Assembly (NCBI RefSeq): GCF_000179575.2
Contig: NC_015636.1
Span: forward strand, 248,001 to 312,000
Source of the DNA: Methanothermococcus okinawensis IH1
Lineage (GTDB): Archaea; AGJL01; Methanococci; Methanococcales; Methanococcaceae
Reading direction: 5' to 3'
Length of the DNA stretch: 64,000 bases
Positions 1 through 64,000 of this stretch are shown piece by piece. Every line of letters begins with the position of its first letter. Within the stretch, counting starts at the first letter, position 1. The position numbers were made by a program, and so were the translations under genes. Below the pieces are notes generated by a model, which had not been told where the DNA came from, ran no database searches, and saw only the letters and a program-made list of their open reading frames with translations.

Positions 1-684
1 AGGTGTATAGAAGCATACAATAATAAATCTTCCATAATGGAGGAAGCTAAGAGGATTCACAAAGAAGATATCGAAGTATGTAAAAAAATAGGGCAAATAG
101 GAGAAAAGATTATCGATGATGGAGATACTATTTTAACACACTGTAATGCAGGAGCTCTTGCAACTTCGGCATATGGGACGGCATTAAGTGTTATTAGGTT
201 CGCATACTATAACAACAAAAAAATTAATGTTATAGCAGATGAAACAAGACCAAGACTACAAGGTGCAAAATTAACGGCATTTGAACTTAATTATGAAGGC
301 ATTCCTGTTAAAGTTATTCCTGATAATACCGCTGGTTTTTTAATGAAAAAGGGCATGGTTGATAAGATTGTAGTTGGGGCAGATAGGGTTTTAAGGGATT
401 ATACTGTGTTTAATAAAATAGGCACTTATTCCCTTGCAGTTCTTGCAAAATACCACAATGTACCATTTTATGTGACAGCACCCTATTCAACATTTGATTT
501 TAAGAACAACATTGAGGATATTACAATTGAAGAAAGGGATGAAAAGGAGGTTATATATATAGACGGCGTTAGAATAATTCCAGAAGGTGTTTCGGCATAT
601 AATTATGCGTTTGATGCCACACCAGCAGAGTTAATCACTGGAATAATCACTGAGAAGGGCATAATTCATCCAAATAATAGATAG
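1..684 (+). CDS. mtnA: S-methyl-5-thioribose-1-phosphate isomerase, 5' end cut off by window edge
   Basis: The reading frame is open from base 1, so the first internal ATG at 37 is not the real start and the N-terminus lies outside the window. The protein shows the MtnA signature HCNAGALAT with the catalytic Cys, an ADETRP loop, and GADR with the catalytic Asp, followed by NKIGTY. The eIF2B and ribose-1,5-bisphosphate isomerase relatives usually have THCHS in place of HCNAG, which favours MtnA. The family isomerises methylthioribose-1-phosphate to methylthioribulose-1-phosphate in salvage of 5'-methylthioadenosine. In methanococci this route has also been linked to aromatic amino acid precursors; that is literature knowledge, not visible here. 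Confidence 0.8.
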   Translation, partial: RCIEAYNNKSSIMEEAKRIHKEDIEVCKKIGQIGEKIIDDGDTILTHCNAGALATSAYGTALSVIRFAYYNNKKINVIADETRPRLQGAKLTAFELNYEGIPVKVIPDNTAGFLMKKGMVDKIVVGADRVLRDYTVFNKIGTYSLAVLAKYHNVPFYVTAPYSTFDFKNNIEDITIEERDEKEVIYIDGVRIIPEGVSAYNYAFDATPAELITGIITEKGIIHPNNR

Positions 685-931
685 TCAATAATAAAATAAT
701 AAAATCGAAATAAATAATAAATAATAATTAAGTATTGTTGGATTAAATAGAAGTAAAAAATAAAAGATAAAAAAATAAATGGAAAATACGAAAAAATATT
801 TATAATGTAAATTACCTTTAAGTTATGGTTCATTCTATATTGGATGTTTATAATTATAATTTATTTATACTCCATAAATCATTAAATGAAACTTAATATT
901 TAAAATATTAAAAAATAAAAAGGATGATAAT

Positions 932-2248
932 ATGTATATATTAGGAGATTGGAGAAGAACGCACTTTTCAAATGAAATAACACCAGAAATGGATGGAGAA
1001 GAAATCATTGTTATGGGATGGACTCATTCCATAAGAAAATTGGGAAAATTGGTATTTATTATATTGAGAGATAGAGAGGGAACAGTTCAAATAGTAGTTC
1101 CTAAACAAAAGGTATCCGAAGAGGTATTCACCACGGCAAAATCCGTAGGAAGGGAAGATGTAATTGCTATAAAAGGTAAAGTTGTGGCAAATGAAAAGGC
1201 ACCAGCAGGATTTGAAATAATACCAGTTGAAATTAGAATATTGAATAAGGCAGAAACACCACTTCCATTAGACCCATCCGAGAAGGTTCCCGCTGATATT
1301 GATACAAGATTGGATAGAAGATTTTTAGATTTAAGAAGACCAAAAATACAGGCATTATTTAGATTAAGGTCTGAAATGTTAAAATCAGTAAGAGATACAT
1401 TTTACAATAATGGATTTATTGAGGTAAATACTCCAAAACTTGTAGCAAGTGCAACAGAGGGAGGAACAGAATTATTCCCAATATCCTATTTTGATAGGGA
1501 GGCATTTTTAGGTCAAAGTCCGCAGTTATACAAACAGATGATGATGGCAGCAGGATTTGATAGGGTATTTGAAATTGGACCTATATTCAGAGCAGAGGAA
1601 CACAACACAAGAAGACATTTAAACGAGGCCATATCTATTGACTGTGAAATGTCATTTTCAGATGAAAAGGATGCCATGAATGTTCTTGAAAATGTGGTTC
1701 ATAATGTATTTGTTGATTTGTATGAAAATAACCAGAAGGAGCTCCGAACATTAGATATAAATTTAAATGTTCAAGAAACACCATTTCCAAGAGTAACCTA
1801 TACAGAAGCAGTTGATATTGTAAATTCAAAAGGAATCGATATGGAATGGGGTGAAGACTTTTCAAGGGCTGCTGAAAAAATACTTGGGGATTCTATGGAA
1901 GGATTCTATTTTATCACAGAGTGGCCAACTGAAACAAGACCATTCTATACACTTCCAAATCAGGAAAACCCTAAAATCTGTAAGGCTTTTGATTTAATGT
2001 ATAAGGATTTGGAAATTTCATCCGGAGCTCAGAGAAATCATAAATACGATTTGCTTGTTGAAGGCATTAAAAGAATGGGACTCAATCCAGAAGGCTTTGG
2101 AACCTACTTAGAAGCATTTAAATATGGTATGCCACCACATGCAGGTTGGGGTATGGGAGCTGAAAGATTTATGATGATAATTACATGTCAGGAAAATATT
2201 AGGGAGTGTGTCTTATTCCCAAGAGATAGGCAGAGATTAACCCCATAA
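932..2248 (+). CDS. aspS: aspartyl-tRNA synthetase, archaeal type, probably non-discriminating
   Basis: This 438-residue class IIb synthetase has an N-terminal OB-fold anticodon-binding domain (about residues 1-105) and a catalytic domain with motif 2 around [14 protein letters not shown] and a C-terminal motif 3 with GMGAERF and FPRD. An ATG at 932 follows a GGATGAT ribosome-binding site. The loop GWTHSIRK carries His, and EKVPADID carries Pro, where tRNA-Asp-specific archaeal enzymes have Trp and Lys. From memory of that literature, His plus Pro marks enzymes that also charge tRNA-Asn with Asp, for later amidation by GatCAB. The residue assignment was made by eye. Confidence 0.93.
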
Positions 2249-2424
2249 TAAGGATTATAAGGATTATTTAAAAATAATATAAATTTTAATTATATTTTAA
2301 TTTATCAATATGGTTGTTGTGGATATGTTTAGTGCATATAGTATATATATGATAATATATAAAATAATGAATATATCATACTATATGTTATAATATATAC
2401 TATTAAATACTACTTGGTGAAAAT

Positions 2425-2706
2425 ATGGTTTCAAAAGACGATGTTTTAAATGCTTTAAAAAAAGTCGCAGACCCACATATGGGTGTAAGCATAGTAGACA
2501 TGGGATTAATAAAAAATATAGAAATTGACGAAGAAAACAAAGTTTCATTTGATTTAATCCCCACAAACCCAGGATGTATGAGCGTCATGGGCATGGCTAT
2601 GGATGCAAAAGAAGCTGTTAAAGCTATTGAAGGGGTAAAGGATGTAAAGGTAACTGTAAAAGGGCATCTTATGGAAGAAGACATAAATAAAATTATTAAT
2701 GGATAA
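2425..2706 (+). CDS. MIP18/DUF59-family iron-sulfur cluster assembly factor
   Basis: The 93-residue protein is a single DUF59 (MIP18) domain: an N-terminal helix, then [14 protein letters not shown], a beta strand, and NPGCMS holding the one conserved Cys. Family members (SufT, MIP18, the N-terminal part of some ApbC/Mrp proteins) help insert iron-sulfur clusters into target proteins in the cytosol. The ATG follows GGTGAAAAT. It sits alone between aspS and hisS with 160-180 bp spacers on both sides, so operon membership is unclear. Confidence 0.85.
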
Positions 2707-2870
2707 GTTTTAAATTTTTTTATTTATTATTTATTTTTTTATCAATAGAAAAAAAGAATTTTAGAATTTTAACATATCTATTATTAATAAAATACTATAT
2801 TTTTTATATAATTATTTTTATTATTTTTATCATTCATTATTACAATTATAAATTTATATTTGGTGAAATA

Positions 2871-4118
2871 ATGTTTAAAAAACCAAAAGGAACAAGAGAC
2901 TTTACACCCTTAGAAATGAAAAAGAGAAGAATCATCGAGAACAAATTAAGAAATGTATTTGACAGCTACAATTTTAAGGAAATAAACACCCCGACTTTTG
3001 AAAGTTTCGAGCTCCTATCTAAAAAAACTGGTGAAGATATAAGAAAACAGTTATTTGTTTTCAAAGACCATGGAAACAGGGAGATGGGACTTAGACCTGA
3101 GCTCACATCATCGGTAGTAAGATTCTATATAAATGAGCTTAAAAACCTTCCAAAGCCGTTAAAATTATACTATTTTGCAAACTGTTTTAGATACGAGAAC
3201 CCACAGGCTGGGAGATATAGGGAATTTTGGCAGATGGGCTGTGAATTGATAGGCAGTAAATATCCAATAGCAGATGCAGAGATTATAAATTTGGCAATGG
3301 ATGGACTTAATAAAATAGATATGGATTATGAAATAAATATAGGTCATTTAGGGGTGTTAAGGGGAATATTTAAAGAATTTAATCTCTCAGAGGATGAGGA
3401 ATTAAAAATAAGGAGATTGATTGATAAGGAAGATTACAAAGGTCTTGAAAATTATCTCTCCGAAATTAAATCATCCGATGAATTGAGGGATATAATATTT
3501 AAAATATTAAATTCAAAAGGAGATAAATCAGTAATATCTGATTTAAAGGAAGTTTTAAAGGATTATCCAACATCAATTGAAGCAATGAATAATTTGGAGG
3601 AAATCTTAGAATTTGTAAAACATGATAATATTGTAGTAAATTTCGGTATAGCAAGAGGATTGGATTATTATACAGGAATGGTGTTTGAAATCTACGGAAA
3701 GAAGGAAGGAGCTCGGCAGGTGTGTGGTGGTGGAAGATATGATAATTTAATAGAATTATTTGGAGAAAAGCCTACGCCAGCAGTTGGTTTTGCCTATGGA
3801 TTTGACAGGGTTATGCTAAATATTGATGATTTTGAAGTTGAAGATGAAAGCATATTAATAATACCAATTAAAAAAGATAAAAAACTTTTAAAGGAGTGTT
3901 TAAATATTGCAGATGTGCTTAGAAAAAGTGGAAAAAGCGTAGAAATTGAATTAATGAACAGAAAATTAAACAAAGCTTTAAATTATGCCAATGCCGTTGG
4001 AATTAACAAGGTAATAATCGTTGGTGAGCAGGAGCTCAGTAAAGGTAAAGTTTCATTGAAGAATATGAAAACAGGTGAACAGGAGCTCGTGGGTTTAGAC
4101 GAGTTGGAAAATATTTAA
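2871..4118 (+). CDS. hisS: histidyl-tRNA synthetase
   Basis: This 415-residue class II synthetase has motif 1 near the N-terminus ([10 protein letters not shown]), motif 2 with [12 protein letters not shown] and [15 protein letters not shown], the HisRS-specific peptides ARGLDYYTG and CGGGRYDNL, and a C-terminal anticodon-binding domain from about residue 325. The start ATG is preceded by GGTGAAATA. The length is normal for archaeal HisRS. The HisZ paralogue is excluded because both HisRS-specific histidine A motifs are intact. Confidence 0.95.
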
Positions 4119-4286
4119 TTAAATTAACTGCATAATTTTAAGTCATAAGTAATGTATCTGCTAAAATTACAATTATTATAATTATATTACATTTTAATAT
4201 CCTGTTTAACGATAGATAATTATATATATCATTTTATTATTAAATAAATTTTGCACATAAGGGATTAATATAATTGGAGGGCTATT

Positions 4287-4616
4287 ATGAAGGTATTACT
4301 CTACCTATTTGTCGAAACTGAAAATGTTGGAAAAGCCATAAATGCATTATCCGAAGGAGGAATATCTGGATTCTTTTTAAATGAATATAAAGGAATGTCT
4401 CCCCAAGATTGGAGTGGATTTTTATTAGATGAAGAACCTGAAAAAGCCTTAAAGATAATTAACGACATGGCACATAATGCCGTGATGATAGGCACCATCG
4501 TAAATGAGAAAAATCTAAATTCAATAAAAAAATGTATTCATGAAAGACTTTCAGATGAAAGATACACCATTGCAGAAATCCCAATCGTAGGATTAAAAGT
4601 AAATAGAACAGACTAA
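4287..4616 (+). CDS. MJ1244-family protein of unknown function
   Basis: A 109-residue protein that resembles the conserved methanogen family known from Methanocaldococcus jannaschii MJ1244. It looks like a small alpha/beta, PII- or ferredoxin-like fold: strand KVLLYLFVE, helix, SGFFLNEY, helix, NAVMIGTIV, helix, IAEIPIVGLKV. GGAGG precedes the ATG. The next gene starts 12 bases after its stop and the one after that is atwA. The same three-gene neighbourhood is recalled from M. jannaschii, which suggests a role linked to methyl-coenzyme M reductase activation; the biochemical function is not known. Confidence 0.7.
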   Translation: MKVLLYLFVETENVGKAINALSEGGISGFFLNEYKGMSPQDWSGFLLDEEPEKALKIINDMAHNAVMIGTIVNEKNLNSIKKCIHERLSDERYTIAEIPIVGLKVNRTD

Positions 4617-4628
4617 TTTGTGATTTTT

Positions 4629-5078
4629 ATGAGATTTAGAAAAGGAAGGCCTAAAATTCCAAGAATTATATCAGAAGAACCAAAAGCAAGAATATTTAAA
4701 CCAGCGGAAATTTTAGGTAATACTACTAATAATAATGAAAAAGAGGTTTTACATTTAAGTTTGGAAGAATTGGAGTCCATAAGACTTGTAGATTATTTAG
4801 GATATTCTCATGAAGAAGCAGCGAACGCTATGGGCATATCAAGAAGAGTATTTTGGAATATTTTAAAATCTGCAAGAAAAAAGGTAAGTGATTTTTTAGT
4901 TAATGGAAAAATTATAAGAATAGAAGGTGGATATTATAAATTAAGAGAATGTGGAATGAATGATATATGTGGTAAGGGCAAATACTGTATATTTAAACCT
5001 ACAAGATGTTGTCCTAGATTCCAGGTTAATGATGATGATAGATATAATACTGATAATAACACCGATAATAAAGATTAA
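4629..5078 (+). CDS. DUF134 (UPF0251) helix-turn-helix DNA-binding protein
   Basis: The protein starts [11 protein letters not shown], has a sigma-70 region-4-like helix-turn-helix around [32 protein letters not shown], and ends with a Cys-rich stretch ([13 protein letters not shown]...CC) that could bind metal or a cluster. The longest frame opens with GTG at 4620, but GTGAT at 4620-4624 looks like the ribosome-binding site for the ATG at 4629, which is chosen here. It is almost fused to the upstream MJ1244-like gene and lies 130 bp before atwA, so it may regulate this group. A low-complexity Asn/Asp tail ends the protein. Confidence 0.75.
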
Positions 5079-5209
5079 CGATTTTAAATAAATAAAATAA
5101 ATAAAATTAAATTATTAAATTAATTAAATAAAATAAAACAAATTATTAAATTAATAATAAAATTAAATTAAAGAATTAAAGTATTATTATTAATTATTTT
5201 GGTGATAAT

Positions 5210-6805
5210 ATGCTTTTGTTGGAAGTTAAAAATGTTTCAAAAAAGTTTGGAGAACATGAGGTATTAAAAGATATAAACTTCGAATTAAATGAAGGAGAGG
5301 TTCTCGGTATTCTCGGTAGAAGTGGTGCAGGGAAATCAGTTTTACTCCACATGCTCAGAGGTATGGAGGGCTATGAACCTACGGAAGGAAAGGTTATTTA
5401 CCATATTGCAAGATGTGATAAATGTGGAGAGGTAGATGTTCCTTCAAAAGACGGTCAAAAGTGTAAATGCGGTGGGACCTTTCATGAAATTTCAGTAGAT
5501 TTCTGGAATAACAAAGAAATAACCTATAATTTAAAGAAAAAAATTGCCATAATGCTTCAAAGAACCTTTGCCCTATATGGTGAAAAATCGGTAATTGAAA
5601 ATATATTGGAGGCATTATCATCAGCAGGATTTGAAGGTAAAGAAGCAACAGATATCGCCATGAGATTAATAAAAATGGTTAAATTGGAACATAGAATTAC
5701 ACATATTGCAAGGGATTTAAGTGGTGGTGAAAAGCAGAGGGTTGTTCTTGCAAGACAGATTGCTAAAAAACCTGTGATTTTCTTAGCAGATGAACCTACT
5801 GGAACACTTGACCCAAAAACTGCCAAACTCGTGCATGAGGCACTAAAAGAAACCGTTATTAAAAACAATATTGGTATGATTATTACTTCCCACTGGGCTG
5901 AGGTTATAGCTGAACTCTCAAACAAAGCGATATGGCTTGAAGGTGGGAAGATTAAAGAATACGGGGATAGTGAAGAGGTCGTAAATAAGTTTATGGAAAC
6001 AATAACCGAGTTTAAGAAGTTTGAAAAGGTAGAGGTGAAAGATAAACAGATAATATTGGAAAATATTGAAAAAAAATACTGTTCAGTTGAAAGGGGTGTT
6101 GTAAAGGCAGTTAATGGAGTTTCATTGGACATCAATGAGATGGAAATATTTGGACTTGTTGGAACAAGCGGTGCAGGAAAAACCACATTATCAAAAATTA
6201 TAGCGGGAGTCCTTCCACCGTCAAAAGGGAAATACCAATTTAGGCTTGGCGATGAATGGATAGATATGACAAAACCAGGTCCTATGTATAGGGGAAGGGC
6301 AAGAAGATATATTGGAATGCTTTTCCAAGAATATACATTATACCCCCATAGAACAATATTATACAACCTTACAGAATCCATAGGGTTAGAGCTCCCAGGG
6401 GAATTTGCAAGAATGAAGGCAGAACATACATTAACATCAGTAGGTTTCACCGAGGAGGAAGCAGAAACTATATTGGATAAATATCCAAGGGAGCTCAGTG
6501 TAGGTGAAAAGCACAGGGTGGCACTTGCTCAGGTGCTGATAAAAGAACCTCGTGTAATACTTCTCGATGAACCTACGGGAACCATGGACCCATTTACAAG
6601 AAATATGGTAGCAGAATCCATTCAAAAATCAAGAAAAGAATTGGAACAAACATATATTATAGTATCCCACGATATGGACTTTGTTTTAAATGTTTGTGAT
6701 AGAGCTGCATTGATGAGAAATGGAAAAGTAATAAAAATGGGAAAACCAGAAGAAATCGTTAAGATATTAACTGAGGAAGAAAAAGAAGAAATGATTGGAC
6801 ATTAA
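5210..6805 (+). CDS. atwA: methyl-coenzyme M reductase activation component A2 (twin ABC ATPase)
   Basis: This 531-residue protein holds two ABC nucleotide-binding domains in tandem. The first has Walker A GRSGAGKS and signature LSGGEKQR with Walker B ADEPTG; the second has Walker A GTSGAGKT, signature LSVGEKHR and LDEPTG. A CxxC...CxC cluster lies inside domain 1 (CDKCG and KCKCGG), typical of component A2. There are no membrane segments. In methanogens A2 binds ATP and takes part in reducing the nickel of coenzyme F430 in methyl-coenzyme M reductase to Ni(I). The ATG follows GGTGATAAT. Confidence 0.92.
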   Translation: MLLLEVKNVSKKFGEHEVLKDINFELNEGEVLGILGRSGAGKSVLLHMLRGMEGYEPTEGKVIYHIARCDKCGEVDVPSKDGQKCKCGGTFHEISVDFWNNKEITYNLKKKIAIMLQRTFALYGEKSVIENILEALSSAGFEGKEATDIAMRLIKMVKLEHRITHIARDLSGGEKQRVVLARQIAKKPVIFLADEPTGTLDPKTAKLVHEALKETVIKNNIGMIITSHWAEVIAELSNKAIWLEGGKIKEYGDSEEVVNKFMETITEFKKFEKVEVKDKQIILENIEKKYCSVERGVVKAVNGVSLDINEMEIFGLVGTSGAGKTTLSKIIAGVLPPSKGKYQFRLGDEWIDMTKPGPMYRGRARRYIGMLFQEYTLYPHRTILYNLTESIGLELPGEFARMKAEHTLTSVGFTEEEAETILDKYPRELSVGEKHRVALAQVLIKEPRVILLDEPTGTMDPFTRNMVAESIQKSRKELEQTYIIVSHDMDFVLNVCDRAALMRNGKVIKMGKPEEIVKILTEEEKEEMIGH

Positions 6806-6849
6806 AATTTTTATTATTATTTATTATTTTATTTTTATTATTTTATCTT
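6806..6849. terminator. A/T-rich bidirectional terminator between convergent genes
   Basis: Only 44 bases separate the stop of atwA from the stop of the convergent gene. The stretch is made almost wholly of T runs broken by single A residues on both strands. Archaeal RNA polymerase terminates at such U tracts, so it probably serves both genes. Confidence 0.5.
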
Positions 6850-7734
6850 CTATTTATTTTTATTTATTAAATTCTCTAAATATTCTGCTTCTTTGATTAT
6901 AAACTCTATTTTTTCATTTTTTGAACGGATTTTACAATTTTTATCGTCTATTTCAAGATTAAAACAATTTTTATAATTATATTTATAAACTAAATCATTT
7001 ACAGGTTTTGAAAAATCTATTTGTGAGAGCTCCAATGGATAGTGGTCTTTGCCATTTACTACTCCAGATATATGGATGTTTTTTATATATTGATTTAACC
7101 TATCAACAAAATTTTGAGCTTCTTCTTTTGCATGGGCAAAATCAAGGGTCATTTTTAAATTTAAATCATTATTTTTTTCATTTTTTTTATATTTATCATT
7201 GTTAGGGTCATCATATTTATTGTTATATTTATTTAAAACTTCTCCCATTTCTTGGGGTGAATAACAGATATAATTAATTTTCTTTGGAAGATTTTCCAAA
7301 CATAAAGTGATGTTATTTTTTTTAGCATAATCAAGGACTTCATCCAAATATCTATAGAATCTGTCATATTCTTGTTTCCTAGGGGGTCTTTTTGTTGGTC
7401 TCTTTCCGGGGTGTATTGTAATATACCTTGCACCGTATAATTTCGCAAGATTTATTGACCAAAGGGTTTCTTTTATGGATGCTTCATGAACATAATCATT
7501 TGTGGATGAGGGGTTGAGCTCTATGGTAGGTGCATGAAGTATTAAATTAAAATGTTTTAATTCTTTTTTTAAACTGCATATATAATCTAAATCATTTCTT
7601 CTTTCCCAAAATTCAGGATTTTCTGGAAAAAATTCCATACAATTTAAATTCATATCCTTGAATATATCGCAGATGATTTCAATAGAGTATTCCCAAAAAA
7701 ACAGTGTTGAACAGCCTATTTTCAATTCACACAT
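6850..7734 (-). CDS. xylose isomerase-like TIM-barrel / AP endonuclease family 2-like protein
   Basis: The 294-residue protein reads as a sugar-phosphate isomerase/endonuclease IV-type TIM barrel: an opening strand KIGCSTLFFW, LILHAPT, YITIHPGKR, ITLCLENLP, MTLDFAHAKE and IKNIHISG, which place His, Glu and Asp metal ligands at strand ends. A longer frame opens at 7770, but GGCGAAAAT lies just before the ATG at 7734, which is chosen. The substrate cannot be told: DNA abasic sites, or a sugar-like metabolite. It is convergent with atwA and runs in the same direction as leuC about 150 bp upstream. Confidence 0.65.
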   Translation of the reverse strand: MCELKIGCSTLFFWEYSIEIICDIFKDMNLNCMEFFPENPEFWERRNDLDYICSLKKELKHFNLILHAPTIELNPSSTNDYVHEASIKETLWSINLAKLYGARYITIHPGKRPTKRPPRKQEYDRFYRYLDEVLDYAKKNNITLCLENLPKKINYICYSPQEMGEVLNKYNNKYDDPNNDKYKKNEKNNDLNLKMTLDFAHAKEEAQNFVDRLNQYIKNIHISGVVNGKDHYPLELSQIDFSKPVNDLVYKYNYKNCFNLEIDDKNCKIRSKNEKIEFIIKEAEYLENLINKNK

Positions 7735-7881
7735 ATTTTCGCCAATAAACATTAAATAAAAACATGACATTAAAAATATTAGTAAATAAGATAAAATAAT
7801 TAAATAAAAAATTATTTAATTTTAAATTATTTAATTTTATAGTTTATTGGTATTTACATTATAAAATATACCCACATACCC

Positions 7882-9156
7882 TTATAAATCTCTTGGGTCA
7901 ATTAATTCTCCTTTAACTGCACAGGCTGCTGCTGTAATGGGTGATGCAAGATATACTTCTGAGTCTAATGAACCTTCTCTTCCTCTGAAATTTCTATTTG
8001 AGGTAGATACTCCAACTTCACCTGGTCCTAATATACCATACAGAGCTCCCATACATGCGGAACATGAGGGGTTTGTTACAACACATCCATACTTGTAGAA
8101 TTTTTGAATTATACCCTCTTCTATTGCGGCGAGCATAACCTCTCTTGAAGCAGGCGTAACTACTACCCTTATATCATCTGCTATGCCGCCATGCTCTTCT
8201 ATAACTTTTATTGCAGCTCTTAAATCTTCCAATCTTCCGTTTGTGCATGAACCTATAAATACCTGGTCAATTGGTCTCCCTGCTACTTCTCTTGCCTGTT
8301 TCACATTATCAACAGCATGCGGACATGCAAATACAGGTTCCAAATCATTTACTTCAATTTCGAATACTTCTTCATACTCTGCATCTTCATCTGCTTTGAG
8401 TGGTTCAAATGGTCTTGTTGTTCCGTGTTTTTCCATGGCAGTTTTTACATAGTTTATTGTTTTTTCATCTGGCTCAATTATTCCAGTTTTAGCTCCCATT
8501 TCAATAGCCATGTTTGACATTGTCATTCTCGAAGCTATTGTCATGTTTTTAACAGTTTCTCCACCATATTGTGCTGCTTTGTATGTTGCACCATCGAATC
8601 CAACTTCTCCAATGATATGAAGGATTACATCTTTTGACATTACATAAGGTTTTAATTCTCCTGTAATATTAAAATATAGCGTTTCAGGAACTTTAAACCA
8701 TAATTCTCCTGTTGCAAATACTGCTGCCATGTCTGTGCTTCCTATACCTGTTGCAAATGCTCCAAATGCTCCATGGGTGCATGTGTGAGAGTCTGCTCCA
8801 ACCAATACAGTGCCTGGAAGAACATGCCCCTTTTCAGGCAATACCTGATGGCATACTCCTTCCCTTATGTCGTAAAAATTCTTTATATTCTGTTCTTTTA
8901 CAAATTTTCTCATTAATATATGATTTTCTGCTGCTGTAATACTATCAGCAGGTATTTGATGGTCAAATAATATTACTATCTTTTCATTATCCCAAACTTT
9001 ATCTATTCCTTCATTTTTTAAGGTATTTACAGTTAATGGACCTGTAATGTCATGTGCCATTGCTGTTTCTATCTTTGCCATTACTATATCTCCAGGAGAT
9101 ACGGTTTTATTTCCTGATGCCTTTGCAAGTATTTTTTCAGATAATGTCATTCCCAT
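7882..9156 (-). CDS. leuC: 3-isopropylmalate dehydratase large subunit
   Basis: This 424-residue aconitase-family subunit has the three [4Fe-4S] Cys in [10 protein letters not shown] and NPSCSACMG, plus GSCTNGR. The N-terminus ([34 protein letters not shown]) resembles MJ0499-type LeuC more than the MJ1003-type homoaconitase. In Methanococcales LeuC acts with LeuD in leucine synthesis and in the citramalate route to isoleucine. GGAGG lies just before the ATG. The small subunit is not adjacent. The ilvB, ilvN and ilvD genes elsewhere in the window serve the same branched-chain pathways. Confidence 0.88.
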
Positions 9157-9470
9157 AGTATAACCTCCATTTTTACAGATTTAATTATAATTTATTAAAT
9201 ATTTTTTAATAATTTATTTACTTAACTTTTTATTTTTACTTAATTTATTTATTTACTATATTATTTTAATTTAATTTATTTTTTATTTTTTGACATAAAA
9301 TACACTAATAAGAATTATTATATAAATTTATCATAAAAATTTAAAATTTTAAAAAATTAATATATTTATATAATTATGTATTAAAAATATATTAGAAACT
9401 ATTATATATTAGAAGTATTTAATAATTTCTAAATCTTAAATACACTATTTTATTATATGAGGTGTAGCAA
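9157..9470. other. intergenic region between divergent leuC and Sm-like gene
   Basis: This 314-base spacer is nearly pure A/T with short runs and no coding signal on either strand. It must hold the promoters of leuC (leftward) and of the Sm-like gene (rightward). Several TTTATATA-like boxes are possible, but none stands out enough to place with confidence. Confidence 0.4.
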
Positions 9471-9686
9471 ATGATAGATACTCAAAGACCATTAGATGCA
9501 TTAGGTAAATCAATAAATACAAATGTAGTAGTTCATTTAAAAGACGGTAACATAGTAAAAGGTAAATTGAAAGCTTACGATTTACATTTAAATGTGGCAC
9601 TTGAAAGTGCAAAATTTGAAAATGATGAAAAAGAATATCAAGTTATTGTTATAAGAGGAGACAATATTCTGTTTATATCCTTATAA
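9471..9686 (+). CDS. archaeal Sm-like (LSm) RNA-binding protein
   Basis: The 71-residue protein is a complete Sm fold: Sm1 (NVVVHLKDGNIVKGKLKAYDLHLNVAL) and Sm2 ending in VIRGDNILFISL, where the IRG triplet is diagnostic. Such proteins form heptameric rings that bind U-rich RNA. It is followed 101 bp later by the L37e gene, a pairing widely conserved in archaea. The ATG follows GAGGTG. Confidence 0.93.
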   Translation: MIDTQRPLDALGKSINTNVVVHLKDGNIVKGKLKAYDLHLNVALESAKFENDEKEYQVIVIRGDNILFISL

Positions 9687-9787
9687 TCTTGTAAATTGTA
9701 TAATAAAATACCTATACATCGATATAACATAAAATTTATAAGTTATTTTATTACCCTAAGGAAATAAAAATAAAACACGGTGAAAAA

Positions 9788-9976
9788 ATGAGCAAAGGAA
9801 CGCCTTCCCAAGGTAAGCATAACAAAGGTTCAAATCATATAATATGCAGAAGATGTGGAAGAAGGGCATATCATGTTAAAAAGAAAGTATGTGCTGCATG
9901 TGGATTTGGAGCAAGCAAAAAAATTAGAAGATACTCATGGAAATCCAAAAAAGTAAATGGAACAAGAGTAAAATAA
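9788..9976 (+). CDS. rpl37e: 50S ribosomal protein L37e
   Basis: A 62-residue basic protein with a C2C2 zinc motif, CRRCG and CAACG, and the L37e opening [11 protein letters not shown]. It is a component of the large ribosomal subunit near the exit tunnel. GGTGAAAA precedes the ATG. A TTTATAA box near 9732 could be its own promoter. Confidence 0.95.
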
Positions 9977-10188
9977 TATAGGTTTAATAAAAATAATTAA
10001 TAATCTTTTTTTATTTTTTATTTATTCTTATTTTATTTTTTTATCGCAATTTTATCATTTATATTTATTAATTTATATATATTTAATTCTACCTTATTAA
10101 ATCTTAATACATATAAGTATATATAATTATAATCAGTATATTTTTATAAATATTCAATGTGATATTAAAATAATGGGGAGGTAATATT

Positions 10189-10773
10189 ATGACATTAATG
10201 CTAATTTTAGGCGTAATTATAGGCATATCAATTTTAATACTTATTTTAATTATTGTTGTATATACTATAATAGTATATAATCGATTTAAAACTCTCAAAA
10301 ACGGGGCAGAAGCTACCCTTGGTCAGATTAAAGTAGCACTTAAAAAAAGATTGGATATGATAAATCAACTTGTTGATAGCGTTAAAAGTTATGCTTCATT
10401 TGAAAAAGAAACCCTATCAAAAATAACAGAACTCCGAAGTAGTGTATTAGGAGCTCACTCTGCATCAGAAATACAAGACATAGAAAAACAGTCAAGACAG
10501 CTTTTAGGAAATGTAATGGTAGCAGTTGAGAATTATCCAGATTTAAAGACTTCTTCCAGTGTAAAAGAGCTTATGGATGCCATTAAAGATATAGAAAATG
10601 AAATAGCACGACACAGATATACTTACAATAATATAGTGCAGGAATACAATACAAAAATTGATGTTATTCCATCAAATATTGTTGCAAATATGTTTAATTT
10701 TAAAAAGATGGATTATTTAGAATTTGAGGAAGGAGAACACGAATTAAATCAAAGACCTAAAATAGAGTTTTAA
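10189..10773 (+). CDS. LemA-family membrane-anchored protein
   Basis: The 194-residue protein has one N-terminal membrane helix (about residues 4-29) followed by a helical LemA domain starting [25 protein letters not shown] and ending with the family motif [21 protein letters not shown] precedes the ATG. LemA proteins are of unclear function and are often paired with DUF2207/TPM-type membrane proteins, as here: a DUF2207 gene begins 160 bp downstream. Confidence 0.85.
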
Positions 10774-10934
10774 AATCCATAATTATTCTATTAAATAGAT
10801 AAAAAATAATAAAACGAAAAAATTATAAAAACTTAATATAAAAAGTTATAGAAATATATGGATATATAAATATAAATACTATAAATGTAGAATAACTAAA
10901 AATTTTACTTTTTAATATTATTTTATGGGATAAT

Positions 10935-12875
10935 ATGAGGGAAGAAAAATTACTGATTATTATATTGGTTATAATAGGAATTATAGGCATATTAGGGGTA
11001 GGTATAACCTTAAATTTAGAAGGTCAAGATATATCCTTATCTTCAAGTCCAATAAATGTGAAATCCTACAATGCGGAGCTCATATTGGATAAAAATATAT
11101 CGCTAAAAGAAACCTACAATTATCAAATAAACGAGAATAATAGGTATAGAATGCTTTACAGGGATTGGAAGAAGCCTTTGATATGCAAATGTGATATACC
11201 AAAAGTAGGTATATACTCCAATAATCCATTTATTAATAATACAGATGATGATATATCATCCCCACATATAACTGTGATTAACCTAAGTGCATCAAATAAT
11301 AAGTTAATTGGTTATGTAGTAAATTATAGGGGGATATTGTATGCAAATACCAAATCCTCCGAAGATATTACTAAACTACAAGATTTAATATTTCAATATC
11401 ATGTAATAAACGAGGTAGGATTTTATAACCCCAATAGATACAGTTCAGGAGATTATTCCACATCCTATTTATTTAATATATATCCCCCAATAGAATATGA
11501 TAACCATACATCTCATTTAAACTTAAAACTTGCAGATGAACATTTCCCATATAAAAATGTGAATATATATATTGTAGATAAAAATAATGATATTCTAAAT
11601 TTGTTTGTGCATCCAGTAGGTTTTAAGGTATCAAAAACTTATGATGGTTATATTATTACAGGACATAGCCCTAAAAATGGATTGATTGAATTGGAAATGC
11701 TTTTAAAACCAAATGCCATTACAGGATATTATAAACATGTAAATAATGTTAAGGAAAAGACCTTATCAGCCAATAACTTTTATTTTTTAATAAATAATAT
11801 ATTATCAATAATAAAATATTTATTTGCCTTAATAATTATAATATTTCCATTAATAGCCTATATTATATACAATAAATACGGTGTAGAGAAGAATTATATT
11901 GTTCCAGAGTATTTAAGCTATGTTCCAAATAAAAATAGAAAACCTTGGATTGTTAATTTAATATTTAATGGAAAATTTGGAAAATTTGGAAAGGAAGGAT
12001 TTTATGCCACGCTATTATACCTTCACGACAAAAAATATGTTAAAATATTACCCGGGGAATCCAATAAAGATATTAATATAAAGATACTCAATAAGGATTT
12101 GTCCAATTTAGATTACTACGAAAAAAAGGTAATGGATTTCTTAATAAGATATTCAACAAATAATATATTTAAACCATCCACAATTGAGAAAATGGCCTCA
12201 GATTATAAATACCATAAAGACAGCACCGGAGCTCAGAGACTATGGAATGAAGTCAATGGTATTATATACACACCAACATATAGAAATTATGTCAGTGAAT
12301 ATATAAGCAATACTGGAAACTACATAATATGGGCTTTACTTGCCTGTTCTATAATTGTAGCACTTGTATTTTTTGGACTTTCTTTCTCAGAAAATTATAA
12401 CATACTGTATCCAGATATTCCAAATATATCCCATTTATCATTAGTATGGGTTATACAATGTATTGTATTACTTATCGCCCCTAAACCTCTATTTGGTAGA
12501 TGGAAAAATGATTATTATAAAGAAAAACTTGAATGGGACGCCTTTAAAAATTTCTTATCAAATATAGCCATGATAAAAAAATATGGTATTCAAGACATAA
12601 ATATGTGGAAAGACTGGTTAATATATGGAACAGCCCTTGGTGTTGGGAAGAATGTTGAAAAGGCATTGAAATCATTGGATATTGAATTACCCGAAAATGT
12701 GCAGGAGATGGTATATTACTATCCTATGATGTATTATTCCTTTGGCTCCATGTATTCCTCAGTAAATATGGCATATACTGCCACTACAAACCCATCTGGT
12801 GGAACTACTGGCTTTGGTGGTGGTGGATTCGGTGCAGGTGGTGGATTTGGAGGGGGAGGTGCAGGAGCTCGATAA
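10935..12875 (+). CDS. DUF2207 (YciQ-like) membrane protein with Gly-rich tail
   Basis: This 646-residue protein has an N-terminal membrane helix or signal (residues 5-27), a predicted extracellular DUF2207 domain, a membrane segment near residues 285-312, a cytosolic domain, two more hydrophobic segments near 460-505, and a C-terminal tail rich in GGGG and GFGG repeats. This architecture and Gly-rich ending match the YciQ/DUF2207 family of unknown function. It is paired with LemA upstream. The Gly-rich tail is common in the family and suggests contact with a partner or surface exposure. Confidence 0.8.
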   Translation: MREEKLLIIILVIIGIIGILGVGITLNLEGQDISLSSSPINVKSYNAELILDKNISLKETYNYQINENNRYRMLYRDWKKPLICKCDIPKVGIYSNNPFINNTDDDISSPHITVINLSASNNKLIGYVVNYRGILYANTKSSEDITKLQDLIFQYHVINEVGFYNPNRYSSGDYSTSYLFNIYPPIEYDNHTSHLNLKLADEHFPYKNVNIYIVDKNNDILNLFVHPVGFKVSKTYDGYIITGHSPKNGLIELEMLLKPNAITGYYKHVNNVKEKTLSANNFYFLINNILSIIKYLFALIIIIFPLIAYIIYNKYGVEKNYIVPEYLSYVPNKNRKPWIVNLIFNGKFGKFGKEGFYATLLYLHDKKYVKILPGESNKDINIKILNKDLSNLDYYEKKVMDFLIRYSTNNIFKPSTIEKMASDYKYHKDSTGAQRLWNEVNGIIYTPTYRNYVSEYISNTGNYIIWALLACSIIVALVFFGLSFSENYNILYPDIPNISHLSLVWVIQCIVLLIAPKPLFGRWKNDYYKEKLEWDAFKNFLSNIAMIKKYGIQDINMWKDWLIYGTALGVGKNVEKALKSLDIELPENVQEMVYYYPMMYYSFGSMYSSVNMAYTATTNPSGGTTGFGGGGFGAGGGFGGGGAGAR

Positions 12876-12949
12876 ATTACAACATATATTATTTTAATTT
12901 TTAGAACATTTATTTTAAATTTTTATCAATATCTTTTAACTTATTCCGC

Positions 12950-13123
12950 AAGAAGTCCCCTTCCGTTATATAAATCCTCCGGATTTAGATGAAAATCTTA
13001 CGATTTTCATTACTCACAACTTCGTTGTGATTGTAAAATCTCCTCGCTTCGCTCGATAAGGGAGGGGATGAATCCTCAAAATCCCTTCGGGATTTATACG
13101 GTTTCCTCGCTATTGCTCGGAAA
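12950..13123. repeat. array of short perfect hairpins at left end of TnpB element
   Basis: Five inverted repeats follow one another: 12971-12987 (arms TAAATCC/GGATTTA), 12989-13010 (ATGAAAATC/GATTTTCAT), 13014-13030 (TCACAAC/GTTGTGA), 13079-13095 (AAATCCC/GGGATTT) and 13102-13123 (TTTCC/GGAAA). Three have the trinucleotide loop TTC or TCC. CCCCTTCCGT at 12957-12966 and AAGGGAGGGG at 13058-13067 bracket the first three, and match the two halves of the compact right-end hairpin at 14380-14399. Confidence 0.7.
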
Positions 13124-13192
13124 TGCGGGCAAAACATTTATATGGTTTTTAGTATAAACTACTATTTATAAGTAAATCAAACTGTGATGCTA

Positions 13193-14402
13193 ATGATGAG
13201 GACTTATAAGTTCAGGATTTATCCATCCAGGAAAATCAGGGAAACAATAGAAGAGCATCTAAACATTTGTAGATACATCTATAATTACCTTTTAGAACAA
13301 AAAACTAAAAACCCAAAACTAAACAAAAAGGATACTCAAAAACTAATCACAGAGCATAAAAAGGAATATCCTGAACTTAAAAAAGTCCATTCCAAAGTTC
13401 TCCAAATGGTGAATAATAAGCTTTGGGGCAATCTCAAAGCATTAGGAAAACTAAAACAGAACGGATATAAAGTAGGTAAGTTAAGATTCAAATCATCCAA
13501 AAACCATTACAAAACATTAGAATACAATCAATCAGGTTTTAAACTTGATTGTAAAACCAAAAGACTCAAACTGTCTAAAATAGGAGAAATTCCTATAGAA
13601 CTACATCAAAAATTCAAAGGGAGAAATTAAAGGAGTTATTATTAAAAAAGAACTAAACAGGTAAGTGGGCATGCCTTCGTTCCAAGTGGAAGAAGAACCT
13701 AAACCACTACCTAAAACCAATAAGGTTGTAGGTATCGATTTAGGAATCGATGGTTATGCCATCGATTCAGATGGCAATAAGTTTGAAAATCCAAAGTTTA
13801 TTGACAAAACTTTGGATAAAATAAAGAAAGTCCAGAAAAACCTATCTAAAAAAGTTAGGGGTTCGAGCAACTATAAAAAGACTAAATTAAAACTTATTAA
13901 GGTATATGATAAACTAAACAATCAGAAAAATGATTTTCTACATAAACTATCAAGATACTACATAAACAATTATGATAAAATAGTTTTAGAAAACTTAAAC
14001 ATTAAGTCCATGGTTAAAAATAGAAAGGGTCAGAAGACTCTAAACCGTCATATTCTTGACGGTTCTTGGCGTAAATTCATAAACTTACTTCTCTACAAGG
14101 CGGAGGGTGCTGGTAGAGAAGTAATATTAATAAATCCTGCATATACTTCTAAAAAGTGTTCCAACTGCGGTTGTGTAGTTGATAACTTAAAATTATCTGA
14201 TAGGGTATTTTTTTGTCCCAACTGCGGTTGGAAGATTGACAGGGATTACAACGCATCCCTAAATATACTAAAATCAGGGCTGGGAGAGTCCGCTGTGCCT
14301 GCAGAGGGGAGACCCCTACTCAGAGTTATACCTTATATAAAGGTAATCTCTGGGTTAGACTCCCCTATGAGTCAGGAAGCCCCTTCCGTAAGGGAGGGGT
14401 AA
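13193..14402 (+). pseudogene. TnpB (OrfB) RNA-guided nuclease, broken into two frames
   Basis: The first part (13193-13630) holds the N-terminal TnpB region starting MRTYKFRIYPS. Near 13618 the coding sense moves by one base into the frame of the second part, where KGEIKGVIIKKELNR runs into a TAA at 13662-13664. The second part (open from GTG 13665 to 14402) keeps RuvC I (VVGIDLGIDG), RuvC II (IVLENLNIK), a CxxC...CxxC zinc finger (CSNCG, CPNCG) and RuvC III (DRDYNAS). The gene thus carries at least one frameshift and one stop, while every catalytic residue survives. GTGAT precedes the ATG codons at 13193 and 13196. Confidence 0.8.
14262..14400 (+). ncRNA. candidate omega RNA (TnpB guide RNA) overlapping the tnpB 3' end
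   Basis: By family precedent the guide RNA of TnpB spans the 3' end of the gene and the right end of the element. Here G/C-rich, structured sequence starts near 14275 and runs to the right-end hairpin ending at 14399, in sharp contrast to the A/T-rich flanks. The guide would be the host DNA after 14400. Boundaries are inferred, not shown. Confidence 0.4.
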
Positions 14403-14508
14403 TTCACATATTAGGTTGATAATTTTATTATTATTTTATTATTAGTTTTATAATATATCATTATCAAAATATTTTATAATTTTATAAACTAAATTAAACT
14501 GTGATAAA

Positions 14509-15879
14509 ATGTGTGGAATATTCGGAATATACTCTTTTTCAAATAAAGATGTTGCAAGAAAAATATATTATGGTCTTTATGCCTTACAGCACAGAGGTCA
14601 GGAAGGAGCAGGAATTGTGGTAAGCGATGGAACTGAATTTCATTCTCATAAAGGATTGGGGTTGGTTCCAGAAGTATTTAACAATGAAAATATCAACCTT
14701 CTTAAAGGATATATTGGAATAGGTCATGTTAGATATTCAACCACAGGAGGTTCCGTAATTGAAAACTGCCAGCCATTTATAGTAAATAGCTCACTTGGAA
14801 ACTTGGCAATAGCTCATAATGGAGATATCGTCAATTCCCATATTATAAAAAAGGAGCTCGAAAAACAAGGACATATATTTACATCATCAACAGACTCTGA
14901 GGTTTTGGCACATCTCATTGTAAAGGAGCTCCTAAAAACAAAAGATATTATACAGTCTATATCAAATGTTTCAAAGGATTTAATTGGAGCTTATTCTTTA
15001 ATAATATTATACAACAATACACTTATAGCTGTTAGAGACCCAAAAGGTTTTAAACCGTTGTGCATTGGAAAAGATGATGATAACTATTATATTTCATCGG
15101 AGAGCTGTGGTTTAGATGTTGTAGATGCCGAATTGGTGAGGGATGTTAATCCAGGAGAAATAGTAACAATCAATAAAGATGGTATTGAGAGCTGCTATGT
15201 TTCAGATAACATATCCCCGAAAAATGCCTCAACCTGTATGTTTGAATATGTTTATTTTGCAAGACCTGATTCAGTAATTGACGGTATCAGTGTATATAAT
15301 GTAAGGCGAAATATTGGGAAGATACTTGCAAAAGAGGAGCCCTGTGATGCAGATATAGTGTCCCCTGTTCCAGATTCTGGAATAACCTCAGCAATAGGAT
15401 ACTCCGAAGAATTGGATATTCCATATTATGAGGGTTTAATAAAAAATAGGTATGTCGGACGAACATTTATACTACCTACCCAAGAAGAGAGGAATTTAGC
15501 AGTTAGATTAAAATTAAATCCAGTAAAATCCATATTAAAAGATAAAAAAGTAGTTTTAATTGATGATAGTATCGTTAGAGGAACAACTTCAAAAAGAATT
15601 GTAGATATGGTCAGAAAAGCAGGTGCAAAGGAAGTCCATTTAAGGATAGGCTCTCCAAAAATAATATCTCCCTGTTTTTATGGGATAGATATGCCTACGA
15701 AGGAAGAATTAATTGCAAGTTCAAAATCTGTTGATGAAATAAGGGAATTTATAAACGCTGATTCTTTGGGTTATTTGAGTATTGAAGGATTAATAAAAGC
15801 AATAGGCAGAAAAAATCTATGTCTTGCATGTGTGTCGGGTAATTATCCTACGGATATATCACTTAAATTTAAAAAATAA
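14509..15879 (+). CDS. purF: amidophosphoribosyltransferase
   Basis: The 456-residue enzyme begins Met-Cys-Gly-Ile-Phe-Gly, so removal of Met exposes the N-terminal Cys nucleophile of the glutaminase domain. It continues with [10 protein letters not shown] and [10 protein letters not shown], and the C-terminal phosphoribosyltransferase domain carries [14 protein letters not shown], the PRPP loop. It makes phosphoribosylamine, the first step of purine synthesis. GTGATAAA lies before the ATG. The TnpB element ends about 105 bp upstream. [10 protein letters not shown] near the C-terminus matches Cys that in some PurF proteins bind a [4Fe-4S] cluster. Confidence 0.95.
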
Positions 15880-15923
15880 AATTTTTAAAATAAATGCAGG
15901 ACATATAAGATAGTTTTTAGTTT

Positions 15924-15952
15924 CTTAGGGATTTTTTAAGTTGCGAAATAAA
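15924..15952 (+). repeat. 29-bp direct repeat, copy 1, upstream of DUF389 gene
   Basis: This segment matches 17010-17038 at 25 of 29 positions and shares the core AAGTTG(C/T)GAAATAAA. A long T-rich run follows. It lies downstream of purF and about 75 bp before a TTTATATA box. Confidence 0.55.
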
Positions 15953-16026
15953 TTATAATTTTTTCCTTTTTTTATTAATTTTTATCTTTATTATTATTTT
16001 ATTTTTTATCAAGATTGTTGGTGGAA

Positions 16027-16034
16027 TTTATATA
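16027..16034 (+). promoter_or_regulatory. TATA box for the DUF389 gene
   Basis: TTTATATA preceded by GGAA fits the methanogen TATA consensus. It would place transcription start near 16057, a few bases before the GAGAGG ribosome-binding site and GTG start at 16070. Confidence 0.45.
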
Positions 16035-16069
16035 ATATAAAATAATATATTTCAATAAAATAGAGAGGG

Positions 16070-16948
16070 GTGAGTTATATAAAGTATATTAAAATAATAG
16101 TGCCTAAAAAACTATTAAATGAAGTGGAGGATATTTTAAAAGAACATAATGCATATTCTATATCTATAATTGAACCTTTAAAAACTTCAATAAAAGATGG
16201 AGTAATAATTACCTGCAATGCTAAGACAAATGATGCCGAAAAGATAGTTATAAAACTGAGGAAAATGGGCATCGGCGAAAAAGGTTATGGTTCAATAAAT
16301 ATTATGCCTGCAAATATCACATTTTCATGCAGGGATGAAGGTTTAGCATCATCAAAACTTTCACCATTAGAGCTCTACTACAAAGCCACATCAATGGTGA
16401 AATTATCAAAGGACGTTATAATAAAAATCGTATTGGCAAGTGTCATGGGAGTTATTGGCTTAATTGAACATAATATACCCACATTAATCGGTGCCATGAT
16501 TATAGCTCCCTTGGTGGATACTGTAATGGCCAGTGCCATTGGGAATGTGATTAGAGAAAAAAAATTAGTATATAAAGGTATGAAAAAAGAAATAATATGC
16601 ACCTTAATAGTTATAGCCTGTGCATTTTTATTGGGTATTTTATTTGATATACCAAAACCTATAATTACAACATACCTTCATGAAAACACCTTATTGTTAA
16701 GTGCAATTATAGCAATTATTGCAGGAGTGTCGGGGGGTATGAGTATAGCATCTGGAAAAGATTATGAAATAATAGGAGTTACGATAGATGTATCCATATT
16801 AATACCTGCATTGTTAGTGGGTTTGGCATTATCTACACAAGATATCGCGTTAATATACACCACATTTGTGTTTCTCATAATAAATATCATTCTATTGGAT
16901 ATTGGCGGATATGTTGGATTAAAATATAAATTATGGAATCATAGATGA
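16070..16948 (+). CDS. DUF389 (TIGR00341-like) integral membrane protein
   Basis: The 292-residue protein has a soluble N-terminal domain of about 100 residues and then at least five hydrophobic segments. The family-typical stretch [15 protein letters not shown] and a Gly-rich [10 protein letters not shown] identify DUF389. The function of the family is unknown. The start is GTG at 16070, directly after GAGAGG; the next in-frame ATG lies much further in. The gene is bracketed by a 29-bp near-repeat on each side. Confidence 0.8.
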
Positions 16949-17009
16949 ACATTAAAATAAGTTAATTAATTTAATTAATTTAAAAAATTATAAATAGATA
17001 ATAACTACC

Positions 17010-17038
17010 CTTAGAGGTTTTGTAAGTTGTGAAATAAA
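17010..17038 (+). repeat. 29-bp direct repeat, copy 2, upstream of ilvB
   Basis: This is the partner of 15924-15952 (25 of 29 identical), again followed by a T-rich run and then a TTTATATA box about 58 bp downstream. Together the two copies flank the DUF389 gene. Confidence 0.55.
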
Positions 17039-17095
17039 GGATTAACTTCAATTTTCTTTTTTCTTATTTTTGTTGAAAATTTCATTAGACAAAAA

Positions 17096-17103
17096 TTTAT
17101 ATA
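17096..17103 (+). promoter_or_regulatory. TATA box for ilvB
   Basis: ACAAAAATTTATATAAT contains an A-rich BRE-like lead and a TTTATATA box. It gives a leader of roughly 85 bases before the ATG at 17209. Confidence 0.5.
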
Positions 17104-17208
17104 ATATTAATTTAATTAATTATCAATACTCAAAATTATTATCTTTTCAACGAATTAAAGCGTAAAATCTAAAAATCTAAAAGATTTTAATGTATATTTG
17201 GTGGTTTT

Positions 17209-19035
17209 ATGAAAGGAGCAGAAGCAATGATAAAAGCACTTGAAGCAGAAAAAGTCAATATTCTCTTCGGGTATCCTGGTGGGGCACTATTGCCATTCTA
17301 TGATGCGTTATATGATAGCGATTTCATACACATACTAACAAGACATGAACAGGCCGCAGCTCATGCAGCAGATGGCTATGCAAGAGCTAGTGGAGAAGTT
17401 GGAGTATGTGTAGGAACATCAGGACCTGGTGCAACCAATCTTGTAACAGGTGTAGCTACGGCATATGCAGATTCTTCCCCTGTTGTAGCCCTTACAGGAC
17501 AAGTCCCTACAAAATTAATAGGAAATGATGCATTTCAAGAAATAGACGCACTTGGGCTTTTTATGCCAATAGTAAAACATAATTTTCAAATTCACAAAAC
17601 TGAGGAAATTCCTGAAACATTTAGAGCAGCATTTGAAATAGCAAAAACAGGGAGACCAGGACCTGTTCATATCGATTTACCAAAAGATGTTCAAGAAAGG
17701 GAGTTGGATTTAGAAAAATATCCAATACCTGCCAAAATAAATTTAATAGGCTACAAACCTACCACAATAGGCCATCCAAGACAGATTAAAAAAGCTGCTA
17801 ACTTAATATCCACAGCCAATAGACCTGTAATAATTGCAGGTGGTGGGGTAAATATTGCAAATGCTACACCTGAGCTCATAAAGTTTGCAGAGCTCACCCA
17901 CATTCCAGTATGCACAACATTGATGGGAAAAGGTAGTTTTCCAGAGGAGCACCCATTAGCACTTGGAATGGTGGGAATGCATGGAACAAAAGCTGCAAAC
18001 TACTGTGTATCTGAAAGTGATGTTTTAATAGCAATAGGATGTAGATTTTCAGATAGAATAACAGGAGATATAAAAAGCTTCGCACCATACGCAAAAATTA
18101 TTCATATTGACATAGACCCTGCTGAAATTGGAAAAAATGTTAAAGTTGAAGTTCCCATCGTTGGAGATGCAAAAATCGTTTTAAAGGATTTGCTTATCCA
18201 TATCCTAAAAATAGACATTCAACCAAATGAAAAATGGATGGAATATGTAGCATCTCTAAAAAAATCAAGTACCCCTAAAATGGATTACGATGATATACCA
18301 CTTAAACCTCAAAGAATAGTAAAAGAATTGATGGAAGTTATAAACGATTTGAATCTTAATAAAAATTCAATAATAACCACAGATGTTGGGCAGAACCAAA
18401 TGTGGATGGCACATTACTTTAAATCATGTGCTCCAAGGTCATTTTTATCATCTGGTGGTTTAGGAACAATGGGTTTTGGATTCCCTGCTGCAATTGGTGC
18501 CAAAATAGCTAAACCAGACTCTAAGGTAATATGCGTTAGTGGTGATGGAGGATTTATGATGAATTCACAGGAGCTCGGGACAATTGCGGATTATCAAATA
18601 CCTATTGTTTTATGTTTGTTCGATAACAGAACCCTTGGAATGGTTTATCAATGGCAGAACCTATATTATGGAAAAAGACAGTGCAGTGTTAATTTCGGAG
18701 AAACACCAGACTTTGTAAAACTTGCAGAGAGTTTTGGAATAAATGCTCTTAGAATATCAAAACCTGATGAAATAAAAGAGGCTCTTAGGGAAGCCATAAT
18801 TAGTGATGAGCCTTACTTACTTGATTTCATTATTGACCCTGCTGAGGCACTATCCATGGTTCCACCAGGTGGCAAATTAACAAATATCATAGAACCTGTA
18901 AGGGAGCATCCAAATGAAAAAATAATATGTTTCGATGAAATAAAAAGAAGATTTTTGGCTAACAATAAGGAAAAACCCAAAACTTTTAATGTAAAGAGGC
19001 ATGGAGCATCAGAATCTGAAACAGCCAATATTTAA
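17209..19035 (+). CDS. ilvB: acetolactate synthase large subunit
   Basis: The 608-residue ThDP enzyme has the N-terminal pyrimidine-binding domain (FGYPGGALLPFYDAL, catalytic Glu in TRHEQAAAHAADGYAR), GTSGPGATN, a central FAD-type domain (GKGSFPEEHPL), and the ThDP/Mg motif GDGGFMMNSQELGT. It makes acetolactate and acetohydroxybutyrate for valine, leucine and isoleucine. The regulatory subunit starts 142 bp downstream, so they are likely co-transcribed. GGTGG precedes the ATG. The C-terminus carries a short charged extension after the usual KRRF ending. Confidence 0.95.
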   Translation: MKGAEAMIKALEAEKVNILFGYPGGALLPFYDALYDSDFIHILTRHEQAAAHAADGYARASGEVGVCVGTSGPGATNLVTGVATAYADSSPVVALTGQVPTKLIGNDAFQEIDALGLFMPIVKHNFQIHKTEEIPETFRAAFEIAKTGRPGPVHIDLPKDVQERELDLEKYPIPAKINLIGYKPTTIGHPRQIKKAANLISTANRPVIIAGGGVNIANATPELIKFAELTHIPVCTTLMGKGSFPEEHPLALGMVGMHGTKAANYCVSESDVLIAIGCRFSDRITGDIKSFAPYAKIIHIDIDPAEIGKNVKVEVPIVGDAKIVLKDLLIHILKIDIQPNEKWMEYVASLKKSSTPKMDYDDIPLKPQRIVKELMEVINDLNLNKNSIITTDVGQNQMWMAHYFKSCAPRSFLSSGGLGTMGFGFPAAIGAKIAKPDSKVICVSGDGGFMMNSQELGTIADYQIPIVLCLFDNRTLGMVYQWQNLYYGKRQCSVNFGETPDFVKLAESFGINALRISKPDEIKEALREAIISDEPYLLDFIIDPAEALSMVPPGGKLTNIIEPVREHPNEKIICFDEIKRRFLANNKEKPKTFNVKRHGASESETANI

Positions 19036-19177
19036 TATTAATTTATTATAATAATTATAACGTATTATTAACTTCTTAGTTTATAAAAAATAAAAAATAA
19101 CAATATATAATGATAATAAATGATAATGATAATAATAGTAATTCGACTTAATGGAACATTAACCAAATGGTGGTTTT

Positions 19178-19687
19178 ATGAAACATACTCATATTATCTC
19201 AGTTTTAGTTTTAAATAACCCAGGGGTGCTTCAAAGGATTGCTGGGCTTTTCACGAGGAGATGGTATAATATTTCGAGCATCACAGTTGGTGCCACAGAT
19301 TCTCCAAATATGTCTAGAATGACTATTGTAGTTAAAGGAGACGATGAAGTTCTTGAACAAGTTGTAAAACAGCTTAATAAACTTATAGAGGTTATTAAAG
19401 TAAGTGATTTAGATGATAAAAAATGTGTTGAGAGGGAGTTATGTCTTATTAAAGTCTATGCACCTACTGAAAGTAGTAAATCACAGGTAATACAATATAC
19501 AAATATATTTAGAGGAAATATTGTAGATTTAAGTTCTGAATCATTGACCGTAGAAATTACGGGAAATATAGACAAAATCAATGCATTTATTGAGCTTGTT
19601 AGGCCAATGGGCATTAAAGAAATGGCAAGAACTGGATTAACTGCACTTATGAGAGGACCAAAAATATTAAAATCAAAAAAATCATAA
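19178..19687 (+). CDS. ilvN: acetolactate synthase small (regulatory) subunit
   Basis: The 169-residue protein starts with an ACT domain ([34 protein letters not shown]) and continues with the IlvH/IlvN C-terminal domain ending GPKIL. It regulates the large subunit through valine feedback in the family generally. GGTGG lies before the ATG. It directly follows ilvB. Confidence 0.95.
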
Positions 19688-19929
19688 ATGTTATAAATGT
19701 TATAAATATTATAAACTAATGTTATTATTATAAATTATAAAAAAATCAAAATTAATCCCATATATGTCATATATTTCCATGGTGGGTCTTAAATGAATAT
19801 TGTAGTACTATTCCTTATTTTTAATATTTACTTTTGTAATTACTTAATTACTTAAACTTTTATTAATTTAACTTTTAATTATTTTATTTATTTTTTATTT
19901 ATTACATGATTAGCTAAGGAGATGATTTT

Positions 19930-20934
19930 ATGAAAATAACAAGAATGCATGGTGCTGGCGGAAAAGTTATGCAGGATTTAATTAAAAACACAATATTGGG
20001 TAATTTAGAAAATACCTCTGTAAATGGTGGGATAGGGTTAAAAGATTTAGATGATGGTGCCACAATTCCGATTGGTGATAAAGAAATCGTTTTTACAGTT
20101 GATGGTCATACCGTTAATCCAATATTCTTTCCAGGGGGAGATATAGGAAGACTATCTGTCTGCGGAACAATAAACGACTTGTCCGTTATGGGTGCAGAAC
20201 CTCTTGCACTGTCCTTATCAATAGTGCTTCCAGAAGGTTTTGATATAGATGAATTGGATAAAATAATGAAGTCAATAAATGAAGCTTGTAAAGAAGCCGG
20301 AGCTCCGATAATCACAGGAGATACAAAGGTATCAAATGTAGATGATATTGTAATATCCTCCGCGGGAGTTGGTATTGTAGATAGAGGAAAAGCCATTAGG
20401 GATTCTGGAATGAAAGAAGGAGATGTAATTATTGTATCTGGAAATATTGGAGAACATGGTATGGCAATACTTTTATCAAGGGAAGGATTTGAATTTGAAA
20501 CCAATTTAAAATCCGATGTTGCACCATTGAATAATCTTATAAAAAATGTTCTCGATGCAGGTGTAGATATTCATGCCATGAAAGACCCAACAAGAGGGGG
20601 ACTTGCCGATTCATTGAATGAAATGGCTGAAAAAAGTGGATTAGGAATAAATATTTATGAGGAAAAAATCCCCATTAGTGATGAAGTCCAATCAATAGCT
20701 GATGCACTTGGTATTGACCCTATGACTGTGGCAAATGAAGGGAAGGTTGTAATGGCTGTTAAAAAGGAAGATGCTGAAAAAGCACTAAAAGTTTTAAGAA
20801 GACACCCTCTCGGTAAAAATGCTCAAATAATTGGGGAGGTTGTATCAGAACACAACAGGGTTATCATGGAAACAATAGTTGGTAAAAGGATTGTAGATAC
20901 ACCTATTGGAGACCCAATTCCAAGAGTTTGTTAA
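19930..20934 (+). CDS. hypE: hydrogenase maturation protein HypE
   Basis: The 334-residue protein belongs to the PurM/SelD/HypE ATPase fold (HGAGGKVMQDLI, DGHTVNPIFFPGGDIG, DPTRGGLADSLNEMA) and ends PRVC, the C-terminal Cys that HypE turns into a thiocyanate as cyanide source for the NiFe-hydrogenase active site. That ending and the absence of the SelD Cys/Sec loop exclude selenophosphate synthetase. The partner HypF is not in the window. The AAGGAGATGATTTT ribosome-binding site is strong. Confidence 0.93.
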   Translation: MKITRMHGAGGKVMQDLIKNTILGNLENTSVNGGIGLKDLDDGATIPIGDKEIVFTVDGHTVNPIFFPGGDIGRLSVCGTINDLSVMGAEPLALSLSIVLPEGFDIDELDKIMKSINEACKEAGAPIITGDTKVSNVDDIVISSAGVGIVDRGKAIRDSGMKEGDVIIVSGNIGEHGMAILLSREGFEFETNLKSDVAPLNNLIKNVLDAGVDIHAMKDPTRGGLADSLNEMAEKSGLGINIYEEKIPISDEVQSIADALGIDPMTVANEGKVVMAVKKEDAEKALKVLRRHPLGKNAQIIGEVVSEHNRVIMETIVGKRIVDTPIGDPIPRVC

Positions 20935-21010
20935 TATAAAATTTATCGAAGTGAAGAAATAATTTAACTTTTTATATATAGGACCTCTGATAAAAAAATT
21001 AAAATAATTA

Positions 21011-22354
21011 TTATAATTCTTCAATAATATTTCTTATCTCTTCGATTTTTTCATGCATGAGCTCCTCAGTATTGGCCTCTAAATTTAGCCTTAAAAGAGG
21101 TTCTGTGTTTGAAGCTCTAATATTAAACCACCAATTATCGCAGTATATAGATATGCCGTCGATTTCTTCAATTTTACATTTACTGTATTTAGCTTTTAGT
21201 TTTTCCATTATTAATTTTTGGTCTTTTACTTTAAAGTTTATCTCTCCACTGTGGAAGTATTTTTTATACTCCTTTGATAGTTCAGAAAGCGGTTTTTTCA
21301 TATCTCTTACAGCACATAATATATAATTTAAAGCAAGCAAAGGACTTTCAAAATATCCTACCTCTTTAAAGTAAAAGTGGTTTGAGAGCTCACCTGCAAA
21401 TTCTGCATCTACTTCGTGCATAAGTTTTTTTATAAAGTAGTGTCCCACCCTTGTTTTTATAGGAGCTCCGCCATATTTTTCAATAATTTCAGGGACAATT
21501 TTACTACATCTTAAATCATATACTATTTTTATTTTTTCACCTTTACTCTCTTTATCCTTATTTTTCTCCTTCAATATTTCTATGGCAATTAGTGCCGTTA
21601 AAATATCCCCCTGCAAAACATTACCTTTTTCATCTATTATTCCAATTCTATCACCATCCCCATCAAATATTACCCCCATGTCGCAGTTATTTTCTTTAAC
21701 GGCATTTATTATATCTACAAGGCAGGATTTTTTCAATGTATCTGGTTGGTGTGCAGGGAATGTTCCATCAGGATAATCATTTATAAATACATGATTTGGC
21801 ACCAATTTTTCCAGTATATCCTTTTCTGCAAGTGATGTGCTTCCATTTGCAAAATCAACAGCTATTTTAATATCCCAAGATGCACATCTATTTAAAAAGA
21901 ACCTTTTATAATCTGTAATAATATCTACCTTTAATTTATCCAAATCGATTTCTTCAATTTCCTTTTTCTGAGTTTCATTTAATTTATATTCTTCAAAAAT
22001 AGGCTTTATTTCATCTATTGGTGATATTGGAATGGCTTTTTTATCGCACATCTTAAATCCAGTATATTCTGGTGGATTGTGAGATGCCGTTAATATTACC
22101 CCTAAATCGTAATTATCCTTTGTTCCAAAATATATCAATGGCGTGGAGATTGTTCCAGCGTAGGAGACTTTTGCACCAGATTTTAATAGTCCATATATAA
22201 ATGGTTTGGTGAGCTCCTTTGAACCTATCCTTACATCGTTTCCAACAAGTATATTGTTATATTGTTTTCCAATGGATTTTCCAAGGGAATATGCAAAATT
22301 TTCATCTATCTGTTCTTTAAAAACTCCCCTAATATCATAAGCTTTGAATACCAT
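21011..22354 (-). CDS. phosphomannomutase/phosphoglucomutase
   Basis: This 447-residue alpha-D-phosphohexomutase opens with KAYDIRG, has the phosphoserine loop TASHNPPEYTG, the metal-binding DGDGDRIG, a sugar loop GELSNHFYF and the phosphate-binding RASNTEPLLR. The AYDIRG start and GELSNH loop fit a mannose/glucose mutase better than phosphoglucosamine mutase, though substrate use is often broad. It feeds glycan synthesis and sugar nucleotides. It is divergent from purA. Confidence 0.85.
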   Translation of the reverse strand: MVFKAYDIRGVFKEQIDENFAYSLGKSIGKQYNNILVGNDVRIGSKELTKPFIYGLLKSGAKVSYAGTISTPLIYFGTKDNYDLGVILTASHNPPEYTGFKMCDKKAIPISPIDEIKPIFEEYKLNETQKKEIEEIDLDKLKVDIITDYKRFFLNRCASWDIKIAVDFANGSTSLAEKDILEKLVPNHVFINDYPDGTFPAHQPDTLKKSCLVDIINAVKENNCDMGVIFDGDGDRIGIIDEKGNVLQGDILTALIAIEILKEKNKDKESKGEKIKIVYDLRCSKIVPEIIEKYGGAPIKTRVGHYFIKKLMHEVDAEFAGELSNHFYFKEVGYFESPLLALNYILCAVRDMKKPLSELSKEYKKYFHSGEINFKVKDQKLIMEKLKAKYSKCKIEEIDGISIYCDNWWFNIRASNTEPLLRLNLEANTEELMHEKIEEIRNIIEEL

Positions 22355-22669
22355 ATTACCACCATTGATAAAAAATTATATTTATAGATATATTTTCATA
22401 ATTATTTATTTTTTAATTTTCTTTTTAATTTTATTTTTTTGGTTATTTTAGTTTATTTATCATTTTATTTTATTAATTTATTATATATCATATTAATGAT
22501 TTATTTTAGTTTTCTTTTTATTTTAATTTTACTTTTTATATCCTTTTTATAGTCCTATTTTCCAGCTTATAATCATCTTAATTAATTGGAATATATTGTA
22601 AATAATAGAAATCTTTAAATAATTTATAATTAAATTAATTAAAGGTTAATTTTTATGGAGGTCTAAGCG
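22355..22669. other. intergenic region between divergent phosphohexomutase and purA
   Basis: This 315-base spacer is T-rich on the plus strand and shows no gene on either strand. It should contain both divergent promoters; TTTAAATAATT near 22612 could be the purA TATA region, about 50 bp before its ATG. Confidence 0.35.
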
Positions 22670-23680
22670 ATGACATGCACCATAGTAGTAGGTGGCCAGT
22701 GGGGCGACGAAGGAAAAGGTAAAATTATAAGTTATTTATGTGATAAAGATAATCCCTCAATAGTTGCAAGAGGGGGAGTAGGTCCTAATGCAGGACACAC
22801 CGTTGAAGTTAATGGTGAAAAGTACGGTATAAGAATGGTTCCAACAGGATTCCCAAATAGGAGCTCCAAACTTGCAATAGGTGCAGGAGTTTTGGTTGAC
22901 CCTGAGGTGCTTTTAAAAGAAATTGAAATGCTCGATAAATTCAATATAAAAGATAGGTTGATTGTAGATAAACACTGTGGAATAATCGAAGAAAAACATA
23001 AGGAAATGGATAAATCAAACAACCATTTATCAAAAGAAATAGGCTCCACTGGGACAGGATGCGGCCCAGCAAATGTTGATAGGGCAATGAGAACATTGAA
23101 ACTTGCAAAGGATATTGAGGTTTTAAAACCATTTTTAGGCGATGTGTCAAACACACTAAATGACGCACTTGACAATGGCGAAAATGTTTTGATTGAAGGA
23201 ACACAGGGAACACTTCTATCATTATACTATGGAAGCTATCCTTATGTTACTTCAAAAGACACAACTGCATCATCCTTTGCAGCTGATGTTGGTATCGGAC
23301 CTACAAAAGTTGATGAAGTTGTAGTTGTATTTAAATCCTACCCTACGAGAGTTGGAGAAGGTCCATTCCCTACTGAGATGTCATTTGATGAATCTGAAAA
23401 ATTAGGTCTTGTAGAGTATGGAACAGTTACAGGTAGAAGAAGAAGGGTAGGATTCTTTGACTATGAGCTTGCAAGAAGAGTATGTAGATTAAATGGTGCT
23501 ACTCAAATAGCAATAACCTGTTTAGACAAATATGATAAAGAATGCTATGGAATCACTGACTATGATAATTTAACTGAAAAAGGAAAGGCTTTTATTAAAG
23601 AAATCGAAGAAAAAGTGGGAGTTCCAGTTACCATCATATCCACAGGACCTGAGCTCCATCAAACAATAGATTTAAGATAA
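22670..23680 (+). CDS. purA: adenylosuccinate synthetase, short archaeal form
   Basis: The protein has [12 protein letters not shown], the GTP- and IMP-binding P-loop with catalytic Asp, [20 protein letters not shown], the [20 protein letters not shown] loop and RRRRVGF near the C-terminus. At 336 residues it is about 90 shorter than bacterial PurA, as usual in archaea. It converts IMP and aspartate to adenylosuccinate. TGGAGG lies before the ATG. Confidence 0.95.
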
Positions 23681-23859
23681 AAAATAATTATAAAATAAAA
23701 ATAAAAATATATTTACTTTTTTATATATTTACATTTTAATGTATATTATATTTTTATAAGATTTATATATAATTTAATAGATATGGAATTTTGGTTATAT
23801 TTATACCGTTATAGTTTTAATTTAATAATTTAAGTTTAATAAAAATATAAGGGATATGT

Positions 23860-24813
23860 ATGGGTATCGATTTTAAAAGTATTACTGATAAAATAATCGT
23901 TAGTGGTAAAAATTACGAAATGCCATTTTCAAAAGGTCTTCTTGCAAGGTCATTAACAGCTGCGGGAATGAAGCCAAGTGAGGCTTATATGGTAGCAAAG
24001 GAAATAGAAAAAACTTTGGAAGATGAGGGGTATGAAAGTATTACAAAGGATGAGCTCCGAAAAAGGGTATATTATTACCTATTAACTAAAAATTATGAAA
24101 GTATTGCTGAAAAATATTTATTATGGAGACGAATTTTAAAAAAACACCCCATTATTATACTGATTGGTGGAGCAAGTGGAGTTGGAACATCCACAATAGC
24201 TTTTGAATTAGCTTCAAGACTGGGAATACCAAGCGTTATAGGGACTGATTCAATTAGAGAGGTAATGAGGAGAAGTATATCAAAAGATTTAGTTCCGATG
24301 CTTTATGAATCTTCATATACTGCGTGGAAATCCCTTAGAATTCCAAGTTTAGATGATAATGTATGCGATAAACATATACTTGGATTTGAAAGGCATATAG
24401 AACCTGTATTGGTTGGTATTGAAAGCCTAATAGATAGAAGTTTAACTGAGGGATTAAGCATTATTATAGAGGGAACCCATATAGTTCCTGGATTTATGAA
24501 GGAGAAATATACATCAATGCCAAATATCATTACTATCATATTAACACTGAGCTCTGAAAAAATGCATAAAAAAAGATTTTCAGCAAGGGCTAAGGTTAGT
24601 GCAAGACCTATGGAGCGATATTTGAAAAATTTTGAAATAATAAGGAAAATAAATCAATATATCGTTGATAGGGCAAAAGAAAATGATGTTCCAATAATTG
24701 AAAATGTATCTATAAGCCAAAGCGTAGAAAAATGTTTAGAGATTATAACAGAACGATTTAATTATTTAGATAAAACAGAAAACGGAGAAAACGGGGAAGA
24801 TGATATGTATTAA
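23860..24813 (+). CDS. 2-phosphoglycerate kinase (cyclic 2,3-diphosphoglycerate pathway)
   Basis: The 317-residue protein has an N-terminal ATP-cone-like domain (residues 1-90) and a P-loop kinase domain with Walker [11 protein letters not shown] followed by [10 protein letters not shown]. This domain order is that of methanogen 2-phosphoglycerate kinase (MJ1482 type), which makes 2,3-bisphosphoglycerate, precursor of cyclic 2,3-diphosphoglycerate, a methanogen solute and phosphate store. The apgM gene at 41909 acts on the same metabolite pool. Confidence 0.85.
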
Positions 24814-24993
24814 AAGTAATAAAAAAGATAAATTAATAAAATATATAAAAAAATAAAAAATAAGATAATAATTAATTAAGATAATAATTAAAAATAAATA
24901 ATAAAATTTTTTTTATATGGATTTGGAATAATATAATTTATAATAATTCAAAATAATGACTTTTATTTTGCTTATTTTCATTATTGGGATAGT

Positions 24994-26463
24994 ATGGATG
25001 TATTTAACAAAAAGGATATTTTGGGTATATTGCATGAGCTCGGTATGTTAATATCAATTATTGGGCTTGTTATGATGGTGCCTATCTTTGTTGGATTATA
25101 TTTTAATGAACCTGTCTATTATTTTTTTTATCCCAGTTTAGCGGTTATTATACTGGGAATTTTGATAAATAAATTTACAAAACCGATTCATATTAAATTA
25201 AAACATGCCATGGTCATATCTGCATTGACATGGTTATTTGCATCGTTAATTGGAGCAATACCATTTTGTTTAGGTATATCTCACTTTGGATATATAGATG
25301 GTGTTTTTGAAAGCATGTCAGCATGGACTACAACAGGATTTACACTTATAGGTGATGTAGAATCTCTTCCCCATACACTGCAATTTTGGAGAAGTTTTGA
25401 GCAATGGGTTGGAGGTATAGGGGTTCTTGTAATGGTTATTACCATACTATCAAAAACAGGAGCTTCTGCATATTACCGAGCTGAGGCTAGGGAAGAAAAA
25501 ATACTTCCAAGCACATCAAGCACCGTTAAAAAAATATGGCAAATTTATTTATTATATACTGCCATAGGTATAAATCTACTTTATTTAAGTGGTTTGTCAC
25601 TTTGGGATGCAATAAATATATGCATGTGTGGTATATCTACTGGTGGAATGAGTGTTAGTAATTCAAGTTTTCCATATAACAATCTTGCAAAGATTATAAT
25701 GATAATAATTATGGCAATTGGGGGTATTGTATCTTTTTCAGTCCATCATAAAATATTAGTTGGAAAAAGATGGACAGGCGATATTCAAACTAAGGTGGCA
25801 ATTCCTATTATATTTATAGCCTCTTTTATTATTGTATTATCATCCAATATTAGCCCAATTGATGCACTTTTTACAGTAGTTTCTGCTATGACAAGCACGG
25901 GATTTTCTACTGTTAATATTCCAAATTTAAGCAATTTATCTATTGCCATTTTGATACTTGTTATGATGGTTGGGGGTTCCACAGGAACAACAACAGGGGG
26001 TATAAAGCTTATAAGACTTGCAATAATGGCAAAAAGTTTTTACTATAAATTAAAAGAGGCAGTATATCCTCACAACGCAGTGATATATAAAAAACTTGGA
26101 AACAATCCACTTACTCCAAATCTTATTGTGGATGCCTATATTGTGGCTTTTATTTATGTATTACATTACATACTTGGAACACTTTTATTCATATCTCTTG
26201 GATATGAGCCATTTAAATCACTTTTTGAATCAGTTTCACTTGTAGCAAATATGGGTCTTTCTGTAAATATAATAAGCTATAATTTAAATCCCATTGGAAA
26301 ATTATTGGGCATATTCTCTATGTGGGTAGGAAGGTTGGAGATAATACCCGTGTATGTCCTTATAATATTACCCATGGTATTAAAAATAAAGGATTCAAAA
26401 CAAATGCGATATATTAAAGGTAAAATTGGAGATAATATGGATGAAAAATACATAACTAAATAA
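24994..26463 (+). CDS. trkH: Trk-type potassium uptake membrane protein
   Basis: The 489-residue protein has about ten hydrophobic segments and the repeated pore loops of the TrkH/KtrB family: SAWTTTGFT, CGISTGGMS, AMTSTGFST and a fourth around ANMGLSVN, with GGSTGTTTGGIK in the third inner helix. It imports potassium through the cytoplasmic membrane, normally gated by a cytosolic TrkA/KtrA ring. No trkA gene is adjacent. Confidence 0.9.
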   Translation: MDVFNKKDILGILHELGMLISIIGLVMMVPIFVGLYFNEPVYYFFYPSLAVIILGILINKFTKPIHIKLKHAMVISALTWLFASLIGAIPFCLGISHFGYIDGVFESMSAWTTTGFTLIGDVESLPHTLQFWRSFEQWVGGIGVLVMVITILSKTGASAYYRAEAREEKILPSTSSTVKKIWQIYLLYTAIGINLLYLSGLSLWDAINICMCGISTGGMSVSNSSFPYNNLAKIIMIIIMAIGGIVSFSVHHKILVGKRWTGDIQTKVAIPIIFIASFIIVLSSNISPIDALFTVVSAMTSTGFSTVNIPNLSNLSIAILILVMMVGGSTGTTTGGIKLIRLAIMAKSFYYKLKEAVYPHNAVIYKKLGNNPLTPNLIVDAYIVAFIYVLHYILGTLLFISLGYEPFKSLFESVSLVANMGLSVNIISYNLNPIGKLLGIFSMWVGRLEIIPVYVLIILPMVLKIKDSKQMRYIKGKIGDNMDEKYITK

Positions 26464-26712
26464 AAAATAAAACAGCAAAATAATAATAAGAAATAGAAAT
26501 GAAATAATAAGAAATAATAATATAACAGTAAAATAAACTAATTAGAGAAATACTTTATTATTTTAATAACATTAATAGAACATACTATTGAATTATATTT
26601 TCATTTTGTTTATTATATTGTTGTTATTTAAATTAAAAAAATAAATTAAAGATGAAAATAGTAAAATAATTCAAAATATTAATAAAATAATAATAACTTA
26701 AAAGGTGATAAA

Positions 26713-27825
26713 TTGATAGATAACAACATAAGGGATATTGTAAAAACCTTTAAAGCATATGTTCCAGGAAAATCAAAGGAAGAAATAGCAAGAAATTACG
26801 GAATAAATCCCAATGATATCATAAAATTAGGTTCCAATGAAAACCCATGGGGATGTTCTCCAAAGATAAAAGACGAGATATTAAAAGAAATTCCAAAAAT
26901 TCACCAATATCCTGAACCTATAAATCCCACACTTATGGAGGAGCTCTCCAAATTTACAGGAGCTCCTATGGAAAATATTATTGTTGGTGGAGATGGTGCA
27001 GACGAAGTAATAGATGCTACTATGAGAATATTAATAGATAAAGACGATGAGGTAATTATCCCAATACCTACTTTTACACAGTATAGGATATCTGCATTAA
27101 TATATGGTGCAAAGATAAAATATGCAAAATTTGACAAGGAAAATGACTTTAAATTAGATGTTGATAGTGTTTTAAACAATATTACAAATAAAACAAAAAT
27201 TATATTTTTATGCTCTCCAAACAATCCTACGGGAAATATTATCGATAAAAAGAATATCGAAAAAATCATAAATTCCACAGATGCCTTGGTGGTAATAGAC
27301 CACGCCTATATTGAATACTCAAAAAAGGAATACGATTTAACAGACTGGGCATTAAAATATGACAATGTTTTGGTTTTAAGAACATTCTCAAAGGTATTTG
27401 GTTTAGCAGGTCAGAGGATAGGTTATGGCATTACAAACAAAAAACTCGTAGATTATATGATGAGGGTTAAACCTATATTCAGTTTAACAAGATTAAGCCA
27501 AATCTGTGCCATTACAGCACTGAGGGATAAAGAATTTTTCAATAAATCAAAAAATGATGGTATAAGAAGTAGAGAAATACTATACGAAGGATTAAAGAAA
27601 TTTAAAGAGTTAAAAGTTTATCCCTCTGAGGCAAACTATATCTTAGTTGAGGTTAAGAATGGTATGAGCTCAGGTGAGTTTTGTGAGGAGCTCCTAAAAA
27701 GAGGTGTAATTATTAGGGATTGCAAATCCTTTGAAGGTCTTGATGGAGAGTATGTAAGAATAGCCATTGGAACTTTTAAAGAGGATAGAAGATTTTTAGA
27801 GATTTTAAAGGATATTGTTGAATAA
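26713..27825 (+). CDS. hisC: histidinol-phosphate aminotransferase
   Basis: This 370-residue class I/II PLP aminotransferase has [10 protein letters not shown] near the N-terminus, SPNNPTGN, and the PLP Lys in [18 protein letters not shown]. It converts imidazole-acetol phosphate to histidinol phosphate. The start is a TTG at 26713 preceded by GGTGATAAA; no nearby in-frame ATG would keep the conserved N-terminus. Confidence 0.9.
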
Positions 27826-27947
27826 TTAATAAATTAATATTTAATATTTAGAAATAAATAAGATATGGTTTATATTTTTTATCTCTTTATTTACTTTTTT
27901 ATATTTTATTTTACTTCAAGACTTATGTAAAATTTAGGAGGATTTAG

Positions 27948-28811
27948 ATGATTAAACCGTTTTTAAAATGGGCTGGTGGTAAAACCCAAATTATAAACTC
28001 CATAGATGAAAATCTACCAAAAGACTTAAAAGATGGTAAGATTAAAAGATATATAGAGCCCTTCGTTGGTGGTGGAGCTGTTCTTTTTTATATTTTGCAG
28101 AAGTATGAGCTCAGGGATGTTGTTATAAATGATATTAATAGTGATTTGATTTTAACATATAAGGTTGTAAAAAATGATGTTAATAATTTAATCAATGAAC
28201 TATCTGAAATTAAAGATAGATTTTTATCATTAAGTGATGAAAATAGAAAAAATTTTTATTATAATATTAGAGAAGAATTTAATAAATCAAAAGAGGAAAT
28301 GGATGATATAAAAAGAGCTTCATATTTTATAGTTCTAAATAAAACCTGTTATAATGGTTTATACAGAGTTAATAAAAAAGGTGGTTTTAATGTTCCTTAT
28401 GGAATGTATAAAAATCCAAAGATATTTGATGCGGACAATTTAAAACAAATATCTAAATTATTAAAAAATGTAAAAATATTATGTGGGGATTTTGAAATAA
28501 TTGAAGAATATGTTGATAAAGATAGTTTTGTATATTTTGATCCACCCTATAAGCCAATAAATAAAACCTCCTCTTTTACAGCATATACAAAATACAATTT
28601 CTCAGATAGTGATCAGATAAGATTATCAGAGCTCTACAAAAAATTAGATAGACGAGGGGCTAAGTTAATGTTGAGTAACTCCTACGACATTGAATTTTTT
28701 AGGCAATTATATAGTAACTATTTTATAAAAAAGATAACTGCTAAGAGAATGATTAACTGTAAAGGGGATAAAAGAGGGAATATATACGAATTATTAATTA
28801 CTAATTATTAA
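27948..28811 (+). CDS. Dam-family N6-adenine DNA methyltransferase (probable GATC specificity)
   Basis: The 287-residue protein is a D12-class (alpha) N6-adenine methylase: motif I FLKWAGGKTQI, a GGGAVLF loop, and catalytic motif IV YFDPPYKP. It is followed 22 bp later by a DpnII-type endonuclease gene, so it forms the protective half of a type II system. AGGAGG lies before the ATG. Two of only four GATC sites found in the whole window, at 28539 and 28611, lie inside this gene, an oddity that could reflect recent arrival or self-regulation. Confidence 0.92.
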   Translation: MIKPFLKWAGGKTQIINSIDENLPKDLKDGKIKRYIEPFVGGGAVLFYILQKYELRDVVINDINSDLILTYKVVKNDVNNLINELSEIKDRFLSLSDENRKNFYYNIREEFNKSKEEMDDIKRASYFIVLNKTCYNGLYRVNKKGGFNVPYGMYKNPKIFDADNLKQISKLLKNVKILCGDFEIIEEYVDKDSFVYFDPPYKPINKTSSFTAYTKYNFSDSDQIRLSELYKKLDRRGAKLMLSNSYDIEFFRQLYSNYFIKKITAKRMINCKGDKRGNIYELLITNY

Positions 28812-28833
28812 TTATTATTTTTAGGTGAGTTCT

Positions 28834-29706
28834 ATGGATTTTGAATATATTATTAATAATTTGCTTGATACGATAAAAACTTATGATTTTTTTGTTGATT
28901 GGAATAAAGTTGAAAATAATGTAAAAAAGATAGAAAAGAGATTATGTATCTTAAACTATCTAATTGGAAAAGAAAACTTTAAAGGAGAATTTTTTGGATT
29001 ATTAAAAGAATATCCAGAAGTTATTACCGTTTTTCCAATATTAATAGCTGTAAGAGATGATGAAATAAAAATATTAAATGAGAATGTGGAAGTTGAAGAT
29101 TTGGATTTTAAAGAAAAAAGTAATTTATCGGATAAAGAAATTGAAAGATATTATGAATTTTTTAAAAAAAGTGGATTGGAGGAGCTATTAAAAAATAAAA
29201 AAATAAAAAATTTAGTAGATTATGTTTTTGGTGTTGAGGTAGGTATGGATACCAATGCAAGAAAAAACAGGACTGGTAAAATAATGGAAAATATAGTTGA
29301 AAAATATATTATGGAAAATTTAGCAAATCATAAAGAATTAGAGTATATACCTCAAGCCACTAAAAATAAAATAAAACATAAATGGAGGATAGATTTAATA
29401 TTAGATAAAACAAATAGAAAATTTGATTTTGCATTATACAACAAAAATACTAAAATATTATACCTCATCGAAGTTAATTTTTATAGTGGGGGCGGTTCAA
29501 AATTAAAATCAACAGCGGGAGAGTATGAAACACTAAATGAGTTTATACATAACAACAATAAAAATGTTAAATTTATATGGATAACTGATGGTAAGGGATG
29601 GACTACTGCTAAAAACCCATTAAATGAGAGTTTCAATAGTGGTGTGACAATATTAAATTTAAAAATGATTAAGGACGGAATATTGAAAGATATAGTTTTA
29701 AAGTAG
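28834..29706 (+). CDS. DpnII/MjaIII-family type II restriction endonuclease
   Basis: The 290-residue protein matches the DpnII family through TNARKNRTGKIME, KHKWRIDLILD, RKFDFALYN, LYLIEVNFYSGGGSKLKSTAGEY and FIWITDGKGW. The Asp and Glu of IDLILD and LIEVN fit a PD-(D/E)xK nuclease core. Family members cut GATC. A longer frame begins with GTG at 28825, but GGTGAG at that place is the ribosome-binding site for the ATG at 28834. The protein is Lys-rich, with no GAGCTC site in the gene. Confidence 0.9.
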   Translation: MDFEYIINNLLDTIKTYDFFVDWNKVENNVKKIEKRLCILNYLIGKENFKGEFFGLLKEYPEVITVFPILIAVRDDEIKILNENVEVEDLDFKEKSNLSDKEIERYYEFFKKSGLEELLKNKKIKNLVDYVFGVEVGMDTNARKNRTGKIMENIVEKYIMENLANHKELEYIPQATKNKIKHKWRIDLILDKTNRKFDFALYNKNTKILYLIEVNFYSGGGSKLKSTAGEYETLNEFIHNNNKNVKFIWITDGKGWTTAKNPLNESFNSGVTILNLKMIKDGILKDIVLK

Positions 29707-29715
29707 GTATTATTT

Positions 29716-30423
29716 TTAATTTTTAATTCTTTTAATCACAGCAAGAGATAAATACTCATTTACCTTATCAAAATCAATTTCATCGATTTTTCCTATTTGA
29801 ATTTCCTCATTTTCACAGCATGCCCTGCATACAATACCAACAAGATAGTTATCTTTATGTTCTTCATCAAGAAGGGTTTTAAGCTTTTCTCCTAATCGTT
29901 TAGTTTTCATAACTACGATAGTATCGAATAACCCCAAATATTTTTCCAAATCTTTTCCCTGAGGAAGTATTACCAGATTTTCGTCCCCTTCAACAAGTGG
30001 AATATTTAATCTTCCAGCACTTGCAAAAGGTGAAGGAATACCGTTTATAATCTCAACAGGAATATTATTTTCCTTTAAATAGTTCCAAACATAGGAAAAT
30101 GTGCTGTAAAGTGTGGGGTCTCCTATTGTAATTACTGCTACCTCCCCATCTGTGTTTTTGATAATATTAAATGCCTCATTCCAGTGTTTTTTTAAGTAAT
30201 TCTTATCTTTACTCATTGGAAACAGCAATTCCACAATATTTTTATTATCATCAACGATATTTTTAACGATGTTGTATGCCACAGAAGTTTTTCCTTTTTT
30301 GGATATAGGAACAAAAATAGTATCTACCTTTTTTAATATTTTCACAGCTTTTAAAGTTAGTAATTCTTCATCTCCGGGTCCCACGCCTATTCCATAAACT
30401 TTATTTACCAATTTTACCACCAT
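29716..30423 (-). CDS. cbiL: cobalt-factor II / precorrin-2 C20-methyltransferase
   Basis: The 235-residue protein is a tetrapyrrole methylase: YGIGVGPGDEELLTLKAV at the N-terminus binds SAM, with ITIGDPTLYSTF and the region IINGIPSPFASAGRL typical of the C20 enzyme. It adds the C20 methyl group in anaerobic cobamide synthesis. The ATG at 30423 is used here; GGTGGTAAA just upstream of a TTG at 30411 would give a protein four residues shorter and may be the true start. Its stop is only 9 bp from that of the convergent endonuclease gene. Confidence 0.88.
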   Translation of the reverse strand: MVVKLVNKVYGIGVGPGDEELLTLKAVKILKKVDTIFVPISKKGKTSVAYNIVKNIVDDNKNIVELLFPMSKDKNYLKKHWNEAFNIIKNTDGEVAVITIGDPTLYSTFSYVWNYLKENNIPVEIINGIPSPFASAGRLNIPLVEGDENLVILPQGKDLEKYLGLFDTIVVMKTKRLGEKLKTLLDEEHKDNYLVGIVCRACCENEEIQIGKIDEIDFDKVNEYLSLAVIKRIKN

Positions 30424-30500
30424 TTATTAATTTAAATTTAATTTAATCGTTATTATATATATTTTTTGGTTTATTTGGATTATCTTATCTTTTTTATAGT

Positions 30501-31370
30501 TTATTTAACTATTTCAGCACCGTTGTTATTTAACTTCGTAACAATTACATTACCGTATTTTTTAAGAGCTCCTTTAACTTTCTCAGTATGGTCTCTGTCA
30601 CATAGTGCTATATATGATGGTCCTGTTCCAGATAACCCTGCTGTCAGAGCTCCCATTTCAATAGCTTCAATGGCAATATTTGTAGGAAAATTAAGGGCAG
30701 AAGCATATAAAATTCCATTTAAAAACAATGCATTGCAATAGTTTCCATTTAAACACTCATTAAATGCCACTTCAACATAATTTTTTAAGAGTTTCATCCT
30801 ATTTACATCTACATTTTTATTTAAATTTGGTATAAGCACCAAAACATTTAGTTCATCATTTTTTATTCCCTCTATATTGAAAATATCCCTCTTAATTATT
30901 TTTCTATTTATATTATCTGTAATGGTAATTCCACCATAGTATGAAGCCGTAGCATCATCATAAGCCCCAGTAATAGTTAAACCTTCATCAAAGGATGATT
31001 TTATTGCCAAATCAAGTATAAGTTTATCGTTTAATTTTTTTCCCAGAGCTCCGAAGGTTGCTAAAACTACTGCATTTGATGTTGCACTGCTACTACTTAA
31101 ACCTGATTTTATTGGAATTTCTGTTTCTGTAATGACTTTTGCCGAGTAATCCAATTCAAAATAATTTAAAACATTTCTTACGCATGTTTCTATGAGATTT
31201 GTATTTACATTCGGATGGTCTTTTACCTCTCCCACTATGTGTTTTTTACCATCATCCAAGAGCTCAACAGTGGCTTTTACCTTTAAATCGATGCCAAATG
31301 CAGAACCTTTTCCAGTAGCTATTGCATTTATAATTGTTCCAGATGCAGGAGATACTGCTGTGGATTTCAT
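30501..31370 (-). CDS. aroK: archaeal shikimate kinase (GHMP family)
   Basis: The 289-residue GHMP kinase begins [30 protein letters not shown] and has the ATP loop [14 protein letters not shown] and a C-terminal [12 protein letters not shown]. These peptides match archaeal shikimate kinase (MJ1440 type), unrelated to bacterial AroK and closer to homoserine kinase. It phosphorylates shikimate in aromatic amino acid synthesis. GGTGAAAAT precedes the ATG. Confidence 0.9.
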
Positions 31371-31866
31371 ATTTTCACCATATATTTTATAATTTTAGAT
31401 TATAATTACAATTCTTATATTCAAGTATAATATTTTATAATTATTAAATATTTAATTTTTAATTTTTAAAATTTTATTATAGCTTTATTTTATTATATTT
31501 TAATTATTAGTTATATTATCCATAATTTTATCTTACCCATTATTTTTCTGCATTACCTGCTATTTTTTTACATTAGCTGCTTTTTTATTTTCTTATTATT
31601 TCATATTATTTTATTCATAAATTTATCAAAATTTATTCCCTAATTTTAATACCTATTTATTTTTTTATTTTATAGTTTAATGTAAATTATATATATGGTG
31701 TCGTATAAATGGTATGTGATATTAATCATTTAAAAGATAAAAGTAAAATAATATACATTATTAAATGTTATATTCTATTTTATCATTAGTTTAATTTATA
31801 AATTTATTAAATTTTAATTTATGTTTGGTTATTATTAATAAAAAGGAAAAATTTTAGAGGGATAAC
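31371..31866. other. intergenic region upstream of aIF2 gamma
   Basis: This 496-base spacer between divergent aroK and the aIF2 gamma gene is very A/T-rich. It has an imperfect tandem repeat of a CATTA(C/G)CTGC-type unit near 31550-31585. A frame of 26 codons at 31709 has no convincing support. No RNA gene was recognised. Promoters for both genes must lie here. Confidence 0.35.
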
Positions 31867-33099
31867 ATGGCAAGAGTTAAACAATCAGAAGTAAATATTG
31901 GAATGGTTGGGCATGTGGATCATGGAAAAACCAGTTTAACAAAACAACTTACAGGAGTATGGACAGACACACATAGTGAAGAATTAAAAAGAGGTATATC
32001 CATTAGATTGGGTTATGCAGATTGTGAGATAAGAAAATGTCCAAAATGTCCAGAACCTGAGGCATATACTGTGAATCCCGTATGTCCAAGATGTGGTTCA
32101 AAAACCAGAATCATTAGAAAGGTATCTTTTGTTGATGCACCAGGACACGAAACACTCATGGCTACAATGCTTTCAGGAGCTTCATTAATGGACGGTGCAA
32201 TATTGGTAATTGCAGCAAATGAGGAGTGCCCACAACCACAGACAAAGGAACATTTAATGGCATTGGATGCCTTAGGAATAAAAAATATAATAATTGTTCA
32301 GAATAAAATAGACCTTGTAGATGAAGAAAAAGCTAAGGAGAACTACAAACAAATAAAAGAGTTTGTAAAGGGAACTGTTGCAGAAAATGCTCCTATTATT
32401 CCAGTTTCAGCACACCATGGTGCAAATATTGATGTGCTGTTAAAGGCTATTGAAGATTTTATACCAACACCTGAAAGGGATACTGAGCTCCCACCAAGAA
32501 TGTATGTTGCAAGGAGTTTTGATATCAATAAACCTGGAAGCGAAATTAAAGACCTTAAAGGAGGGGTTATTGGTGGAAGTATTATTCAGGGAGTTCTTGA
32601 AGTTGGAAAAGAAATTGAAATAAAACCGGGATTGAAAGTTATAGAAGGCAATAAAACACACTGGGAACCAATTATTACAAAGATTACATCCCTTGGGGTT
32701 GGAGGTTCCAAGGTTAAAAAAGCTTATCCAGGTGGATTAGTTGGTGTTGGTACAGAATTAGACCCTGCCCTTACAAAATCAGATGCTCTAAGCGGTAGTG
32801 TTGCAGGAGAACCGGGAACATTACCTGAAACACTTGATAAAATCACCATAAAAGCTCATCTTCTTGAAAGAATCGTGGGTTCAAAAGAGGAACTAACAAT
32901 CGAACCGTTGAAATCAAATGAGGTATTAATGCTTAATGTAGGGACTGCAACAACAGTTGGTGTAATATTATCTGCAAGAAACGATATTGCTGATATAAAA
33001 TTAAAACTCCCAATATGTGCCGATAAAGGAGACAGAGTGGCAATGAGCAGAAGGGTAGGTTCAAGATGGAGATTAATCGGTTATGGAATTATTCAATAA
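31867..33099 (+). CDS. eif2g: translation initiation factor aIF2 subunit gamma
   Basis: The 410-residue GTPase has G1 GHVDHGKT, G3 DAPGHE, G4 NKID and a zinc ribbon CPKCP...CPRCG between G1 and G3, which identifies eIF2 gamma rather than EF-Tu. It carries initiator tRNA to the small ribosomal subunit with the alpha and beta subunits. AGAGGG precedes the ATG. The codons for VDHG supply one of the four GATC sites found in the window (31918). Confidence 0.96.
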
Positions 33100-33324
33100 A
33101 ATAAAAATGATAAAATTATAATAAATTATAATAAAAAATTAAAATAAATAAAAATAATTAATTAAATAAAATAATTAAAATAAAAAATAAAAAATAAATA
33201 TAAATTATTTTACTTTTTTTGCGTATTTATTGTTAATTGGTATTTATTATCTTATATGCGGTTATAATGTATAGTATGAGATATATTATTGCATTATTAT
33301 AAAAAGTTATTTTTAGGTGATTTT

Positions 33325-34941
33325 GTGATTACGGATGTTTTAATTATAGGTGGTGGCGGAGCTGCGGCAAGATGTGCCATAGAGTGCAGAAATAAAAATG
33401 TAATTATTGCAGTTAAAGGGCTTTTCGGTAAAAGTGGATGCACAGTTATGGCAGAAGGAGGATATAACGCAGTATTGAATCCAAAGGATGATTTTAAAAA
33501 GCATTATGAAGACACAATAAAAGGGGGAGCTCATATAAATAATCCAAAACTTGTAGAAATTCTTGTAAAAAATGCTCCAAAAGAACTAAAAAACTTAGAA
33601 AAATTTGGTTCTATATTCGACAGAAACAAGGATGGAACAATAGCTCAAAGACCGTTTGGTGGGCAGAGTTTTAACAGGACATGTTATAGCGGTGATAGAA
33701 CTGGACATGAGCTCATGGCAGGATTGATGGAATATATAAATAAACTTGAAAAGGTTAAAGTTTTGGAAGATGTAATGGCAATAAAATTAATAGTAATGGA
33801 TGGTAGGTGCTACGGAGCTCTGTTTTTAAATATGATTACAGGGAATATTTTTCCAATATATGCAAAATCCACAGTTCTTGCAACAGGTGGTGCTGGGCAG
33901 TTATACCCAATTACATCAAATCCAATTCAGAAGGTTGGCGATGGTTTTGCAATGGCTTATAATGAAGGGGTGGAGTTAATAGATATGGAGATGGTGCAGT
34001 TCCATCCAACAGGAATGGTTGGAAAAGGAATACTCGTTACAGAAGCTGTAAGAGGGGAAGGCGGTATTCTATACAATAAAAACAAAGAAAGATTTATGGC
34101 AAATTATGACAAAGATAGGTTAGAGCTCTCAACAAGGGATGTCGTTGCAAGGGCAATATACAATGAGATACAAGAGGGAAGGGGCATAAATGGTGGTGTT
34201 TATTTAGATGTATCTCATTTAGATGATAAAATTATCGAAGAGCGACTTGGAACAATGTTTAAGCAGTTTATGAGTATTGGAGTAGATATAAGAAAGGAAC
34301 CCATGATTGTAGCACCAACGGCACATCACTTTATGGGAGGTATAAAAATAAATGAAAAATGTGAAACAAATATAAAAGGGCTTTTTGCCTGTGGTGAAGT
34401 TACAGGCGGAATACACGGTGCAAATAGACTTGGGGGAAATGCACTTGCCGATACTCAGGTATTTGGAGCAATTGCTGGAAGAAGTGCAGGGGAATTTGCA
34501 GAAGAATCAGAATTTGATTTAAAAGATATTGAGGACTATGTAAATAAAGTGATAATGGATATTAACAATGAATTAGAAAATAAAAAGAATAATCCATCTA
34601 TATCATATAATGTATTTGAATTGATAGAGGAGCTCAGGTATATTATGTGGAATTATGTTTCGATAGTAAGAAATGAGGAAGGGCTAAAAAAGGCACTTTT
34701 GGAGATAAAAAATTTAAGAGATAAAGCAGAAAATATAAATATAAATGGAATTATTGAAATCCAAAAATATTTTGAATTAAAAAATATGATTACTGTTGCA
34801 GAAATTATTATAAAATGTGCATTGGAAAGGAGAGAAAGTAGGGGAGCTCACTATCGTTCGGATTATCCAGAAACAAAAGATGAATGGAAGGGAAATTTAG
34901 TTGTATGCAATAACAATATAAAATTTATTAAAATCCATTAA
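33325..34941 (+). CDS. tfrA: thiol:fumarate reductase / succinate dehydrogenase flavoprotein subunit
   Basis: The 538-residue flavoprotein has the FAD dinucleotide fold VLIIGGGGAAARCAIE, the His-linked FAD region KSGCTVMAEGGYNA, HPTGM in the active site and TRDVVARAIY. In methanogens TfrA works with the iron-sulfur/CCG subunit TfrB to reduce fumarate with coenzymes M and B. The longest frame opens at 33289, but GGTGATTTT precedes a GTG at 33325, which starts the protein right at the FAD fold. TfrB is not adjacent. Confidence 0.88.
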   Translation: MITDVLIIGGGGAAARCAIECRNKNVIIAVKGLFGKSGCTVMAEGGYNAVLNPKDDFKKHYEDTIKGGAHINNPKLVEILVKNAPKELKNLEKFGSIFDRNKDGTIAQRPFGGQSFNRTCYSGDRTGHELMAGLMEYINKLEKVKVLEDVMAIKLIVMDGRCYGALFLNMITGNIFPIYAKSTVLATGGAGQLYPITSNPIQKVGDGFAMAYNEGVELIDMEMVQFHPTGMVGKGILVTEAVRGEGGILYNKNKERFMANYDKDRLELSTRDVVARAIYNEIQEGRGINGGVYLDVSHLDDKIIEERLGTMFKQFMSIGVDIRKEPMIVAPTAHHFMGGIKINEKCETNIKGLFACGEVTGGIHGANRLGGNALADTQVFGAIAGRSAGEFAEESEFDLKDIEDYVNKVIMDINNELENKKNNPSISYNVFELIEELRYIMWNYVSIVRNEEGLKKALLEIKNLRDKAENININGIIEIQKYFELKNMITVAEIIIKCALERRESRGAHYRSDYPETKDEWKGNLVVCNNNIKFIKIH

Positions 34942-35004
34942 TAAGCTAATAAATATTTATATAATCCATTATTAAATTATAAAATAATGGCAACGGGGGA
35001 TTTC

Positions 35005-35670
35005 ATGAGAATAGCGGCATTAACCGATTTACACGGTAAAATTATAAATTTCAAAAGAATCCTAATATATAAACCAGATGCAATTGTTGTTTCTGGTGAT
35101 ATTACACATTTTGGAAAGGATTTAAAAATAATCGATTATCTAAAATATTTAAAAGAAAAAGAAAATGTTAAGGTCTTAACAGTTCCTGGAAACTGCGACA
35201 CTGAGGAATCTATAACTAAATTAAATGAATTGAATATAAACATCGATGAAAAATGTATAGAGATAAACAATATAAAATTTATAGGCATAGGGGGAAGTAA
35301 TCCAACACCATTCAATACACCGAATGAATATACCGAGGAAGAATTATACAATAAATTTAAAAATGCAATTAAAGGCATGAAAAAAGAGGATTTATTAAAT
35401 AACTTTATTTTAGTTACCCATGCACCCCCAAAAAATACCATGGCTGATAGAGTTGGAGGAAACCATGTTGGAAGCGCATCTATAAGAAAGATTATAGAGG
35501 AATACAGTCCATCTTTGGTTATATGCGGTCATATACATGAGAGTAAATGCATCGATAAAATAAATAACAGCTATATTGTCAATCCATCACAGAGCTCATT
35601 CTTAATATCCGATATATTTGATAAAGATGGTAAGGTATGGATTAAAAGTATAGAATTAATTGATTTATAA
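35005..35670 (+). CDS. metallophosphoesterase
   Basis: The 221-residue protein shows the calcineurin-like motifs in order: DLHG, GDITH, GNCD, THAPP and GHIHES. These bind two metal ions. The substrate is unknown; archaeal relatives include phosphodiesterases. A longer frame starts at 34987, but GGGGATTTC lies directly before the ATG at 35005. Confidence 0.85.
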   Translation: MRIAALTDLHGKIINFKRILIYKPDAIVVSGDITHFGKDLKIIDYLKYLKEKENVKVLTVPGNCDTEESITKLNELNINIDEKCIEINNIKFIGIGGSNPTPFNTPNEYTEEELYNKFKNAIKGMKKEDLLNNFILVTHAPPKNTMADRVGGNHVGSASIRKIIEEYSPSLVICGHIHESKCIDKINNSYIVNPSQSSFLISDIFDKDGKVWIKSIELIDL

Positions 35671-35814
35671 TTAATTAATTTATAAATTTAAAAGTTTTAT
35701 TTTTCATTCCTTTATTCCTTTAATTTATTTCTTTTAAATATCTCTTAATAATATTTTCGAGTTTTTTATTGTATTTTAAAGACAGAACAAATTTTGATAA
35801 TAATGAATTTTTAG

Positions 35815-36249
35815 TTAAGTAAATATAATTTTTATTCTTTTATATCCTTTAAAATCTTTCCAATAGTCTGCTACTCTTCCGTTATCTAATATTACACCTT
35901 TATCGCAAATATTTACTTTTCTTATTTTAGATTTTTTTAAAATAATAACTAAACTTATCATTGTTGTAATAGTTATAACACGAAGTGCCATATCATCTAT
36001 AAAAATTAATGAACTTAAAATAAGAATAAATACCATAATTAAGTATTCTTTTTCACTCATTCCTAAATTATGTTTAAAATTTTCTAACAAGTCCATTTCT
36101 GCATAATAAAGAACTCTCCACGATTTTTTGGCTTTTTTATAAGTTAAATATTGATTAAGTCCCAAACATATTGATACTATAATTAAAACTGTTATCAATA
36201 GTAATATTATAATTAACATTAATGATGCATTTATATGAATTAGATTCAT
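35815..36249 (-). CDS. uncharacterised small membrane protein with PH-like C-terminus
   Basis: This 144-residue protein is not recognised. It has one N-terminal membrane helix (residues 9-31), a short cytosolic stretch with KKSWRVLYYAEMDLLENFKHNLG, two close hydrophobic segments (about 66-103), and a C-terminal soluble part KVNICDKGVILDNGRVADYWKDFKGYKR that looks like the small beta-sheet domain seen after membrane helices in bacterial PH-like proteins. GGGAGTT lies before the ATG. Confidence 0.6.
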   Translation of the reverse strand: MNLIHINASLMLIIILLLITVLIIVSICLGLNQYLTYKKAKKSWRVLYYAEMDLLENFKHNLGMSEKEYLIMVFILILSSLIFIDDMALRVITITTMISLVIILKKSKIRKVNICDKGVILDNGRVADYWKDFKGYKRIKIIFT

Positions 36250-36411
36250 AACTCCCAGTTTTGCTATTTACTTTAAATTTCTTAATAGAATATTTATATC
36301 TAATTTATATCTAACTTATTTATGCTTTAATACCTTAATATCTTAAAATTTTTAAGGTTTTTATATATTTATGTTTATATTTATGTTTAATATTTTTTTA
36401 TGTTTATTTTA

Positions 36412-38526
36412 TTATTTTCCAACAATAATCAAAGCATCACCGACATATCCACCTTTTCCATCCTCTTTTACAAACAATGGATTTATATCAATTTCTTTTA
36501 TTTCGGGATAAATATCCATTATTACACCCAACCTAATCATAATATCAACTATAAAGTTAATATCCCTTTTAGGCCTTCCCCTAATTCCCTCTAAAACTTT
36601 GTATGATTTTAATTCCCTTAACATATCCAAGGCATAATCCTTTGTAATTGGATAGATACCAAAGGAAACATCCTTTAAGACCTCTACAAATACCCCACCT
36701 AATCCCACCATTACAACGGGACCAAATACGGGGTCTCTTTTTCCACCCACAATGACTTCGAGACCTTCAATATATTCTTCAATTAGAACACCATCAATAA
36801 CGCCTTTAATTCTATTTTTTTCCAAATATTTTTTTCCGTTTTCCATAATGGTGTTAAATGCTTCCTTAATATCTTTTGGCTTAACAATTACACATCCAGC
36901 GTCTGATTTATGCATAATATTGGGAGAAGATATTTTCATTACAATATTATCTAACTTGGAGGCATAATCTTCTGCCTCTTCGATAGTCTTTGCCAAATAT
37001 TTTCTTGGAACATTCATTCCATGTATCTTTAAAAATTCCTTTGAATTGTATTCATTTGGATTTTTAAGAAGATTTTTAACAATATCTTTATAATTTTCTT
37101 TTATTTTTAATAATTCCTTTTTTATACTATTTAAATAATCACAGTTATCCTCTTTTATCTTCATTTTATTATACTTATAGGAGCTCGACAATACCTCAAC
37201 TCCATTTTCAGGAGATATATATGCAGGCACTCCATTTTTTCTTAAATAGCTTTTTGCTCCTTTAATAGATGCCCCTCCAACAAATGATGCCACAATCGGC
37301 TTACCTATTCCCTCATTTTTTATTTTGTTCTTTGTTTCAACAATTACATTGGCAACTTCCAAGGGCTTAGTCATCTCCTGCGGTGTAAGTATTACAAGCA
37401 TTCCATCGATATTTTTATCATTTTTAACGATATTTAATGCATTTTTATATCTATCGGTATCGGCATCGCCTATTAAATCGAGAGGATTTGAAATGGATGA
37501 GGTTGGTGGAAGGTATTTTTTTAACTCTTCTCTCGTGGATTCTTCAAATTCTTCAATGGTTAAACCATATTTTTTACAGCTATCAGCAGCTATTACTCCA
37601 AATCCTCCTGCATTTGTAATAATTCCTATTTTATTACTTTTCATAAGGGGCTGTGTTGAGAATACATGCATTAAATTAACCAATTCTTCAAAAGTTTCCA
37701 CCGTTAAAACTTTTCCTTTTTTAAATGCAGCGTTATATATTTGAGCATCTCCCGCCAAACTTCCAGTATGGGAAGATGCCGCCTTAGCTCCAGCCTCTGT
37801 TTTTCCGCTTTTTAAGGCAATAATTGGTTTTATCTTTGCAAGTTTTTTTGCAGATTCTATAAATTTTTTATCCTTTAACCCCTCAATATAGAAAACAACA
37901 ACCTCTGTTGTATCATCATGAATTAAATATTCCATTAAATCGCTTTCCTGAATATCAATCTTATTCCCAAGACTTACTATTTTTGAGAATCCCAAGTTTA
38001 AAAGCGGTGCTATATCAAGTATTGCCGTTAATATTGCCCCACTTTGTGATATAAAGGTTATATTTCCCTCTTTAAAATATTCTTTACTGAATGAAGCATT
38101 TAATCTGTTGTGCATGTTTATTATACCTAAACAGTTTGGACCTATTATTCTTATATTATATTTTTTAGCTATACTTTTTACTTTCTCTTCGAGCTCGTAA
38201 TTGCCAACCTCCGAAAAACCTGCGGATATTATCACAGCCCCCTTTATCCCTTTTTTTCCACATTCTTCCAATATATTTGGTATAAGTTTTGCAGGTATGG
38301 TGATTACCGCTAAATCGATATTGTCTGGAAGAACATCCAACACCGATTTATAGCACTTAATGCCGAGTATTTCGTCATATTTTGGATTTATTGGATAAAT
38401 TTTATTATCAGGATTATTTTTTCCAAATGCCATTAGATTTTTCATTATGGCATGCCCTACTTTTCCCTCGATACTGGATGCTCCAATTACTGCAATGGAT
38501 TTTGGATTAAAGATTTTATCAAGCAT
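36412..38526 (-). CDS. acetate-CoA ligase (ADP-forming), fused alpha-beta subunits
   Basis: The 704-residue protein joins a CoA-binding alpha part (FNPKSIAVIGASSIEGKVGHAI, GPNCLGIIN, and catalytic His in SSHTGSLAGD) to an ATP-grasp beta part (about residue 480 onward, with GVLIEEYIEGLEVIVGGKRDPVFGPVVMVGLGG). It interconverts acetyl-CoA, ADP and phosphate with acetate, ATP and CoA. Its role in an autotrophic methanogen is unclear; it may recycle acetate or other acyl-CoA. The next upstream gene, pscS, is separated by 179 bp. Confidence 0.9.
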   Translation of the reverse strand: MLDKIFNPKSIAVIGASSIEGKVGHAIMKNLMAFGKNNPDNKIYPINPKYDEILGIKCYKSVLDVLPDNIDLAVITIPAKLIPNILEECGKKGIKGAVIISAGFSEVGNYELEEKVKSIAKKYNIRIIGPNCLGIINMHNRLNASFSKEYFKEGNITFISQSGAILTAILDIAPLLNLGFSKIVSLGNKIDIQESDLMEYLIHDDTTEVVVFYIEGLKDKKFIESAKKLAKIKPIIALKSGKTEAGAKAASSHTGSLAGDAQIYNAAFKKGKVLTVETFEELVNLMHVFSTQPLMKSNKIGIITNAGGFGVIAADSCKKYGLTIEEFEESTREELKKYLPPTSSISNPLDLIGDADTDRYKNALNIVKNDKNIDGMLVILTPQEMTKPLEVANVIVETKNKIKNEGIGKPIVASFVGGASIKGAKSYLRKNGVPAYISPENGVEVLSSSYKYNKMKIKEDNCDYLNSIKKELLKIKENYKDIVKNLLKNPNEYNSKEFLKIHGMNVPRKYLAKTIEEAEDYASKLDNIVMKISSPNIMHKSDAGCVIVKPKDIKEAFNTIMENGKKYLEKNRIKGVIDGVLIEEYIEGLEVIVGGKRDPVFGPVVMVGLGGVFVEVLKDVSFGIYPITKDYALDMLRELKSYKVLEGIRGRPKRDINFIVDIMIRLGVIMDIYPEIKEIDINPLFVKEDGKGGYVGDALIIVGK

Positions 38527-38705
38527 ATTTACCCCTAATTTTTTTAGTTAAATATTATTTCATAATATATATCTTAATCTTATAATTATATCTTAACTTA
38601 ATTTATAAAATTTGTTATTTTTTTTATTTAAAATAAAATATTAAAAATAAAAATTAAAGTGTTTTAAAAATAATAAAATAATTTTTAGTTATATTAAGAT
38701 TATTT

Positions 38706-39851
38706 TCAACAATTTTCAACAATTTCTTTAATGCTATCTACAACATATTCCACCTGTTCCCATGTTAAACCATAAACACTCATTTTTATTTCTTTTGTGG
38801 TTCCTCTCCTTATACCGCCGATTCCTCTTTTCTTCAATTCATCATAGAAGAAATAACCTCTTCTTTTATCTTTCTGTGCAATTTCATCGAGCACAGGCGT
38901 TTCAAATTTTATTAAATCGTGTTCCTTTGGTTTTATACCAATTTGATTAAATCCAATCTCTTCGAGCTCATGCACTACAAACCTAGTTTTCTTAATTTCT
39001 TCATCCCAATGATTAACCCTTTCCACAATGTGCGGGAAGCTAGCCATAAGTGATACTATCGGAGCTCCTCTACTTGTGCATCCAAGCATCTCAATCTCTT
39101 TAACAGGATGAGTTTTTGAAGTTCTCAATACCTTATCTGCAAATTCATCCCTTATTGACAATATACCAATAGGACCAGATGCTGCCATACTTTTATGTCC
39201 TGAACATGCTAAAAAGTCGGCATTTAATTTTTTACCTTTTACGGGCATTCTTCCAACGCTATATGCACAATTTAATAAAAATGGATAGCCCCTATCCTTT
39301 GCAATTTTTCCTACTTTTTTGGCATCTGTAAGGTTTCCATAATCTCCATCCACATGTGTAAGCAGTATTAAACCTATATTTTTACCTTCATCTTCTAATT
39401 TATCTATAACCTCTTTATAACCTTCGGGATTTATCCTATATGTTGGATAACCCTCATTTTTAACCTCTGCATAATTTAATTTTGCCCTTTCCATAGCAAC
39501 ATAGGATGTGTAATGGGCGTTTTCATCGAGAACTACATAATCACCTTCATTACATATCGAATGCATGACTATAAATTTACTCTCCCGAGCTCCGTGTGTT
39601 GGTCTCGATATATCCATATTCAGAAATTTTGACATATCATTTAAAAATTCACAGATTGGCGGTGTTTCAACCTTATCAAGTCTTCCGCCACAGTAATCAC
39701 AAACACTGTATCCATCACAGTATTCATATATTGCTTTTTTTGATTCTACTGGTATAATTCCCCCTCTTTGGATAGGATTTAAATCTATTAATTCTCTTCC
39801 CATATGTCTTTTAATATTTTTGTATTTGTCGAAATTTATATTTTCAGTCAT
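38706..39851 (-). CDS. pscS: O-phospho-L-seryl-tRNA:Cys-tRNA synthase (SepCysS)
   Basis: The 381-residue PLP enzyme has IQRGGIIPVESKKAI, the Cys-rich CDYCGG loop, RPTHGARESKF, and the PLP Lys in SGHKSMAASGP. It converts phosphoseryl-tRNA-Cys to Cys-tRNA-Cys, the indirect route used by methanococci with SepRS. A sulfur donor is not encoded nearby. GGTGATTTT precedes the ATG. Confidence 0.93.
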   Translation of the reverse strand: MTENINFDKYKNIKRHMGRELIDLNPIQRGGIIPVESKKAIYEYCDGYSVCDYCGGRLDKVETPPICEFLNDMSKFLNMDISRPTHGARESKFIVMHSICNEGDYVVLDENAHYTSYVAMERAKLNYAEVKNEGYPTYRINPEGYKEVIDKLEDEGKNIGLILLTHVDGDYGNLTDAKKVGKIAKDRGYPFLLNCAYSVGRMPVKGKKLNADFLACSGHKSMAASGPIGILSIRDEFADKVLRTSKTHPVKEIEMLGCTSRGAPIVSLMASFPHIVERVNHWDEEIKKTRFVVHELEEIGFNQIGIKPKEHDLIKFETPVLDEIAQKDKRRGYFFYDELKKRGIGGIRRGTTKEIKMSVYGLTWEQVEYVVDSIKEIVENC

Positions 39852-39987
39852 AAAATCACCTAAATTATTATTTTTATATTTTTATTAAATAGATTATAGC
39901 TTATCCTATTTTGATATTATTTTATTTTTAATTTTTATCTTAAAAAATCTATAATTAATAAATTAATATAATATATATCCATTAAGA

Positions 39988-40803
39988 TTATTTTAAGTTA
40001 ATGTCTAACACACACTTTTTAAATCCTATTTCTTTAAATTGCTCATTTATTATTTTTAAATTGTCCATATCCATTTTAAATTTATAAATCTCCTCTTTAT
40101 TTATTTCAATAATGGCAATATCGTAAAAATGTCTTACTCTGAAATAACCCTCAATATCCAAAAATGAAACCAAAAATTCTTCTGCTCTTTCTACCATTTT
40201 TATTTTTTCCTTTGTAATAGGAGGATTTAAAACTCTCGTTGCTAAACAGGTATCTTTTTTTGGAATATCGATATTTAGATATTTTGAGAGATTTATTATA
40301 TCATCTTTGGAAAAATTTAATTCTGCAAGCGGCGATTTTATATTATATTCATTATATGCCTTTATTCCAGGCCTATCTTCAAATAAATCATCGTAATTTG
40401 TGCCATCCACTATGATTATATTATTATTGTTATTATCAGTATCATTATTCAATTTTCTTTTTAATTTATTTTTTTCTTTCAAGAGCTCCGATGCCATATA
40501 CTTTTTACAGTAATAGCACCTATTTTTTAAATCGCTATTTATTTTGGATATTATATAGTTATAATCCATATAATTTAGTTTTACGACTTTATGATTTATA
40601 TTATATTTTTTAGCTCGTTTTACTGCATTATTTATGCTATTCTCTGAAAAAAAACCATTATCTATCGTAATAGCAAGGGTATATTTTGCATTATCGGAGC
40701 TCACCTTAGCAACCAATAAACTATCCACACCACCAGAATATGATACTATTACATTTTTTCTTTTAAAATAGTCTTTTAATCGTTTATATTTTTCCATTAA
40801 CAT
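39988..40803 (-). CDS. larE: LarE-type PP-loop sulfurtransferase coupled to bioB
   Basis: The 271-residue protein has the PP-loop VSYSGGVDSLL and the LarE/TIGR00268 layout. Cys occur in RCYYCKKYM and DTCLATR; in some LarE proteins a single Cys gives up its sulfur, while in others three Cys hold a [4Fe-4S] cluster, and here several Cys suit the cluster type. The bioB stop overlaps its start (ATGTTAATG), so the two are translated together. Partners LarB/LarC are absent here, so a role in sulfur supply to BioB is a plausible alternative to nickel-pincer cofactor synthesis. This is inference. Confidence 0.8.
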   Translation of the reverse strand: MLMEKYKRLKDYFKRKNVIVSYSGGVDSLLVAKVSSDNAKYTLAITIDNGFFSENSINNAVKRAKKYNINHKVVKLNYMDYNYIISKINSDLKNRCYYCKKYMASELLKEKNKLKRKLNNDTDNNNNNIIIVDGTNYDDLFEDRPGIKAYNEYNIKSPLAELNFSKDDIINLSKYLNIDIPKKDTCLATRVLNPPITKEKIKMVERAEEFLVSFLDIEGYFRVRHFYDIAIIEINKEEIYKFKMDMDNLKIINEQFKEIGFKKCVLDINLK

Positions 40804-41777
40804 TTAAATCCCATGTCATTTATCATTTTTATGTCGTCATCAATATTTCTTCCCTTAGTGGTTAAATAATTTCCAACCATAAGCCCATCAAGTGATAAAA
40901 GTGCCAAACCCTGTAAATCATTTAAATTATACTCCCTTCCACCGCAAAGCCGTATCTCTCTATCAGGCATATAGATTTTTGCTATTGCCATGGATTTTAA
41001 TGCTTCAATTGGTGTAATTTTCTTTATCTTATTCTCTTCAATTAACTTATAGGTTTTTGTTCCTTCTATTGGGTGAATAATATTTAATGCTACGCTATTT
41101 ACATTAAGGTTTTTCAATTCCTCAAACATCTTAATCCTATCTTTAAAGGTTTCCCCAAGCCCAAATATGCCCCCGCTACAAACCTCCAATCCAAATTTTT
41201 TGGCAATTTTTATCATTTTTATTTTATCATCATATTTATGGGTGGTGCATATATTATCAAAATATGCTCTCGAAGTTTCTAAATTATTATGTATTCTAAC
41301 ATTTAATTCTTTTAATTCTTTTAATCTGTCCTTATCAAGAATGCCCAATGAAGCACAGACTTTTAAATTTGTTTTTTCTATTATTTCCTTTATTGTATTT
41401 ATTATTTTTTCAAATTCGCTATCATTTACCGTTTTTCCGCTTACCACTATTGAAAATCTATGGCTGTATTTTTCCATATATTTTGCATATTTTAAAATCT
41501 CTTCCCTTGGTTTTAAGTCGTAAATATTGATATTTGTTTTATTGTATATAGACTGAGAACAGAAAGCACAGTTTTCAGGACATCTTCCAGATTTTGCATT
41601 TATTATAGAACATAAATCAAATTTAGAAGGATTATTATATTTTTTAATATTGTAGTATTTTTTAACGGAATATGCCAAATAAAGTAAATCATAAACATCA
41701 TAATCCCAAAGTTTAACGGCATCTTCATATGTTATCCTATTTTTAATAGATTTTTCATAAATTTGTAGGAGCTCCAT
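40797..41777 (-). CDS. bioB: biotin synthase
   Basis: The 326-residue radical-SAM enzyme has the CxxxCxxC cluster motif in RCPENCAFC, and the ligands of the auxiliary cluster are all in place: KVCASLG, EVCSGG and the Arg of REIRLCGGRE. This spacing and the Arg ligand exclude HcgA, the BioB-like protein of hydrogenase cofactor synthesis. It inserts sulfur into dethiobiotin. The gene overlaps the LarE-like gene by 7 bp. Other bio genes are not in the window. Confidence 0.88.
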   Translation of the reverse strand: MELLQIYEKSIKNRITYEDAVKLWDYDVYDLLYLAYSVKKYYNIKKYNNPSKFDLCSIINAKSGRCPENCAFCSQSIYNKTNINIYDLKPREEILKYAKYMEKYSHRFSIVVSGKTVNDSEFEKIINTIKEIIEKTNLKVCASLGILDKDRLKELKELNVRIHNNLETSRAYFDNICTTHKYDDKIKMIKIAKKFGLEVCSGGIFGLGETFKDRIKMFEELKNLNVNSVALNIIHPIEGTKTYKLIEENKIKKITPIEALKSMAIAKIYMPDREIRLCGGREYNLNDLQGLALLSLDGLMVGNYLTTKGRNIDDDIKMINDMGFKC

Positions 41778-41908
41778 AGTATCACTAACATGATTATTTA
41801 AAAATAAATCATTTTAATAAAATTTTTAATAAAAAATAGATAATACCAAAATACATGAAAAGGATTAAAAATTATTTAATATTTAATATGATAATATTAT
41901 CAATATTT

Positions 41909-43129
41909 TTATGCACCGTATTTTTTTAGCAATCCCATCAAATCGAGTAATGTAGGCATAATATATTTACCTTTTATCCAGCATAATCCTCCCTTATGTG
42001 TGGAAAACTCATCGAATTTCTCCACATCATCAACTCTCACGCTTTTGCCCCATATAATTATAGGAATAGGGTCTGCTGAATGGTCTTTTTCTTCTATTGG
42101 GGTAGAGTGGTCTCCTGTTAATACAAAATAAACCTCATTTTTATCGATATTATTTAATATATATTCCAACATCCCATCTACTTTTTCAATCACTTTCTTT
42201 TTGAGCTCGTAATTCCCATCGTGGGATGCTTCATCTGCTCCCTTGACATTAACCAATATAAAATCGTAGGTTTTAAGTCCTTCCACGATGGCTTTTGCCT
42301 TGTTCATAAAGTTTGTTTCTGGCGTTCCAGTAGCTCCCTCAACATCTATGAAATCCAATTTTACCATTTTTGCAATACCTTTTATAAGACCTGTTCCTGC
42401 AATACATGCCCCTTTTAATCCATATTTTTCACTAAATGGTAAAATATGTGGAACTTTTCCAACACCTCTTGGTAATATGATATTTGCAGGTGGAAGTCCA
42501 TTTTTTCTTCTCTCTTCATTTATTGGATGGTTATTCAATCTTTCATAAGCTATTTTTATTATTTTATTCACAATATTAGCAGTTCTTCTTGCCTCTTCTG
42601 AATCATCGAGTGGTTTTATCTCTGGAACCTTTACACCTTCATGGTGTGGGTCCCCCTCTGTTATCTTATCGCTTAATTTATCGCCTCTTAAAACAAGTGC
42701 AGCCCTATATCCTCCTGATTGTTTAAAGATTACCTTGACGCCATCAACTTCAATACCATCGATTACTTTTTCGAGCTCCGCCGTGTTTTTTATTCTACCT
42801 GCTCTTCTGTCTATTACAACAAAATTCTCATCAACAGTGGCAAAATTGCATCTAAATGCTATATCTCCTGGCTGCACATCAATGCCCACACCTGCGGCTT
42901 CAAAAGGTCCCCTGCCTGTGTAATTTTCATAGGGGTCATATCCCAGTATGGCTAAGTGGGCAGTATCGCTTCCAGGTCTAACCCCAATATCTACGGCATT
43001 CATTAATCCACAAATACTTTCCTTAGCCATTCTATCCATTGTAGGTGTATTAGCCTCTTTTAATGGCGTATTTCCTTCATTATTTGGTCTATCCCCTAAT
43101 CCATCAATAATGAAAATAACAGATTTCAC
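41909..43129 (-). CDS. apgM: cofactor-independent phosphoglycerate mutase, archaeal type
   Basis: The 406-residue alkaline-phosphatase-fold enzyme begins SVIFIIDGLGDRP, has the catalytic Ser in RPGSDTAHLAILGYD, YTGRGPFEA and VLTGDHSTP. It interconverts 3- and 2-phosphoglycerate in gluconeogenesis and glycolysis. The start codon is GTG at 43129 behind AGAGGTGATACT. It lies downstream of the HesB-like selenoprotein gene on the same strand. Confidence 0.93.
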   Translation of the reverse strand: MKSVIFIIDGLGDRPNNEGNTPLKEANTPTMDRMAKESICGLMNAVDIGVRPGSDTAHLAILGYDPYENYTGRGPFEAAGVGIDVQPGDIAFRCNFATVDENFVVIDRRAGRIKNTAELEKVIDGIEVDGVKVIFKQSGGYRAALVLRGDKLSDKITEGDPHHEGVKVPEIKPLDDSEEARRTANIVNKIIKIAYERLNNHPINEERRKNGLPPANIILPRGVGKVPHILPFSEKYGLKGACIAGTGLIKGIAKMVKLDFIDVEGATGTPETNFMNKAKAIVEGLKTYDFILVNVKGADEASHDGNYELKKKVIEKVDGMLEYILNNIDKNEVYFVLTGDHSTPIEEKDHSADPIPIIIWGKSVRVDDVEKFDEFSTHKGGLCWIKGKYIMPTLLDLMGLLKKYGA

Positions 43130-43402
43130 AGTATCACCTCTATTTTTATGATGGTATAATTTTTAAGTTATTAAAATCTTTTGGTTAATAGTAAAATTGA
43201 CTTTAATATTTGGATTATTGTGTAAATTTAGATTTAATTCACTAAAAATGATTTAAAAATGAATCTATATGCAATTAAAGAAAAAATAATAAAGAAAAAT
43301 AAAAAAGGATGAATTAAATTAAAAACTAAAATATAATAGTATATTATATATAAAATTAAAAATAATATAACTAAAAGTAATAAAAATTAAAAATAAGGTT
43401 AA
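43130..43402. other. intergenic region between selenoprotein SECIS and apgM
   Basis: The stretch is A/T-rich with no coding signal. On the minus strand it follows the SECIS hairpin and leads into apgM, so it holds the end of the selenoprotein transcript and probably the apgM promoter. Confidence 0.35.
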
Positions 43403-43431
43403 AAACCTAATCCCAAAGGGTTCTTAGGTTT
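43403..43431 (-). promoter_or_regulatory. archaeal SECIS element in the 3' UTR of the HesB-like selenoprotein gene
   Basis: On the minus strand this segment folds as AAACCTAA, internal bulge GAA, CCC, loop TTT, GGG, single A, TTAGGTTT. The outer stem has eight perfect pairs and the inner stem three G-C pairs. This is the known archaeal SECIS plan: a long stem, an internal loop with GAA on one side and A on the other, then a short G-C stem with a small loop. It starts four bases after the TAA stop of the selenoprotein gene, the usual place in methanogens. Confidence 0.9.
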
Positions 43432-43435
43432 AGCA

Positions 43436-43729
43436 TTAGCATTTTCCGCCTGCACCTTTAATAGCAAGATATTTCCCATAGAACATTGACTTTTTTAATA
43501 CAATATTGACTTCATTGAGGAATTGTCTTGCCACCTTATCGATATATATTTTAAATTCCCCATCGTAAATTAATTCATCATTTTTATTTGGGGATTTTAT
43601 ATCTATTCCAAATTTAGGTCCTCCTCATCCAAATCCTTCGAAATATATTATTAATGTATCAGACCCAGCCTTTTTAGTCTTTTCTTTTATAAATTCCATA
43701 GCCTCTTCGGAAATACTAACTGGTATCAT
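43436..43729 (-). CDS. HesB-like selenoprotein (A-type iron-sulfur carrier-like) with in-frame UGA
   Basis: Read from ATG 43729 (preceded by GGTGATATTAT) to TAA 43436-43438, the gene has 97 codons, with one in-frame TGA at 43625-43627 as codon 35. The sense is clear on both sides of it: IPVSISEEAMEFIKEKTK leads in, and FEGFG-Sec-GGPKFGIDI follows, where A-type scaffold proteins (IscA/HesB) have their first Cys in a GCSG-like loop. The protein ends KGAGGKC, with one Cys in place of the usual CGC pair. The SECIS hairpin after the stop supports Sec insertion. Selenium-containing HesB-like proteins are known from selenoproteome surveys; their role is unsettled. Standard gene finders would miss or truncate this gene. 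Confidence 0.9.
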
Positions 43730-44123
43730 ATAATATCACCTTCATACTGGAATAATAATGAATGTTATTTCCACATTAATATTGGATTTTATAATATTTA
43801 AATGTTGTGTCATAATTATGAACATGTGGGTGTTTAAGTTTTCTTATATCCTAAATATGGATTAGTGTAAAATAGAATATTATAATAAAAATATAATAAA
43901 AACTTAAAAATAATATAATAGAATATAATAAAACATTAAAATGTATTTAAAACATTATAAACTGAAGTATATTATATAAGTTATATAAGTTATAAACTAT
44001 ATATAATAATTTAATACATACAAAATTATGATTATAATTTATAAATAAAATATAGTAGTAAATATTACTAAAAAATTTTAATATTAACATGATTAACATT
44101 AATTTATAAATGGAGTGATAGAT
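43730..44123. other. intergenic region between divergent selenoprotein gene and psmA
   Basis: This 394-base spacer contains the start regions of the leftward selenoprotein gene and the rightward proteasome cluster. It is rich in ATATAA stretches (43970-44060) with no coding signal, so several TATA boxes are possible and none can be singled out. Confidence 0.35.
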
Positions 44124-44948
44124 ATGCAAATGGTTCCAGCATCAGGATATGATAGGGCAATTACTGTATTTAGTCCAGAAGGAAGACTTTATCAGGTAGA
44201 ATATGCAAGAGAAGCTGTTAGAAGGGGCACTACTGCCATAGGTATTAAATGTAAAGACGGAGTTATTTTAGCAGTTGATAGAAGAATAACAAGTAAATTA
44301 ATAGAGGTATGCTCCATAGAAAAGATATTCCAAATAGATGACCATATAATGGCAGCAACTTCTGGGCTTGTAGCGGATGCAAGGGTTTTAATAGACAGAG
44401 CAAGGGTAGAAGCTCAGATAAATAGGATTACATATGGAGAACCTATAACAGTTGAAGCACTTGCAAAAAAAATCTGTGATATTAAACAGGCATACACACA
44501 ACATGGCGGAGCTCGGCCATTTGGATTATCCCTATTAATTGCAGGTATAGATAGGCATAGTTCAAGATTGTTTGAAACAGACCCAAGTGGTGCATTAATT
44601 GAGTATAAAGCAACAGCAATAGGTTCTGGAAGACCTGCTGCAATGGAAATCCTTGAAGAAAAATATAGTGAAGATTTGACACTTGAAGGAGCCCTTGAAC
44701 TTGCCATATATACATTAGGAAAAACCACAGATGGTGAATTAAAACCTGAAAATGTAGATATGGCAGTGATTAAATCAGAAACAAAAACTGTGGAAAAACT
44801 ACCATTCGAAGAAATTAAAAAACTTGTAAAAACAGTGTCAGATAAAATAAAGTCTGAAGAAAATGAAGAGGACGAAAAATTAGATGAAGAAAATGAGATT
44901 TATGAAGATAGCAATAGTAATGATAGCTACGAAGAAGAAAACGAATAA
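44124..44948 (+). CDS. psmA: proteasome subunit alpha
   Basis: The 274-residue protein has the alpha-subunit signature GYDRAITVFSPEGRLYQVEYAREAV and lacks the catalytic N-terminal Thr of beta subunits. It forms the outer gating rings of the 20S proteasome. The final 35 residues are a strongly acidic Glu/Asp/Asn tail. The longest frame opens with GTG at 44115; GGAGTGAT directly precedes the ATG at 44124, which is chosen. It heads the conserved cluster that continues with the SBDS gene. Confidence 0.95.
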   Translation: MQMVPASGYDRAITVFSPEGRLYQVEYAREAVRRGTTAIGIKCKDGVILAVDRRITSKLIEVCSIEKIFQIDDHIMAATSGLVADARVLIDRARVEAQINRITYGEPITVEALAKKICDIKQAYTQHGGARPFGLSLLIAGIDRHSSRLFETDPSGALIEYKATAIGSGRPAAMEILEEKYSEDLTLEGALELAIYTLGKTTDGELKPENVDMAVIKSETKTVEKLPFEEIKKLVKTVSDKIKSEENEEDEKLDEENEIYEDSNSNDSYEEENE

Positions 44949-45255
44949 TAAATAAAAATAATAAATAATGGTATTATTAATGATATTACAAATAAGAAAT
45001 AAAATTAAAATTAAAAAATAAAATAGGAAAATAACAAAATTAAATATAATATAATAATATAAAAGATAAAAATAAGGAAATAAATAAGGATTAAAATATT
45101 AAAAAAGTATAAGGGGTAAATTTAATAAAATATATAAGTCATTCTTTTTACCTTTTTATTTATTTTATATGGCGTATATTTTGTTAATATTTTATATATC
45201 TGAATTATTGAATTTAGATAAATCGAAAGGTATATAAATAAAAAAAAGGGATATT
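44949..45255. other. intergenic region between psmA and the SBDS gene
   Basis: The 307-base spacer is A-rich at first and then T-rich. TTTATATA at 45191-45198 would give a leader of about 35 bases for the SBDS gene. A second box, TATATAAATA at 45231, is too close to the ATG at 45256. So the cluster may be transcribed from here independently of psmA. Confidence 0.4.
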
Positions 45256-45963
45256 ATGGTGTCATTGGAAAAGGCTGTAATTGCACGGCTTCAATCCCAT
45301 GGGGAAAAATTTGAAATATTGGTAGATCCTTATTTAGCTGCTAAATTAAAGGAAGGACAACCAATAAATATTTCTGACATACTGGCAGCTGAGGCGGTTT
45401 ATAAGGATTCTGGAAAAGGAGAAAAAGCTTCGGAAGAAGTTCTTGAAAAAGTTTTTGGAACAACAGATATTCATGAAATAGCCAAAAAAATTATATTAAA
45501 AGGCAATGTTCAACTTACCGCCCAGCAACGAAAAGAAATGAAAGAACAGAAAAGAAAACAGATAGTTTCTTTAATTGCAAGAAACACTATAAATCCTCAA
45601 ACAGATGCGCCTCATCCTCCAAAAAGAATTGAAAATGCTTTGGAGGAAATAAGGGCAAATATTGATATTTATAAAAGTGCAGAAGAGCAAATCCCCAATA
45701 TTATTAAAGACCTTAGGAGGATTTTGCCGATTAAATTTGAAAAAAGGGATATTGCAGTTAGAATACCTCCAGAATATGCTTCTTCGGCTTACCATTCTCT
45801 CCATGAATATGGAACAATAAAACAGGAGGAATGGCAGTCCGATGGCTCATTGGTATTTGTTATTGAAATCCCAAGTGGAATTGAAAATGAATTCTACGGA
45901 TATTTAAATAAGGTCACAAAAGGCAATGTTCAAACTAAATTATTAAAAAGATTTAATGGATAA
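45256..45963 (+). CDS. ribosome maturation protein SDO1/SBDS homologue
   Basis: The 235-residue protein starts with the Shwachman-Bodian-Diamond domain ([21 protein letters not shown]) and contains the family stretch [23 protein letters not shown]. In archaea and eukaryotes SBDS helps release the anti-association factor aIF6 from the large subunit. In most archaea exosome genes follow SBDS in this cluster; here the L37Ae gene comes next after 42 bases. One of the four GATC sites found in the window lies in this gene at 45325. Confidence 0.93.
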
Positions 45964-46005
45964 TATTTAATATAAATAAATTAAAATGTAAAAACGGTGA
46001 TAACA

Positions 46006-46296
46006 ATGCCAGAATTTAGTCATACGAAAAAAATAGGTTCATCAGGAAGATTTGGACCAAGATACGGTAGAAAGATTAGAGTTAGAGTTAGAGATGTAGA
46101 AATAAAACAGAAAAAAGAATATAAATGCCCTGTTTGTGGATTTCCAAAATTAAAAAGGGTTAGCACTTCAATATGGGTATGTAAAAAGTGCGGTGCTAAA
46201 ATGGCTGGTGGAGCATATACACCAGAAACTGGTGCTGGTAAGGTAGTAACTAAAGCTATAAGAAGAGTTATTGAAAGCAAGAGTAGGGAAATTTAA
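46006..46296 (+). CDS. rpl37ae: 50S ribosomal protein L37Ae
   Basis: The 96-residue basic protein has a zinc-binding CPVCG...CKKCG pair and the L37Ae ending [22 protein letters not shown] longer frame opens with GTG at 45997, but that GTG is part of the GGTGATAAC ribosome-binding site of the ATG at 46006. Confidence 0.95.
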
Positions 46297-46466
46297 TTAT
46301 TTTTCTTTTATTTATTTATCTTTTAAGTTATGCAATTTATAGTATTATAATTAATTAAACTATTAATTTATTAACCATAATTTATTAATTTATTATTATC
46401 AACTAAATTAATTAATATTATTACTTTTTAATTATTTTTTTATTTTTATTTTTATTTGGTGAAATC

Positions 46467-46607
46467 ATGGCGGAATATAGATGTTCAAACTGTGGTAAAA
46501 TCATAACTCAGGATGAATTGGGTATGAAAGCAAAATGTCCCTATTGCAGTAATAAGATTTTGATAAAATTAAGACCAAGAGTTGTTAAATTAGTAAAAGC
46601 AAGATAA
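46467..46607 (+). CDS. rpoP: DNA-directed RNA polymerase subunit P (Rpb12-like)
   Basis: A 46-residue zinc-ribbon protein reads MAEYRCSNCGKII and then CPYCSNKILIKLRPRVVKLVKAR. The four Cys bind zinc and the basic tail is the RpoP/Rpb12 signature. It is too short for routine ORF listing but is preceded by TTGGTGAAATC and occupies its usual place after the L37Ae gene. Confidence 0.95.
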   Translation: MAEYRCSNCGKIITQDELGMKAKCPYCSNKILIKLRPRVVKLVKAR

Positions 46608-46680
46608 TAATCAATAATATGAAATAACAGTAAATTGTAATATATATTATAAATAATACAATAATTATATAGGTAGAAAA

Positions 46681-47181
46681 ATGGTTGTAATCACAACATC
46701 GCGAAAACCATCTCAAAGAACACGAAGTTTTGTAAATGACCTTGCAAGGATACTAAGTATAAAAATACTCAATAGGGGTAAAAGTCCATTAGGGGACATA
46801 CTAAGTGAATACGATAAATTAATTGTTGTAGAAGAATACAAGGGTAATCCAGGGAAAATAAAGTTTTATGATATTGCTAAAAATAAAATAATATCCATAT
46901 TAATATCTGCAAAACTTCAAAGAGAGGTCTGTGAGGAAGAGACTACAAATGTAGAAGGAAAAATAAGTATGGAATTTATGGAAAATGCCAAAAAATATCA
47001 AAAACTATTTTATGATTTTTTCAGCGGTTTTGGAATAGTCGATGATAATTCATCTTTTAAAATGCGTTTTGAAGGTTCCTTATCAGATAAAAATATATTT
47101 TATATACAATTTTATGAAAATGATAAAAAAATAGGTCCTTTAATTATTGTTAAATCTTTGAAGCTTTTAGAGATTGATTAA
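46681..47181 (+). CDS. Brix domain ribosome-biogenesis protein
   Basis: The 166-residue protein begins VVITTSRKPSQRTRSFVNDLARIL, the Brix/Imp4 opening, followed by KLIVVEEYKGNPGKIKFYDI. Archaeal single-domain Brix proteins are related to eukaryotic Imp4, Rpf1 and Rpf2 and are thought to help assemble rRNA particles. It sits 73 bp after rpoP in the expected cluster order. Confidence 0.85.
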   Translation: MVVITTSRKPSQRTRSFVNDLARILSIKILNRGKSPLGDILSEYDKLIVVEEYKGNPGKIKFYDIAKNKIISILISAKLQREVCEEETTNVEGKISMEFMENAKKYQKLFYDFFSGFGIVDDNSSFKMRFEGSLSDKNIFYIQFYENDKKIGPLIIVKSLKLLEID

Positions 47182-47267
47182 TATAACCATATAAAAAACT
47201 GCTATATAATAAATTTACATATTTATAATGTAATATCATATTAAAATTAAATAAAAAGGATAATACT

Positions 47268-47612
47268 ATGAATACCAATACATCCAATACTGCGAGTGGT
47301 AAGGATAATATAAATGTAGATGTAAAATTTAATAATAAAAATAATGAGTTTAATTTGGATAATGCACCATGTTTCAGTTTAAAACTGAGATACAATTCAA
47401 AAAACAAAGCAAAAATAATATACAACAGCATACTTTTAGAACATCTTAATTCCCAAATAAGGTCAAAAAGCATAATGAAACTTAAAAATAATACAATAAT
47501 TATAGAAACTGTTGCACCTGAGCTCAGTATATTAAAGGCATCACTATATTCATATATTAGATGGATAAAGGTTGCGGAAAGTATATATAAATTAACATCT
47601 GAAAATAAATAG
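47268..47612 (+). CDS. KEOPS complex subunit Pcc1
   Basis: After a low-complexity Asn/Asp/Lys-rich N-terminus of about 35 residues, the protein has a Pcc1 domain: SLKLRYNSKNKAKIIYNSILLEHL, IIIETVAPELSILKASLYSYIRW and a final helix. Pcc1 is the dimerising subunit of KEOPS, which makes t6A37 in tRNA. AAAGGATAATACT lies before the ATG. A hydrophobic 158-codon frame on the other strand (47150-47626) is a shadow. Confidence 0.82.
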   Translation: MNTNTSNTASGKDNINVDVKFNNKNNEFNLDNAPCFSLKLRYNSKNKAKIIYNSILLEHLNSQIRSKSIMKLKNNTIIIETVAPELSILKASLYSYIRWIKVAESIYKLTSENK

Positions 47613-47797
47613 TAATGAAATAACAATTATAATAAATAATTATTTTTTATGAAAATATATAAAACATAAAATAAAAACAAAGAGTAAAAGTAAATGTAAT
47701 GTCATAAATATTATTATATATAGCTAAAATAGTAAAGATATATTACATTAACATAAATACTACATTATATGATAAATCATAAAAAAGGAGGGAAATT

Positions 47798-48145
47798 ATG
47801 GAATTACCACCAAATGTTCAAAACCAATTAATGCAATTTCAACAGCTTCAACAGCAATTACAGGCTATTGTTTTTCAAAAACAACAGATAGAAACACAAA
47901 TAAAAGAAATGGAAAAGGCTTTGGAAGAAATGGAAAAATCACAGTCAGAGGATGTATATAAAATGGCTGGCGGCATCTTGATAAAAAGAAATAAAGAAGA
48001 GATAAAAGAAGAACTAACCGAAAAATTGGAAACCTTAAAATTAAGGACCAAAACATTGGAAAAACAGGAAGAAAAAATGCAAAAGAGATTAATGGATTTG
48101 CAAGAATCATTACAAAAAACTCTTCAAGGGGCTAATGTAGCATAA
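47798..48145 (+). CDS. pfdB: prefoldin subunit beta
   Basis: The 115-residue protein is two long coiled-coil helices rich in Gln and Glu ([18 protein letters not shown] at the start) joined by a beta hairpin around [13 protein letters not shown], the prefoldin beta signature. The hexamer captures unfolded proteins for the thermosome. GGAGGG lies before the ATG. It closes the cluster that begins with psmA. Confidence 0.93.
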
Positions 48146-48362
48146 TTATTCTTTTCTTTTTAAATATTTTTATTTATTATTTACTTTATTTATTATTTTT
48201 AATTTTTTAATATATATTTATTATAATAATTTTTTATTTTTATAGTTATTTTTATTTACTATTTTGTAGGCATATATTTTATATAAAATATCGTTTAATA
48301 TATTATAGTTTTTTAAGAATTTAAGATTTTATTATTTTATTTATTATTATTTGAGGAGATAA

Positions 48363-50006
<1,644 letters not shown>

Positions 50007-50124
50007 AGTCTAGCTTAAAACCTTATATATTTATTACTAATTATATCACATTATTATCATATTAATTTGTAATTATTAATTATTATTCATTATAATTATC
50101 TATTAGTTATTTTGGTGATATTAC

Positions 50125-51057
50125 ATGTTTAATGCTAAAAAATTCATTGAAGAATCCATTTCAGAAATAAAAGAAAAGATAGGAAACAAAAAAGCGATAA
50201 TAGCACTTAGTGGTGGAGTAGATAGTTCAGTAGCCGCAGTTCTTACATACAGGGCAATAGGTGACAGACTTTTAGCGGTATTTGTTGATACGGGACTTAT
50301 GAGAAAAAATGAAGCAGAGGAAATTTATAAAATATTTAAAGAGAATATGGGACTTAATTTAAAAATAATCGATGCAAAAGATATATTTTTAAAAGAATTG
50401 AAGGGAGTATCTGACCCAGAACAGAAAAGAAAAATAATAGGAAGATTATTTATTGAGGTATTTGAGGAAGTTGCAAAGGAAAACGGTGAAGAAGTGCTTG
50501 TTCAAGGAACTATCGCACCAGATTGGATAGAAAGTGAAGGGGCTATTAAAACACACCACAACATAGCATTACCAAGTGGTATGGTGCTTGAAGTTGTTGA
50601 GCCGTTGAGGGAATTATACAAAGACGAGGTAAGAATATTGGCCAAGGAGTTGGGTCTCCCAGATAATGTGGCAAATAGGCAGCCATTCCCAGGACCAGGA
50701 CTTGCAGTAAGGATATTGGGTGAAATTACAGATGAAAAATTAAATATATGTAGGGAAGCAAATGCCATAGTTGAGGAGGAAATAGAAAAAGAAGGACTAA
50801 ATAAAGATTTATGGCAGTATTTTGCAGCGGTTTTAGATACAAAAGCAACAGGCGTTAAAGGAGATATAAGGGAATACAATTGGGTAGTTGCATTGAGGTT
50901 TGTTGAGTCCCTTGATGCCATGACTGCAAGTGTGCCTGAGCTCCCATTCAAGGTATTGAAAAGAATAAGTAAAAGAATCACATCGGAAGTTCCAAATGTT
51001 GCTAGGGTAGTTTTAGACATTACGGATAAACCACCTGCAACAATTGAATTTGAATAA
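50125..51057 (+). CDS. guaA: GMP synthase (glutamine-hydrolysing) ATPase subunit B
   Basis: This 310-residue PP-loop ATPase has [39 protein letters not shown] and the dimerisation domain ending KPPATIEFE. The glutaminase domain is absent, as in archaea that encode it as a separate gene; that gene is not in the window. The enzyme converts XMP to GMP. GGTGATATTAC precedes the ATG. It is the last core gene before the type I restriction island. Confidence 0.95.
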
Positions 51058-51187
51058 GTTTATTTTTTTATTTTTTTATTTATAGTTATGATAAATTTCA
51101 ATTTATTTTTAAGATTTAATATTTTTAATCGTAGTTTTTATATTGATTATACTACATATGTATTTTTAGATTATTTTGGTGATAAAT

Positions 51188-52690
51188 ATGAAAAGGGAAT
51201 CAATTGTAAGAAGCGAAGTAAAATCTGCATGTGATATATTAAGAAAGGATGATGGAACTTCTGGTGCTATGGACTATATGGAACAACTGTCATGGCTTTT
51301 GTTTTTAAAAGTGTTTGAAAGTGTTGAAAAGGAATTAGAAGAAACCGCCTTGATGAATGGTGAAAATTATAATCCAATAATTGATAAAAAATATAGATGG
51401 TCAAACTGGGCAAAAAAGGACTGGATAGGGAAGCCCAAAGAATGTTTAAAAGATTTTGTTGATAATGTTGATGAAGAAATTAAAAATATTGATGATTTAG
51501 ATAATACATTAGTTTATTTTATTGACAATATTTTGTTTCCACATTTGAGAAGTTTAGAGGGAACGCCAGAAAGAGAGAAAATTGCAAGCATTTTTAAAGA
51601 AATTTCGGGAAATAAAATGAAATCCACCTATAATTTAGTGGATGTAATAAATAAAATTGATAATATAAATACTGATGACTATGAGGATACTCATGTTTTA
51701 TCTCAAATATATGAGGAGCTCCTATTAAACATGGGTAATGAAGCTGGATGGGGAGGAGAATTTTATACGCCGAGACCTATTATAAGGTTTATTATTAAGG
51801 TGATAAAGCCTAAAATAGGTGAAACAGTATTCGACCCATTTGGGGGCTCAGCTGGTTTTTTGATTGAAACATTAAAATATATTCAGGAGGAGCTCGGAAA
51901 TATAACTGTTCAAGAGAATGATATTTTAATGCATAAAACACTTTACGGGCATGAGAAAAAGCCATTTCCTTATTTGTTGGGGACTATGAATATGGTTTTG
52001 CACGGTATTTTAACGCCCAATTATTATAGGAGAAATTCCTTGGGGGATGAAGATATTCATAATGTTCCAGAAAGTGAAAAATACGATATAATTATTACAA
52101 ATCCGCCTTTTGGTGGGAGAGAAAATAAAAAGGTTCAGGATAATTTCCCCCATAAAATACAATCTACGGAGGCATTGGCACTTCAATACATAATGAGGAA
52201 GTTAAAAAATGGAGGAAGGGCAGGAGTTATTCTTCCAGAGGGTCAAATAATGTTTGGAGGTAAGAAGTTTAAATCCATACGAGAGGAGCTCCTAAATAAG
52301 TTTAATGTTTTTGCCATTGTATCACTACCGCAGGGAGTATTTAGCCAAATGGGGGCAGGGGTTAAAACAAATATTGTATTTTTTGAAAAGACAGGAAGCA
52401 CAAAGGAAATTTGGTATTATGAGTTAGAGGGTAAATATACTAAAAAACAAAGGATAAAAGATGAAGATTTTAAGGATGTTTTGAATAAAATTAAAAATCG
52501 TGAAATTTCTGAAAATAGTTGGATTGTTTCAATTGATGAGATTAAAAAAAGGGATTATGATTTAACTGCCAAAAATCCAAATAAGAAAGAAGAAATCGAA
52601 TATAAAGAACCTAATGAAGTCATAAAAGAAATTGAAAAAATTGATATTAATATTAAAAATTTAATTGATGAAATAAAAAGTAATTTATAA
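51188..52690 (+). CDS. hsdM: type I restriction-modification system methyltransferase subunit
   Basis: The 500-residue subunit has an N-terminal HsdM helical domain (DYMEQLSWLLFLKVFE), GGEFYTPRPIIRFI, SAM motif I FDPFGGSAGFLIE, and catalytic motif IV ITNPPFGG for N6-adenine methylation. The longest frame opens with TTG at 51176; GGTGATAAAT precedes the ATG at 51188, which is used. hsdS starts 13 bp downstream. Three GAGCTC sites occur in the gene, in line with host DNA. Confidence 0.93.
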   Translation: MKRESIVRSEVKSACDILRKDDGTSGAMDYMEQLSWLLFLKVFESVEKELEETALMNGENYNPIIDKKYRWSNWAKKDWIGKPKECLKDFVDNVDEEIKNIDDLDNTLVYFIDNILFPHLRSLEGTPEREKIASIFKEISGNKMKSTYNLVDVINKIDNINTDDYEDTHVLSQIYEELLLNMGNEAGWGGEFYTPRPIIRFIIKVIKPKIGETVFDPFGGSAGFLIETLKYIQEELGNITVQENDILMHKTLYGHEKKPFPYLLGTMNMVLHGILTPNYYRRNSLGDEDIHNVPESEKYDIIITNPPFGGRENKKVQDNFPHKIQSTEALALQYIMRKLKNGGRAGVILPEGQIMFGGKKFKSIREELLNKFNVFAIVSLPQGVFSQMGAGVKTNIVFFEKTGSTKEIWYYELEGKYTKKQRIKDEDFKDVLNKIKNREISENSWIVSIDEIKKRDYDLTAKNPNKKEEIEYKEPNEVIKEIEKIDINIKNLIDEIKSNL

Positions 52691-52703
52691 ATGAGGTTAA
52701 ATT

Positions 52704-53609
52704 ATGGAATTGCCAGAAGGTTGGAAATTGGTTAAGTTGGGGGATATTGCAGATATTTTAGACAAATTTAGGAAACCATTGAATAGATACGAAAGAGAAA
52801 CTAGAAAAGGGAATATTCCATATTGCGGGGCAAATGGTATAATAGATTATATTAATGATTACATATTTGATGGGGAATATTTGTTGGTTGCAGAAGATGG
52901 AGGATTTTTCAAAAAATTTGAAAGGAGTTCTTACCTTTTTAAAGGAAAATTTTGGGCTAATAACCATGTTCATGTATTACAAATTAAAAAAGAATTCTCA
53001 TTAAATAAATATGTTTATTACGTACTATATTTTGAGAATTTAGAAAAATATTGTTCAGGAGCTACTAGACTTAAATTAAATCAAAAAAAACTAAAAGAAA
53101 TTTTAATCCCCATCCCATACAAAGACGGAAAACCTGACTTACAAAAACAAAAAGAAATCGTTAATAAAATAGAAACACTTTTTAACAACATTGACAAAGC
53201 AATAGAATTAAGACAAAAAGCAATAAATGAAACAAAAGATTTATTTAATTCAGTTTTAAATAAAATTTTTAAAGATGAGGGTTTTAAATTGGTTAGATTG
53301 GGAGATATTGCAGAAAAAATAAAAGCAGGAGGAACACCATTAAGAAAAAATAAAGAATATTGGGAAAATGGAACTATAAATTTAGTTAAAATTTCAGATA
53401 TAACAAAATCAAATAAATATTTATTAGATACAGAGGAAAAAATAACAGAAAATGGTTTAAAAAATTCAAGTGCATGGTTAGTTAATGAGGGCTCGATATT
53501 ATTAAGCATGTATGGGACAGTTGGAGAGGTTGTTATAAATAAAATTCCTGTGGCAATAACTCAAAATATTGCAGGTATCTTATTGAAAAAAGATAATAAT
53601 ATACAATGA
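52704..53609 (+). CDS. hsdS: type I restriction specificity subunit, first part (TRD1, central repeat, partial TRD2)
   Basis: The 301-residue frame starts ELPEGWKLVKLGDIADI, the usual opening of a target-recognition domain. TRD1 ends near residue 130 and a helical spacer follows with IPYKDGKPDLQKQKEI. TRD2 opens again with KLVRLGDIAEKIKAGGTPLR. The frame stops inside TRD2 after ITQNIAGILLKK, where intact subunits run on for about 25 more residues before the next helical repeat. The stop overlaps the ATG of the second part. Specificity may be lost, or the two halves may assemble. Confidence 0.85.
   Translation: MELPEGWKLVKLGDIADILDKFRKPLNRYERETRKGNIPYCGANGIIDYINDYIFDGEYLLVAEDGGFFKKFERSSYLFKGKFWANNHVHVLQIKKEFSLNKYVYYVLYFENLEKYCSGATRLKLNQKKLKEILIPIPYKDGKPDLQKQKEIVNKIETLFNNIDKAIELRQKAINETKDLFNSVLNKIFKDEGFKLVRLGDIAEKIKAGGTPLRKNKEYWENGTINLVKISDITKSNKYLLDTEEKITENGLKNSSAWLVNEGSILLSMYGTVGEVVINKIPVAITQNIAGILLKKDNNIQ
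53105..53158 (+). repeat. 54-bp direct repeat in hsdS, copy 1 (central conserved region)
   Basis: It matches 53698-53751 at 52 of 54 positions, far closer than required by the protein repeat IPYKDGKPDLQKQKEI. Such near-identical blocks allow recombination between target-recognition domains. Confidence 0.85.
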
Positions 53610-53881
53610 AATTCATAAAAAATACTACGGCACTTGATAATATTTTAAAAAATAGTGTTCATAGCCATTTCGGCATTAAAGAAGCAAAAAATCTCCTAAT
53701 CCCCATCCCATACAAAGACGGAAAACCAGACCTACAAAAACAAAAAGAAATAGCCAAATATTTAGAAAACTTACACAACAAAATAAAAAGATTAGAAAAC
53801 CTACAAGAAAAACAACTAAACCTATTCAAAGAATTAAAAGAATCCATTTTAAATAAAGCATTTAAAGGAGAATTAGTTTAA
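53606..53881 (+). CDS. hsdS: type I restriction specificity subunit, C-terminal fragment
   Basis: This 91-residue frame holds the end of TRD2 (HSHFGIKEAKNLLIPIP) and the distal conserved helix repeat with IPYKDGKPDLQKQKEIA, ending LNKAFKGELV as complete HsdS proteins do. It overlaps the first part by four bases (ATGA), so reinitiation is possible. The join lacks part of TRD2, so one base change alone would not restore a standard subunit. Confidence 0.8.
   Translation: MKFIKNTTALDNILKNSVHSHFGIKEAKNLLIPIPYKDGKPDLQKQKEIAKYLENLHNKIKRLENLQEKQLNLFKELKESILNKAFKGELV
53698..53751 (+). repeat. 54-bp direct repeat in hsdS, copy 2 (distal conserved region)
   Basis: Partner of 53105-53158, with two mismatches. 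It lies just after the broken part of TRD2. Confidence 0.85.
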
Positions 53882-53952
53882 AATTATTAGCCTAAAATTA
53901 AATTTTTTATATGAGCTCAGTAATATATAGAATTATTATTGTAAATAGGAAT

Positions 53953-53972
53953 TATATAAATCGGAGCTCCGA
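53953..53972 (+). repeat. 20-bp direct repeat with TATA box and palindrome, copy 1, before mntA
   Basis: TATATAAA is followed at once by the 12-base palindrome TCGGAGCTCCGA. The identical 20 bases occur at 54618-54637. The mntA ATG lies 9 bases further on, so the transcript would be nearly leaderless, and the palindrome sits between TATA box and start, a good operator position. Confidence 0.75.
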
Positions 53973-53981
53973 AGTGATAAT

Positions 53982-54287
53982 ATGAAAACTTTAAACGAAA
54001 TTAAAAAAATACTTTTAGAACATAAAAATGAATTAAGAGAAAGATATAAAGTCAAAACCATCGGAATATTTGGTAGTTATGTAAGAGGGGAGCAGAAAGA
54101 AACATCAGATATAGACATATTAGTTGAATTTGAAGAAGGATATATAAATTTTGATAACTACATGGGATTAAAATACTATTTAGAGGATTTATTCAATAAA
54201 AAAGTCGATTTAGTAATTAAAGATGATATTAAACAAGAGCTAAAAAAGTATATTCTAAATGAGGTTGAATATGCCGAGGGATTATAA
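53982..54287 (+). CDS. mntA: MntA-type nucleotidyltransferase antitoxin
   Basis: The 101-residue protein has the minimal nucleotidyltransferase motif GSYVRGEQKETSDIDILVEF, an exact GSx10DxD. In MntA-HepT systems this enzyme AMPylates the HEPN toxin on a Tyr and silences it. AAGTGATAAT precedes the ATG. The hepT start lies inside its 3' end, an overlap of 17 bases. The pair interrupts the hsdS-hsdR order of the type I restriction island. Confidence 0.88.
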   Translation: MKTLNEIKKILLEHKNELRERYKVKTIGIFGSYVRGEQKETSDIDILVEFEEGYINFDNYMGLKYYLEDLFNKKVDLVIKDDIKQELKKYILNEVEYAEGL

Positions 54288-54624
54288 ATTATATTTAAGT
54301 GATATTTTAGATGCAATAGAAAGAATAGAAAATTATACTTATAATATTAATACCTATAATAAATTTTTAGAACAGCAAATAGTTCAAGATGTAGTGATTA
54401 AAAACCTAATGATAATTGGTGAAGCAGTTAAAAAAATCCCAAACGAAATAAAATCAAAATATCCTAACAGTGATTGGAAAAAAATCGCAGGATTTAGAGA
54501 TGTTTTAATCCATAGTTATTTTAAAATAAATCTTTTAATTATTTGGGATGTTATTGAGAATAAATTACCACTTCTAAAAGAGGATATTATACAAATTTTA
54601 AAAGAGCTCGACAATGATATATAA
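54271..54624 (+). CDS. hepT: HepT-type HEPN ribonuclease toxin
   Basis: The 117-residue all-helical HEPN (DUF86) protein has the exact motif Rx4HxY in RDVLIHSYF: Arg and His are the nuclease residues and Tyr is the AMPylation site in characterised HepT. A longer frame begins at 54259, but GAGGTTGAAT precedes the ATG at 54271. It is translationally coupled to mntA. Confidence 0.87.
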   Translation: MPRDYKLYLSDILDAIERIENYTYNINTYNKFLEQQIVQDVVIKNLMIIGEAVKKIPNEIKSKYPNSDWKKIAGFRDVLIHSYFKINLLIIWDVIENKLPLLKEDIIQILKELDNDI

Positions 54625-54637
54625 ATCGGAGCTCCGA
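54618..54637 (+). repeat. 20-bp direct repeat with TATA box and palindrome, copy 2, before hsdR
   Basis: It is identical to 53953-53972 and starts in the last codons of hepT. Similarity continues weakly past the repeat, where the place of the mntA ATG reads ATA. It would drive hsdR, whose start lies 26-38 bases downstream. Confidence 0.75.
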
Positions 54638-54675
54638 GGAAATAATATAAAAATCTTAATTAAATGAGGGAAAGA

Positions 54676-56466
54676 ATGGATTTAAATAATTTATCAGAAG
54701 CAGATACTAAGGAAAAATTAATAAAACCAAAATTGATAAAGGCAGGATGGGGAGAAAATAATTTAGTAAGAGAATACGCTATAAAAAATAAATACAGATA
54801 TTATATAACAGGGGACGAATACAAAAAAATCGAAATAAAAAACAGATTTGCAGATTATGTTTTAAAAGTAAATAATGTAATAGTCGGAGTAATCGAAGCA
54901 AAAAAATACAAAAAAGATGCAGAAGAAGGACTATCTCAGGCTAAGGAATATTCTAAACTGTTGGATGTTCCAATAGCCTATGTAACTAACGGGAGAAAAA
55001 TAATAGTCTATGACAGAAGAACAAAAGAAACAAAAGAAGTAGATGAATTTTTATCGCCAAATGAACTATACACCATATACAAAGAATGGAAGGGATTGGA
55101 ATATAAAAATAAAAATATATCTCCATTAGAATATCCTTACTATGTAGATTCAAACACAAATAAAAGAGTAAGAAGCTACCAAGAAACTGCAATAAAAAAA
55201 GTAATAGAATCAATTTTAAAAGGTCAAAAAAGAATACTCTTAACAATGGCAACAGGAACAGGGAAAACTTTTACATCCTTCCAAATTGTTTGGAAATTAA
55301 TAAAGAGCAACTACATATCGCGAGTTTTATTTTTAACAGATAGGGTATTTTTAAGAGAACAGGCACACGATAAAGATTATGAACCTTTTAAAGATGCGAG
55401 GTATCAAATAAAATCGGGAAAATTTAACAAAAACAGAAAAGTTTATTTTTCAACATATCAAACTTTATATTCTAATGATTTATATAAAAAAATACCTGAG
55501 GATTTTTTTGATTTAATAATTATTGATGAATGCCATCGTTCAGGATATGGAGAATGGAGAAACATTTTAAAACATTTTAAAAACTCCTATCAGTTAGGTA
55601 TGACGGCAACGCCAAAGAGGAATGATAACATCGATGTTTATGAATACTTTGGAGAACCTGTTTTTATCTATTCAATGGCACAGGCAATAGAAGATGGTTA
55701 TTTAGTTCCCTACAAAATTCATAAAATTTTTACAAATATTGATTTAAATGGTTTGGATATTTCACAAGCAGAAGAGATAATCTACGATGACGAAATAAAT
55801 GAAATCGAAGATATTAAAGAGTATATTAAAGATTATTATGAGCCTTCCGAATTTGAAATAAATATACACCTTCCAGATAGAACAAAACTAATGTGTGAAA
55901 AATTATTGGAAATTCTTAAAAGAACAAACGACAATGAAAAAACGGTAATATTTTGCGTAGATACAACACACGCAGAAAATGTTAGAAGCACATTAAACCA
56001 AATTACAAACAATGAAGAATTCGCAACAAAAATTGTCTATGAGGATAAAGATGATTTAGAACGATTTAGGGACAGTGAAAATATTTATCCCCAGATTGCC
56101 ACGACTGTGGATTTACTATCAACAGGCATAGATATACCCCATCTTAAAAATATAGTTTTTATGAGACCAATTAATTCAAGAGTTTTATTTAAACAAATTA
56201 TTGGAAGAGGTGCAAGATTATCAGATAATAAGGGATTTTTTAGAATTATAGATTTTACCAATGCAACAAGATTAATCGATAAATGGGAAATACCTTCCCC
56301 AATAACATTACCAAACGAAGAAACACCAGAAAAGCCTTATGATAAATCATTAAAAGGTTTTATAATTGATAAAGACACAAAAGAACCGATACAAGATGCA
56401 AATGTAATAATAAAAATTGAAAGATTTAAAAAAGATACACTATCCAAAAAAAAGCGGATACTTTGA
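54676..56466 (+). CDS. hsdR: type I restriction endonuclease subunit, main part, frameshifted near 56446
   Basis: The frame holds a PD-(D/E)xK nuclease domain (FADYVLKV and VGVIEAKK) and a superfamily 2 helicase: Walker A MATGTGKT, IIDECHRS, TATPKR and QIIGRGARLSD. After about residue 560 a beta-sandwich-like segment begins (GFIIDKDTKEPIQDANV). It then leaves frame at an A8 run (56446-56453) and stops at TTTGA. Removing one A joins it to the next frame, giving a protein of about 838 residues. GAGGGA lies before ATG 54676; ATG 54664 has no visible ribosome-binding site. Confidence 0.85.
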   Translation: MDLNNLSEADTKEKLIKPKLIKAGWGENNLVREYAIKNKYRYYITGDEYKKIEIKNRFADYVLKVNNVIVGVIEAKKYKKDAEEGLSQAKEYSKLLDVPIAYVTNGRKIIVYDRRTKETKEVDEFLSPNELYTIYKEWKGLEYKNKNISPLEYPYYVDSNTNKRVRSYQETAIKKVIESILKGQKRILLTMATGTGKTFTSFQIVWKLIKSNYISRVLFLTDRVFLREQAHDKDYEPFKDARYQIKSGKFNKNRKVYFSTYQTLYSNDLYKKIPEDFFDLIIIDECHRSGYGEWRNILKHFKNSYQLGMTATPKRNDNIDVYEYFGEPVFIYSMAQAIEDGYLVPYKIHKIFTNIDLNGLDISQAEEIIYDDEINEIEDIKEYIKDYYEPSEFEINIHLPDRTKLMCEKLLEILKRTNDNEKTVIFCVDTTHAENVRSTLNQITNNEEFATKIVYEDKDDLERFRDSENIYPQIATTVDLLSTGIDIPHLKNIVFMRPINSRVLFKQIIGRGARLSDNKGFFRIIDFTNATRLIDKWEIPSPITLPNEETPEKPYDKSLKGFIIDKDTKEPIQDANVIIKIERFKKDTLSKKKRIL

Positions 56467-57193
56467 ATTAAATGGACTACCTTCAAACAGCTTTTTACCA
56501 CTTACAATATCAAAGGAAGGATATAAAACCCTAAAAAAGAAAATAAACCTAAACGATTTAAAAGAAATAGAAAATCCCATATTTGAGTTAAAACCCATAA
56601 AAAAGAAACCTAAAACCATCACTGTAAAGGGAATAAATGTGGAAATTGCCGAAGAAATAGATATAGAGTTTGATGGGAATAAAATATCCTTTGCAGAGTA
56701 TAAGCAATATACAAAAGAGCATATACTAAAAGAAGTTCATACCACAGAGGATTTAAAAAACCTATGGATAAATGACAACCTAAGAAGGGAATTTTTAAAT
56801 AAACTTGAAGAAAAAAAGATAGATATAGAGCTCATAAAAAAACTTGAAAATAAGTTGGATTATGATACCTTTGATATTATTGCTCACTTGGTTTTTGATG
56901 CCCCATTATTGACAAAAGATGAAAGAGTAAATTACTTTATAAATTCCCATATTCACCATATAAACAAATATGGTGATGACATACGAGAAATAGCCTTTTC
57001 ATTACTTGAAAAATATAAAAAGGGAGGTATTGAGAATATATCTACAAATGCTTTAAAAACACCCGATATGAAGAGAAAAAATGCAATAACTAAATTAAAA
57101 AATATATTTGGATTAAAAATACCTAATTTTTTAGGATATATTAAAAAACATATATATGACAATGAGATATATACAAAGGCAAAAATTAGATAA
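56417..57193 (+). CDS. hsdR: type I restriction endonuclease subunit, C-terminal part
   Basis: Real homology starts at the A8 run: SGYFELNGLPSNSFLPLTISKEGYKTL completes the beta-sandwich segment of the previous frame in the style of carboxypeptidase-regulatory-like domains. A helical domain follows (FDIIAHLVFDAPLLTKDERVNYF, ending LGYIKKHIY) that resembles the EcoEI-type HsdR C-terminus. The ATG at 56417 has no good ribosome-binding site, so the part is probably made only by frameshifting or in cells with seven A residues. Confidence 0.8.
   Translation: MKDLKKIHYPKKSGYFELNGLPSNSFLPLTISKEGYKTLKKKINLNDLKEIENPIFELKPIKKKPKTITVKGINVEIAEEIDIEFDGNKISFAEYKQYTKEHILKEVHTTEDLKNLWINDNLRREFLNKLEEKKIDIELIKKLENKLDYDTFDIIAHLVFDAPLLTKDERVNYFINSHIHHINKYGDDIREIAFSLLEKYKKGGIENISTNALKTPDMKRKNAITKLKNIFGLKIPNFLGYIKKHIYDNEIYTKAKIR
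56446..56453 (+). repeat. A8 homopolymer at the hsdR frame break
   Basis: Eight A residues follow TATCC. Frame 1 reads S-K-K-K-R-I-L-stop and the next frame reads P-K-K-S-G-Y-F. Seven A residues would give one continuous gene. Homopolymer slippage, a sequencing error or a fixed mutation could each explain it. Confidence 0.7.
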
Positions 57194-57288
57194 AACAATA
57201 AAACCAATTAAATTAAGTAATAAAGAAAAATTAAATAAGGATAATTAAATAAAATTAAATAATAATTTCTCTTTTTTTAGGGATAACC

Positions 57289-58596
57289 ATGTTAAAAAAT
57301 TTTAAAAAATTTAGAGAATTTAAAAATTTAAAAAATGATGGATTGATAAGGGATAGTTTTTACATGATTTTTTCCAATATCTATTCAAAGGGCATGGCTT
57401 ATATATTCTATTTTTTAAGTGCCATTATTCTTGGAACAGAAGGATTCGGGACACTTCGGGGACTTTTGCCTTTAATGGATGTAATGACTATATTTTTTTG
57501 CTCAGGTATCCCGCCGTCAATGGCTAAACATATTTCAGAATATGACATGGAAAATCATAACGAATGGATTATATCAATTTTAAAAATTATGATAATATTT
57601 TCCATTATAGGAGCTCTGATTACAATCCTGTTAAAATATACACTTGTTGGAGGTTATAAAAATATAGATATTACATTATACCTTGCAGTTGGATTTGCAG
57701 TAATATGCTCATCATTTATCTCATGGAGTAGGGGGGTATTGCAGGGTAAATTAAAAATAAAGGAGCTCTCTTTAACATGGGTAGTGGAATACACATTTAA
57801 GATATTATTTTTAGTAATATTTGCATTATTGTTTGGAGTTATCGGAGCTCTATTATCCATATCCTTTGCATATATTATTGGTGGAATTGCTGGATATTAT
57901 CTATTAAAAAAATCATCCAATCTAAATATATCTTTATTTAAATCATCATCCTTAAATAAACATGAACATAATAATAATAAAAATAAAAAGCTTGTTAAAA
58001 AGATAATATTATATGCTATTCCAATAGCGTTGGGGACAGCATCTTATCGCCTTTTAAATGATTTGGACAGTATATTTATAATGTCAATATTAGGGGCTTA
58101 TGATAACGGTATTTATGGTTATGCATCTCTACTTTCAAGAGGAGTTTTTTTATTTGCATCTGCAATATCTATTCCATTAATACCAAGGATAGCAAAAACG
58201 AAGGATTTTAACTACTTTAAAAAAGCAATTTTAATGAATTTTTTGATAATATTACCTGCCCTTGCAGTAGTATTTATATTTTCAAAAGAGCTTTTATTGG
58301 TGTTCTTTGGAGTTCATGACTATCGAGCATCAATATGTTTAAAAATATTATCAATTTCTGCTGGTTTTATGAGCTCCTATACAATATGTAGTTCTTCACT
58401 TCAAGGATTGGGTTATGCCAAAATTCCGTTATATATTTTATTATTTGGCATATTATTAAATGGTGTTTTAAATTATATACTTATTAATAACATGGGAATA
58501 GTCGGCGGAGCTTATGCCACTTTAATATCATCAACATTTATATTTTTGATAATTTTACTGTTTATATATCATATAAAAAAGAAGACGACTAAATAA
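57289..58596 (+). CDS. polysaccharide biosynthesis / oligosaccharide flippase family membrane protein
   Basis: The 435-residue protein has about twelve hydrophobic segments, starts with the MATE/Wzx-type opening (SFYMIFSNIYSKGMAYIFYFLSAIILG) and has EGFGTLRGLLPLMD and PRIAKTKD, common in flippases of the MOP superfamily. It probably moves a lipid-linked glycan across the membrane, for S-layer or pilin glycosylation. No glycosyltransferase gene is adjacent. Confidence 0.82.
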   Translation: MLKNFKKFREFKNLKNDGLIRDSFYMIFSNIYSKGMAYIFYFLSAIILGTEGFGTLRGLLPLMDVMTIFFCSGIPPSMAKHISEYDMENHNEWIISILKIMIIFSIIGALITILLKYTLVGGYKNIDITLYLAVGFAVICSSFISWSRGVLQGKLKIKELSLTWVVEYTFKILFLVIFALLFGVIGALLSISFAYIIGGIAGYYLLKKSSNLNISLFKSSSLNKHEHNNNKNKKLVKKIILYAIPIALGTASYRLLNDLDSIFIMSILGAYDNGIYGYASLLSRGVFLFASAISIPLIPRIAKTKDFNYFKKAILMNFLIILPALAVVFIFSKELLLVFFGVHDYRASICLKILSISAGFMSSYTICSSSLQGLGYAKIPLYILLFGILLNGVLNYILINNMGIVGGAYATLISSTFIFLIILLFIYHIKKKTTK

Positions 58597-58805
58597 TATT
58601 TTAAAGAATAAATAAATAATGTTAATGATAAAATATTGATGAAATATTAATGACAATAAATTATTTTTAATATAGGATTTTTATATGACTTTAAATAAAT
58701 AGATTTATATTATTTGAATGATTATTTTATCTTGTTTCATTTTTATTTTTTATATGAATAATATATGACATATGAGCAATATATGATATAATATTGGGTG
58801 ATAAA

Positions 58806-60404
58806 ATGATAAGCGACAATGTGAAAAAGGGTATTACAAGGTCTCCAAATAGAAGTTTATTAAAGGCATGCGGATATACCGACGAAGAAATAGAAAAACC
58901 TTTCATAGGGGTAGTAAATAGCTTTACAGAGGTAGTTCCAGGACATATTCATTTGAATACATTATCAGAAGCTGTAAAAAAAGGAATATATGCAAACGGT
59001 GGAACAGCTTTTGAATTCAATACAATGGCAGTATGTGATGGAATAGCTATGGGACATGAAGGTATGAAATACTCCTTACCTTCAAGGGAGATAATCGCAG
59101 ATACAGTAGAAAGCATGGCTAAGGCACATGGATTTGATGGATTGGTGCTTATTCCGTCCTGCGATAAAATAGTTCCCGGTATGATTATGGGAGCTCTGAG
59201 ATTAAACATACCATTTGTTGTAGTCACAGGAGGACCCATGCTTCCAGGAGAAAAATATGGAAATAAATATGACCTTATAAGTGTATTTGAAGGAGTTGGG
59301 GAATATCAGGTTGGAAAAATCGATGAAGAGTCATTAAATGAGATTGAAAACTGTGCCTGTCCTGGTGCTGGGAGCTGTGCAGGATTATTTACGGCAAACA
59401 GTATGGCATGTTTAACAGAGGCACTTGGATTATCACTTCCAATGTGTGCTACAACGCCAGCTGTCGATGCTCAAAAGGTAAGAATTGCTAAAAAAAGTGG
59501 GATGATTGTAGTAGATTTGGTGAAAAACAATATAAAAGCTACGGATATATTAACAAAAGAATCATTTGAAAATGCCATATTGGTTGATTTGGCACTTGGT
59601 GGCTCTACAAATACAACGCTACACATACCTGCGATAGCAAATGAGATAGAAAGTGGATTTATTACTCTTGATGATTTTGATAGGTTAAGTAGTGAAGTTC
59701 CGCATATAGCTTCCCTTAGACCAGGTGGAGAACATTTTATGATAGATTTACATAGGGCAGGCGGTATTCCCGCAGTAATGAAGGTTTTAGAGGACAAAAT
59801 AAGGGATGTAAAAACAGTAAGTGGAAAAACCATTAAAGAAATTGTAAAAAGCGTAAAGTATATTGATTATAATATTATAAGACCTATTGATAAACCAGTT
59901 CATAAAGAGGCTGGTTTAAGAATTTTAAAAGGAAATCTTGCACCAAACGGATGTGTTGTTAAAATTGGGGCAGTAAATCCAAAGATGTATAAACACGAGG
60001 GACCTGCAAGGGTATTCAATTCAGAAGAGGAATCTATAAAAGCGATACTAAGTGGAGAGATTAAAGAGGGGGATGTTGTTGTAATAAGATACGAAGGACC
60101 AGCAGGAGGACCAGGAATGAGGGAAATGCTTTCTCCAACATCTGCAATATGTGGTATGGGATTGGATGATAGCGTTGCATTAATTACAGATGGTAGATTC
60201 AGCGGTGGAAGTAGAGGACCATGTATAGGACATATATCTCCTGAAGCTATGGCTGGAGGACCTATTGCCATAATAGAAGAAGGCGATATCATCAGCATAG
60301 ATATGATGGCTAAAAAAATTGATTTAAAACTAAGCGATGAGGAAATAAAAGAAAGACTTTCAAAATGGAAAAAACCAGAACCAAAGGTTAAAAAGGTTAT
60401 TTAG
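58806..60404 (+). CDS. ilvD: dihydroxy-acid dehydratase
   Basis: The 532-residue enzyme has cluster Cys in [10 protein letters not shown] and [13 protein letters not shown]-like [15 protein letters not shown], plus [19 protein letters not shown] near the C-terminus. It dehydrates dihydroxy-isovalerate and dihydroxy-methylvalerate after ilvB/ilvN and ilvC. The longest frame opens at 58794 with TTG; GGTGATAAA precedes the ATG at 58806. Confidence 0.95.
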
Positions 60405-60657
60405 CAAGATATTCAAGATTGGTATCTTCCGCAGATGAAGGGGCAGTTTTAAAATAAACTTAATATTTAATATTATAAATATAAAATTATAAAATTCTTC
60501 ATTCATCTGCTTATTATATATATAATTATATTGCCAAAATATTATAAATTCAAAAGTTATCCATTTATCTTATAAATCACTCTTTTTTTTATTTATTATA
60601 TTTTTATTTATATTTTTATTGTTATTTTATATTTTTTTAGTTATTTGGTGATAATTT

Positions 60658-61809
60658 ATGATTATCGGATATAGACTAACATCAAAAAATAAATATAGCA
60701 TATCCAAATTATATCCATTAACTGGTGGATTAATATTCAAAGAGTTTAAGGACATATTACATAAGATTAAAAATAATAATTTAGATATTTTAATATATTC
60801 TTTTATGACACTTAATTGGGGCACTGTGGAGCATGAAATAACTGAAATAAATAAATTAAAACAATTAATTAATTCAAATAAACCTATATTAATTGCAGGA
60901 GGACCTCATCCAACAGGAGCTCCTATTGATACAATAAACATGGGGTTCGATTATGTAATTGTTGGTGAAGGAGAAATTACATTGCCTAAATTGATAAATA
61001 AATTAAGAGAAGGGGAAATAAACGCACCAATAAATAAAAATGAATTGGATAATATAAATGAAAAAATCATTATAGGTGAATGTGTTGATAATTTGGACAA
61101 TTTTGAAAAAATCGAACCATTAACACCAGTTGAAATAACACGGGGATGTCCATATAAATGCAGATTTTGTCAAACTCCTCAAATATTTGGTAGTAAAGTT
61201 AGGCATAGAAGTATTGATAGCATTTTAAGACTTGTAAATCCAAACACAGACACTAGAGTAATAAGTCCAAATGCCCTTTGCTACGGGTCAAAAACCGGGA
61301 CTAAACCAAATATTGAAAAATTGGAAAAATTACTAAAAAAATTAAGCGAAGGTAAAGGAAAATTATTTTTTGGAACATTTCCCTCAGAGGTTAGACCAGA
61401 ATTTATTACAAAGGAAACTGTTGAGTTAATTGCTAAATACTGCGATAATAAGTTTTTACATTTCGGAGCTCAGAGTGGTAATGATGAGATGTTAAAATAT
61501 ATAAGGCGTGGGCATACCGTTAATGATGTATTAAATGCCGTTGATTTATGCATAGATTACAATCTTATACCAAAGGTTGATTTTATATTTGGATTTCCTA
61601 ATGAAAATGAGTTCCATAGAAAAGATAGTATGGAGCTCCTATACTATATCATAAAAAAGAATGGGCGAGCTCATGCTCACTACTTTATGCCGTTACCTGG
61701 AACATACTTTGAAAATCAAAAACCTACGATATTGGATAGAAAAACTTTGAAAGCACTTGGTCAATTATCTCAAAAGGGATTGGTTAGCGGTTCTTGGAAT
61801 CTATTTTAA
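60658..61809 (+). CDS. B12-binding domain/radical SAM protein (MJ1487-like, TIGR04013)
   Basis: The 383-residue protein has a cobalamin-binding-like N-terminal region (ILIAGGPHPTGAP and VIVGEGEITLPKL) followed by a radical-SAM domain with the CxxxCxxC motif in RGCPYKCRFCQTP. It resembles a methanogen family recalled as B12_SAM_MJ_1487. The reaction is unknown; class B radical-SAM methylases share the layout. GGTGATAATTT precedes the ATG. Confidence 0.8.
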   Translation: MIIGYRLTSKNKYSISKLYPLTGGLIFKEFKDILHKIKNNNLDILIYSFMTLNWGTVEHEITEINKLKQLINSNKPILIAGGPHPTGAPIDTINMGFDYVIVGEGEITLPKLINKLREGEINAPINKNELDNINEKIIIGECVDNLDNFEKIEPLTPVEITRGCPYKCRFCQTPQIFGSKVRHRSIDSILRLVNPNTDTRVISPNALCYGSKTGTKPNIEKLEKLLKKLSEGKGKLFFGTFPSEVRPEFITKETVELIAKYCDNKFLHFGAQSGNDEMLKYIRRGHTVNDVLNAVDLCIDYNLIPKVDFIFGFPNENEFHRKDSMELLYYIIKKNGRAHAHYFMPLPGTYFENQKPTILDRKTLKALGQLSQKGLVSGSWNLF

Positions 61810-61840
61810 ATATTAAAATATCTATAATAATTAATTTATG

Positions 61841-62452
61841 TTATTTTATATGTTTTTCTAAATCATATAACATCTGTTTTGCTACTTTCTCCTGCGTATA
61901 TGTAATAATATGGTTTAAATTTACATGACCCGTTATTTTAGCTATTAACTGTGGTGATGTGTTCATTACTGCATATTTGGTAATAAATGCATACCTTAAA
62001 GAATGAGTATTTATCCCATAATGATTTTTTAACCATGTATATACTCTCATTCTTGGCTTTTTGGCTTTTTCCAAATTTAAAACCACATCCCTTATTAATT
62101 CAATGTCTTCCTTTTTAATTGTGGATGGTAAGACGATATCTCTATATGATACTGTTTTTTTTGTTTTTTCCACTTTAATTCTAACTTCAATAGGTTTATC
62201 CCAATTTAAGTTATTATTTTTACATATTAAAATCATGCCTTCAATTGCCTCTCCAATCCTGCATCCATTTCTAAGTTGCAATAATGCAATGGTTAAATAA
62301 GCTAAGCTTTTAATATCTTTTTTATAGGCTAATCCGTTGTTTATATTTTCCCTTATTTTTGCAATATCTCTTTCAAATAAACGATACATGCTGTCAAAAT
62401 CTAAACCTTTATCCCATGACCTATTTCTTTTATTTAATTTAATGTTTTCCAT
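61841..62452 (-). CDS. tyrosine recombinase/integrase, catalytic domain
   Basis: The 203-residue protein carries the tyrosine recombinase residues: Arg in RNGCRIGEA, a beta-hairpin Lys (VEKTKKTVSYRDIVLP), HSLRYAF, TGHVN and the nucleophile Tyr in TYTQEK. The N-terminal DNA-binding domain is reduced to about 55 residues. GGTGGTATT precedes the ATG. It could be a chromosome-dimer resolvase or the remnant of an integrated element; no tRNA or duplicated attachment site is visible. Confidence 0.85.
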   Translation of the reverse strand: MENIKLNKRNRSWDKGLDFDSMYRLFERDIAKIRENINNGLAYKKDIKSLAYLTIALLQLRNGCRIGEAIEGMILICKNNNLNWDKPIEVRIKVEKTKKTVSYRDIVLPSTIKKEDIELIRDVVLNLEKAKKPRMRVYTWLKNHYGINTHSLRYAFITKYAVMNTSPQLIAKITGHVNLNHIITYTQEKVAKQMLYDLEKHIK

Positions 62453-62814
62453 AATACCACCGATATAACCATATTTTTATTATATTTTTATTATATTTTT
62501 AGAGCTCCTATATAAAATGTTGCCTTACGATACATAAGGCAATAATTGGTAAAAAATTTATGAACTAAACTACTAAATTTTTAGAAATATATTATTATAT
62601 GTTTATATTATTATCAATAAATATAGTTATAGTTAAATATATAATATTATAAATTAATAATATTAAAACTGAATATTTGCATATATTAATAAATACATAT
62701 TAAAATTTTAAAAGATATTAATAAATCAAATAAAAAAATTACAATAATTATATGATAAATATAATAAGTAAATAAAAATGTAAAAATATAAAAAACAAAA
62801 TAAAGGTAATTTTA
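62453..62814. other. intergenic region between integrase and divergent HTH gene
   Basis: The 362-base spacer holds one GAGCTC (62502), a leftward TATA-like box in TATATAAAA (about 62509-62517) that suits the integrase, and the inverted repeat at 62521-62543. The rest is A/T-rich with no coding signal. Confidence 0.4.
62521..62543. repeat. 8-7-8 inverted repeat beside the integrase gene
   Basis: Arms TTGCCTTA and TAAGGCAA are perfect and separated by seven bases (CGATACA). The layout fits a core crossover site of a tyrosine recombinase or a dimeric repressor operator. It lies about 70 bp from the integrase start and stands out in G+C from its surroundings. Confidence 0.6.
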
Positions 62815-63342
62815 ATGATTGAATTAAAATTTAGCCATTTTTTAAGATGGGATGAAATAAATAAACTCGTGGAAAAGGCAAAAAATAACATGGTTATAGT
62901 TAAACTACCACTTAGCATATATAATAATCCAAAAATGACATATAAAATCGAATTTATGAGAAAAAATCACATAATCGTAGAATCGGAAAATAACAAAAGG
63001 GGACGAAAAGAAAAACTAAATGAAAATATAAAACAGGAAATTCTCGAACTATATAGAGAGGGATATTCGATAAATAAAATAGCTAATATGTTGAAATTGC
63101 CAAAAAGCACAATATTTACCAATGTAAAAGATGACATAAATAAAATAAAAATTGAGATGAAAAAGGAGGAGCTCACCTCATTGGTTTATGAATATAAGGA
63201 ATACCTTATTAAAAACGATTTGTATCATCCATATATCGAATCTCAATTTATGGAATTAAAGGTGTATGTAGATAATAACGACTTGGAAACTGCATATAAT
63301 AAATTAAAAGAGATAATTGAATATATTAAAAGTCAAAAATAA
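62815..63342 (+). CDS. helix-turn-helix protein of unknown function
   Basis: The 175-residue protein is not assigned to a family. Residues 1-58 form an unknown alpha/beta part. Residues 60-105 (RGRKEKLNENIKQEILELYREGYSINKIANMLKLPKSTIF) are a resolvase- or transposase-like helix-turn-helix. The rest is helical and Lys/Glu-rich. It is divergent from the integrase across 362 bp, so it may control the integrase or act as its partner. Confidence 0.65.
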   Translation: MIELKFSHFLRWDEINKLVEKAKNNMVIVKLPLSIYNNPKMTYKIEFMRKNHIIVESENNKRGRKEKLNENIKQEILELYREGYSINKIANMLKLPKSTIFTNVKDDINKIKIEMKKEELTSLVYEYKEYLIKNDLYHPYIESQFMELKVYVDNNDLETAYNKLKEIIEYIKSQK

Positions 63343-63411
63343 ATGCACCTTCTTTTCTTTTTATCATTATCATTATATTATCCTTATATATACCAACTAT
63401 AATATTGTAAG

Positions 63412-63939
<528 letters not shown>

Positions 63940-64000
63940 TTACCTATTATTTTACCCATCTATTTATTTAGATAATTTAAATAGAAAAGTATATATATAA

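Follow-up and report, generated by a model that had tools for sequence, protein, structure and literature searches.

Selenoproteins related to HesB are known from methane-producing archaea, and the HesB-like protein of Methanococcus maripaludis has been proven to be one by mutagenesis and 75Se labelling (PMC11097638; PMC2933860); a disruption mutant is viable and retains nitrogen fixation (PMC11097638). A 2026 review lists this HesB-like protein with its family model TIGR01911 and the motif UxGP, in which U is selenocysteine (Sec; PMC13188914). The archaeal SECIS element of the kink-turn-like GAA/A type is a hairpin in the 3' UTR with a GAA/A internal loop, an upper G-C stem and a short loop, and mutagenesis of the M. 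maripaludis element identified the two A residues of GAA as indispensable (PMC11881835). Bacterial SECIS elements are located inside the open reading frame and adjoin the UGA (PMC2933860). The A-type Fe-S carriers IscA, SufA, ErpA and HesB (PF01521) have a C-terminal tail with two Cys residues that is highly conserved in the family (PMC7144353).

Here we report that a 64,000-nucleotide stretch of the Methanothermococcus okinawensis IH1 genome (hereafter the window) carries what is almost certainly the Methanococcales HesB-like selenoprotein gene, translated and equipped with the SECIS element described below; this degree of confidence excludes the function of the protein. The gene corresponds to those of M. 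maripaludis (MMJJ_08070) and Methanocaldococcus jannaschii in family (TIGR01911), Sec within UxGP, single copy, UGA and a SECIS in the 3' UTR. Translation of the minus strand from 43729 to 43403 with TGA read as U gives a product of 97 residues (MIPV...EGFG-U-GGPKF...GAGGKC) with U at residue 35, followed by TAA, such that the 97-codon frame of the original prediction, broken by nothing other than TGA at codon 35, is exact to the base. That prediction was right in both observation and interpretation, while its term "hidden" overstates the novelty: NCBI curates a model of the family, the M. maripaludis member has been proven experimentally (PMC11097638; PMC2933860), and the selenoprotein is already known rather than new. 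The features of the locus, and those of orthologous loci discussed below, are listed in Table 1.

Table 1. Coordinates of features in the window and at orthologous loci (window positions unless a locus is named)
Feature	Position	Strand	Remarks
HesB-like selenoprotein CDS	43436..43729	-	97 codons and TAA; ATG at 43729, stop 43438-43436
In-frame TGA, codon 35, predicted Sec	43625..43627	-	33/33 genes have a single TGA, in this alignment column; aligned by profile to PDB 2apn
Codon 97 (TGC), C-terminal Cys	43439..43441	-	sole standard Cys of the protein
Archaeal SECIS	43403..43431	-	8-bp stem, GAA/A kink-turn-like internal loop, CCC/GGG stem, 3-nt loop
Likely promoter	43790..43825	-	AT-rich TATA-like box immediately preceded by the inverted repeat ATGTTCATAATTATGACACAACAT (43825-43802); predicted from sequence
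Upstream inverted repeat	43790-43825	-	also seen at L002, L005-L007, L009, L010, L016, L017, L019-L027
Second SepSecS-family protein	38706-39851	-	probably SepCysS
psmA, proteasome alpha subunit	44115-44948	+	divergent to hesB
SECIS-less locus L071 (G027)	~3856-3858		stop codon
SECIS-less locus L072 (G033)	~3981-3983		stop codon
SECIS-less locus L070 (G029)	~3272-3289	-

The assignment to the HesB-like family holds, since the product scores 89.1 bits against NCBIfam TIGR01911 (HesB_rel_seleno; cut-off 66.35); against Pfam Fe-S_biosyn (PF01521) it scores 29.1 bits (cut-off 26.3). Scores against TIGR00049 and the IscA, SufA and ErpA models fall below the respective cut-offs. The bacterial HesB-like selenoproteins belong to the same superfamily and likewise contain Sec, but the window protein is below the cut-offs of both bacterial models, with 22.1 against 85 for NF038090 (IscA_HesB_Se) and 19 against 40 for NF041239. 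The UxGP motif is present as U35-G-G-P, and Sec (UGA) occupies the first ligand position in all 33 genes of the order that we identified (see below), whose products are 46-87% identical to the window protein.

The predicted fold is the IscA fold. AlphaFold, run on a 30-row alignment, returned a model with pLDDT 91 and pTM 0.82 in which residues 95-97 are disordered, and Foldseek matched this model to IscA (with and without [2Fe-2S]), SufA, HI1723 and AQ_1857 with TM-scores up to 0.71. The best match was IscA 1x0g (E 1.1e-5, TM 0.71), and E-values for IscA with [2Fe-2S], SufA and HI1723 were 1e-5 to 5e-5. The highest TM-score among the ten family-fold PDB matches was to DsrR (0.73, with a weaker E of 7.9e-3), which we take to be an IscA-fold protein lacking cluster ligands, and because of this cluster binding is not assured. 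In a profile alignment to HI1723 (PDB 2apn) residue 35 falls on the first conserved Cys, which bears out the claim that codon 35 lies where A-type carriers place Cys. The window protein thus has the fold and the position of the first ligand in common with A-type carriers, and differs from them in having Sec for Cys, in a two-Cys tail cut to one terminal Cys and in its low identity (10-19%) to solved structures. In place of the three ligand Cys residues by which A-type carriers are recognised it has Sec as the central residue and a single C-terminal Cys; the latter had been pointed out from the sequence, which is correct for this gene, and most family members share it. Specifically, the C-terminal residue is Cys in 32 of the 33 genes. 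The window protein ends in GGKC, whereas seven genes, all of one genus (g3) that we take to be Methanococcus, have Cys-Cys at this end.

A role as metal or cluster carrier has, in our judgement, about an even chance. Besides the match to DsrR, the lack of the two-Cys tail, the disorder of residues 95-97 in the model and the tolerated disruption in M. maripaludis, with nitrogen fixation retained (PMC11097638), weigh against it. The main alternative, which we consider possible but rather doubtful, is that instead of carrying clusters the protein has a redox or selenium-handling function, with the IscA fold presenting a Sec35/Cys97 pair. The placement of the sole standard Cys at the extreme C-terminus, the near-invariance of that Cys and the absence of a second tail Cys outside the g3 genomes speak for such a role, as does the assumption, made in the review, of redox roles for most uncharacterised selenoproteins (PMC13188914), while the fold and the position of residue 35 match those of Fe-S carriers. 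Speculatively, Sec35 and the C-terminal Cys might together bind a metal or Fe-S cluster, or might form a selenenylsulphide redox pair.

We searched for orthologues in the M. okinawensis genome and 60 related genomes. Within the same order 32 orthologues were found, giving with its own a total of 33 genomes with one orthologue each and exactly one internal TGA per gene; when read out individually, the UGA was at the same aligned residue in every gene. A search of the phylum with the TIGR01911 family model identified the same 33 of 36 genomes. No version with Cys in place of Sec was seen among the 33 genes of the order, nor was there any homologue with an ordinary stop at the TGA: all 33 read through it, with approximately 60 conserved codons following. 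Pairwise dN/dS was mostly <0.2 both before and after the UGA, albeit with small counts per pair, a pattern that points to purifying selection on both sides. Three small congeneric genomes (G006, G007 and G011) gave no match to a HesB-like gene; the gene loss is likely real in G011, which is estimated to be 99% complete, and G011 and G006 retain tRNA-Sec, SepSecS, PSTK and SelB over the cut-offs. In one draft genome (G022, locus L026) Tyr replaces the terminal Cys, a change that also weakens the lower stem of the SECIS at its outer end.

Downstream of the TAA there are four nucleotides (TGCT) followed by the hairpin AAACCTAA-GAA-CCC-TTT-GGG-A-TTAGGTTT, in which three C-G pairs are capped by a TTT loop; the original prediction had described the distance to the stop codon, the 8-bp stem, the GAA/A loop, the three G-C pairs and the three-base loop without error. 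The hairpin shares its GAA/A loop, upper G-C stem, short loop and 3'-UTR position with the described archaeal SECIS (PMC11881835); its lower stem closes with A-U beside the loop, as opposed to G-C, which is no difference of kind. In a custom scan for GAA/A hairpins that covered both strands of the window, this element scored best, and 20 single strands of 64 kb, shuffled by a first-order Markov model, yielded one equal or better score. With the family covariance model, whose training set included this sequence, the window gives a single hit, at this site (41.9 bits, E 2.6e-7). An Rfam scan of the window gave no match at gathering scores, and the sub-threshold matches of a relaxed scan of the gene region were to unrelated eukaryotic or riboswitch families.

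The hairpin is present in the same place in 30 of the 33 genes, that is, in 29 orthologues besides the window gene. In these 30, GAA (AAA once) starts 2 to 22 nt past the stop codon and 185-214 nt past the UGA; the window SECIS begins 4 nt past the stop, whereas the lower stem of the Methanocaldococcus type takes in the stop codon and, as a rule, some of the codon for the terminal Cys. Among the 25 distinct sequences 94% of the base-pair cells are paired (12-59% with shifted partners), 81 of 300 cells carry two-sided compensatory changes and 9 of the 12 pairs vary on both sides. The covariation score was 0.685 compared to 0.242 for shuffled alignments, and shifting the partners gave no more than 0.300. 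Both A residues of GAA and the A opposite them never vary, which agrees with the mutagenesis of the M. maripaludis element (PMC11881835).

The M. okinawensis genome also encodes the Sec machinery, i.e. tRNA-Sec (59.9 bits), SepSecS (507.7 bits), PSTK (350.5 bits), SelB and SelD, each of which exceeds the cut-off of its family; the SelD gene itself carries a TGA and has a SECIS 13 nt past its stop. A second SepSecS-family protein is encoded approximately 4 kb from hesB; it scores 114.8 bits, against 507.7 for the full-length main SepSecS, and is probably Sep-tRNA:Cys-tRNA synthase (SepCysS). Taken together, the aligned TGA, a SECIS with covariation and this machinery support Sec at codon 35, as was originally proposed; none of the three refuting findings that the original prediction had named was observed. 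According to the mechanism we envisage, the 3'-UTR hairpin with its kink-turn-like GAA/A motif would make the ribosome read UGA codon 35 as Sec, with Sec-tRNA made by PSTK and SepSecS and delivered by the archaeal SelB. The product would then fold as an A-type Fe-S carrier (IscA/ErpA/SufA) in which Sec replaces the first of the cluster-ligand Cys residues, and the usual Cys-Gly-Cys tail gives way to a single Cys at the very C-terminus. For the window gene we infer Sec insertion from its orthologues, through the published 75Se labelling in M. maripaludis, and we found nothing that argues against it.

Two other readings of the UGA have to be weighed. Insertion of another residue, e.g. Trp or Cys, would also give the full-length product, and for the window UGA it is conservation, and only this, that speaks for readthrough; given the complete Sec machinery, a SECIS of the experimentally defined type and an orthologue labelled with 75Se (PMC11097638), we regard it as highly improbable. 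Equally improbable is that the TGA is a true stop in a decayed pseudogene or between two short ORFs, with the hairpin acting as a transcription terminator, which a hairpin followed by T-rich sequence, as here, resembles; we rejected this reading on conservation and covariation, as all 33 genes have the TGA at one and the same residue and conserved codons beyond it, non-synonymous changes after it are few, and the loop A residues are invariant while the stem covaries, something a terminator does not need.

In the upstream region of many hesB orthologues (Table 1), the TATA-like box is immediately preceded by an inverted repeat with arms like TTGTG/CACAA or ATGTT/AACAT, placed as an operator would be. 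The window gene is divergent to psmA, a pairing found in 21 of the 33 orthologous loci; the hesB-psmA neighbourhood gave no functional clue.

The three orthologues in which no SECIS was detected behind the stop all belong to Methanocaldococcus (G027, G033 and G029) and have kept the UGA. For each of them a filters-off covariance search of 7 kb around the gene revealed no credible relocated element, and scanning 2 kb to either side of the UGA permissively for GAA/A hairpins gave weak sites only. We do not claim as SECIS a hairpin spanning the UGA in G027 and G033 (CTTT-GAA-GGATTT...AGGTCC-AAAG), which is largely dictated by conserved codons and absent in G029, or a weak AAA-type site on the opposite strand approximately 930-950 nt upstream, in the psmA region. 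The SelD genes of all three genomes have a normal SECIS. In most Methanocaldococcus-like and Methanococcus-like loci, including that of G029, hesB is followed by an acyl-CoA synthetase gene. In G027 and G033 this gene is replaced by a convergent gene for an iron-sulphur flavoprotein-like protein, with 27-32 nt between its end and the hesB stop, and the 3' end was rearranged before the two diverged. In G029 there is an internal deletion, and the lower stem alone remains (7 bp, closed by GGAA; GCTAACT-GGAA-AGTTAGC). The SECIS was probably lost in two separate events, which is the shortest reading of the tree; a single loss is possible. An assembly error in G029 is possible, and so is a recent loss.

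Over the 60 codons after the UGA, G027 and G033 differ by seven synonymous and no non-synonymous changes, a pattern expected with a probability of approximately 2e-5 if there were no constraint (simple binomial with ~79% of sites non-synonymous). Judging from this pattern, the full protein is therefore probably still made in G027 and G033, by way of a cryptic SECIS or with none. Should these genes indeed still make it, Sec insertion might do without a canonical SECIS, or might use one of another form, possibly inside the ORF, which we consider a tentative suggestion, on balance unlikely.

In conclusion, the window gene adds one more genome in which this known archaeal selenoprotein is confirmed, and the gene set yields a clean collection of SECIS elements backed by covariation. 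Members of the family combine an Fe-S-carrier fold with a shortened Cys tail and a Sec that is likely to be a ligand. The SECIS-less orthologues, a by-product of the analysis that may be new, are the part worth following: if confirmed, they represent natural test cases for what the archaeal ribosome needs in order to read UGA as Sec.
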